Source: a virus
Strand: one strand, 5' to 3'
Virus record (IMG/VR): IMGVR_UViG_3300036945_000124
Coordinates: 1-34,291 of that record
Length of the DNA: 34,291 bases
Under the pieces are notes generated by a model. It was not told the origin of the DNA and made no database searches. It saw nothing but the letters and a program-made list of their open reading frames with translations. Numbering within the stretch: position 1 is the stretch's first letter; each line of letters opens with the position of its first letter. Of the stretch, positions 1 through 34,291 are shown in pieces. The translations under genes were made by a program, and so were the position numbers.

Positions 1-127
1 TGGGATAGCTTCCATCGCTTCTAACATGGATGGAGTGTTCTCGTAGTATTCGCAGTTACCGCAACGTCTGCGTTTAGCTTCGTCTGGTGTGATGCGCCAC
101 ATCTTTGCCATTTTTTGCCAAATGTCT
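1..127. repeat. Left copy of 127-bp exact terminal repeat
   Basis: Bases 1-127 are identical to 34165-34291. The length of 127 is a usual maximum k-mer size in de Bruijn assemblers, and the repeat lies inside a gene that reads through when the ends are joined. Both facts point to the overlap of a circular contig rather than a natural terminal repeat. The real genome is then 34,164 bp, circular or circularly permuted in the assembly. Confidence 0.93.
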
Positions 128-249
128 GTGTTTGGTTTAGATGGATCTTGTGGCACTAATGAAAAGTTCTTGATTGCGTTCTGTGTGTTCTTTGCAATCT
201 GTGATGTAGATGGGATTGTAGTCTTGGTATCTAGTAAGCCTTTAATCAT
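1..249 (-). CDS. Cys-rich protein upstream of small terminase, 5' part (cut by window edge)
   Basis: This is the first 83 codons of a 130-aa gene that runs over the circular junction and finishes at 34164-34021. The ATG at 249 has a good ribosome binding site (AAGGA, 7 nt upstream) and follows the folded intergenic region. Residues 1-46 are polar and probably flexible (begins MIKGLLDTKT, contains LVPQDPSKPNTDIWQK). A WRITPDEAKRRRC segment and a CGNC pair follow at about residues 50-66. Its position directly before the terminase genes suggests a packaging or late-regulation accessory, but I do not recognise a named family. The start at 111 would lose the 46-residue leader. Confidence 0.8.
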   Translation of the reverse strand, partial: MIKGLLDTKTTIPSTSQIAKNTQNAIKNFSLVPQDPSKPNTDIWQKMAKMWRITPDEAKRRRCGNCEYYENTPSMLEAMEAIP

Positions 250-493
250 ATCTACATCCTTATGTTTAGGAGATTTTATAGGGCAAAGTATCTCAGACTT
301 CGGTTGTATCTAGTATTCAACATGAACTCGGTAGCCATATCGGTTCATCCCTAAATTGCTGGCGAGGATCAGTCACCAGACAATGTTCAATAAAAAGTGT
401 TAGGCTTCAACGCTCTTGGTAGCATCCACCTAACGAAGTCCAAGATCACTCGGAGAAGAGTATCCAAATACTATTTAGACAAACGAAACTATA
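250..493 (-). other. Gene-free stretch before the packaging module
   Basis: There is no convincing ORF in these 244 bases. They separate the last early minus-strand gene (ending at 494) from the gene starting at 249. Most of the stretch is the folded element at 311-473. Bases 250-310 act as the leader of the next gene and contain an AT-rich TATAAA on the minus strand, without a good -35 box. A pac or cos recognition site would be plausible here because small terminase lies about 400 bp downstream around the circle; this is inference. Confidence 0.6.
311..473 (-). ncRNA. Candidate structured RNA or packaging element with possible pseudoknot
   Basis: A 7-bp closing helix pairs 311-317 with 467-473 (TAGTATT/AATACTA). 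Inside are four further helices: 322-327 with 343-348; a 7-bp hairpin 359-365/373-379 with a 7-nt loop; 444-451/458-464 with one bulge; and two interleaved helices, 399-404 with 429-434 (GTTAGG/CCTAAC) and 414-419 with 440-445 (TCTTGG/CCAAGA), which together make an H-type pseudoknot. The last helix shares two bases with the 444-464 hairpin. Wobble pairs favour the minus strand in one hairpin and the plus strand in another, so the transcribed strand is uncertain, and a DNA role is also possible. I recognise no known RNA family. Confidence 0.45.
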
Positions 494-721
494 TCACAGT
501 TTCTTGCCTTTCGCAATCTTGTTGACAACTGGAGATTTCATCGGCTTGAAGTTTAAGCCTTGTGGTCGGCATCTACCTGTTGGTGATCGTTCCGTAAGAC
601 AGTAGTCAGTAATGTTTGGTTCACCACGAACCATCTCAAACTCAGCATAGTGTGCGCACATATCATCCTTCGCACGTTCACCAGCCTTATAGTTAATGCA
701 GTCTATACATAAAATAGTCAT
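494..721 (-). CDS. Small cysteine-rich hypothetical protein
   Basis: This 75-aa protein opens with a CxxC pair (C5, C8) and has further Cys at about 22, 41 and 51, so a small zinc-binding fold is likely. The basic C-terminus (NKIAKGKKL) could contact nucleic acid. The start overlaps the stop of the DUF3310 gene by ATGA, so the two are translationally coupled. It is the last gene of the early minus-strand run before the folded intergenic region. The family is not recognised; the reading frame itself is secure from the coupling and from typical codon use. Confidence 0.75.
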   Translation of the reverse strand: MTILCIDCINYKAGERAKDDMCAHYAEFEMVRGEPNITDYCLTERSPTGRCRPQGLNFKPMKSPVVNKIAKGKKL

Positions 722-975
722 GATAATTCTTTCGGTTGATTTGTTATTAGCTTCTCAATGTACCACATGGCTTTATTCAGATCCGATACACCGCCCTTGT
801 CCTTCCATCGCCACAGATACTTAATAGCGTTAGCTGTACATACCGCATCTAATCCTTTGAGGTTAATCGTAGCAGCTTCAAGAGCATCAATACATTCAAC
901 CTTTCCCTGCTTGTAATGGGATGGATTAACTTTGTCACTTGTAAACTTCTCATATATCACTTCTTCTTTAAGCAT
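718..975 (-). CDS. DUF3310 family protein
   Basis: This 85-aa protein matches the phage DUF3310 family: VNPSHYKQGKVECIDALEAA at about residues 16-35, then NAIKYLWRWKDKGGVSDLNKAMWYIEKL at about 49-77. The family is short, very common in phage early regions, and sometimes labelled nucleotide kinase, but its biochemical role is not settled. It overlaps the upstream HNH gene by 8 nt and the downstream Cys-rich gene by 4 nt, so it sits in a tightly coupled early operon. Confidence 0.9.
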   Translation of the reverse strand: MLKEEVIYEKFTSDKVNPSHYKQGKVECIDALEAATINLKGLDAVCTANAIKYLWRWKDKGGVSDLNKAMWYIEKLITNQPKELS

Positions 976-1255
976 TTAATAACTCCAATTGTTTTGCTAA
1001 TAGTTCTACTTCAGTCATGCCAATGGCATCTTCAAAACCTTCAATACCAGCATGGATTGCAATGCGATAGCCACCAAGACGATGATGGGTAGGACACAAT
1101 CCAATGGCTTTACTCCAATGTGATTTCCTTCCTGCTCCTGTTCCAGCACGAATATGATGGATCTCGCAAGGAGAGTAGCCGTAACCACCCAGTAAGCACA
1201 CAATACAACCAAGATCAGCCAGTTTAGTATAATGATTACGTTCATCTTTTGTCAT
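968..1255 (-). CDS. HNH nuclease, small Ref-like type
   Basis: This 95-aa protein has the zinc-ribbon and HNH layout CIVC (about residues 17-20), CEIHHI (about 30-35) and CPTHHR (about 54-59), followed by RIAIHAG. This resembles the recombination-enhancement (Ref) type of phage HNH nucleases, which nick single-stranded DNA with RecA; here the domain is almost alone. Such genes usually sit in recombination operons, and the NinB-like gene lies about 2 kb upstream in the same operon. The start overlaps the stop of a 39-aa membrane microprotein (ATGA), and AGGA lies 7 nt upstream. The Ref function is inferred from the family only. Confidence 0.8.
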   Translation of the reverse strand: MTKDERNHYTKLADLGCIVCLLGGYGYSPCEIHHIRAGTGAGRKSHWSKAIGLCPTHHRLGGYRIAIHAGIEGFEDAIGMTEVELLAKQLELLNA

Positions 1256-1371
1256 CTCCTTGTCCTAGATCTGCTGGGCATCAATGCCAATGCTAATAGT
1301 AATCCGTTTGCACAACCTAAAATGTAAGCTGGAGCGTAGCACAAAATGTAATCCTTAATCGTTACTAACAT
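1252..1371 (-). CDS. 39-aa membrane microprotein
   Basis: The ATG at 1371 is preceded by AGGA with 5-nt spacing, and the stop overlaps the next start as ATGA; both support real translation. The peptide has a hydrophobic stretch from about residue 8 to 31 (YILCYAPAYILGCANG, then LLLALALM) and a basic tail (PSRSRTRR), consistent with one inner-membrane helix and the tail in the cytoplasm. No family is recognised. Small membrane peptides in phage early regions often inhibit host envelope functions or superinfecting phages, but nothing here shows which. Confidence 0.6.
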   Translation of the reverse strand: MLVTIKDYILCYAPAYILGCANGLLLALALMPSRSRTRR

Positions 1372-1552
1372 TCTTTTCCTATCTATTCACTTACCTATTC
1401 ATCCACCATGCTGGACATAATGTTAGCTTTTACCTACATATCATCCATTACAATACATAAAAGTTACTCTTACCTATTCATGGCTTCTTCGACCGAGCTT
1501 TGCAAACAATTGTCCACTTCCCCAATCCTTACGACTTCAGCCATTGCCGACA
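1372..1552 (-). other. Short gene-poor stretch with a doubtful 24-aa ORF and 13-bp direct repeat
   Basis: A possible minus-strand ORF at 1470-1544 encodes 24 residues (MAEVVRIGEVDN at its start) but has no clear ribosome binding site. The 13-mer CTTACCTATTCAT occurs at 1390-1402 and 1469-1481; on the minus strand it reads ATGAATAGGTAAG. A partial third copy lies at 1381-1389. Nothing else is evident. The repeat may be a remnant of duplicated tiny ORF ends or a regulatory site. Confidence 0.35.
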
Positions 1553-1828
1553 CTATGTGTTCTTTTCCTTTAATGCTTGTTCAATAAATCTAGGTAACTC
1601 TTCCCATCTTGATAAATAATGCTTCAACATTGCATAATTAGAATAATCACATAAGTGTGAATCACGTTGAATAGTAGTGATGCGTATTGCTTTATATTCT
1701 TTAAACGATTCTTTGTGTCCTTGACAGCATATTTCTTCAACAACGCTTACAATATCTTCTAGCGCAATTAAAATAGCCATATCAGATTGATTGAATTTTA
1801 GTTCTACAAATCTTTTTAATTCATTCAT
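1553..1828 (-). CDS. Hypothetical early protein, 91 aa
   Basis: This mostly helical, acidic-then-basic 91-aa protein starts MNELKRFVEL. It has an internal IALEDIVSVVEEICC segment at about residues 20-35 and a conserved-looking end, LPRFIEQALKEKN. The start is well placed: AAGGA lies 9 nt upstream. It lies in the early minus-strand operon between membrane microproteins. No family is recognised and no catalytic motif is visible. Confidence 0.7.
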   Translation of the reverse strand: MNELKRFVELKFNQSDMAILIALEDIVSVVEEICCQGHKESFKEYKAIRITTIQRDSHLCDYSNYAMLKHYLSRWEELPRFIEQALKEKNT

Positions 1829-1841
1829 GTGTTCTTTTCCT

Positions 1842-1922
1842 TTAATGACATAGCCAACCGTTAATAAATCCTACAATATAAACACCAAGTAGGCATAGAA
1901 ATTGAATGTCTGTTCTATCCAT
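1842..1922 (-). CDS. 26-aa membrane microprotein
   Basis: The ATG at 1922 overlaps the end of the 114-aa gene, and GGA lies 8 nt upstream. The peptide reads MDRTDIQFLCLLGVY at the start and is then hydrophobic through VGFINGWLC, so it is essentially one transmembrane helix with a short charged N-terminus. Length, start context and position in the operon support a gene, although peptides of this size can arise by chance. No family is recognised. Confidence 0.5.
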   Translation of the reverse strand: MDRTDIQFLCLLGVYIVGFINGWLCH

Positions 1923-2259
1923 GATTCTTTTCCATTAAAACTTTCTGTAAAGTCTTGGCAAACATAATTGGATAATCCCATTCTTTATTTTTGCCTAAAT
2001 AGTTTGCAATGTCCCATATCTCATCATCCGTTAATCCTTGCCATTGATGAGGGTGGGTGTAGAGTGGTGTAAAATCATCAGGGAATTTACCATCATAATG
2101 GTATTTTAAATGTCCTATTTCTTCACATCCGCCTTCTTCAGATACAAACATACAAGCCACAGGTTCTTGCGTTGGTTGTTCTTGATAGCTGTCAGCAGTA
2201 TTTTTCTCATTACCTAAACCAACCCATCCTTTAGCTGTTAATGTTTCGTTTTTAGTCAT
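1915..2259 (-). CDS. Hypothetical phage protein with C-terminal LTDDEIWDIA segment
   Basis: This 114-aa protein has an N-terminal linker with EQPTQEPVACMFV (about residues 28-40), then TPLYTHPHQWQGLTDDEIWDIA. These two blocks recur in many uncharacterised phage early proteins. The start at 2259 overlaps the upstream stop as ATGA; the in-frame ATG at 2271 is less likely. The EQPxQEP block also occurs near the middle of the neighbouring 94-aa protein, hinting that the two derive from one longer protein. The function is unknown. Confidence 0.75.
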   Translation of the reverse strand: MTKNETLTAKGWVGLGNEKNTADSYQEQPTQEPVACMFVSEEGGCEEIGHLKYHYDGKFPDDFTPLYTHPHQWQGLTDDEIWDIANYLGKNKEWDYPIMFAKTLQKVLMEKNHG

Positions 2260-2540
2260 TTTTGCCCCCAATCTAATCCATCATTTATACCAAAATGTTT
2301 ATTGATTAAATGCACAAACATAGGAAGGCTTGAAGTCCATTGCGTAGATTGATTTTTTAACTGTTCGTATTTTTCCTGTGTCAATGGTTCTTGCGATGGT
2401 TGTTCTAACGCTTCTTTGCAAACATCAATTACTTCTTCATACGCATTTATTATTATGCTTCGTTCACTTGCATGCTCTAACGCTTCAATCGCCATCTTTA
2501 ATGCGGTATCTTTGGATACCAAGTCGTCTTTATTAGTCAT
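2256..2540 (-). CDS. Hypothetical phage protein, ALEQPxQEP type
   Basis: This 94-aa protein has a helical N-terminal half (TALKMAIEALEHA, then VIDVCKEALEQPSQEPLTQEKYE) of the kind common in phage early-region proteins. The C-terminus LINKHFGINDGLDWGQK is overlapped by the next start. Its start lies inside the end of the 57-aa gene (8-nt overlap). No enzymatic motif is visible. It forms a likely pair with the 1915-2259 protein through the shared EQPxQEP block. Confidence 0.75.
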   Translation of the reverse strand: MTNKDDLVSKDTALKMAIEALEHASERSIIINAYEEVIDVCKEALEQPSQEPLTQEKYEQLKNQSTQWTSSLPMFVHLINKHFGINDGLDWGQK

Positions 2541-2706
2541 CTTTAACTCCTAGTGCTTCTACAATCTTCAATACATTGTTTAATCTTTCTTTGCCAAACT
2601 CTGCGCCTGTTGATGTTTCCCACCAGCCATCATCATAATCGCCTTGAGTTTCACAGATTCCATCAAGTTCAATTTTAATTAGTTTAATAGCTTCGTCTTT
2701 AGTCAT
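2533..2706 (-). CDS. Small acidic hypothetical protein, 57 aa
   Basis: The gene starts at 2706, overlapping the stop of the upstream gene by 8 nt, with GGGGA 7 nt before the ATG. It ends overlapping the start of the 94-aa gene. The peptide begins MTKDEAIKLIKIELDGICET, has a central GDYDDGWWE segment, and ends in an amphipathic helix (RLNNVLKIVEALGVKDD). The overlaps at both ends make it a confident gene. The family is not recognised. Confidence 0.7.
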   Translation of the reverse strand: MTKDEAIKLIKIELDGICETQGDYDDGWWETSTGAEFGKERLNNVLKIVEALGVKDD

Positions 2707-2905
2707 CATATTTCCCCGTGTAATAATCTAACAACACCCGACACGCTTCAATGTTAGCTTGGTTCATGCGCTTATCATCTTCGTTATAAGCAGCTACCAA
2801 ATACTCTTTACTATCTCGTAACTGTCGTTTCAGTAACGAAACAAAAACACCATCTATCACATCGTGAATGATACTGTCATCTTCCATATCAAATTCAATC
2901 TTCAT
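2699..2905 (-). CDS. Small acidic hypothetical protein, 68 aa
   Basis: The start at 2905 overlaps the NinB-like stop as TGATG, and GGAG lies 6 nt upstream; an in-frame start 12 nt earlier is less likely. The protein begins MKIEFDMEDDSIIHDVIDGV and continues with a long charged helical part ending in ACRVLLDYYTGKYDD. This acidic pattern fits a small binding partner or regulator. No family is recognised. It is coupled to the recombination gene upstream. Confidence 0.75.
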   Translation of the reverse strand: MKIEFDMEDDSIIHDVIDGVFVSLLKRQLRDSKEYLVAAYNEDDKRMNQANIEACRVLLDYYTGKYDD

Positions 2906-3267
2906 CAGAAACTCCATCCTAAGTTACTTGCCCATGCTTCTATCTTCTCTTGATAAGCAGCCATGTCCTTAACCGATAGCTTGGTAGTTGACTGCACCTT
3001 TGTAATCTTCTCCCTGCCTACGTTCTTCTCAATCAGCAAGAACTTGTATCCCATCAAGTCGTGTACATCCTGTGCTGTGTATCCCAAGTAGTTGCCTACG
3101 CTGGTGTACAGTTCCCACAATCTAGCGTTCTGCTCTAGGCTGCGATCACTTTCCTTCTCTTTAATAACTACCTGCCAGTTACCTTCTTGCTCTACCAAGT
3201 CATTAAGCCTTGCTACTAATACTGGTAGATTGCTCTTGGTAATATTGAATGGCTTCACGCTTTGCAT
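2905..3267 (-). CDS. NinB-like (lambda Orf-family) recombination protein
   Basis: This 120-aa protein has the NinB signature SDRSLEQNARLWELYTSVG (about residues 40-58) followed by a small domain with LMGYKFLLIEKNVG. Family members (lambda NinB/Orf) are recombination mediators that bind single-stranded DNA and SSB and help load annealing proteins. That role fits the annealing protein and SSB encoded on the plus strand. Usual family length is about 140 aa, so this is slightly short but has both halves. It starts 65 nt inside the preceding gene, an unusually long overlap, with GGAG 10 nt before the ATG. Confidence 0.8.
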   Translation of the reverse strand: MQSVKPFNITKSNLPVLVARLNDLVEQEGNWQVVIKEKESDRSLEQNARLWELYTSVGNYLGYTAQDVHDLMGYKFLLIEKNVGREKITKVQSTTKLSVKDMAAYQEKIEAWASNLGWSF

Positions 3268-3415
3268 CTTCTACATTCTCCGATTTATATAACCACTTGC
3301 TACCATTCCACAGTTCGTAAATAACTTTATCGTATATCATTGATTTACTTATGGTAAATGATAAATCCCCTATCTTACTTTTAATGTAATACTTATCCCC
3401 TTGCTGCCACTTCAT
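3203..3415 (-). CDS. Small hypothetical protein, 70 aa
   Basis: This 70-aa basic protein begins MKWQQGDKYYIKSKIGDLSF. A YELWNGSKWLYKSENVEDAKREA segment at about residues 34-56 has the look of a small beta-rich fold with a final helix. It overlaps the upstream gene by 23 nt and the NinB-like gene by 65 nt. The family is not recognised. The long downstream overlap lowers confidence in the last 20 residues, but no alternative stop exists. Confidence 0.65.
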   Translation of the reverse strand: MKWQQGDKYYIKSKIGDLSFTISKSMIYDKVIYELWNGSKWLYKSENVEDAKREAIQYYQEQSTSISSKA

Positions 3416-3593
3416 CTATCACATCCTCTAGCATTGTGTTGAAGTACAGTTCCTCGTCTATTACTGCATTTAGCCACTTAGTACCACCTAGCTGCTTAAA
3501 CACAGTTAAGCGATCTGGGCGCAATCGTAGGGATGTTGTGATTGCCTTCATGTGTTCTGGTAATGGTTTACGACCACGTTTAATTTCACTCAT
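3393..3593 (-). CDS. Small basic DNA-binding-like protein (ribbon-helix-helix style)
   Basis: This 66-aa protein begins MSEIKRGRKPLPEHMKAITTSLRLRPDRLT and continues FKQLGGTKWLNAVIDEEL. A basic N-terminal arm, a short beta strand (TTSLRLRPD) and then two helices suggest an Arc/MetJ-like or related phage transcription regulator. It is a candidate early regulator. The assignment rests on pattern, not on a clear family match. It overlaps both neighbours by a few bases. Confidence 0.7.
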   Translation of the reverse strand: MSEIKRGRKPLPEHMKAITTSLRLRPDRLTVFKQLGGTKWLNAVIDEELYFNTMLEDVIDEVAARG

Positions 3594-3819
3594 TGTCTGC
3601 CCTTAAATCAATTGTTGGTGTTGGTGTGACTATCGGTTGCCATGTGCTGCTTGGTGCTTCATAGGTAGATTGTGATAATGGTGTCGGTGGTATGAATACC
3701 TGTACTGGCGCAACGTAAATAACCTGTGGCTGTGGGTATAGCTTTGTAAAGTCAACTGACCTATCTGCATAGGCTTGACCACTACATGATGCTAATAGTA
3801 ATACTAGATATTTATTCAT
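3586..3819 (-). CDS. Exported proline-rich protein or lipoprotein
   Basis: This 77-aa protein has a short signal sequence (MNKYLVLLLASCSGQAYA). It contains a lipobox-like LASC with Cys12 and also a signal peptidase I-like AYA-D site after residue 18. The mature part is rich in Pro, Thr and Val (VAPVQVFIPPTPLSQ), as in outer-membrane spanins (Rz1), but it is far from the lysis genes. It overlaps the preceding 52-aa exported protein by 8 nt. The pair may act in the envelope, as a spanin pair or in superinfection exclusion; this is inference. Confidence 0.65.
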   Translation of the reverse strand: MNKYLVLLLASCSGQAYADRSVDFTKLYPQPQVIYVAPVQVFIPPTPLSQSTYEAPSSTWQPIVTPTPTIDLRADNE

Positions 3820-3970
3820 CTGCTACTCCTTTAATAACGTGCTGTACTCCACGCATATCTGTAATGGTAACTGTGCATTGTCTATCACTTGCATAAGACT
3901 TTCCTATAAATGCACATAATGAACCAAATGCAATCAAGCAAAATATAAAAGGTAAAAATTGTTTATCCAT
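3812..3970 (-). CDS. Small exported or membrane protein, 52 aa
   Basis: The start at 3970 (second of two adjacent ATGs) has AGGAG at 6-nt spacing. The first 27 residues look like a signal peptide or membrane anchor (MDKQFLPFIFCLIAFG, then SYA before SDRQ), leaving a short periplasmic part of about 25 residues with one Cys (RQCTVTITDMRG). The stop overlaps the start of the proline-rich exported protein. A TATAAT and an inverted repeat lie just upstream, so this may be the first gene of a sub-operon. No family is recognised. Confidence 0.65.
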   Translation of the reverse strand: MDKQFLPFIFCLIAFGSLCAFIGKSYASDRQCTVTITDMRGVQHVIKGVADE

Positions 3971-3986
3971 CATCTTCTCCTAGTTG

Positions 3987-4025
3987 ATGCAATACATTAT
4001 AACACTATAATTCTGTGTGTTGCAT
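3987..4025 (-). promoter_or_regulatory. Inverted repeat with consensus -10 box
   Basis: The arms ATGCAATACA (3987-3996) and TGTGTTGCAT (4016-4025) are complementary at 9 of 10 positions plus one wobble. Between them lies a second inverted repeat, ATTATA-ACAC-TATAAT (3996-4011). On the minus strand this gives a perfect TATAAT about 25 nt before the start at 3970, with no clear -35. It could be a promoter with operator for the exported-protein genes, or a weak terminator for the Mom-like gene that ends at 4025. The plus-strand sequence 3988-4005 closely resembles 6183-6200 in the divergent control region. Confidence 0.45.
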
Positions 4026-4639
4026 TAAATAAACAATAAATCTTGTGTTGCTACACTACCGCCAGAATCATATCTTTTGCTGTCACCTTTTGGATAAGGT
4101 TCTATTTTGTAATTTAATTTTGATTTAAGTATCTTCTTATCAGTCTTTGAACCATGAAATATTACATATCTGTGCTTTGCGCTTCTATCAACCCTTAATG
4201 ATGTATCACCAAAACTATGTCTGCTATGCTTACCATCAGCACCAGCCATATCTGTTCTTGCCTTTGTAGTGCCTGTAAACAGAAAGTTACACGCTTGATA
4301 CACATAACCAACATGACCTTGCGCTGTATCTGCGTAAGATACAATTATGCTTGGCTTTGGAAGTAGCTTAATTGAATTAGCTACAAGGTAACTAGATTCA
4401 TTCTTTGAGTTGTCTAACAAGCAAAGTCTATTTAGTTCTAACACAATTGATTTATATTCATCTCCACAAACTCCTCTGCATAATTGAGGACTAGCTGGCA
4501 TCCCATATGTAACTACACCACGCAATTCATTATCAACAAACAATCCATAAGCAAACATAATGTTTGGTAATCGTTTTGCATAATGTTTCTTTAGTAGCCA
4601 TTCGTGAGTTTCCTCTGGCTTGATTGGAATTACCTTCAT
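4025..4639 (-). CDS. Mom-like DNA adenine modification protein
   Basis: This 204-aa protein resembles the phage Mom family, GNAT-fold proteins that convert adenine in DNA to a methylcarbamoyl form and so block restriction. Visible blocks are GVVTYGMPASPQLCRGVCG (about residues 41-59), VLELNRLCLLD (about 66-76) and IVSYADTAQGHVGYVYQACNFLFTG (about 99-123). These match family members that lack the rest of the Mu mom operon. It is coupled by ATGA to the replication-initiator-like gene. Together with the phage Dam-family methyltransferase it suggests protection of phage DNA. The chemistry is inferred from the family. Confidence 0.8.
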   Translation of the reverse strand: MKVIPIKPEETHEWLLKKHYAKRLPNIMFAYGLFVDNELRGVVTYGMPASPQLCRGVCGDEYKSIVLELNRLCLLDNSKNESSYLVANSIKLLPKPSIIVSYADTAQGHVGYVYQACNFLFTGTTKARTDMAGADGKHSRHSFGDTSLRVDRSAKHRYVIFHGSKTDKKILKSKLNYKIEPYPKGDSKRYDSGGSVATQDLLFI

Positions 4640-5427
4640 GCTGATTCCAATGCTGCTTGCTTCTTGTCAATCAATGCTAGGATCTCGTATTTAGTCTTGC
4701 CAGACGTATGTACGTTTAGTTCCTTTGCTTTCTTTAGGATAGCTATGTCATCATTGCGCCATGCGTTGTTAGTTGCAGTCTTAGCTTCTGTCTTTATCCA
4801 TTCAGCCTTAAATCCTACCCATCCACGTTCGCAGCACATCTGTATTGCTTGCATTACAGTCAATCCTGCTGCTAATGCTTCACGCTCTATGCCCTTGAAT
4901 GCAGTTTCAGTTAGATCACCAGCTTTTTTAGCTTTACGAACCTTAAGATAATCCGACAATAATTCCGCAGGAATTGGTGGGTTGTATTTCTTTTCTTTTC
5001 TTATCTCTTCTCTTCTTATCTCTTCTGGCATGACATCGTCATGACGGTGTCGTGACGGCAACTCAACCAATTGATTTGATTTGATATTCTGAATCATGTT
5101 TCGCATCTGCATATTACTTGTCGCAGAAGTCATTAAACGCTTGGCTACCTTCAAGCAAGTAATCTTACCTTCCGTGTTCTCAAATAGTCCTAGGGATACA
5201 AAACGCTTCATCATCTCCTCTACCTTCTGTGGAGTTGATCCTGTATTCCTAGCGATAATGCGAGCATCGTGCTTGAGTTCAAAGGTAATGTTGTCTGTGT
5301 TTGTCTTACCTACAATGAGTTCAATGCAGTACCAGTACAGACCATAGCCTTCTAATCCGTAATCAAGTAGCACCTCTTGAAGTTTCTCATCTAGGTTAGC
5401 GTTAGAATCATGCTTAAACCAATCCAT
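4636..5427 (-). CDS. Replication initiator-like protein with DUF4373 N-terminal domain
   Basis: This 263-aa protein starts MDWFKHDSNANLDEKLQEVL, the hallmark of the Lin1244/Lin1753-like (DUF4373) winged-helix domain found in phage replication proteins, with GYGLYWYCIELI at about residues 27-38. Arg/Glu-rich linkers (EEIRREEIRKEKK) separate a C-terminal region that may contact a host helicase loader. It probably opens the origin and recruits the host replisome, since no phage DNA polymerase or helicase is seen. It is flanked at 2-nt spacing by a small gene upstream and overlaps the Mom-like gene downstream. Confidence 0.75.
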   Translation of the reverse strand: MDWFKHDSNANLDEKLQEVLLDYGLEGYGLYWYCIELIVGKTNTDNITFELKHDARIIARNTGSTPQKVEEMMKRFVSLGLFENTEGKITCLKVAKRLMTSATSNMQMRNMIQNIKSNQLVELPSRHRHDDVMPEEIRREEIRKEKKYNPPIPAELLSDYLKVRKAKKAGDLTETAFKGIEREALAAGLTVMQAIQMCCERGWVGFKAEWIKTEAKTATNNAWRNDDIAILKKAKELNVHTSGKTKYEILALIDKKQAALESA

Positions 5428-5429
5428 GA

Positions 5430-5606
5430 TTATTCCTTTATCAATTTGCTTAAAATTGAATATATACTTTCTTGCTCCTCATCATTTCTTTGCTTGTATA
5501 GCGCACAACGAAACTCATCTAAACTTTCAAAATTTTCAGATATTTCTGTTAATCTTTCCATTAATACAATTTTTAGCCATTTTGTTTCTTTTTTATTCAA
5601 TTTCAT
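5430..5606 (-). CDS. Small hypothetical protein, 58 aa
   Basis: The peptide begins MKLNKKETKWLKIVLMERLT and ends QESIYSILSKLIKE, forming charged amphipathic helices with EISENFESLDEFRCALYKQR between. It ends 2 nt before the replication-initiator-like start. The ribosome binding site is weak (TGGA). It lies just downstream of the strong hairpin with its T tract, so it needs readthrough or its own promoter. Plus-strand ORFs over the same bases are shadows. It may assist replication, judging only by position. Confidence 0.6.
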   Translation of the reverse strand: MKLNKKETKWLKIVLMERLTEISENFESLDEFRCALYKQRNDEEQESIYSILSKLIKE

Positions 5607-5749
5607 AATTTATCCAGACGAAAAAAAAGACCTCACCTGCACTCTCACCTTTTTTAAGGGTGTTGGTCGAACGGTATAGTAACCGCCAGAGTGCATGTGA
5701 AGTCTTACTATTTAATCACGACCAAGTGATATTGATTAAGACTATACGC
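5607..5749 (-). other. Gene-free control region between DUF1064 gene and replication genes
   Basis: This stretch holds the multi-branched hairpin with T tract (5621-5704) and, upstream on the minus strand, a 7-bp inverted repeat TTAATCA/TGATTAA at 5712-5718 and 5733-5739 with a 14-nt spacer. The latter could be an operator or a small hairpin that precedes the terminator structure. No ORF is seen. Confidence 0.55.
5621..5704 (-). terminator. Intrinsic terminator built as a three-way junction, or small RNA 3' end
   Basis: On the minus strand a long helix pairs 5704-5688 with 5645-5629 (17 positions, with one G-T wobble and one mismatch) and is followed directly by eight T (5628-5621). Two hairpins lie within: CGGT/ACCG (5672-5685) and CACC plus TT paired with AA plus GGTG (5646-5662). 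In the minus direction the imperfect pair is a wobble, which supports that strand. The T tract marks a factor-independent terminator after the DUF1064 gene. The extra arms suggest a regulatory RNA or attenuator controlling the replication genes downstream. Confidence 0.75.
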
Positions 5750-6091
5750 TTATGTGATCTTTATGTCAATACCATGTACCTGCTTCATTAGCCTGTACTT
5801 AATTTTAAATATATCGGTAATCATTCCCTTTACATCCTCAACGATCTCTACCTTATGTACTGTGTCGTAATATACAAAGTCTGCCACATATTTAATAGCA
5901 CGCTCAGTCTTACCATTGATCACCAGTTTTGGTATCAATTCATAGGGAACTTGCAAGCGTAGATCAGTAATTAATCCACCTTTTTCATACAGTTTTAGCT
6001 GACTATACCTAGCGGATTCCTTGCGTGAATGGAACTTTATGCCATCTAACTCTGTGATTTTATTATTGTATTTAGTTTTCTTATGAATCAT
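5750..6091 (-). CDS. DUF1064 family protein, PD-(D/E)XK nuclease-like
   Basis: This 113-aa protein has the DUF1064 pattern: KTKYNNKITELDGIKFHSRKE at the start, YSQLKLYEKGGLITDLRLQVPYELIP, then KYVADFVYYD and VEDVKGM. The D in ADF, the E in VEIVEDVKG and the K form a plausible PD-(D/E)XK nuclease site. Phage members are thought to be Holliday-junction resolving or related endonucleases. As the first gene of the minus-strand run it lies at the divergent control region. GGA lies 6 nt before the ATG. The enzymatic role is inferred from the family. Confidence 0.8.
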   Translation of the reverse strand: MIHKKTKYNNKITELDGIKFHSRKESARYSQLKLYEKGGLITDLRLQVPYELIPKLVINGKTERAIKYVADFVYYDTVHKVEIVEDVKGMITDIFKIKYRLMKQVHGIDIKIT

Positions 6092-6210
6092 GTGTTATCC
6101 ATTTAAAAAATTATTTATATTTATGTGAAATAATTACATTTAATTGTTGCAATACTTTTTAATGGGTGTATAGTTACTACATCGCAATACATATTAACAC
6201 GGAGAACGAG
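6092..6210. promoter_or_regulatory. Divergent control region between the two early operons
   Basis: This is a 119-bp AT-rich stretch between the outward-facing operons. On the plus strand, TTGCAA (6147-6152) and TATAGT (6169-6174) are 16 bp apart and make a good sigma70-type promoter. Leader bases 6183-6200 resemble the element at 3988-4005. On the minus side the stretch before 6091 is nearly all A and T and shows no clear -35/-10 pair. It could also hold the replication origin, but no iterons are evident. Confidence 0.65.
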
Positions 6211-6576
6211 ATGACTAGATTTTTAAAAAATGAAATTGTTTATAAAGTTTCAACAGATTTTGCAACAGTTGGAAAAGCTTCATATAACGAAGACAAATAT
6301 ATTTCAGAAGTTAGATTGGGAATTATAGTTGAACGTCAAGTTGAATCATGTGGTGCAAAAAGAATTACTTTTTATGATAGAGCAAATAATGATTTTGTAT
6401 TCGGAAAATCTGCACATTCTGATAATGAAACTTATTTTAAATCTGTTGAAGATGCTTTTAATTTTCTTAAAAACAGTAATCAATGCCAAGTAATTTGCCC
6501 AGATGTTTATTCTGATGCAGATAATAAATCATTTGATGATTTTAATAATGGAAAAATGAGAATTGCACAAAAATAA
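6211..6576 (+). CDS. Hypothetical early protein, 121 aa
   Basis: This is the first gene of the plus-strand operon. The start at 6211 has GGAG with 6-nt spacing; an earlier alternative start in the promoter region is unlikely. The protein begins MTRFLKNEIVYKVSTDFATV and has beta-rich patterns (RITFYDRANNDFVFG) and a C-terminal VICPDVYSDADNKSFDDF segment. No family is recognised. First-expressed phage genes often alter host functions, but nothing here shows how. A UUCG-loop hairpin follows immediately. Confidence 0.7.
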   Translation: MTRFLKNEIVYKVSTDFATVGKASYNEDKYISEVRLGIIVERQVESCGAKRITFYDRANNDFVFGKSAHSDNETYFKSVEDAFNFLKNSNQCQVICPDVYSDADNKSFDDFNNGKMRIAQK

Positions 6577-6582
6577 CAAATC

Positions 6583-6600
6583 AAGCCCTTCGGGGCTTTA
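6583..6600 (+). terminator. UUCG-tetraloop hairpin after first early gene
   Basis: AAGCCC (6583-6588), the loop TTCG and GGGCTT (6593-6598) make a perfect 6-bp stem with a very stable tetraloop, followed by a short T-containing tail (TTATCT). The weak T tract suggests partial termination or mRNA 3' end protection, reducing expression of the genes downstream relative to the first gene. Confidence 0.75.
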
Positions 6601-6614
6601 TCTAGGAGAAGAAA

Positions 6615-6938
6615 ATGTTTGATTACGAAGCACACTTTAATACACCAGAAAAAATCGCAGAACGTAAAGCTGACATGGTTGCATTTTACGCAGCTCGTGA
6701 TGCAGAAAGTAAACGTATCCATGACGAACTAGAAGCTACTCGTGCAATCTTGCGTGCAGCTACAGATGATCTCAAGGCTGACAATGATGCAGCAGAGTTA
6801 AAAGAGTACAACAGAGTATTTGCAGCTAACAAAGAAAGATACCTAGCTGCTGGCTACACAGAAGCGTTAGCACACAATATTGCTTGTAGTGATATGCAGT
6901 ATCTAGAAAATAAAAAACTTGGTTACAGTAACGAATAG
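6615..6938 (+). CDS. Hypothetical protein, helical, 107 aa
   Basis: The start has AGGAGAAG 4-8 nt upstream. The protein begins MFDYEAHFNTPEKIAERKAD and is almost entirely charged helix (DELEATRAILRAATDDLKAD), probably a coiled coil, ending in a Cys-containing ALAHNIACSDMQYLE segment. No family is recognised. It is followed at short distance by a membrane microprotein. Confidence 0.7.
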   Translation: MFDYEAHFNTPEKIAERKADMVAFYAARDAESKRIHDELEATRAILRAATDDLKADNDAAELKEYNRVFAANKERYLAAGYTEALAHNIACSDMQYLENKKLGYSNE

Positions 6939-6947
6939 GAGAATGTC

Positions 6948-7046
6948 ATGTTAGATAACTTAGCTATTTTATGTTTGGGCGGTATTGTAGTTTTTGGATT
7001 ATTTGTTATTGTAGGTGTAATTGCTGAATGGAGAAATTGGAAATGA
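6948..7046 (+). CDS. 32-aa membrane microprotein
   Basis: The peptide starts MLDNLAILCLGGIVVFGLF and continues through a hydrophobic stretch to a charged end (AEWRNWK), giving one transmembrane helix. TAGGAGAATGTC upstream supplies AGGAG. Its stop overlaps the next start as ATGA, which supports translation. No family is recognised. Confidence 0.6.
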   Translation: MLDNLAILCLGGIVVFGLFVIVGVIAEWRNWK

Positions 7047-7264
7047 ACCAGCAACAATATCAAGCAGAGTTTAATTTAGAAGAGTTCATTGATTCTATTA
7101 ACTGGGATAAAATGGAAGATAAGTTTAGCGACCAGTTCTGGGATCATATGTTAAGCAATGAACCAAAGGCACATAACGAGGAATGGATGCTAGAAAACTT
7201 TGGTGACAACTTTGTGGAATGGGTAGTAGAATCTTTTGACAATAAAGATATTATTTTTAACTAG
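7043..7264 (+). CDS. Small acidic hypothetical protein, 73 aa
   Basis: The start at 7043 overlaps the stop of the membrane microprotein (ATGA); an in-frame ATG at 7028 would add five residues. The protein is very acidic and rich in Trp and Phe (EEFIDSINWDKMEDKFSDQF, then DNFVEWVVESFDN). This can resemble DNA-mimic or anti-host proteins, but there is no specific match. It precedes the annealing protein in the operon. Confidence 0.7.
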   Translation: MNQQQYQAEFNLEEFIDSINWDKMEDKFSDQFWDHMLSNEPKAHNEEWMLENFGDNFVEWVVESFDNKDIIFN

Positions 7265-7273
7265 GAGAATAGA

Positions 7274-7888
7274 GTGAGTAACTATCAAGTATTAAGAGCA
7301 ATTAACGTAAACGCACATACAGAGAAAAAGAACAACTTAACATACCTATCATGGGCATGGGCAGTAGATCAGTTACTTATGCAAGATCCAGCAGCAACAT
7401 GGTCTTATGGTGAGCCAGTACGATTTGGTGAAACATTGATGGTGTTCTGTACAGTAACTGCGTTTGGTAAGTCTATGACATCACAGCTACCTGTTATGGA
7501 CTATCGTAATAAGGCAATTCCTAACCCAGATAGCATGGCAGTCAACACAGCGATGCAACGATGCCTAGCCAAAGCAATTGCGTTACATGGTCTAGGTTTG
7601 TATATCTACGCTGGCGAAGATGTGCCAGAGGAAGATAAAGTACAAGCACCAAAAGCAATCACACCTACGGCTGGTGCAATGGAGAATTTAGATGAGGAAT
7701 CACAACAGTTTATTAAAGACCTTGCAATTGATATTATTGGTGATGTTGCTGGTGGACACATTGAGGATGCTTATGGTAAAACGACAACACTACTCAATGA
7801 AGAGAAACTCGCTGTATGGAGTTTACTAGATAGCAAGACACGCAGCACACTTAAAAAACACGCTGAATCATTAAAGGAGAAGAAGTAA
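7274..7888 (+). CDS. Single-strand annealing protein, Sak/DUF1071 type
   Basis: This 204-aa protein has the DUF1071 signature LTYLSWAWAVDQL (about residues 22-34), FGETLMVFCTVTAFGKSMTS and LPVMDYRNKAIPNP, then MAVNTAMQRCLAKAIALHGLGLYIYAGED (about 90-118). Such Rad52-like phage recombinases anneal homologous single strands. Residues 145-204 are a helical tail that may bind SSB. The GTG start is well placed after AGGAG (6-nt spacing). It works with the SSB and the NinB-like protein in phage recombination. Its stop overlaps the next start. Confidence 0.85.
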   Translation: MSNYQVLRAINVNAHTEKKNNLTYLSWAWAVDQLLMQDPAATWSYGEPVRFGETLMVFCTVTAFGKSMTSQLPVMDYRNKAIPNPDSMAVNTAMQRCLAKAIALHGLGLYIYAGEDVPEEDKVQAPKAITPTAGAMENLDEESQQFIKDLAIDIIGDVAGGHIEDAYGKTTTLLNEEKLAVWSLLDSKTRSTLKKHAESLKEKK

Positions 7889-8313
7889 TGAGTAAACTAT
7901 TAAATACAATGATGAAGGTTGCAGATACTGGATTTGCTTCAAAGGGTGAAGTTTTTGTAAATTCAGATTATATTAAGTCTGGTAAGGTTACATTAACTAA
8001 AAAAGAAGCAACTAAGAATATGGATGATGCTTCAGACATTCTTGAAGAATCATTCCAGCGTTACGACAATAACTTTAAGAAAATGATTATTGATGAATCA
8101 AGAATGGTTGAACAAACTAAAGTATTTTCACAGAAGGTAAAAGATTATACAAACCAAGTTGGTGAAGCTATGGCAAAAATAGATAAGGTTTTAGTTAAAG
8201 ACTTTGAAATTAAATTAAATATGTTAGAGCGTTATGTTGAAGCAATGAAAGCATTAAACGAGTTAGAGCAAACAGGATTTGTATCTAAACTATCACAGTC
8301 AATTAAAGGATAA
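7888..8313 (+). CDS. Coiled-coil hypothetical protein next to annealing protein
   Basis: This 141-aa protein is coupled to the annealing protein by TAATG. It begins MSKLLNTMMKVADTGFASKG, and its second half is long helices (KVFSQKVKDYTNQVGEAMAKI, then LNMLERYVEAMKALNELE), predicting a coiled-coil oligomer. The tight coupling suggests a partner of the recombinase, but no family is recognised. Confidence 0.7.
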   Translation: MSKLLNTMMKVADTGFASKGEVFVNSDYIKSGKVTLTKKEATKNMDDASDILEESFQRYDNNFKKMIIDESRMVEQTKVFSQKVKDYTNQVGEAMAKIDKVLVKDFEIKLNMLERYVEAMKALNELEQTGFVSKLSQSIKG

Positions 8314-8315
8314 TC

Positions 8316-8594
8316 ATGAAAGTATTAACAGTTAAATATAATCAATTGCGTGACAACACTACAATTAAATTTAGTGAGGATATTCAACTTTGTAACTGGC
8401 TACTAAAAGCAGATATTTTAAAAGATACTATTTTGAAATTAGAAGCTGAATATGAAATTCTTATGAGCATTAAAGAATTAGAATTTAGGAATGAATGGGA
8501 ACTTGGAAATTTAGAGTTGTTTCATGAAGAGTATTCAGATGCAGTAAGTAAATTTAAAAATGATTTGTTAATAAAAACAGCAACGGAGATTTAA
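8316..8594 (+). CDS. Hypothetical protein, 92 aa
   Basis: This 92-aa protein begins MKVLTVKYNQLRDNTTIKFS and then is mainly helical (LKLEAEYEILMSIKELEF, LFHEEYSDAVSKFKNDLLIK). It lies 2 nt after the coiled-coil gene and shares its low-GC codon style. No family or catalytic motif is recognised. Confidence 0.65.
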   Translation: MKVLTVKYNQLRDNTTIKFSEDIQLCNWLLKADILKDTILKLEAEYEILMSIKELEFRNEWELGNLELFHEEYSDAVSKFKNDLLIKTATEI

Positions 8595-8595
8595 T

Positions 8596-8727
8596 ATGAT
8601 AATCACTTCACTATACGGAATGAAAACACTTCTAAACAAAGAGCATGAAAACAAATTGAAAGCAGCATTTCAATATTTAGGCAACAAGTATTTATTAGCA
8701 ACAACAATCAAAAAGGGTAACAAATGA
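8596..8727 (+). CDS. Small basic hypothetical protein, 43 aa
   Basis: The ATG at 8596 has GGAG with 7-nt spacing, and the stop overlaps the SSB start as ATGA. The peptide starts MIITSLYGMKTLLNKEHENK and is basic throughout, ending KKGNK. It fills exactly the space between two genes in the operon and couples translation to ssb. No family is recognised. Confidence 0.65.
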   Translation: MIITSLYGMKTLLNKEHENKLKAAFQYLGNKYLLATTIKKGNK

Positions 8728-9116
8728 ATATTTTTAACTTTACAGGTAACTTAGGTGATGATTCAGAAGTTCGTTATACACCAGATCAAAAAGCAATTAC
8801 ATCATGGTCTGTTGCAGTAACTTCTGGGTTTGGTAAATCAGAAAAAACTAACTGGGTTCGTTGCAGTATGTTTGGTGAACGTGGAGTTAAACTTGCAGAA
8901 TATCTTAAAAAAGGTACACAAGTTGCGGTGTCAGGTGAAGCATCATTAAATGAATTTACAAACAAACAAGGTGAAAATAAATCAAGCCTTCAATGTAATG
9001 TAAACAACGTAACGCTGCTAGGTAAAAAAGATGCTTCAGAACCTAAAGAAGCCAGCAAAGCAAACGGATACCAGAATCAACCTTTAGATGAAATGGATAG
9101 TGACATTCCATTTTGA
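8724..9116 (+). CDS. ssb: Single-stranded DNA-binding protein (SSB)
   Basis: This 130-aa bacterial-type SSB has an OB fold over residues 1-103 (FNFTGNLGDDSEVRYTPDQK, NWVRCSMFGERGVKLAEYLKKG, VAVSGEASLNEF), a short flexible linker, and the classic acidic tail ending DSDIPF that recruits partner proteins. It coats phage single strands and would interact with host replication proteins and with the phage annealing and NinB-like proteins. The start is coupled to a 43-aa upstream gene. Confidence 0.95.
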   Translation: MNIFNFTGNLGDDSEVRYTPDQKAITSWSVAVTSGFGKSEKTNWVRCSMFGERGVKLAEYLKKGTQVAVSGEASLNEFTNKQGENKSSLQCNVNNVTLLGKKDASEPKEASKANGYQNQPLDEMDSDIPF

Positions 9117-9339
9117 TGATTAATGGGGATAGCTGTGTAGGTAACGAACAGCCCATTGCATCCGATGGCATCAATATCCCCACCTAATTGGCGAACGCAT
9201 ACGGGGGTGTGTTAGTAGCCAACCACCAATGGGCGAAAGTGCTAATCTTTAAAAATCTGACCATCGACAGTTAGACCACGATATATTGTGCAAAATCTAT
9301 CAATCAGCATGAGTAGCCCACCAATTTTCGGAGAGAGAA
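9117..9339 (+). other. Gene-free stretch after ssb
   Basis: No ORF of convincing length lies in these 223 bases. The first half forms the structured element at 9125-9222. A near-perfect 14-bp palindrome, CACGATATATTGTG, lies at 9277-9290, a possible operator for the winged-helix-like proteins encoded next. The stretch ends with a strong ribosome binding site (GGAGAGAG) before 9340. Confidence 0.55.
9125..9222 (+). ncRNA. Candidate structured leader RNA with three-way junction
   Basis: A 7-bp helix GGGGATA/TATCCCC (9125-9131 with 9175-9181) encloses two hairpins: GCTGT/ACAGC (9132-9136 with 9148-9152) and CCATTG/CGATGG (9153-9158 with 9163-9168, loop CATC). A second domain follows: TTGGC/GCCAA (9188-9192 with 9218-9222) enclosing AACGCAT/GTGTGTT (9194-9200 with 9207-9213). 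Three wobble pairs are valid only in the plus-strand RNA, which supports that direction. It could be an untranslated regulator, riboswitch-like leader or processing site for the genes at 9340 onward. I do not recognise a known class. Confidence 0.5.
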
Positions 9340-9789
9340 ATGCCAACAAGAAAAGAAATAATGTTAAAAGCAGAAAACAATAGACAAGCAATATTTGATG
9401 CTATTGGTAACGAAGTTTTAAAGTTGACTGAGATTGACAACATTTTAAATTTAGGTGAAGCATTAATTAAGAATCACTTGAATACACTAGTTGCTCGTGG
9501 ACATATTGTTTCAACCAAGATTATTAATAAGACAACAGGCAAATGGAACAATCTTTATCGCCAGAGTGATAACCCATACATCGCCAAGACAGAGGATGAA
9601 CTTGGAATATCTGATGTAGAGAGAAAAGAATACACAAAAAGATTTGCAAGTGATCTGGCAGCAATGAAAGCTAACCCAAACTTGCGGATCGTTCGTAGGT
9701 TGGACAAGAGAGTTGAAGTGTCAAAACTCAGCAGCAAGAGTTCATACAGAGGAATCGGCAGTTCATTCTCAATGTGGGAATCAGCATGA
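9340..9789 (+). CDS. Winged-helix-like DNA-binding protein
   Basis: This 149-aa protein has an N-terminal winged-helix pattern: NRQAIFDAIGNEVLKLTEID, a recognition-helix region ALIKNHLNTLVARGHIVSTK (about residues 45-64) and a wing with TTGKWNNLYRQ. The C-terminal part is basic (RIVRRLDKRVEVSKLSSKSS). It probably regulates phage transcription or helps replication. It is coupled by ATGA to a second protein with a similar layout, so the two may be partners or ancient duplicates. Confidence 0.75.
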   Translation: MPTRKEIMLKAENNRQAIFDAIGNEVLKLTEIDNILNLGEALIKNHLNTLVARGHIVSTKIINKTTGKWNNLYRQSDNPYIAKTEDELGISDVERKEYTKRFASDLAAMKANPNLRIVRRLDKRVEVSKLSSKSSYRGIGSSFSMWESA

Positions 9790-10199
9790 GTGCAAAGACA
9801 AGGCATGATCTTGGTGAGATAAGCAAAATGAATATTTGTAACTACATCTATAACAACCCAGCATCAATGAGCCAGATCAAAGAAGCAACAGGATTGTCTA
9901 TTTCTTATATCAGATTATTGTTATTAAAGTTAAGCAATGAACACATGATTAGAGAATTAAGACTGCCGTCAATGGGCAAAGAGATGACACACTACGAATC
10001 TTTTGAGGAATACAAGCCAAAAGAATACGTTAGGAAGCCTAATAGGAAGCCGTATAAGCCATTAAAAAAACTTGGTGATGACTTTGTATCAATCGTATTA
10101 AATAAGCTGTCTAGCCAAACACCAAAGGTGGTGGCAATTGATTTAGATATTAGTTTAAGTAAGATTTATTATGTGAGGAGATATTATGGCAGGAATTAA
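9786..10199 (+). CDS. Second winged-helix-like DNA-binding protein
   Basis: This 137-aa protein starts at 9786 by ATGA overlap. It has a helix-turn-helix pattern: MNICNYIYNNPASMSQIKEA, TGLSISYIRLLLLKLSNEHM (about residues 33-52) and a wing region after it. The C-terminus again looks like a helix-turn-helix (VVAIDLDISLSKIYYVRRYY). A basic RKPNRKPYKPLKK linker joins the two. It could regulate the plus operon or the methyltransferase gene, which overlaps it by 14 nt. Confidence 0.75.
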   Translation: MSAKTRHDLGEISKMNICNYIYNNPASMSQIKEATGLSISYIRLLLLKLSNEHMIRELRLPSMGKEMTHYESFEEYKPKEYVRKPNRKPYKPLKKLGDDFVSIVLNKLSSQTPKVVAIDLDISLSKIYYVRRYYGRN

Positions 10200-10629
10200 T
10201 AATGTTCACTTTTCAAGCAAATCTGATTTGTGGGCTACTCCTCAAGACTTTTTTAATAAATATAATGACGTATATAATTTTGAAATTGATGTTTGTGCAA
10301 ATTTTCAAAATGCAAAATGCAAAATATATTTTGATATTGAACAAAATGGATTAAATCAAGAATGGATTGGAAGATGCTGGATGAATCCACCATATGGTCG
10401 AGATATTGGCAAATGGATGAAAAAAGCATACGAAAGCAGTTTGCTTGGCGCAGTAGTCGTTTGTTTAGTTCCATCAAGAACCGATACAAAATGGTGGCAT
10501 GACTACGCAATGAAAGGTAATATTGAATTTATTAAAGGCAGATTAAAATTTGGTGGGCATAATAATTCAGCACCATTTCCATCTGCTATAGTTGTTTTTA
10601 ATGGAGATAATAATGGCAACAACAAATAA
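10186..10629 (+). CDS. Phage Dam-family DNA N6-adenine methyltransferase
   Basis: This 147-aa protein matches the phage Dam family (PF05869 type): SDLWATPQDFFNKYN (about residues 13-27), FEIDVCANFQNAKC, the catalytic motif NPPYG (about 67-71), then VVCLVPSRTDTKWWHDY and FIKGRLKFGG. It would methylate adenine in phage or host DNA for restriction protection or timing. GGAG lies 5 nt before the start. It pairs functionally with the Mom-like protein on the other strand. The target site is unknown. Confidence 0.9.
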   Translation: MAGINNVHFSSKSDLWATPQDFFNKYNDVYNFEIDVCANFQNAKCKIYFDIEQNGLNQEWIGRCWMNPPYGRDIGKWMKKAYESSLLGAVVVCLVPSRTDTKWWHDYAMKGNIEFIKGRLKFGGHNNSAPFPSAIVVFNGDNNGNNK

Positions 10630-10906
10630 CATTACTGGGGATAGCCTTGTTAGCAAACTGGGTGACAAGGATCAGCAGGAGAAGTTTAACGCTAATTTTG
10701 ATGCTATCTTTGGAGTGAAGCCTAAGAAGGAAAAGTATGTACCACCAGCTATAATGAGTGATCCATTGTGTAAAATATGTGGAAAAGGTTTAGCAAGCAC
10801 TCAAGAATGTGCATGGACAGCATGCCCACTTAATTGGGATGAAAAACGTACTGATATAGTTGGGGCAAATGGGAATGATGGCTTGCATTATGAAGCTAAA
10901 GACTAA
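10613..10906 (+). CDS. Small protein with Cys zinc-finger motif, 97 aa
   Basis: The start at 10613 has GGAG with 6-nt spacing inside the end of the methyltransferase gene; earlier in-frame starts lack this. The N-terminus MATTNNITGDSLVSKLGDKD leads into a linker with VKPKKEKYVPP and then a probable zinc site CKICGKGLASTQECAWTACP. The role is unknown. It is the last substantial gene of the plus operon. Confidence 0.7.
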   Translation: MATTNNITGDSLVSKLGDKDQQEKFNANFDAIFGVKPKKEKYVPPAIMSDPLCKICGKGLASTQECAWTACPLNWDEKRTDIVGANGNDGLHYEAKD

Positions 10907-10994
10907 GCTATTCTTACTGCTTGTTACCGCACCAATATGGATATGGTTTGCTATACTTTGGCTGACAATACTTGATATATGGGATGCTAGATAG
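10890..10994 (+). CDS. 34-aa membrane microprotein
   Basis: The ATG at 10890 overlaps the end of the zinc-motif gene. The peptide starts MKLKTKLFLLLVTAPIWIW and stays hydrophobic (FAILWLTILDIW) before DAR and the stop, giving one or two short membrane segments with a positive N-terminus. The ribosome binding site is weak, but translation could be coupled. Its end lies in the hairpin shared with pqqA. No family is recognised. Confidence 0.45.
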   Translation: MKLKTKLFLLLVTAPIWIWFAILWLTILDIWDAR

Positions 10995-11022
10995 GGGATG
11001 GTTAATCCCCTGTTTGTCTAGC
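10986..11022. terminator. Hairpin at the convergent operon ends
   Basis: AGGGGAT (10993-10999) and ATCCCCT (11005-11011) form a perfect 7-bp stem with a 5-nt loop. An outer 6-bp stem, GCTAGA/TCTAGC (10986-10991 with 11017-11022), closes it. The stop codons of the plus-strand 34-aa gene and of minus-strand pqqA both lie in this structure. No T tract follows on either side, so it is a factor-dependent or weak bidirectional terminator, or a 3' end stabiliser. The position between converging transcripts fits. Confidence 0.65.
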
Positions 11023-11089
11023 GATTGCAAATATACATAGTTACTTCAAATCCAAATCTTAACTCAGTTGCAGTAGGTGATGTCCACAT
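11018..11089 (-). CDS. pqqA: PqqA, precursor peptide of pyrroloquinoline quinone (PQQ)
   Basis: This 23-residue peptide begins MWTSP and ends RFGFEVTMYICNR. Length, Trp2, Pro5, the FGFEVTMY core, Glu15 and Tyr19 and the final NR all match classical PqqA (for example the Klebsiella and Pseudomonas peptides). In the known pathway the radical-SAM enzyme PqqE, with PqqD as chaperone, cross-links Glu15 to Tyr19, and proteases plus PqqB and PqqC complete the cofactor. None of these enzymes is encoded here, so the host must supply them. AAGGA lies 7 nt before the ATG. The gene follows the late operon, after a hairpin at 11180-11207, and its stop is inside the hairpin at 10986-11022. An in-frame 51-codon version from 11173 lacks a ribosome binding site. 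It would raise PQQ supply for PQQ dehydrogenases such as methanol dehydrogenase (inference). Confidence 0.93.
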   Translation of the reverse strand: MWTSPTATELRFGFEVTMYICNR

Positions 11090-11179
11090 GATGTAGTCCT
11101 TAATATATAATAAGCAAAAGTGCTTGTATGTAATAATCTCACAAATGTTAGACACAAACATCAGCATTATCATGAAATA

Positions 11180-11207
11180 AGTTTAGAAAAAGTATTAGAA
11201 CTAAACT
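11180..11207 (-). terminator. Candidate hairpin after the late operon, before pqqA
   Basis: AGTTTAG (11180-11186) and CTAAACT (11201-11207) form a 7-bp stem with a 14-nt loop, 13 nt after the stop of the last large late gene. On the minus strand a short T-rich tail (TTATTTC) follows. It may end or reduce late transcription before pqqA, or only mark the mRNA 3' end. The stem is AT-rich, so the call is tentative. Confidence 0.4.
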
Positions 11208-11220
11208 ATTAGTTTATAAA

Positions 11221-12621
11221 TTAATTACCAAGTAAACCTTCAACAGTTAATTCATTAAACGGAACATCCAATCCATATTTTTCTTTGTTATAAACATATG
11301 GAAAATATTTTAATCTTTCTTCTGGTGTTAAACTCATTCTATTTTGAGTTAATCTTGATTCAGCTTCACCACCAAGACGTTGGTATTGTTTAAATGCTTC
11401 ATCTCTAACGAATTGTGGATCTCGCAATTGTTGGTATCTTGGAACTATTTGCATCCGTTGTTCCATCAACATATCATAAGCATTTTTTTCATCTACTGTC
11501 ATTTTTGGAGATTTAGCAATTATTGACATTTGTTTATTTAATTCTGTAACTTGATTATATAATTGATCTTTTTCATCCAATAAACGATTTAACATTTCAT
11601 CTGTACTTCCACCGCGAGCAAAATTTTCTCTTTCTTGAATAGCGTGTTGAAGTTCATGAAGCGATGTTGATTTTCCACCCCAATTAGGATTTCCTTCAGC
11701 AGTTTTTTCTAATGCAGCTTTATATACAGATAATGAATCTGCATTTAAATCTTTAGATGGATAATATGCCCCATAATTACCCTGACCTTTATTTATTCCT
11801 TGATTTATAATAATTCTTTCCATATCTGGATATGCTTTGTATAACTCAGGGTATTCTACAACCAATGGTGCATAATTTCCAATCTCAGGTCTATCTAACA
11901 ATCCATAATTTTTATTTAATAAATTAAGGTTATTTTCCATTTCTTGTTTAAATGGTCTTTTTGCTTCAGTTAATTGTTTGGGAAACAAATCTTTTTGATT
12001 TTTTACTGGTGCAATAATTTGTTTAAGTTCCGCATTTCTTAATTTTATTTGATTTGCTTTTTCAACTAAATCTTGAGCAGTATTAAATTTTGCTGGCGCA
12101 TCATTAATTTCTTGACGTAACGAACCTTCAGCACCACGAACTGTACCTGTTTTTTCCCATATTTGTTCAGGACTTAATCCATCTTTTTCAAGTTTTATTG
12201 CAAGGTTAGCTTTTTCTTTATTCCATGCAGGAGATTTTTCTCCAATGAACATTGATAAAGTTTTACCACCTTGCATACCAGCAGTAGCACCTTTACTTAC
12301 TATCGGTGCTGTTTGACCAAGACCAAGAAGATTTAATCCAATATTATTAGCTTCTTGAACTCCTTGCACAGAGTTAGGATCAAACTCACCTCGCATTGCT
12401 CTTGCTGGTGCTGTATATGCTTGTTGCATACTTTTTATAAACTCTGGCATAGCAAAAGCCATCTGACCAGTTACTTTATTCTTTTGAATAGGCAATACCC
12501 CCCCAGTAACAATATTCTCTGGCGCATTTAACTTTTGCTCAATAGCGTTAGTAGATAAAACTCTATCAACAACGCTTTGCTTTCCAAGTATGCGATTAAG
12601 TTGTTCTTGTGTTAGTGCCAT
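11221..12621 (-). CDS. Putative virion-associated zinc metallopeptidase-like protein
   Basis: This 466-aa protein contains HELQH (residues 322-326), an HExxH zinc-protease motif, in the context TSLHELQHAIQERENFARGG. Downstream, YQRLGGEAESRLTQNRMSLT (about 413-432) carries Glu residues that could be the third ligand. This pair of blocks recurs in phage large polyvalent proteins that are ejected with the DNA. Residues 1-110 are polar and glycine- and alanine-containing; 180-240 are helical. It may help the phage genome cross the envelope or process a host protein early. It is the last large gene of the late operon and is visibly more AT-rich than its neighbours. Confidence 0.7.
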   Translation of the reverse strand: MALTQEQLNRILGKQSVVDRVLSTNAIEQKLNAPENIVTGGVLPIQKNKVTGQMAFAMPEFIKSMQQAYTAPARAMRGEFDPNSVQGVQEANNIGLNLLGLGQTAPIVSKGATAGMQGGKTLSMFIGEKSPAWNKEKANLAIKLEKDGLSPEQIWEKTGTVRGAEGSLRQEINDAPAKFNTAQDLVEKANQIKLRNAELKQIIAPVKNQKDLFPKQLTEAKRPFKQEMENNLNLLNKNYGLLDRPEIGNYAPLVVEYPELYKAYPDMERIIINQGINKGQGNYGAYYPSKDLNADSLSVYKAALEKTAEGNPNWGGKSTSLHELQHAIQERENFARGGSTDEMLNRLLDEKDQLYNQVTELNKQMSIIAKSPKMTVDEKNAYDMLMEQRMQIVPRYQQLRDPQFVRDEAFKQYQRLGGEAESRLTQNRMSLTPEERLKYFPYVYNKEKYGLDVPFNELTVEGLLGN

Positions 12622-12631
12622 ATTTCATCCT

Positions 12632-13375
12632 TTAACTGATTGCAACAAACCTTTTCGGCTCATCAAATAAATTGTTTCTTGCACCTCTAAACCATGTTCC
12701 ACAATCGTTACAAGCAAATCTTTGATACTTGTTAGCCTGTGTGTAAGACCATCCCCTACGTTGATAGTTAGTTCCACCACAGTTTGTGCAACATACACCG
12801 CCCTCATATACACCATGATTCGGATGCCCTTTAACCCAGCACTTGAGTTTCTCGTAAACCTTCTCTAGCAATACAACGTCTTGCTTGTTGTAATCTTCCA
12901 TCATCTGCCATGCTTCATCATCGTTATTCATACAACGAATCCATAACTCATGACCAATGTGCTTAACCTTCTTGCCAAGACCTAGTGACTGTGCGATGTA
13001 GTCTAGCTTGTTAGATGGGAATCTAAAATTAGTTCTAGCTGTACGCAGTAAGTCAATCTGCTTGTATGGTGCTGGTGGTGTCATGCCATGCAGTAAGAAC
13101 TCCTTGTTTAGCGTAGGAATATCAAACTTAGTGCCATTGTAATGAATGACTGCATCAGCTTCTTCTAACATATCGTAGATGCGTTCTAGCATACGTTTAG
13201 GCTTACTCTTATATACGCTATCAAAGTGAATAGTATCGTTGCCGTACCACTTAGCAGCCCAACATAAAACGTAGCCACTATCCATAATTTGGTTGATGCC
13301 CACGTTCTGATTCCACAATCCCCAGACATGAACTAAGTTTGGTGCTGTTTCTATATCCAAGAGCAATATCTTCAT
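12632..13375 (-). CDS. DEDDy-type 3'-5' exonuclease with C-terminal zinc ribbon
   Basis: This 247-aa protein has an RNase H-like exonuclease domain: DIE (D7, E9), HYNGTKFD (N80, D85) and YNKQD (Y162, D166), the DEDDy catalytic set, plus LDYIAQSLGLG before the last motif. Residues 195-225 hold two Cys pairs (CTNC, CNDC), a probable zinc ribbon for nucleic-acid binding. It resembles stand-alone phage exonucleases of the YprB/DnaQ superfamily. It could degrade host DNA or trim phage DNA ends. It is encoded in the late operon just after the endolysin gene, an unusual place for a replication enzyme. Confidence 0.85.
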   Translation of the reverse strand: MKILLLDIETAPNLVHVWGLWNQNVGINQIMDSGYVLCWAAKWYGNDTIHFDSVYKSKPKRMLERIYDMLEEADAVIHYNGTKFDIPTLNKEFLLHGMTPPAPYKQIDLLRTARTNFRFPSNKLDYIAQSLGLGKKVKHIGHELWIRCMNNDDEAWQMMEDYNKQDVVLLEKVYEKLKCWVKGHPNHGVYEGGVCCTNCGGTNYQRRGWSYTQANKYQRFACNDCGTWFRGARNNLFDEPKRFVAIS

Positions 13376-13391
13376 GATTTCTCGCTGGTAG

Positions 13392-13808
13392 TTAAAAAAG
13401 AGAGGATTCTGCTTTCCTACGCAATGTCAATCCTTTCAACACTTTACCACCAGCCCTATCCCAACGCAACAACTCCGCTTTAGCAGAAATCAAGTCGTTT
13501 GACAATATCTTTTTACGCAAAGTTGAAGTCTTTAGCCTACCAAGACCAAGATTGTAAGCAAAGTCACTAGTGGCAACCAGAAGTCCACCTGTAGCGTTAG
13601 GTAGTAGTAGCTTAGTGCCAGCCATAAATCTTTTAGCATCCTGCATAAGTCTTTCATCAGCTTGCACCTGTGTCCATTTGGTTGTTGGTGTGATGCCACC
13701 TGTAGCACCCCAGCCGATTGTAAGAACTCCAGCAGGGCAGTAATACGCTTTAAGATGGCATCCCTCAAATCGCTTGATAAGGGATAGCAGTACCTCTAGT
13801 TCGTTCAC
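13392..13808 (-). CDS. Endolysin, GH24 muramidase with Glu-Cys-Thr active site
   Basis: This 138-aa lysozyme of the phage T4/P1 class opens RFEGCHLKAYYCPAGVLTIG. Glu15 and Thr30 match the T4 residues Glu11 and Thr26. The usual Asp is replaced by Cys24, with a second Cys at 17 (Glu+2), exactly as in P1 Lyz (Glu42, Cys44, Cys51, Thr57). It cuts peptidoglycan to release virions. Unlike P1 Lyz there is no N-terminal signal-anchor segment, so export must use the holin. The GTG start overlaps the holin stop, with AAGG 6 nt upstream. Confidence 0.92.
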   Translation of the reverse strand: MNELEVLLSLIKRFEGCHLKAYYCPAGVLTIGWGATGGITPTTKWTQVQADERLMQDAKRFMAGTKLLLPNATGGLLVATSDFAYNLGLGRLKTSTLRKKILSNDLISAKAELLRWDRAGGKVLKGLTLRRKAESSLF

Positions 13809-14275
13809 TCTTTACCTTTAATCCTGTTTGCAAGCGTTCTATGAGCAAAGTAGAAGCCTAAAATAACTCCAACAAGTTCTTTATCCCACTCGCTGAGTAT
13901 AAAGCCTTGTGTGTACAGACAGAACCACCAGATAAGAATAGCAGTAGTAGCGCAAGCTGGGCGAATGATTCCGTTCCACGCATCTACCCAAGCTATTCCT
14001 GTAGGTGTTACGTTACGCATCGCTTCCATGAACGCATCAGCATCCTTGAGTTGCAAGTCTGCATCAGTCTTAACCTCAATCTCTTTAATGCCCAAGTCAT
14101 TAAGTAGTTTTAGTTTAGTGAGTTCTCGTTCTGCCCTAGCAGCTTCTACGGCTTCTTGTGCCTTGATTGCATCTAGTTCGTGCTTGTGGTCTTGGTGCTT
14201 AGTCCATGCGGATGATAACTCACCCCACACCATGCGGAATACTGATCCACCTAAAAAGCTAAATAATGCACCCAT
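13805..14275 (-). CDS. Holin, 3TM (GTA holin-like) family
   Basis: This 156-aa protein has an N-terminal segment FSFLGGSVFRMVWGELSSAW, a long charged helix (about residues 28-90, ELDAIKAQEAVEAARAERE), then hydrophobic segments GIIRPACATTAILIWWFCLY and ELVGVILGFYFAHR. This is the layout of the three-membrane-segment holins of gene transfer agents and many podoviruses. It would open the inner membrane for the endolysin encoded directly downstream with overlapping GTGA. Confidence 0.85.
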   Translation of the reverse strand: MGALFSFLGGSVFRMVWGELSSAWTKHQDHKHELDAIKAQEAVEAARAERELTKLKLLNDLGIKEIEVKTDADLQLKDADAFMEAMRNVTPTGIAWVDAWNGIIRPACATTAILIWWFCLYTQGFILSEWDKELVGVILGFYFAHRTLANRIKGKE

Positions 14276-14464
14276 TTAACTGTCCAATTCTTGTCGTTCG
14301 TTGATCTGTATTGATAGCGATCCATCAGACCAGATACATACCTCTGATTCGTCATCAAGTAGGATAACGAGTTCATCATCAAACGTACCGACAGCTTCAA
14401 TCGTCTTGCCTGTCATGTGTTCAAAATAGCCTTGCAACGTACCACGAATTTTAGTAACAGTCAT
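14276..14464 (-). CDS. Small acidic hypothetical protein, 62 aa
   Basis: The start at 14464 has GGAG with 6-nt spacing; the in-frame ATG at 14476 lacks one. The protein begins MTVTKIRGTLQGYFEHMTGK and is beta-rich and acidic (FDDELVILLDDESEVCIWSD). It overlaps the zinc-ribbon gene by 14 nt and ends next to the holin start, so it belongs to the lysis cassette by position. No family is recognised. Confidence 0.7.
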   Translation of the reverse strand: MTVTKIRGTLQGYFEHMTGKTIEAVGTFDDELVILLDDESEVCIWSDGSLSIQINERQELDS

Positions 14465-14624
14465 GTACAACTCCATTCAAAGCACCACTATCAATAATCT
14501 CGTGTGTAAGTTCACGTTCAGCGATACATCCATCACAAGTCGTTTGGTCACCCTCTACGTTGATAATAAATGCTGATTTGCAGTTATCGCAGAGAGTGAT
14601 TTGGTTTATAAAAGACTGCTTCAT
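14451..14624 (-). CDS. Small zinc-ribbon protein, 57 aa
   Basis: The start overlaps the stop of the membrane coiled-coil gene as ATGA. The peptide has CDNC (residues 12-15) and CDGC (residues 30-33), a typical treble-clef or zinc-ribbon spacing, between MKQSFINQIT and IAERELTHEI. It overlaps the following 62-aa gene by 14 nt. The overlaps at both ends make it a confident gene. The role in the late operon is unknown. Confidence 0.7.
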   Translation of the reverse strand: MKQSFINQITLCDNCKSAFIINVEGDQTTCDGCIAERELTHEIIDSGALNGVVHDCY

Positions 14625-14851
14625 TTGTCAACCTTATGGTCTAGTTTTTCAGAAATCTTATCCAGCATAGCTTCAATTTTGTCAAACCTTTGCTCTAGTT
14701 CATCCTTACGGACATAGTGCGTAGGCAATGAAACCTCTATGTTCTTCATGTCAGCCTTAAGACCTTGTACCGCATCCCATAGCTGTCTAGCGAACCAGCC
14801 AAGAACAGAGAGAACAGTACCAATAATAATGTTGATGATTGATTGATCCAT
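14621..14851 (-). CDS. Membrane-anchored coiled-coil protein of lysis region
   Basis: This 76-aa protein has one N-terminal membrane helix (SIINIIIGTVLSVLGWFARQ) followed by a coiled coil (LWDAVQGLKADMKNIEV, then ELEQRFDKIEAMLDKISEKL). Similar proteins are common next to holins in podoviruses and may act as holin partner, antiholin or inner-membrane spanin. No lipoprotein partner is adjacent, so a spanin role is uncertain. It lies directly after the ejection proteins. Confidence 0.75.
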   Translation of the reverse strand: MDQSIINIIIGTVLSVLGWFARQLWDAVQGLKADMKNIEVSLPTHYVRKDELEQRFDKIEAMLDKISEKLDHKVDK

Positions 14852-14852
14852 G

Positions 14853-16472
14853 TTATTGTTCCTGTGGGTTTAGTAGTCCGTATGGTAGGTATGGTGCAAC
14901 CCTTCTCAATGTATTGCCAGCTTGCTGCACAGCTTGTGGTCTTTCACCTGTAAGCAATGGCATTAAATATTTCATACCTTGCTCTGTGTATAGGCTTGAT
15001 CCAAGTGCTGTAGGTAAGACCATTTTAGGATTTAAGAAACTTGCGCCACCAGTAAGCATACCTGCAACCCCAAGACGTTGAGCAGTTCCTGAATCTGGCA
15101 CTTTATTACCTAGCACATCGTAGCCAGAACTTGATAAATCTTGCAATAAAGATCTTCCTCTAGCGTACTGAGATTTGTTGCCTTGTTTTACAGCAGTTTC
15201 TAATTGTGCAGGAGTGAATACACCTTCAGCACCCTTTGCAGATGCAGCAGCATTTTCTACTCTCTTGTATGTTGCGTATGCAGTATCAGCTTGCTTTAAT
15301 TCTCTAGCAAATTTAGGATTCTGATTACGAACAGATAGCATGATGCTATTCTCTAAATCATCGTAAGCATTTCCTAGCAATTTCTCGCTACCAACAGATC
15401 CTTTGTAGGCATCAGTCAAAACTCGCAAGTCCTCTTTTAATGCTTTAATTTGACCGCCAGATAAAGACTTGTTTGCAACTCTTGACTTGATGCTGTTAAG
15501 TGTTGATGTAAATTGTTCTGTTCTATCACCTAAATCAGCGTGTTTTTTCTCTAAAGCATTTAATTGCTTGTCAAGTGTTTTGTTGTACTTTAATGAGATA
15601 TTTGGATAAATGGTGTTATATTTATTTGATATTTGATTGTATGTAAAGTCAGCAGCTTCACGCAATGGCAAGTCTGTAGGAACTTTAATAGTTGGATCAA
15701 TTTCTTTTAACGCACGATTAAACGCTGCCTTATTGAACGCTTCAAATTGTTGTTGTCTAGCACCTTTTATCAATTGTCCAACAATCGGCAATGATTCAGC
15801 AGACTGCTCTATGGCTTGTGTAGTGCCACCAAAAGCAGATCCTAGTGTCATAGGAACACCCTCTTTTTGCAACATCATAGCGGAAGGCTGTACCTTTGGT
15901 GCAATAGCCGTTCCTACTGCGCCCAATGTTCCACCAAGACCACCACCCAACAAAGTGCCACCAACAATGTCACTTGTAAGGTTTTCACCACCTTCTGATT
16001 TACCTGCACCTTGTAATCCACCAATACCTGCACCAGTTACAGCAGATCTTAAAATGCTTGGTGCTTTCATCGCAGTACCAGCCATACCAAATGGCATTGC
16101 TAATCCACCAGCAACTTCAGCAGCAAAAGCAGTATTTGGATTTTCTTTTGCAAATGATTGTTGTTGAGTGCGAAGCTGATTTCTTAATGTTTCATATTGT
16201 TGACCGCTAATAGCACCAGTTCGTAAGGCTGCTTCTAATTCATCAGCAAAACCTAATGTAAGACCTTGTGCGCCAGCCCTTGCAGTTTCTGCTGTAGGCG
16301 AGTATGGAACTTTTGCACCAACCTCAACCATAGGCGCACGAATAGTATCAGTATTGTCTGGTTGAATTTGTTGTGCTGCGTATTGATATGCCTGTTGACT
16401 GTCTAATTCCTTATCAGAATTAACCATGTAGGAGTTTCCATCAATCGTTACCTTGTATTTATACTCAGCCAT
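14853..16472 (-). CDS. Internal virion or ejection protein, 539 aa
   Basis: The N-terminus (MAEYKYKVTIDGNSYMVNSD) is a short beta domain like those of phage DNA-ejection proteins. Residues about 65-195 are rich in Gly and Ala with membrane-active stretches (GLAMPFGMAGTA, VTGAGIGGLQGAG, IVGGTLLGGGLGGTLGAVG). The second half is long helices with Lys and Glu. This fits a protein packed in the capsid and ejected to form a channel through the cell envelope. It is the third of three consecutive glycine-rich virion genes. Sequence identity to T7 gp14-16 is not apparent. Confidence 0.75.
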   Translation of the reverse strand: MAEYKYKVTIDGNSYMVNSDKELDSQQAYQYAAQQIQPDNTDTIRAPMVEVGAKVPYSPTAETARAGAQGLTLGFADELEAALRTGAISGQQYETLRNQLRTQQQSFAKENPNTAFAAEVAGGLAMPFGMAGTAMKAPSILRSAVTGAGIGGLQGAGKSEGGENLTSDIVGGTLLGGGLGGTLGAVGTAIAPKVQPSAMMLQKEGVPMTLGSAFGGTTQAIEQSAESLPIVGQLIKGARQQQFEAFNKAAFNRALKEIDPTIKVPTDLPLREAADFTYNQISNKYNTIYPNISLKYNKTLDKQLNALEKKHADLGDRTEQFTSTLNSIKSRVANKSLSGGQIKALKEDLRVLTDAYKGSVGSEKLLGNAYDDLENSIMLSVRNQNPKFARELKQADTAYATYKRVENAAASAKGAEGVFTPAQLETAVKQGNKSQYARGRSLLQDLSSSGYDVLGNKVPDSGTAQRLGVAGMLTGGASFLNPKMVLPTALGSSLYTEQGMKYLMPLLTGERPQAVQQAGNTLRRVAPYLPYGLLNPQEQ

Positions 16473-17611
16473 TATTGAACCCTTTCAACAGTAACGTTTG
16501 CAGGTAATCCAACACCTTGAGGAACTGCTCTTCCAGATTTATTTTTTGCTGCATTAAGTAATGATTCAAGCCTAGTTTGCTTGTCTTTAATTGTCTGTGG
16601 CTTATCTCCCAATTGTGGGAAGTAAGATTTAGAATAGTTCTGCAATTGTTCACGAGTATAAGCTGCACCTGTACCAAGAGTTAATGCTGAATCCAACACT
16701 TCTAATTGAGCATTTTCAATTTGTTGTCTTGCTTCAGGATTTGCAAGGTTTTTAAGATAGTCAGATCCAGTCAAATACTTAACTGCTTCAGAACCAAACT
16801 TTGGTGATGCTGCATTTGGATTATTAGTAACAATCTTAGCAATTTGATTTATTCCAGTTTGCAATCTTCCAGTTAAGAAGCCAGCAGTACGTTCAGATTC
16901 GCTAGGCATATTAATACTTGTTGCGCCAGCTTTTTTAAGTTCTTCTTGAAATTGCTTAAAAGTACCTGTGTATCCTTGACCTTTTGCAAAGTTATATTCT
17001 TGAATTGATGTTGGTGGCTCTTTAGGAGCAGTTGGTGCTGTATAAATAACATTACCAGCCATATCAACTAGATTATTGCCAACAACTTTTAAATCTTGTT
17101 TTTGTGGTGCTGCAACATTTGTAGCATTAGCAATATCGCCTGTATCCTCAAAACGGATTGAACCATCTGGTGCTACAAATGTTTTTCTTGCTACAGGTTT
17201 AATTCTTGCAGCAACAATGTCTTTAAGAAGTTCTGGATTTGCTCTAATAGCATCTGCATATTCTGGAAATTGAGTTGCTGCTTGTTGCATAGCTTGTTGT
17301 TGCAGTACTCGTTGCTCTTTAGCACGCTGCATTTCTTCAATCTTTTGTGCTTGTAAGTAGTCAGCCGTAGCTGAATCATATACACCCTGTGCGCCCTGCA
17401 TACCAGCCTGTGCAGTATTAGCAAGAATACGACCAAGACCTAAGTTTTGGTTTTTAGGAGTTGCAAGGTAGCCAATCAATGCATTAGCAATGCCTGTACC
17501 GATAGAACGCTTACGCAAATCTTCAACAGGCTGTGCGCCTAGCAATCCTTCCAAGTAAGCTGGTGGTGTCGTTCCCAATCCACCAAGTAAATCTAATAAT
17601 CCGTTTGCCAT
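16472..17611 (-). CDS. Internal virion or ejection protein, 379 aa
   Basis: The N-terminal part (MANGLLDLLGGLGTTPPAYLEGLLG) is followed by a helical Ala/Gln-rich segment (AGMQGAQGVYDSATADYLQA, LQQQAMQQAATQFPEY). A middle beta-like part has FVAPDGSIRFEDTG, and the C-terminal helical part includes LTGRLQTGINQIAKIVTNNP. The pattern is that of podovirus ejection proteins, which leave the capsid before the DNA. The gene overlaps or abuts both neighbours in the ejection block. Confidence 0.7.
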   Translation of the reverse strand: MANGLLDLLGGLGTTPPAYLEGLLGAQPVEDLRKRSIGTGIANALIGYLATPKNQNLGLGRILANTAQAGMQGAQGVYDSATADYLQAQKIEEMQRAKEQRVLQQQAMQQAATQFPEYADAIRANPELLKDIVAARIKPVARKTFVAPDGSIRFEDTGDIANATNVAAPQKQDLKVVGNNLVDMAGNVIYTAPTAPKEPPTSIQEYNFAKGQGYTGTFKQFQEELKKAGATSINMPSESERTAGFLTGRLQTGINQIAKIVTNNPNAASPKFGSEAVKYLTGSDYLKNLANPEARQQIENAQLEVLDSALTLGTGAAYTREQLQNYSKSYFPQLGDKPQTIKDKQTRLESLLNAAKNKSGRAVPQGVGLPANVTVERVQ

Positions 17612-17620
17612 GATTTTGTC

Positions 17621-18295
17621 CTATAACAATGAGATAGGTTGATATTGTTGTTGTCTTTTTTGCAGTTCAGCTAGTAAACCTTCTACACCGCTACCACCCA
17701 AACCACCTTGTGGCGCACGACCTTCTGTAATTCTACCTTGTGGTGCTGGTGACATAGGCTTAGGTTGAAATTTACTTGCAATTGCATTTGCGCCAGCAAG
17801 GTTATCAATAGTTGCGTATGGTTTAAGTTTATCGTATAGCGTAGGATTAGCAGCCATGATGTTTGTGCCAGTACCTGTAGCATACTGACCTAAGTTTGAA
17901 ATGCCAGCAGCACCTTGTGCAGCAGAGATAGGCTCAAATGCCATTAATCCAGTACCAGCATTTGCTAATTGAACACCAGTTCCAGCAGCACCGCCAATTC
18001 CTGTGCCAGCACCAACCCCAACCCCACTTGCTAGAGAAGATCCACTTAAAGCTGTAGGAAGTGCAGATGATGCTGCAATATCACCTAAAGCAATACCAGT
18101 ACCACCAGCAGCAGTACCTGCGCCAGAAGCAAGACCGCCAGCAGCAGAAGTTGCGCCACCGATGCCTAAAGCACCTGCGCCAGTTCCTAAAGCTGCACCC
18201 ATTAAAGCAGTTTCAAATGGATTACGACCTGTGACTGCGCCACCTAAAGCACCGACACCTGCACCGATTAAAATTGGGGCGATAGGTAATCCCAT
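17621..18295 (-). CDS. Glycine/alanine-rich internal virion protein, 224 aa
   Basis: Most of residues 1-150 are Gly, Ala, Ser and Thr (IGAGVGALGGAVTGRNPFET, then many AAGG and GTG repeats), a composition typical of membrane-inserting ejection proteins of podoviruses. The C-terminus (LAELQKRQQQYQPISLL) is helical. Long plus-strand ORFs opposite this gene are shadows of its composition. Function is by position and composition only. Confidence 0.7.
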   Translation of the reverse strand: MGLPIAPILIGAGVGALGGAVTGRNPFETALMGAALGTGAGALGIGGATSAAGGLASGAGTAAGGTGIALGDIAASSALPTALSGSSLASGVGVGAGTGIGGAAGTGVQLANAGTGLMAFEPISAAQGAAGISNLGQYATGTGTNIMAANPTLYDKLKPYATIDNLAGANAIASKFQPKPMSPAPQGRITEGRAPQGGLGGSGVEGLLAELQKRQQQYQPISLL

Positions 18296-18296
18296 A

Positions 18297-19427
18297 TTAG
18301 TACCCCTTCACTTTTCCAACTACAAAGCACAATGGCTCAATAACTGCACGATAGATACGACCTAGTGGATCGCGTTTCTTTCCACGCATCTCTTTCCACA
18401 AGTCAGCAGTACGATGGCGAGCAATATGCTCTGCAACGCTTCTTACAGAGTTCCTAACAACGTTTGGAGTGCCGTTGAAGGCATAGGCTACAACTGGTAA
18501 GAATAATGTGTGATAGCCCTTCTCAACTGTCTTAGCGTTAGGCATAGATGCTGAGTGTTTTAGCCAGATAGCTTGACGGAATGAACCGAAGCCGTATGCT
18601 TCATTCATCGCTGTGCATACAATCTTGCCACCCGATGTTGTTGACTGTGTTACTGAACCTTGTGGCGCACCATACGCAGAACCCAAGTAAGTAGATAGCT
18701 TGCTGTAAGGTAGATTTTGCTCAAAGTTGAACTTGTTGATGTCTGCATCCAACGCTTTTTGTTGGTAGCCTTCCATTGCCTGACCAGATTTAAGCAATTG
18801 ATTAATGTCGTTATAGTCAGCAGCAGCCAAAGCAGGTGCAGCACCAGCAGCAGCTTCTTGTCTTGCACGTTCAGCACCATAATTTTGATAAGCCAACTCA
18901 CCATACTTGTTAGCCAATGTATTTGACAGAGTATTAGCTGCACGATTCTGCAAGTCAGCAGATACACCAGAGCCATAACGACCAGCCATAGATGCACCAC
19001 CTTGTGCTTGTTTAATTGCATCAAAGTATTGTGTTTGAGCAGCCTGTGCAGCACCGCCCAATGCTTGGTTAAAGTATGGATTGCTGTTTAGGTACTGACC
19101 GCTAATCACATCCTGTTGTTGTTGCTGTGCAGCAGGTAGAAGCGGGTTTCCAGCCATCGCACGATTTGTGTTAGCTTGAATAGCACCTTGCGTAGCCTGT
19201 GATGGGCTGACATACATCTGACCTTGATAGTATTGTGGTGTCTGTGTTTGATAAAGGTTCTGTGCTTCATTAAGACCATATGAAATATATGGTTTGAGCA
19301 ATGGATCAATTTCAGTTTTGGAAGTCTGTGTTTGACCACCACCGCCACCACCGCCTTCAAGTGTCATGCGTTTACCTACTGGTGAAAATGCCTTTTCTGG
19401 CAACATATCTAGATGATTATATCTCAT
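18297..19427 (-). CDS. Virion protein of the ejection block, 376 aa
   Basis: The start at 19427 overlaps the previous stop as ATGA; a TTG 15 nt earlier is less likely. Early residues include a run of seven Gly (about 26-32). A central Ala/Gln-rich helical domain (LPAAQQQQQDVISGQYLNSN, AGRYGSGVSADLQNRAANTL) resembles virion proteins of many podoviruses and siphoviruses. The C-terminal 100 residues (IVCTAMNEAYGFGSFRQAIW onward) form a basic globular domain. It is probably an ejected or neck-associated protein. Confidence 0.7.
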   Translation of the reverse strand: MRYNHLDMLPEKAFSPVGKRMTLEGGGGGGGQTQTSKTEIDPLLKPYISYGLNEAQNLYQTQTPQYYQGQMYVSPSQATQGAIQANTNRAMAGNPLLPAAQQQQQDVISGQYLNSNPYFNQALGGAAQAAQTQYFDAIKQAQGGASMAGRYGSGVSADLQNRAANTLSNTLANKYGELAYQNYGAERARQEAAAGAAPALAAADYNDINQLLKSGQAMEGYQQKALDADINKFNFEQNLPYSKLSTYLGSAYGAPQGSVTQSTTSGGKIVCTAMNEAYGFGSFRQAIWLKHSASMPNAKTVEKGYHTLFLPVVAYAFNGTPNVVRNSVRSVAEHIARHRTADLWKEMRGKKRDPLGRIYRAVIEPLCFVVGKVKGY

Positions 19428-19798
19428 AATTCCATTCCCCAAACTTTAGGTTTAAATCCTAATAATCTTGCTGATTTCTCCCACCCTCTGCGTACAGATG
19501 AGAAAGTTAATTTATCACAGCCACCTTGCTTTGCAATTGCCTTAGCGTGTTCAAGTCCATCTAATACATCTTGATGATTGCTTGAGTATGCTGCCCAGAT
19601 ATGCAACTCCTTACCATTTGGCTGTAACACCATAAATCCTTGACCTACCATCCATAACATTGCACGTTGCTCGTAACAGTCACAATATATGTCCTCTGGT
19701 AGCCATTCCGAGTGACCTTTAGCCCTTACAGCTTCTAGTCCTATCTTTACTTCAGACCAAACAGTTCTTAACTCATTTGGTGCAACATACTTAATCAT
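19424..19798 (-). CDS. GNAT-fold-like virion protein (T7 gp13-like)
   Basis: This 124-aa protein has a pattern like acetyltransferase-fold internal virion proteins: LELHIWAAY-like KELHIWAAYSSNHQDVLDGL (about residues 63-82), then AKQGGCDKLTFSSVRRGWEKSARLLGFKP. Phage T7 gp13 and relatives share this fold and are needed for ejection-core assembly. No acetyltransferase activity is implied. It is coupled at both ends (4-nt overlaps) to virion genes. Confidence 0.65.
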   Translation of the reverse strand: MIKYVAPNELRTVWSEVKIGLEAVRAKGHSEWLPEDIYCDCYEQRAMLWMVGQGFMVLQPNGKELHIWAAYSSNHQDVLDGLEHAKAIAKQGGCDKLTFSSVRRGWEKSARLLGFKPKVWGMEL

Positions 19799-20574
19799 CC
19801 AACCACCAAATATTTAAATGTTTTATCTGCGGTATTATTTGCAAAGTGGGAAACTATAGCTTCCCCTTTTGCTTGTGATGTAATAAAAACATTATCCGTA
19901 GATAATGGAGAAATGTATTGCATCGTAGCAATAACAGATGCTGTAGAAGGTCTAGTAGGACTTGTTTGTGGAGGTATATATTCTAAATATACTTGAGTGT
20001 TAGTTACGTTCCATATCAACTCAACATAATCACCTGCTGTAAGTGTGATAACATAGTTCCATGCCGACAATAATCTTCCATTAACACTACCATGATTATT
20101 AGGCACAGATACTTGACCATTTGAACCTGCTACGTTAGTTCCGTTTTTTCTTAACCAAATATCAGCATCATGTATTTGTGTATCTGTATTTACAAATTGC
20201 GAGCTAAATTGTAAGTTATATGTGCCAGTATTTCTTACATTAATTCTTGAACCATTGCTTAAGTAAATGCCATTAGACAAATCTGTTGTATCAAAGTTAA
20301 TTGCATACGCTGTGTTAGCAGATGCAGCAGTTTGGGTTGTTGCATCTTGAAAAGCACCATAAGGCGCAGTATCATCTTCAGCAGCATTACTTGCAGGAGT
20401 TATTAAGATGATTGAATCATACCCAATACGCTCATCATAAATTGTCGTAGTTGTAGCCCAGCCAGTATTTAAAGTTACTAATCCTGTGTTGTTGGTCTTG
20501 CCATTCATTGTGTTGTTGACTACCTCTGATATTTCACGAGGAGTTGCACCAGATGGGTTAAGTACACGAAACAT
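19795..20574 (-). CDS. Virion surface protein with C1q-like jelly-roll domain
   Basis: This 259-aa protein has a short N-terminal part (MFRVLNPSGATPREISEVVN) and a jelly-roll-like beta domain: YAINFDTTDLSNGIYLSNGS, NTGTYNLQFSSQFVNTD, DADIWLRKNG and LTAGDYVELIWNVTNTQVYL (about residues 95-200). Such domains occur in head fibres and tail appendages that bind carbohydrate or host surface. It lies between the gp10-like tail protein and the GNAT-like protein. Confidence 0.7.
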   Translation of the reverse strand: MFRVLNPSGATPREISEVVNNTMNGKTNNTGLVTLNTGWATTTTIYDERIGYDSIILITPASNAAEDDTAPYGAFQDATTQTAASANTAYAINFDTTDLSNGIYLSNGSRINVRNTGTYNLQFSSQFVNTDTQIHDADIWLRKNGTNVAGSNGQVSVPNNHGSVNGRLLSAWNYVITLTAGDYVELIWNVTNTQVYLEYIPPQTSPTRPSTASVIATMQYISPLSTDNVFITSQAKGEAIVSHFANNTADKTFKYLVVG

Positions 20575-22004
20575 TAACGAGTTCCTTGTCCTGTGATGTC
20601 AATGTCAACACCGATGATATTTGACCAACGTGCGCCAGTTGGTTTGATTGATAACTTATGATATTTACCTGCACTCCGTAATGGTACACGATTTTCGCTG
20701 TCAGCAGGCATATAAGAACCAAAGTCAACCACTTGATCTAGCTTAACTTGAGATGAGATTGCTACGTCAGCAGATCCATTATCTACAATCGGTCTTGCAA
20801 GTGTCACTACTGAAGGATACTCGCTACCGACTTGACCTGTGTCAATCTGTGCTTCAGATGATTGACCTGTGAAGGTTACAATCTTATTGGTTCTAGCACC
20901 AGCCAATAAGAACTTGCCACCTGTGAATAGGTTACTATCAAATGATGTAGTGATGGTGTCCATGTTGCCGTACAAGTCCATGCCCTCTAGCGTAGCACCA
21001 GCAGTAGCAGAAGATGCCACATAGTTTGTATCAGTAGTTCCGTAAGTCCATTTGTTTACTTGCCAGTTATAGATAATTAATTGTCTATCGCCAAATGTAT
21101 TTAAGAAATTCCATACTACAATCTTGCGGAATGGATCAATTGTTGCTGACATCGTGTCTAGTGCAGATGGGTTAGCGTTAGAGTAGAACCATCTGTCAAT
21201 CTTTTCGTTACCAATTGGTGTTACTGTATTCCCATCGCATGAGTAGAAGCCCTCTTCACCCAAGAAGTATGTCATGTTGCCGTACTTGGCAATTGAGTTT
21301 GCTTGTGAACAGCCTAGACTGCGAGAGATAGTATCAAACTGAAAGAATAAAGGTGAGCCAATGTATGACATACGAACAATGGCACGTTCTAGTAAGACAA
21401 GACCTGTTTCGCCACCTGTGATGCCTGTAATGTTGCCACCATCTGGGATGATCTGGAAATCTGATTGAGATGCAGCACCAGCAGTCCAGTTAGTTTCATC
21501 GTTGATGTTAGACCATTGAACCTTGTTAGCGTTTGAGCCAGAATCTAAGTTAGCGCAGACCACAAAGTCACGCACTACAGTTACAAATTTAGCCACAGGC
21601 GCAGCAGCAGCCAAGTCATCAAATGTTGTGCTTGAACCAAGTGTAAATGCTTGTAATTTATCTCTGTCGTTAGCAGCAATAACTGTGTCACCGAACTGCA
21701 CAAATTTCCATCTATCTACGTTTGTATAGTTGCCAGATTTAGATACGTTATTCATTGCTAGTGTAGAACCATCTAATTTAAATAGCTTTGTATTTCCACC
21801 AGCAAATACGTTTGTAGTAGAACTAAAGCGACCAGCAAATACATTATTAAGATTCTCACTTGCAGATTGTGAGTAATCTTCTGCTAAAGGCATAGGAATA
21901 AATCCTACGGCAGCAGGTACTACGTTCTTAGCAACAGATAGATTCTCAACTACTGAAGGTTGATCTGGTGTCCACTCTGTGAAAGTAATTCTTTGAGTAG
22001 CCAT
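20574..22004 (-). CDS. P22 gp10-like packaged DNA stabilization / tail hub protein
   Basis: This 476-aa protein has the features of the P22 gp10 family: repeated beta-propeller-like blades, with NKVQWSNINDETNWT (about residues 160-174), SLGCSQANSIAKYGNMTYFL and GEEGFYSCDGNTVTPIGNEK (about 231-270). In P22 this protein closes the portal after packaging and connects to the tail needle and spikes. The N-terminus ATQRITFTEWTPDQPSVV is also typical. It lies next to the fibre genes. Confidence 0.82.
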   Translation of the reverse strand: MATQRITFTEWTPDQPSVVENLSVAKNVVPAAVGFIPMPLAEDYSQSASENLNNVFAGRFSSTTNVFAGGNTKLFKLDGSTLAMNNVSKSGNYTNVDRWKFVQFGDTVIAANDRDKLQAFTLGSSTTFDDLAAAAPVAKFVTVVRDFVVCANLDSGSNANKVQWSNINDETNWTAGAASQSDFQIIPDGGNITGITGGETGLVLLERAIVRMSYIGSPLFFQFDTISRSLGCSQANSIAKYGNMTYFLGEEGFYSCDGNTVTPIGNEKIDRWFYSNANPSALDTMSATIDPFRKIVVWNFLNTFGDRQLIIYNWQVNKWTYGTTDTNYVASSATAGATLEGMDLYGNMDTITTSFDSNLFTGGKFLLAGARTNKIVTFTGQSSEAQIDTGQVGSEYPSVVTLARPIVDNGSADVAISSQVKLDQVVDFGSYMPADSENRVPLRSAGKYHKLSIKPTGARWSNIIGVDIDITGQGTR

Positions 22005-22012
22005 TTAAACTC

Positions 22013-22765
22013 CTAAGATTTCATAATGTAGCAAAGTGCGTAGTATGGTGGTAAGTTAGCATTTGTACCGCTTGCTCCAGCACTATCAGTTGTAAATGAA
22101 TGATTATGACTAGCATTAATACTATAATCTGCTCTTGAGTTAGCAGTACCACCGCCAGAGCCTGATACAAAACTATTTACAACATTTGTTGCGGTAACAA
22201 TTCCAGAAGCTGAAACTGTTCCAACAGTATTAGATTGAGAAGTTGCATTTAAAGTGCCTGTAAGTGATGCTGTACTTGTAGTTCCTGTATGAGTATGAGA
22301 TACAACAATAGCATCTGCGCTACCACCTGTTGCCCCAACAGCATAAGTAGAACCTGCACCAACTACAAAACGATTACGCAAGTCTGGAGTTGAACTTGAG
22401 CCATCACATAATAACCAGCCACTAGGAATAGATCCAGATGATCCAGACCATAACATAATCATTCCAGATACAAATGCAGTAAGAGTTGTATATTGTGGAG
22501 ATAATCCAGAACCACGAGATGTTAAAAATTGACCAGCAGTACCAGATGATCCATTAGAAATTAAATCTGCACTTAATGTTAAAGTTCCACCAACTGTAAA
22601 ATTATCAGCATCCGTACCAGATTGTTGATCCTTTAACTGAGCCATCATCTCACGAATGGCATTATTAATACCAGAAGGCGCACAGCCCTCTGCAATATCA
22701 ATACCGCCTACGTCTGTATTATTAGCTGGAGTTGAACTCCACTCTGAAACTTTATTTTTACTCAT
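22013..22765 (-). CDS. Tail collar-domain short fibre
   Basis: This 250-aa protein starts with EWSSTPANNTDVGGIDIAEG and APSGINNAIREMMAQLKDQ, the usual base of podovirus fibres. It then has a tail collar domain (SGMIMLWSGSSGSIPSGWLL, CDGSSSTPDLRNRFVVGAG, about residues 100-140) and ends SFTTDSAGASGTNANLPPYY-type collar C-terminus with ALCYIMKS. His-rich loops (SHTHTG, SHNHSF) could bind metal as in T4 gp12. It probably binds the host surface. Its start is coupled by ATGA to an HNH gene. Confidence 0.87.
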   Translation of the reverse strand: MSKNKVSEWSSTPANNTDVGGIDIAEGCAPSGINNAIREMMAQLKDQQSGTDADNFTVGGTLTLSADLISNGSSGTAGQFLTSRGSGLSPQYTTLTAFVSGMIMLWSGSSGSIPSGWLLCDGSSSTPDLRNRFVVGAGSTYAVGATGGSADAIVVSHTHTGTTSTASLTGTLNATSQSNTVGTVSASGIVTATNVVNSFVSGSGGGTANSRADYSINASHNHSFTTDSAGASGTNANLPPYYALCYIMKS

Positions 22766-23232
22766 AATGCCCTCGCAAATTCTTTGTGATATTTATTTCT
22801 TGCTTCAATAGAAACCAACTCTGCAAATTCTAAATTATCAAAATATCCAATATGTTTAACTTTTCCATTTAATCCAATTTGAACATGATATTTTTCAATT
22901 TTTTTATTCCAACAAACACCTTTTATTCCTAATTTATTATTTTTATTTATTTTTCTATTTTGCATATTTTGATTTCTATTACACAATCTTAAATTGCTTA
23001 TAGCATTATTATTAGGATTTCCATCAATATGATCTATATGCTGATCAGTTAGATCTCCATTAACATATAGCCATGCTAATTTATGACCTCTATAATGTTT
23101 ATTATTAAAATTAAATCTTACATATCCATCTTTTTGAATATATCCAGCATCTTTACCATTTTTTACCCATGTAAATTTTCCAGTATTTTCATTATAATTT
23201 AATACGGATTTAATGAAATCTTGAGTAATCAT
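22762..23232 (-). CDS. HNH homing endonuclease with AP2-like domain
   Basis: This 156-aa protein has VRFNFNNKHYRGHKLAWLYV, then the HNH core QHIDHIDGNPNNNAISNLRL (about residues 64-83) and LGIKGVCWNKKIEKYHVQIG, an AP2-like DNA-binding part (about 102-121). Free-standing phage homing endonucleases of this type cut phage DNA lacking the gene. The gene is far more AT-rich than the fibre genes around it, which suggests recent transfer, yet its stop overlaps the collar fibre start (ATGA). Confidence 0.9.
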   Translation of the reverse strand: MITQDFIKSVLNYNENTGKFTWVKNGKDAGYIQKDGYVRFNFNNKHYRGHKLAWLYVNGDLTDQHIDHIDGNPNNNAISNLRLCNRNQNMQNRKINKNNKLGIKGVCWNKKIEKYHVQIGLNGKVKHIGYFDNLEFAELVSIEARNKYHKEFARAL

Positions 23233-23233
23233 A

Positions 23234-23701
23234 TCACCCTTTTCTGTACCAAGTATTATTGCCTACGGACACTTCTGTCCATGTGTTCGTGTTTACTGAA
23301 ACGTCTGTCCAAGTGTTTGTGCCTACCGAAACATTTGCCCAAGTGTTAGTAAAGTTGTTTGCTATGATACTTGCCGTGCAAGTTACTGCGCCAAACGCAG
23401 AATAATTAGCATTTGCATAGCAACTTACTGTAGCTAACGCATTTATTGAGCCAATCCCACTATAAATAGCATTAGAACTTGCAGAAACGTTCGCTATCGC
23501 ATTTATGTCAGCAACACCTAGTCTTTGCCTTACCGCATTAGCAGTTACGCTTCCTGTAGCGATTATGGAAGCTGAATTTGTCCTAATCGCATTAGCGTTA
23601 CATGAAACATCTGCATAAGCATTTATACTTGCAATGCCAAGTAAAATCTTGGTTGCTAGTGATGCAAATGGTGTTTCAGCAAATGAACTAAATCCAAACA
23701 T
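23234..23701 (-). CDS. Repetitive tail or fibre-associated protein
   Basis: This 155-aa protein starts MFGFSSFAETPFASLATKIL. Its middle repeats a pattern like IGSINALATVSCYANANYSA with alternating Ala, Asn and Ser. The end has four repeats of about ten residues around NTW (TWANVSVGTN, TWTDVSVNTN, TWTEVSVGNN, then TWYRKG). The repeats suggest a solenoid or an adhesion tip that can change length. It lies between fibre genes and an HNH gene. No named family. Confidence 0.7.
   Translation of the reverse strand: MFGFSSFAETPFASLATKILLGIASINAYADVSCNANAIRTNSASIIATGSVTANAVRQRLGVADINAIANVSASSNAIYSGIGSINALATVSCYANANYSAFGAVTCTASIIANNFTNTWANVSVGTNTWTDVSVNTNTWTEVSVGNNTWYRKG
23251..23350 (-). repeat. Three 30-bp imperfect tandem repeats plus partial fourth
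   Basis: Units at 23261-23290, 23291-23320 and 23321-23350 differ by a few bases, and 23251-23260 is the end of a further unit. Each encodes one ten-residue repeat at the C-terminus of the fibre-associated protein, in frame. Such repeats can expand or contract by slippage or recombination without breaking the gene. Confidence 0.88.
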
Positions 23702-23967
23702 TAGGCATCCTGTGCATCAGAGAAGTCTTTAGCCTTTAATGTCAAATACACCGCTTCACGAGTAGCATCCTTGATGTAGTCATCGCCTGTAAATGTTAGG
23801 TTCTGCCATGCAATAGGATTGTGATTCTCATCACGCACTTCTTTGCTTACATAGCCGTTGATAATCACTTCAAGTGATTTGCTTTTGAAATCTTCGCTAA
23901 TAGAAAAGATATTCCAATATGTTGCATCAATGCCAAATACTGTGTTTACTGATTTTAATAGTGCCAT
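23701..23967 (-). CDS. Small hypothetical tail-region protein, 88 aa
   Basis: The start at 23967 overlaps the fibre stop as TAATG; an earlier in-frame start lies inside the fibre gene. The protein begins MALLKSVNTVFGIDATYWNI and has a beta-rich middle (SLEVIINGYVSKEVRDENHN) and LTFTGDDYIKDATREAVYLT. Proteins of this kind occur next to podovirus fibres. The role is unknown. Confidence 0.75.
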   Translation of the reverse strand: MALLKSVNTVFGIDATYWNIFSISEDFKSKSLEVIINGYVSKEVRDENHNPIAWQNLTFTGDDYIKDATREAVYLTLKAKDFSDAQDA

Positions 23968-25178
23968 TATCCTACTCTCCAAATTGTTCCATCTGCAAAT
24001 ACGGGTACATTAAAAGGCCCAAAAGTTCCTGATATTGAATAAGGCTCACCAAAAATGGGGTATGCAGTAGCCGAACGATGGTCAGATACAAATGCTTTTC
24101 TTCCAGCCGTTGCTGTTTGTGCATTGATGTTAGTGTAACTACGTTGTTGGACAATGCCATTGCTATTTATAAGAGGAAATGCACTTAATGAGCCTAAATT
24201 AATAGTTGTAGAACCACCTGTAGCGTTTGTTCCTATATTTACTATTGTATTACCACTACTTCTTGCTTGAGTGGCAATGTTTACAGTTGTTGCACCAGTA
24301 ACAGTTCCTGTTGGGCCAAGTGTAATTGTAGTTGCGCCATTTATTGCCCCTGTGCCAATATTGACTGTTTTAGCACTTAGATTATTTGCGCCTGTAGCAA
24401 TGTTGACTGTTTGTACCCCTGTGCTTCTACCTAATGTAATTGCACCAGTTTGAGTTGTACCACCTATAGTAATGCTTCCTGTTGTGTTATTTGTTGAGTA
24501 ACTGCTATTATTTGCAGCACCGCCAAACAGATTAATTCCACCGCTTGAAACTGTTATTCCTTGAGTGTATTGTGTTGGCGATTCAAATGTAATCGTGTCA
24601 GTTGTATTTGTACCTAAAATAACATTTCCAAAAATTGTAGTTGTAGAAGCAGTAAATCCAACTTCTGAATGTCCTATGTTGACAATTCCCGCTTCACCAC
24701 CTTGAGCAATATTTACAGTTTGCCCTACTCCAACAACACCTTGACCAATATTTACTGTCGGATTTGCAATATCAACGGTAGCACTACCTAAATTAGCATT
24801 GCCTGTAATTGTAGGGCTGTCACTTAATACAACACTACCTGTGCCTGTAGATGAAACTGCGCTTGTATCGCCTAGCAATGCCTTGTCTGATGGATAAGTA
24901 ACAAACACATCCTTAGAGCCAGCAGAGAAGTTAATGAGTGCAGTCGTGCCTAAGCTATTTGACAGCACAGTATCACGAGATAGTGTCGTGCCAGATGCCG
25001 TGTAAGTGCCGATACCTACTTCAAATTGAGATCCACCTGAGATGCAATAGTAAGTAGTGTTAGCGTTACCAATGTCAGCGAATGAACGGAAGCCTGTGGA
25101 AGCACCACCAAGCGTAACTGTGCCTGTACCTGTGGTGGTAGTTACTTCTTTAATCCTATCTTTAATAACTAATGCCAT
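23967..25178 (-). CDS. Long tail fibre with repeated TVNIG-type beta repeats
   Basis: This 403-aa protein has an N-terminal attachment module (TVTLGGASTGFRSFADIGNA, YYCISGGSQFEVGIGTYTAS, FSAGSKDVFVTYPSDKALLG, about residues 20-108) common in podovirus fibres. Many short repeats follow (VNIGQGVVGVGQTVNIAQGG, TVNIATGANNLSAKTVNIGT, TTITLGPTGTVTGATTVNIA) that would form a trimeric beta shaft. The C-terminal 60 residues (FVSDHRSATAYPIFGEPYSI) are a globular tip. This is the likely receptor-binding fibre. Confidence 0.82.
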   Translation of the reverse strand: MALVIKDRIKEVTTTTGTGTVTLGGASTGFRSFADIGNANTTYYCISGGSQFEVGIGTYTASGTTLSRDTVLSNSLGTTALINFSAGSKDVFVTYPSDKALLGDTSAVSSTGTGSVVLSDSPTITGNANLGSATVDIANPTVNIGQGVVGVGQTVNIAQGGEAGIVNIGHSEVGFTASTTTIFGNVILGTNTTDTITFESPTQYTQGITVSSGGINLFGGAANNSSYSTNNTTGSITIGGTTQTGAITLGRSTGVQTVNIATGANNLSAKTVNIGTGAINGATTITLGPTGTVTGATTVNIATQARSSGNTIVNIGTNATGGSTTINLGSLSAFPLINSNGIVQQRSYTNINAQTATAGRKAFVSDHRSATAYPIFGEPYSISGTFGPFNVPVFADGTIWRVG

Positions 25179-25180
25179 AT

Positions 25181-25678
25181 TTAACCTTTATATTTAGCAG
25201 CTTTTGATCTATTTTCAGTTATGCTTATAATTTGTAAATTAAATTGATTGTGCAAACCGCAAACAAATTTTCCTTGCAACGGAATAATATGATCTACTTC
25301 ATATTTAATGCCATATTTATTTGACATAAAACTTGCCTGTTTATATATTTCTTTTATAAAATCTTTATCAGACCAAAGTGAATTTGCTTTTAATAAAATT
25401 GCACGTCTGTTTGATCTATGTAATCTTTTTTTATGTAAATTATTTTTAGCCCATTCTTTTGACCGCTGCAATATTTTTTCTTTATTTTTTGAATAATATT
25501 CTTTTCTATATTGTATTTTTTCTTCAGATTGTTGCTTGTGCTTATCTTTTTGCCATCTTATTTTTTCGTATATTATTGAGCAACTTTTACATTCGGCTTT
25601 AACTCCAAATTTACCTGTCTTTTTTTTATAAAATTCAGATAGTGGCTTTATAATATTGCAATATTTACAATGTTTCAT
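25181..25678 (-). CDS. HNH endonuclease with N-terminal zinc finger
   Basis: This 165-aa protein has an N-terminal CxxC pair (KYCNIIKPLSEF region) and CKSCSIIYEKI, a long Lys-rich helical linker, then the HNH core YEVDHIIPLQGKFVCGLHNQ with FNLQIISITENRSKAA (about residues 126-162). It is a typical free-standing phage homing nuclease. The gene is markedly AT-rich compared with the fibre gene 2 nt downstream, a sign of transfer. Confidence 0.9.
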   Translation of the reverse strand: MKHCKYCNIIKPLSEFYKKKTGKFGVKAECKSCSIIYEKIRWQKDKHKQQSEEKIQYRKEYYSKNKEKILQRSKEWAKNNLHKKRLHRSNRRAILLKANSLWSDKDFIKEIYKQASFMSNKYGIKYEVDHIIPLQGKFVCGLHNQFNLQIISITENRSKAAKYKG

Positions 25679-25697
25679 ACATCATTTATATCACATA

Positions 25698-26084
25698 TCA
25701 AGAAAGTGTTACACTTAAATTTCCAGAAGCTATCTTAAAGATGTCACCAGTTTCAATTGTTTTAGATGAATCTAGTGCTGTGTGGTATAGAAGGTTGCCA
25801 GAAGTAGAAGCATCCATGATGCCGATCCAGCCTACTGTACCCCATGTTGATGTACATTGTGGGAACGTGCAGTCTGCGCTAGATACTGATACACCATTGC
25901 TAGGTGCAGCGAATGTTACTGCTGTTCGTGCGTATGATCCACCAGATACCTCTGTACCTGTGTTGGCATCAGTAGGATCACTTGTGTATAAAGCCACATA
26001 TACTGTTGTCGGTGATGTGTATGCTGTGTTGCGTAGAGTTGCGTTAATAAGTGCGTTCTCTAAATGGTTGCTCATTTCAGCCAT
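25698..26084 (-). CDS. Structural protein, phage TSDP type, 128 aa
   Basis: The protein has the block LENALINATLRNTAYTSPTT (about residues 8-27), VYVALYTSDPTDANTGTEVS and GSYARTAVTF, found in many phages next to head-tail genes. The C-terminus is beta-rich (TIETGDIFKIASGNLSVTLS). It is likely a small decoration, fibre-base or tail component. The start has AGGA 6 nt upstream. The exact role is unknown. Confidence 0.75.
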   Translation of the reverse strand: MAEMSNHLENALINATLRNTAYTSPTTVYVALYTSDPTDANTGTEVSGGSYARTAVTFAAPSNGVSVSSADCTFPQCTSTWGTVGWIGIMDASTSGNLLYHTALDSSKTIETGDIFKIASGNLSVTLS

Positions 26085-26092
26085 GATTATTC

Positions 26093-26713
26093 CTATCGTG
26101 TTGCTATTGAAATTGAAAGTGGTGAACCGCCAAATTCTCCAGAATCATCGCTTACTGTTAGTGCAGTCAATGATCTGTCATATAAAGCAGCCCAAGTTTG
26201 TAGTCTTGGATCATTCATCAAGTAACTTTCTGCTTCGCCTAGTGCGCCATATAGCAACAAGTCTGGGCAGTTAGCCAAGAATACGTTAGATGTGTTAGAT
26301 GTCGTTAAATATGGTGGTGCAGCGTAGTAAATCATCTGTAATGTGTAATCACCATCTGGAATAGGTGCAAACTGGAACTCTTGAGCCAGCACAGTATATT
26401 GCAATGGCACACCAGTAATTGCTGCGTTAGTGTTGCGATAAAAGTTTGATGGTGACTGATACCCAAGTGATTGTACTGGGTTTGTATTGATGTGCAAGTC
26501 ACGCATCTGTAAGTAGTCTGACGGAAGTTCTACTGTACTATCACCGCCTACAGTAGATGTAGTGACAACCTTGAGCATCTGACGAATACGGAGTTCTCTG
26601 CGTAAACGAGTTTCAGCTAACTGAATGAAGTCTGGTATCTGTGCAGTCAAGTCTGAACGTGCCAAGTAACTAGCAATCGTTGTTTTTAATGAATCATAAT
26701 TGGTTATTGACAT
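26093..26713 (-). CDS. Head-tail adaptor (P22 gp4-like) protein
   Basis: This 206-aa protein begins with LKTTIASYLARSDLTAQIPD and FIQLAETRLRRELRIRQML (about residues 9-46), the standard opening of podovirus adaptor proteins. It continues with VELPSDYLQMRDLHINTNP, FQFAPIPDGDYTLQMIYYA and LLLYGALGEAESYLMNDPRL. It would form the ring below the portal that joins head and tail. Its place after capsid genes agrees. Confidence 0.82.
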   Translation of the reverse strand: MSITNYDSLKTTIASYLARSDLTAQIPDFIQLAETRLRRELRIRQMLKVVTTSTVGGDSTVELPSDYLQMRDLHINTNPVQSLGYQSPSNFYRNTNAAITGVPLQYTVLAQEFQFAPIPDGDYTLQMIYYAAPPYLTTSNTSNVFLANCPDLLLYGALGEAESYLMNDPRLQTWAALYDRSLTALTVSDDSGEFGGSPLSISIATR

Positions 26714-27040
26714 TTAGATTCTACCCATGCGAGTTCTGAAAACTTGGTTATCAGGATTGTTTAAGAAAGCCTTGAATCTGTCCATGTCCAAGACTTGAAA
26801 TCCTCGTGTGATGCCTTGTTTTTCTAATTCTTGAAACACCACAAGCGGGATTGATGCTACCTTGTTATTTGGTGAAATAGCGTTATTGCCATCCCATCCT
26901 TTGTTGTCCATTGATTGTGCGTATAAAGCCTTGTTATGCTCAACGATTGCGCTAATGTCTTGTTTCTGTGCAATGATTAGCTTGTCATCTTCATCAACGA
27001 AAGTTGTACTTGAAACGCTGTTGTGTATTGTGTTTGTCAT
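26714..27040 (-). CDS. Hypothetical head-region protein, 108 aa
   Basis: This 108-aa protein begins MTNTIHNSVSSTTFVDEDDK and has SAIVEHNKALYAQSMDNKGW and a C-terminal FKAFLNNPDNQVFRTRMGRI. It lies between the capsid (with an HNH insertion) and the adaptor gene. Its start is overlapped by the HNH stop (ATGA), so the mobile gene may control its translation. No family is recognised. Confidence 0.7.
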   Translation of the reverse strand: MTNTIHNSVSSTTFVDEDDKLIIAQKQDISAIVEHNKALYAQSMDNKGWDGNNAISPNNKVASIPLVVFQELEKQGITRGFQVLDMDRFKAFLNNPDNQVFRTRMGRI

Positions 27041-27612
27041 TTAACGTGATTCCATGTTCTACCTATTCTTACGCCACGAATACAATTAGGAGATACATTA
27101 AACTGCCTACCTAATTCTGCGTGAGATAAATTACTTGCTCTAATTTCTTTTACCACTTCTTCGTTAATAAGAGCTTTGCCATTTTCTGTTCCTAAAGGTG
27201 CTACTGTAACCTTACGACCTTTAGTAATCATGTCTTGCGTATTGTCTTTATAAGTGCCTACGCTTAAATGATTTGGGTTTACGCACAATGGATTATCACA
27301 TGAGTGCATTACTACCATACCACTCGGAATACTTTGCTTGTTATGCAGTTCCCATGAAAACCTATGTGAGCCTATTGCGCCATCTTTTCTTGCGCCAAGA
27401 GATATTCTGCCATAACCTGCAACTAAATTACCTGTCCAATTCCAACATTCGCCATCTGTTTTCTTATCTACAAACCGCCAGAATCTTTCCTCTAATGATG
27501 CGTGAGTTTTAATTCCGATTACATTGTTATGTCGTTTAAAAATCTGATAGTGCTTGCTACAAAAACCTTTTGCGTAATACTTATCTGTACAATTATCTAC
27601 TGAACATCTCAT
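27037..27612 (-). CDS. HNH endonuclease with C-terminal helix-turn-helix
   Basis: The start at 27612 has GGAG with 7-nt spacing; a GTG at 27654 is less likely. The 191-aa protein has a zinc-finger-like N-terminus (CSVDNCTDKYYAKGFCSKHY), then CWNWTGNLVAGYGRI, SHRFSWELHNKQSIPSGMVV and MHSCDNPLCVNPNHL, the HNH core, and LSHAELGRQFNVSPNCIRGV, a helix-turn-helix (about residues 163-182). This is a classic phage homing endonuclease, inserted just after the capsid gene. Confidence 0.9.
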   Translation of the reverse strand: MRCSVDNCTDKYYAKGFCSKHYQIFKRHNNVIGIKTHASLEERFWRFVDKKTDGECWNWTGNLVAGYGRISLGARKDGAIGSHRFSWELHNKQSIPSGMVVMHSCDNPLCVNPNHLSVGTYKDNTQDMITKGRKVTVAPLGTENGKALINEEVVKEIRASNLSHAELGRQFNVSPNCIRGVRIGRTWNHVK

Positions 27613-27682
27613 TTTAGAACTCCCCATGATTAAACACAGGGAGTATCTTATCACATTTAAATTAAATCGTCAATGTGCCGTG

Positions 27683-28630
27683 TTATGAAAGATCCGCTAT
27701 GATCCCATGAGCAGCTTCGTTCTTAACTTCTAGTGTGTACTCTACTAAAAGTTGAGTTACGTCAGCATCACCTACACGAGCCAATTCGTTAGTTTGGAAT
27801 GGGCGCAAGTAAGCTACAGCAGCCATCTCTGGATCTAACAAGAAAGCAACATCATCGTTGTCTGTGTTAGGGATGAAACGATCTGGAACGATTTGGATGA
27901 TACCGAAATCAGAAACATAAACGTCAGCAGCAGCGATAACTTGTGCTTGTTGGTTAGCAGGAACGTCACGGAAGCGTGTAGCAATGCCTGTGAATGTTGA
28001 TGCAACTACTTTTTGTGCTGGAGTAACCAACAAAATAGTAGGTGAGCCACCATTTGTGTATGTTGACTGAATAACTGTGTTCAATAGTGTTGATGTGAAA
28101 GCACGATCAGTACCAGTTGTACGAGCAGTTGAGCCTAGTGAACCAGCAGAACCACCAGCACCATTAGATGTGTTAGAGTTCAACCATGTTTGTAAGCCAC
28201 CCAATGTACGAGCAGTTGAAGAGCCGTTACCAGCAGCCTTAGCTGAGTTACCCAAAAGGATAGCTTCCATGTCACGCTTGATTTCAGATGAAGCCTTAGC
28301 CAATTGGTAAGCCTTTTCTGATTTACGACCAGCTTTGTTTACTGTGTCCAAAGTGCCAGAAATCTTAACTGTTTTACCAGAGATTTGTGTCAAGTTGCCA
28401 ACACGAACTGTTGGTGACAATGTAGCATCAGCACCCGCTGCACCTTCAAGCAATGCGTTAGCTGTGTTTACACCAGCCAATGAATCTGTTTGCCACTCAT
28501 GGTTTACCGCTGTAGCAGCAGTTTTACCGATTGAGTTCATGAATGGTGTGTCTGTTGGAGAAATGTTATAAATAACGTTTGATAAGTCTTCACGCATACC
28601 GATAGCGGTATAGGTTTGATATGTAGCCAT
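27683..28630 (-). CDS. Major capsid protein, DUF5309 / SU10-like
   Basis: This 315-aa protein begins with MREDLSNVIYNISPTDTPFM and has NHEWQTDSLAGVNTANALLE, RVGNLTQISGKTVKISGTLD, LAKASSEIKRDMEAILLGN and YVSDFGIIQIVPDRFIPNTD, all typical of the DUF5309 capsid family (HK97-like fold). The C-terminus has LLDPEMAAVAYLRPFQTNEL. AAGGA lies 8 nt before the start. It lies directly after the scaffold gene, the normal order. Confidence 0.92.
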   Translation of the reverse strand: MATYQTYTAIGMREDLSNVIYNISPTDTPFMNSIGKTAATAVNHEWQTDSLAGVNTANALLEGAAGADATLSPTVRVGNLTQISGKTVKISGTLDTVNKAGRKSEKAYQLAKASSEIKRDMEAILLGNSAKAAGNGSSTARTLGGLQTWLNSNTSNGAGGSAGSLGSTARTTGTDRAFTSTLLNTVIQSTYTNGGSPTILLVTPAQKVVASTFTGIATRFRDVPANQQAQVIAAADVYVSDFGIIQIVPDRFIPNTDNDDVAFLLDPEMAAVAYLRPFQTNELARVGDADVTQLLVEYTLEVKNEAAHGIIADLS

Positions 28631-28641
28631 GATTTAATTCC

Positions 28642-29613
28642 TTATAAAAATGATTCAAATATTTTTGCAGCATCACGGACTTTGCCCGATTGTTTTAGCT
28701 GCGCTTGTTGTCGTTTAACTTGGTCAGATGTGACAGGCTTAACGCTGTTGCCACTCTTAATAGTCTTTGTAGCTTCGTTAACTCGTTTGTTAACGTCAGG
28801 CTTAGATTTCTGTAATTTGTCGTATAACATTGCCTTATGCAACGCTAATACTTGACGAGAATCACGAACCATTGATAACTCTTGATCTGAGAAGCCAATG
28901 TCTTTAGCGAATGAACGCAAGTCAGACCTTAACTTTTCACCCTTAACTGGATCGCTATATTCTGGTAGCACTTCAGCTAATTTCGCAGCTTGTTGAGCGA
29001 TGTAACCTTGCAATGCTTGCTGTTGTTCCGCTTGTTGCTGTTCTGCAATGCGATAACGTTCAGCTTGAATTGCTTGTAACTGCTCTTTCTGTTGCGATAA
29101 CTCTGCTACCTTTACTGCGTACCCAATAGGATCAGATTCTTTGAGATATTCTAAGTTCTCACTTTGCTCTGGACTAGACAGCAACTGTTCCATTGCTTGC
29201 AACCTCTCGGCATAGGCATCTCGTAATTGCCTTGCTTGGTCTATAGCTACAGATTCGGCTTCTAAAGCCTTACGCTGTTCTGCTACTTGTTGCGTTTTCT
29301 TAGTGTAGTCTGCGCCTTGTTGTGCAAGTGTTTTGAGTTCAGTTAAGGTTAATTCTTTCTCTTCACCAGCAACTTTGACCGAGTATGTCGGTTCGTCATC
29401 TGGTTCGGATTCAGATTCCTGCTCTGGCTCTTCATCTTGCCAATCTTCATCGCTGCCTTCACTAACTTGTAATTCCTCTTCTGGCTGTTCTGTCTGTGCT
29501 TCAGCTTGCCCTTCGGGTGCTTCTGCTGCATCCATTAAACCTAAGAAAGAATTTGCTGCTTCTTGTACAGTACCTGTACTCTCACTCCCAGATGGGTTGG
29601 TGATTTCACTCAT
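28642..29613 (-). CDS. Scaffolding protein
   Basis: This 323-aa protein is acidic at the N-terminus (EEELQVSEGSDEDWQDEEPE) and has long Gln/Glu-rich coiled coils (QLQAIQAERYRIAEQQQAEQ). The basic C-terminal helix (VKRQQAQLKQSGKVRDAAKI) could bind the capsid protein. This layout is standard for podovirus scaffolds. It directs procapsid assembly and leaves before DNA packaging. GGAG lies 7 nt upstream. Confidence 0.87.
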   Translation of the reverse strand: MSEITNPSGSESTGTVQEAANSFLGLMDAAEAPEGQAEAQTEQPEEELQVSEGSDEDWQDEEPEQESESEPDDEPTYSVKVAGEEKELTLTELKTLAQQGADYTKKTQQVAEQRKALEAESVAIDQARQLRDAYAERLQAMEQLLSSPEQSENLEYLKESDPIGYAVKVAELSQQKEQLQAIQAERYRIAEQQQAEQQQALQGYIAQQAAKLAEVLPEYSDPVKGEKLRSDLRSFAKDIGFSDQELSMVRDSRQVLALHKAMLYDKLQKSKPDVNKRVNEATKTIKSGNSVKPVTSDQVKRQQAQLKQSGKVRDAAKIFESFL

Positions 29614-29645
29614 TTTACTACTCCTAAATTAGCCTTACGGCAAAA

Positions 29646-29876
29646 TCAAAATATCTTCCAACGCTTCTCGTTAATCTTGCGCTGGTCTGCAATGGATACA
29701 ATGTGGTTATATACGTCTTGTATCGCATTTAATTTTGTATATGCTGCTTCACGTTCTTGGATGTCATGCTCATTAGAGTTGACAATTCTATTTACTTGCA
29801 CTTGCCTTAAATCTTTAAATACTTCTAGGAACTTTTCATCTAGTAGTAAGTTATTTGCCCACTCAGAGAATGTCAT
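29646..29876 (-). CDS. Small helical hypothetical protein, 76 aa
   Basis: This charged helical protein begins MTFSEWANNLLLDEKFLEVF and ends INEKRWKIF. It lies between portal and scaffold and overlaps its upstream neighbour by one base (TAATG). Proteins of this size at this place are common in podoviruses, but the function is unknown. Confidence 0.7.
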   Translation of the reverse strand: MTFSEWANNLLLDEKFLEVFKDLRQVQVNRIVNSNEHDIQEREAAYTKLNAIQDVYNHIVSIADQRKINEKRWKIF

Positions 29877-30262
29877 TACATGAACCTTCCTGCGCCACTT
29901 GATGCTTGACCTGTTGCGCCTTGTGAGCCTAACAAGCCAGCACCGCCTTCCATTGCACCGCCTTGTGAGCCTTGCATTGCGCCTTGTAGCATAGGGAATA
30001 ATGATTCTAGTGATGTGTTAGCGTATTCGTATGGTGCAGCTTGCTGTAATGCTGGGCTAGATTGACCAAAGTTGTTTAGATATGTTCGCTCTCCACCACG
30101 ACCAAACATAGATTGAATTATATTTAATCCACCATTTAATGGACTTCCATTAGGAGATCCAGAAAATGCAAATTGATTTTGTGGTGCCTGAGTATAGTAT
30201 TGCCCCATCTCTGGATCGTAATATACTTGAGATGGTTGTTGACCTTGTGCTTGACTACCCAT
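29876..30262 (-). CDS. Gly/Gln-rich virion-region protein, 128 aa
   Basis: This low-complexity protein (MGSQAQGQQPSQVYYDPEMG, later GGAMEGGAGLLGSQGATGQA) is rich in Gly, Gln, Ser and Tyr, with no predicted folded core beyond a short SLESLFPMLQGAMQ segment. It lies 2 nt after the portal gene. It could be a flexible head or portal accessory. No family is recognised. Confidence 0.65.
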   Translation of the reverse strand: MGSQAQGQQPSQVYYDPEMGQYYTQAPQNQFAFSGSPNGSPLNGGLNIIQSMFGRGGERTYLNNFGQSSPALQQAAPYEYANTSLESLFPMLQGAMQGSQGGAMEGGAGLLGSQGATGQASSGAGRFM

Positions 30263-30264
30263 AA

Positions 30265-32343
30265 CTATCCCCTTGCTATTTCTTGTAATGAACCAATTGC
30301 CTTCATCACGGCATCTAATTGTGTTGACTGCATCTCTTGGCTTGATACTTCTTGTTTAAGCTGTAATTCTAAGCCTTGCAACGCTAACTTAGCTTCTGCG
30401 ATGCGATTATCTGCTGCATCTTTAGCTGATTTTTGCGCTAACTCTAAGTTCTGACGTTCGGCTTCCAAGCCCATCTTCTGACGATCCAAGTCATTCTTGG
30501 CTGCATCTGCTTGTGCTTTGAGTTCTGCTTTAGCTTTCTCAACTTCAGCGTACATTTTGGCTGCTTCGCTAGTAGGATCAACTGGTGGCTGTGATGCCTG
30601 TTGCATAATTTGCTGTTCTACTTCTGGTGTAATCTCATTGATGAACGCAGTCGTGTCCTTGAAGCCAGCCATCTCAATCATACGACCAAGTGTGCTGCGA
30701 TATTGCGTTACTGATACCAATGGATTGTTAGCCCCATACTTGCCGATAATCTCTTCTTGCTTCGCTAGAATCATTTGTAGCATAGCAATCTGTTCTTGAC
30801 GATTTCCGTTGCCTAAACCTACGTTAATTGATACATCATACTCAGTATCCCACTCACGAGGATCAAACGTCACCCATTTGCCACGCAAACGAATCGTACG
30901 CTCTTTTTCTTGGTACTTGCATAGTAGGTGTAGGATGCCCCTAAATAATGACTTAACGCCTGTTTCTGCAAAGATACGAGCGATTAACTCTAGCTTGCCT
31001 TCAGATTGTCTAGTCATCGCTGCTACCGCTGTAGCTGATACGTTCTGCAAGATGTTAGGATCAAGACCTTGCTGCATATCTGACACGCCTGTACGCTTCG
31101 CTAGTACACCATCCAAGTATTCAAACATTGGGAACGATTGATTTGCAGTTGACTGTACTGTCAATGGCACGATAGCGTTAGCGTTCTTAACTCGCACTAC
31201 ACCGCCAGCAGTTGACGTTAGCAAGTCATCTAGGTTTACCTGACCTTCTACGGCAGCAACACGATAGTTGTTCGTTAGGTAAAGGTTGTTAAACATTTGG
31301 CGCAAGATTGTGGACTTTTCCAATTGGATGTCCATCGTGCGATCAGCTAGTGATTGACCAAAGAATAAATGTGGAATAGGAATCGGGCAGATTGAATGGA
31401 ACGGAACATAATCGCAGTCCTCGTTAGATAGAATCTGCTGACCTGCAATGATAACCTTGCGTAACTCTGGAATACCCTTGCCAATAATGTCTGCCTTGAT
31501 GTAGCACTCAAATACCTCTACATCGTCTGTTAGTGCGTAATCTGGTAACTCATCTCGTTGGTAACGTGCCAATCGCTCTGGGCTGTACTCTAGCCTGTCA
31601 CCCGCTGGGATCTGATCTACGACTGACTGTTCAAAGCCCATCGCAATCAAGTCACCACGACTAATCATACGTCTGTGGGCAACAAAGTCTGCACCCTCAA
31701 TGCTGTTAGATGTCTTGCTGATTAAGAACTCTTCTGGTGGTACGTTCTCAATGACGATACGGCTCTTGTCTTTAGTACGCTGAATCGTAACGCTGTGGTT
31801 GTTGTATGTCATGCCATCAGCACCAATGATTACATCAGTATTTTGCTTGACAATCTCAAAATCACCGCCCATCAAGAGCATGGTCATCTCGTCATCACTT
31901 AGGTTTTCGTACTTCTCCTTAGTGACATCTTTCTTCTCTTCCCAGTAGGCTTTAACAATGCCGACCTTCTGGAGTAAGGCATCCTTGAACCAGTTATGCA
32001 GGATCAAGAATCCATCGTTGTCTTTATAGAATACCCAGTTAGCCATGTCAGATGCCTGTTCTGCGAACGGCTCATCACCATCCTTGACAGGCTCAAACTG
32101 TACTGCATCCTCGTTCGCTGTAAATACACGAATTAATTGTGGTAGCGCACCATCTACGGCTTCTGCTACTTCAGATGTAACTACTTGGCTTGATCCTTCT
32201 ACCTCATTGCCGTATGGCTTGCGTAGGTAGTAGTCCATTGCTTCTGCACGTTGAGCAACTGTTTCAGTTTCAAGGTAGCCGATAGCATTATCTATCTGCG
32301 TGATACAAGCATTTAGTAATTCATCTTCTGTCATTTTACTCAT
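30265..32343 (-). CDS. Portal protein, P22-like
   Basis: This 692-aa protein starts at 32343 by TGATG overlap with the large terminase stop. Features are NEVEGSSQVVTSEVAEAVDG, NWVFYKDNDGFLILHNWFKD, ENVPPEEFLISKTSNSIEGA and a long C-terminal helical barrel region rich in Ala, Glu and Gln (AAKMYAEVEKAKAELKAQAD). Length and order match P22-type portals with a barrel extension. It forms the dodecamer through which DNA enters and leaves the head. Confidence 0.92.
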   Translation of the reverse strand: MSKMTEDELLNACITQIDNAIGYLETETVAQRAEAMDYYLRKPYGNEVEGSSQVVTSEVAEAVDGALPQLIRVFTANEDAVQFEPVKDGDEPFAEQASDMANWVFYKDNDGFLILHNWFKDALLQKVGIVKAYWEEKKDVTKEKYENLSDDEMTMLLMGGDFEIVKQNTDVIIGADGMTYNNHSVTIQRTKDKSRIVIENVPPEEFLISKTSNSIEGADFVAHRRMISRGDLIAMGFEQSVVDQIPAGDRLEYSPERLARYQRDELPDYALTDDVEVFECYIKADIIGKGIPELRKVIIAGQQILSNEDCDYVPFHSICPIPIPHLFFGQSLADRTMDIQLEKSTILRQMFNNLYLTNNYRVAAVEGQVNLDDLLTSTAGGVVRVKNANAIVPLTVQSTANQSFPMFEYLDGVLAKRTGVSDMQQGLDPNILQNVSATAVAAMTRQSEGKLELIARIFAETGVKSLFRGILHLLCKYQEKERTIRLRGKWVTFDPREWDTEYDVSINVGLGNGNRQEQIAMLQMILAKQEEIIGKYGANNPLVSVTQYRSTLGRMIEMAGFKDTTAFINEITPEVEQQIMQQASQPPVDPTSEAAKMYAEVEKAKAELKAQADAAKNDLDRQKMGLEAERQNLELAQKSAKDAADNRIAEAKLALQGLELQLKQEVSSQEMQSTQLDAVMKAIGSLQEIARG

Positions 32344-33605
32344 CAGACCACCCAACTATTATTAATGTTTAACGGCTTAGACCAAGTTGCATCTACTTCG
32401 TTTAATCCTATTGCTAAGTACCTAAAACTGTCGGCATAGTGCGATGCCCAATCATGTAATGGTGTGTCAAAGAATACGTTACGCTTCTCATCAAACACCC
32501 TGCGATAGTTCCGTAATGCTGACAGACCTTGCTTCGTGTTCTCTGCATCAAACCAGCATCTAGGCAATAACCTTCTGACTGCTTGTATTCCATCAGCTAC
32601 TGATAGGCTTGGTGCAATTGACACCTCTAAGCCAGCTTCCATCAGTACCTCTTGTCTGCTCTTGCCTGTTGACATCTCTCTTACTCTAACGTCATGTGGC
32701 AATATGTGCTGTGCTTTGTCGTAGCCTTTATCTCTCAGCCAGCTTACATAGTAATCTAATCCGACACCATGATTCTCAGTAGCATCTATTAACTGTATCT
32801 CTTTGCCGACTATTTGCGCAACCCAGATACAAGTAGAATCGCTAACACCCAAATCCCAGCTACATACAATTTTAGCGAGAGGATCATGAGGAATCTTTGT
32901 AACTCTGTTTTGCTCATCAGCTTCATTCAGTAGCGTACCATAGTAAGCACCCTCAACTGGTGCATCAAACGAACACTCAAACTCTTGTCTGAACTTGTCC
33001 TCGCCCATCTCGGCTTTAGCATCCGCCAACTCTTTAGAATCTAGGATGCCTGTTTCACTTGCCTTAAACTCTAGGAACTTCCAACCATCTGCCTTTAACG
33101 CACGTTCTTTAAAGTCTGCAAAGTGGTTGTTGCCCTTTGGTGTACCAATAAACAAACACCAGCCTTTTCTGTCTGCTAGTGCTGGTCTTAAAATCTCGTT
33201 CCATATCTTAGGGTTCTGATCGCCAATCTCGTCTAGGCAGACACCATCAAAGTATTGACCTCGCAAGCTATCGCCATTCTCTGAACCATATAAGCTGATT
33301 CGCCTACCAAGAAAGTCAACACGCAACTCAGCGATGTTTACCTTTGCACCCAATGGTCTTGTGTACTCAACCAAGTAATCAAACGCTACACGCTTTGCCT
33401 GTGCATACGTTGGTGCTATATAAGCGTATCTTGGATCTTTCTGTTCATTATTCAATGCTGCATTAATTAGATGTAGGATAGCTGATACAGTCTTACCCAT
33501 ACGTCTATGTGCAACAACTACAGTAAATCTGTTTTTGTTTACTGCGTGATGTATCTCCAACTGTGGCGGTCTTGGTCTATAACCAAGATCTGGCGCATCA
33601 GTCAT
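32343..33605 (-). CDS. terL: Terminase large subunit
   Basis: This 420-aa packaging motor has an ATPase domain with Walker A AHRRMGKT (residues 32-39), Walker B VCLDEIGD (Asp125, Glu126) and FIGTPKGN (about 152-159). The nuclease domain has CSWDLGVSDS with Asp251. The start at 33605 overlaps the small terminase stop by 8 nt; a GTG at 33614 is an alternative. It cuts concatemers and pumps DNA through the portal. Confidence 0.95.
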   Translation of the reverse strand: MTDAPDLGYRPRPPQLEIHHAVNKNRFTVVVAHRRMGKTVSAILHLINAALNNEQKDPRYAYIAPTYAQAKRVAFDYLVEYTRPLGAKVNIAELRVDFLGRRISLYGSENGDSLRGQYFDGVCLDEIGDQNPKIWNEILRPALADRKGWCLFIGTPKGNNHFADFKERALKADGWKFLEFKASETGILDSKELADAKAEMGEDKFRQEFECSFDAPVEGAYYGTLLNEADEQNRVTKIPHDPLAKIVCSWDLGVSDSTCIWVAQIVGKEIQLIDATENHGVGLDYYVSWLRDKGYDKAQHILPHDVRVREMSTGKSRQEVLMEAGLEVSIAPSLSVADGIQAVRRLLPRCWFDAENTKQGLSALRNYRRVFDEKRNVFFDTPLHDWASHYADSFRYLAIGLNEVDATWSKPLNINNSWVV

Positions 33606-33843
33606 TAGGCACACCCGTAATAACCTTTAACAATACTGGCGCATCTGCATCGCCTGTCATCTCTACAGCACTTAAGTCTGGAACTGACTTCTTGAGAAGT
33701 ATCTCAATGGCTTTCATTTGCTGTGACGTTAGTTCAAGCTGACCTAGCGCACATTCTGTTAGTCGTTCTACTAATATACCAGCGTTAATCTTATCTCGGA
33801 TTAGTTGCTGGTGTCTTGGATTTAGTTTTGCTGTAATGCTCAT
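33598..33843 (-). CDS. terS: Terminase small subunit
   Basis: This 81-aa helical protein has PRHQQLIRDKINAGILVERL, TECALGQLELTSQQMKAIEI and LLKKSVPDLSAVEMTGDADA, the short TerS type found before large terminases in small podoviruses. It would recognise the packaging site, possibly in the folded stretch at 311-473. It overlaps terL and follows a small 45-aa gene. Confidence 0.85.
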   Translation of the reverse strand: MSITAKLNPRHQQLIRDKINAGILVERLTECALGQLELTSQQMKAIEILLKKSVPDLSAVEMTGDADAPVLLKVITGVPND

Positions 33844-33881
33844 GATTTATCACTCCCGAAGGTTGGTGATCCTTGTGTGTG

Positions 33882-34019
33882 TTATTTCTTACCTTTTTGA
33901 TATGTAGCCATTGCTTTATCAATTGCTTGATCTGTTGTTGGTGCTTGTTTAGTAGGTTTGGCAGTATGAAATTTACCACCAGCCCATAGCTTATCCATCT
34001 TTTCTGCAATCTTGTCCAT
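33882..34019 (-). CDS. Small basic hypothetical protein, 45 aa
   Basis: The ATG at 34019 is one base after the upstream stop, so translation may be coupled. The peptide begins MDKIAEKMDKLWAGGKFHTA, continues with KPTKQAPTTDQAIDKAMATY and ends QKGKK. It is basic and polar. A 93-aa ORF in another frame over the same bases is a shadow. No family is recognised. Confidence 0.6.
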   Translation of the reverse strand: MDKIAEKMDKLWAGGKFHTAKPTKQAPTTDQAIDKAMATYQKGKK

Positions 34020-34020
34020 G

Positions 34021-34291
34021 TTACGCATCTTCGCTCTCCATCTCTGGCTGTTCGTATTCTTTCTCTTCCCATACGCTACACACTCGTGAGTTATGGCAGA
34101 TAAAGTCTAGCTTATGACAGTAACCACGCTGTGGCTGACCATCGTATAAGTCGTATTTGTTTAGTGGGATAGCTTCCATCGCTTCTAACATGGATGGAGT
34201 GTTCTCGTAGTATTCGCAGTTACCGCAACGTCTGCGTTTAGCTTCGTCTGGTGTGATGCGCCACATCTTTGCCATTTTTTGCCAAATGTCT
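34021..34291 (-). CDS. Cys-rich protein upstream of small terminase, 3' part (cut by window edge)
   Basis: This is the continuation of the gene that begins at 249 in circular terms. The part shown includes CGNCEYYENTPSML, then GYCHKLDFICHNSRVCSVWE, so at least five Cys and two His are arranged as one or two zinc sites, and an acidic end (EQPEMESEDA). Similar small Cys-rich proteins lie before the terminases in several podoviruses. The complete protein is 130 aa. It is a candidate zinc-binding packaging or late-regulation accessory. Confidence 0.8.
   Translation of the reverse strand, partial: DIWQKMAKMWRITPDEAKRRRCGNCEYYENTPSMLEAMEAIPLNKYDLYDGQPQRGYCHKLDFICHNSRVCSVWEEKEYEQPEMESEDA
34165..34291. 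repeat. Right copy of 127-bp exact terminal repeat
   Basis: This stretch is identical to bases 1-127. It shows that the contig closes to a circle of 34,164 bp, and features in it should be counted once. Confidence 0.93.

Follow-up and report, generated by a model that had tools for sequence, protein, structure and literature searches.

Virus-encoded PqqA, the precursor peptide of the cofactor PQQ, has been met before. The Lake Baikal virus VP_266, a virus of Methylophilaceae, was reported to encode PqqA, for which a boost of PQQ for methanol dehydrogenase was proposed (PMC7678222, 2020). In viral contigs from a reservoir, pqqA, pqqE and pqqD appear among the auxiliary genes and are framed, in the accessible part of that report, in terms of phosphate solubilisation (PMC13188868, 2026). 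Given these two reports, viral pqqA is already a known kind of gene. On the host side, a 2014 genome paper described 3-12 pqqA copies beside single copies of the other pqq genes (PMC4109929). A regulatory precedent comes from cyanophages, where pstS and related genes are read via the host PhoB and binding has been shown experimentally (PMC10976474 and work cited there); the same paper cautions against relying on predicted boxes alone. In the open-licence PubMed Central literature, we found neither the presence of pqqA in nearly all methylotroph phages examined, nor its presence in isolates, nor the shared PQQ box described below; a description of how PQQ synthesis is regulated in Methylophilaceae was likewise not found there.

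The PQQ pathway itself (PqqD, PqqE, PqqB, PqqC and a peptidase) is established. PqqA has about 22-29 residues, and PqqE cross-links a Glu-x3-Tyr pair within it. One PqqA is destroyed for each PQQ made, so the precursor is the only part of the pathway that needs stoichiometric supply. In methylotrophs, carbon and energy enter the cell through the PQQ-dependent methanol dehydrogenase, and Methylophilaceae (OM43, Ca. Methylopumilus) rank among the main consumers of methanol in the coastal sea and in lakes.

A stand-alone PqqA gene and its surroundings

The window, by which we mean the whole stretch of 34,291 nucleotides analysed here, is an IMG/VR virus contig (IMGVR_UViG_3300036945_000124). It carries genes for a portal, TerL, a major head protein, a scaffold, a tail fibre and an endolysin, together with an HNH nuclease, an annealing protein, a single-strand binding protein and a Mom-like modification gene. 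It is a podovirus-like phage of 34 kb. Among isolates, the closest portal (53.5% identity) is that of Venkman, which infects the OM43 methylotroph H5P1. The Mom-like DNA modification protein is encoded at 4025-4639 on the minus strand (PHROG 1384, E 2e-55).

Does this phage encode PqqA? An earlier note on this DNA, made from the letters alone, had read a 23-codon minus-strand gene with its own AAGGA site in this way, and the coordinates, the peptide and the profile scores confirm the reading (Table 1). The gene runs from an ATG at 11089 to a TAG stop at 11020-11018 and translates to MWTSPTATELRFGFEVTMYICNR. This peptide passes both the Pfam family PF08042 (37.2 bits, E 2.8e-9; curated cut-off 21.1) and the equivalog TIGR02107 (37.0 bits, E 2.1e-9; NCBIfam cut-off 20). 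It is the sole PqqA match in the 34,291-bp record (E 1e-9), and no PqqA match was obtained in 14 control genomes. The classical residues to which the note had pointed, Trp2, Glu15, Tyr19 and the terminal Asn22-Arg23, are all present, and both the Glu-x3-Tyr spacing (Glu15/Tyr19) and the short length (23 residues) are those of a PqqA. Judged by its sequence, the gene is PqqA, a stand-alone substrate gene on a genuine phage.

The same note had held that the phage brings the substrate only, and this agrees with what we find. PqqE, the component searched for on the phages, is missing from all 55 phage records (the window and 54 others), so that the window holds no pqqABCDE operon, while the hosts have full PQQ genes, with PqqE full-length in LSUCC0665 and Ca. 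Methylopumilus. Methanol dehydrogenase is absent from the window and full-length in one of the 55 records. That record, IMGVR_UViG_3300025120_009955 (72,356 bp), is the only one with both PqqA and methanol dehydrogenase, the latter a full-length PQQ alcohol dehydrogenase at 34049-35731 (608 bits).

Table 1. Features at and around pqqA in the window
Feature	Position	Strand	Remark
Downstream neighbour, without assigned function	10592..10906	+	convergent to pqqA
Hairpin AGGGGAT-TAACC-ATCCCCT	10993..11011	-	directly 3' of pqqA stop
pqqA, PQQ precursor peptide gene, 23 codons	11018..11089	-	profile matches and purifying selection
Shine-Dalgarno AAGGA	11097..11101	-	7 nt ahead of pqqA ATG
Short inverted repeat AAGCACTTTTGCTT, putative 5' leader	11112..11125	-	
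Putative -10 GATTAT	11133..11138	-	4/6 to TATAAT, weak match; 39 nt after box start
PQQ box TTTCATGATAATGCTGATGT	11158..11177	-	rank 2 of 68,552 with host-trained matrix; rank 1 with viral matrix
LPD23 large polyvalent-protein fragment	11221..12621	-	last long gene of late block; upstream neighbour of pqqA

The gene lies where two convergent blocks of genes meet. Homologues of the downstream neighbour also border pqqA in related phages (L329-L332, L341, L342), and in P19250A a short match adjoins pqqA. The product of the upstream neighbour has 466 amino acids, an LPD23 domain and a HELQH motif, and looks like part of a large polyvalent protein. In one related phage contig (L336), an int-alpA RNA (RF02996) lies near pqqA at 1919-1983 on the plus strand; an Rfam scan of the window returned no known RNA.

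Spread, host and selection

How widespread is the gene among phages? With the consensus peptide, tblastn against the phage collection matched 12 records. Nine of them are isolate records of methylotroph phages (P19250A, Venkman, MEP301, MEP401, MEP402 and four Melnitz), and these span unlike groups, namely the 38-kb Venkman, the Zobellviridae MEP401/402 and the T4-like Melnitz. The other three are one spring-water podovirus contig and two records of Acinetobacter phage MD-2021a. We rejected the latter two as spurious; the one examined (CAKLQF020000010.1) has the genes ppk and pqqABCD and is apparently a piece of bacterial chromosome misfiled as phage. The Methylophilales phages MEP431-434, HIM624-A and Venkman EXVC038S, which are listed in the taxonomy, were not among the collection matches.

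None of the isolate records names the gene as pqqA, because it is too small for most gene callers, as the earlier note had expected. The smaller isolates have no annotated feature at the site; Melnitz and the spring contig have only a hypothetical protein there, on the opposite strand in the two regions examined. In the literature on MEP301, MEP401/402, Venkman and Melnitz, PQQ is mentioned as a medium component only.

In the viral collection, the peptide pattern GFEVTMY gave at least 120 contigs, and 120 of the 120 listed are PqqA. When the first codon was restricted to GGA, which accounts for about 10% of that sample, there were at least 119 viral matches. By a stricter filter, 106 of the 109 loci newly fetched with the GGA-restricted and alphaproteobacterial patterns are PqqA. 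Taken together, the GFEVTMY and GGA-restricted patterns place pqqA on at least 227 distinct IMG/VR contigs (120 plus 107 new), and extrapolation from the 10% GGA share suggests roughly 1,200 or more, assuming a random scan order. The alphaproteobacterial pattern GMEVTSYE, which covers one subtype only, found two viral contigs, one of which gave PqqA; the abundance of viral pqqA thus seems not to extend to every group that makes PQQ.

We also observed a second type of viral PqqA in seven loci (L004, L013, L018, L024, L028, L412 and L379), all without the PQQ box. It adjoins head or tail genes in L024 and L028, and L379 lies within a 339,794-bp contig, perhaps of a jumbo phage. The hosts of these viruses are probably not Methylophilaceae.

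For the window, the peptide type points to a host. Among the genome matches listed, the TE[ML]R-FGFEVTMY type occurs almost only in Methylophilaceae, and many phage peptides are letter-for-letter equal to host ones (that of P19250A, for example, to a Methylophilaceae peptide). From the peptide type and the related phages, the host is very probably a Methylophilaceae methylotroph, which fits the PQQ-using, methylotrophic host suggested earlier. As for the enzyme to be served, the suggestion had been methanol or glucose dehydrogenases; in Methylophilaceae the likely one is the former, not the latter. All 100 Methylophilaceae genomes sampled have pqqA, in 1-12 copies each, which agrees with PMC4109929, with pqqBCDE mostly single, and orphan pqqA copies are normal in the family.

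We scored conservation on HMM-found copies and not on the GFEVTMY matches, because that pattern selects on the peptide core. PqqA is present in all ten portal relatives of at least 34 kb and, with these included, in 15 of the 26 related-portal contigs of at least 13 kb. Among 15 distinct HMM-found phage copies, the differences at codon positions 1, 2 and 3 number 345, 298 and 830. Trp2, Pro5, Glu9, Arg11, Gly13, Glu15, Thr17 and Tyr19 are invariant, and residue 18 varies. Over the phage set pN/pS is 0.24; between the window and its relatives, pS ranges from 0.54 to 0.96 and pN from 0.10 to 0.36. With synonymous sites almost saturated, the peptide remains conserved, a sign of strong purifying selection. 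In addition, 215 of the 216 viral copies have a Shine-Dalgarno-like tetramer at the same position, compared with 5 of 211 in a control stretch. Conservation, purifying selection and the Shine-Dalgarno site across relatives together show that the reading frame is not a product of chance, and the synonymous pattern that the earlier note had proposed to look for in related phages is there. We class the gene as an auxiliary metabolic gene, in the sense of a host-type gene kept by selection on what its gene content identifies as a phage genome.

The PQQ box and other signals

The earlier reading, right about the peptide, had overlooked a host-type regulatory box upstream of it. We searched for motifs de novo in non-redundant upstream regions, separately for 166 viral and 118 host copies. 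The viral set gave the motif TTTAATGATTTTCCTTATG at about -90 and the host set TCATGAAATTCATTAG at about -130, with log-likelihoods above 800 (width 20) and 560 (width 14), compared with about 46 for mononucleotide-shuffled sequences (width 14). We name this motif the PQQ box. It is palindromic, resembles TCATGA-N3-TCATGA, and precedes both pqqA and pqqBCDE of Methylophilaceae. The two matrices recognize each other's regions: that from the host, trained on host pqqA promoters only, matches 53% of viral upstream regions (0.2% after dinucleotide shuffling), and the viral one matches 67% of host regions (1.4% after shuffling).

The box of the window is a moderate match (8.2 nats with the host matrix, 11.9 with the viral one). 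With the host matrix, the pqqA site ranks third in P19250A and second in both Venkman and MEP301; the score is poor in two of the 11 phages tested. Among the TE[ML]R-type viral upstream regions, 84 of 139 have the box. Of the remaining 27 viral regions eight score; six of these belong to the TDMR type, and one further peptide type has no scoring member.

In the host, the box precedes most pqq loci examined in Methylophilaceae. The strongest host-matrix sites in LSUCC0665, a complete OM43 genome, include those before pqqA loci and pqqB; the other sites of similar score that we examined lie inside or beside unrelated genes. Across 30 genomes, the box upstream of the pqqB operon is usually the best site of its locus. 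Six pqqB operons were scored as having no local pqqA and so form a check outside the training set; five of them are preceded by a box; one operon, for which the pqqA call differed between two runs, has none. The xoxF gene of the OM43 genome is also without a box (5.2 nats), so the motif is not a general methanol-gene motif in that genome. With its predicted box, the pqqA of the window shares the defining site of what we call the Methylophilaceae PQQ-box regulon.

Downstream of the box, 40 of the 119 viral promoters aligned have a TATAAT-like hexamer that begins exactly 39 nt from the motif start. This spacing is the commonest in phages and also that of the putative -10 in the window. Leader inverted repeats are also seen in relatives (L333-L341), close to the expected transcription start; their arm sequences differ between phages and the pairing is kept. 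The predicted fold of leader plus coding RNA is not unusual (z -1.5). We call the hairpin behind the stop codon only terminator-like because the minus strand has no T run there, and terminator prediction lists none at this hairpin. Terminator-like sites follow 83 of 164 viral pqqA genes, compared with 6% of shuffled sequences.

It could be argued that PqqA is functional and that the box is merely a remnant of the host region without a role in infection, the gene being read by late phage transcription. We find this unlikely. Such an origin would fit the place of pqqA at the end of the late block and on the same strand, as well as the differing strength of the box between phages. However, the box persists in unlike phages whose upstream DNA is otherwise unrelated, and it keeps its preferred distance to the -10. 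Moreover, pqqA in Venkman and MEP301 is opposite in strand to both neighbours and needs a promoter of its own.

Proposed role and relation to described systems

The explanation that we favor, and consider likely, is that this is a functional, host-derived pqqA, an auxiliary gene that would feed the host PqqBCDE and be read by the host PQQ regulator. The gene appears to be a small self-contained transcription unit of host box, promoter, Shine-Dalgarno site and coding region. During infection of a Methylophilaceae cell, the host regulator would read the upstream box and the 23-residue peptide would be made; host PqqD would present it to host PqqE, which would cross-link Glu15 and Tyr19, and the PqqB, PqqC and peptidase of the host would then complete PQQ. 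The extra PqqA might keep methanol dehydrogenase running while host genes are shut down. We infer from sequence that the gene is expressed, that host PqqD and PqqE process its product, that the host regulator binds the box and that the phage benefits. Counting against this explanation are the several pqqA copies that the hosts already own, so that PqqA may not limit PQQ during infection, the moderate box and weak -10 of the window, and the poor host-matrix score of two of the 11 phages tested. With less assurance, we lean towards a broader proposal, in which box, promoter and pqqA form a portable unit shared by unlike phages and turned on when the cell senses PQQ shortage; the box would then define an undescribed regulator.

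Might the peptide lower PQQ instead? It could act as a decoy, tying up PqqD/PqqE or the PQQ regulator and thereby slowing the host or blocking a PQQ-dependent defence, and a phage that brings only a substrate could indeed compete with a poor one. This seems to us quite improbable: an inhibitor would be expected to alter its reactive residues, but Glu15 and Tyr19, the two residues of the cross-link, stay constant while their neighbours vary, and many phage peptides are identical to those of the host. Still harder to credit is a functionless gene picked up by chance or found on host contigs misfiled as viral since, although IMG/VR contains fragments and one misfiled pqqABCD contig did turn up in the phage collection, pqqA occurs in completely sequenced phage isolates from culture and in each near-complete relative of the window, under strong purifying selection.

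If pqqA is indeed a functional auxiliary gene, the virus would keep the methanol engine of its host supplied during infection. Its presence in every cultured Methylophilales phage among the matches and in every near-complete relative suggests that PQQ supply repeatedly becomes limiting in infection. The shared box offers a direct handle on the regulation of PQQ synthesis in Methylophilaceae, and the idea can already be put to the test with laboratory phage-host pairs (OM43 strain H5P1 and its phages Venkman or Melnitz; P19250A).

In comparison with described systems, the window resembles VP_266 in that a Methylophilaceae virus encodes PqqA (PMC7678222). However, VP_266 was assigned to T4-like viruses with their own methanol dehydrogenase and was described in one population, whereas the window is podovirus-like, of 34 kb, and has neither methanol dehydrogenase nor PqqE; promoter and selection analyses do not figure in the accessible part of the VP_266 account. 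The viral contig IMGVR_UViG_3300025120_009955, with both genes, resembles that report. The reservoir study likewise lists pqqA as a viral auxiliary gene, its accessible text offering no analysis of sequence or mechanism (PMC13188868). The orphan pqqA genes of Methylophilaceae (PMC4109929, PMC9851590) encode the same peptide type, lie apart from pqqBCDE and have the same box as the phages. They differ in layout: on the chromosome, about 130 nt separate the box from the ATG, and a second half-site comes about 22 nt further on, while the phages have one box at about 90 nt. The cyanophage PhoB genes parallel the arrangement proposed for pqqA, in which a host-type DNA box brings a metabolic gene of the phage under a regulator of the host; they belong to another pathway, and binding of PhoB is experimental there, whereas the PQQ box here is a computed one.
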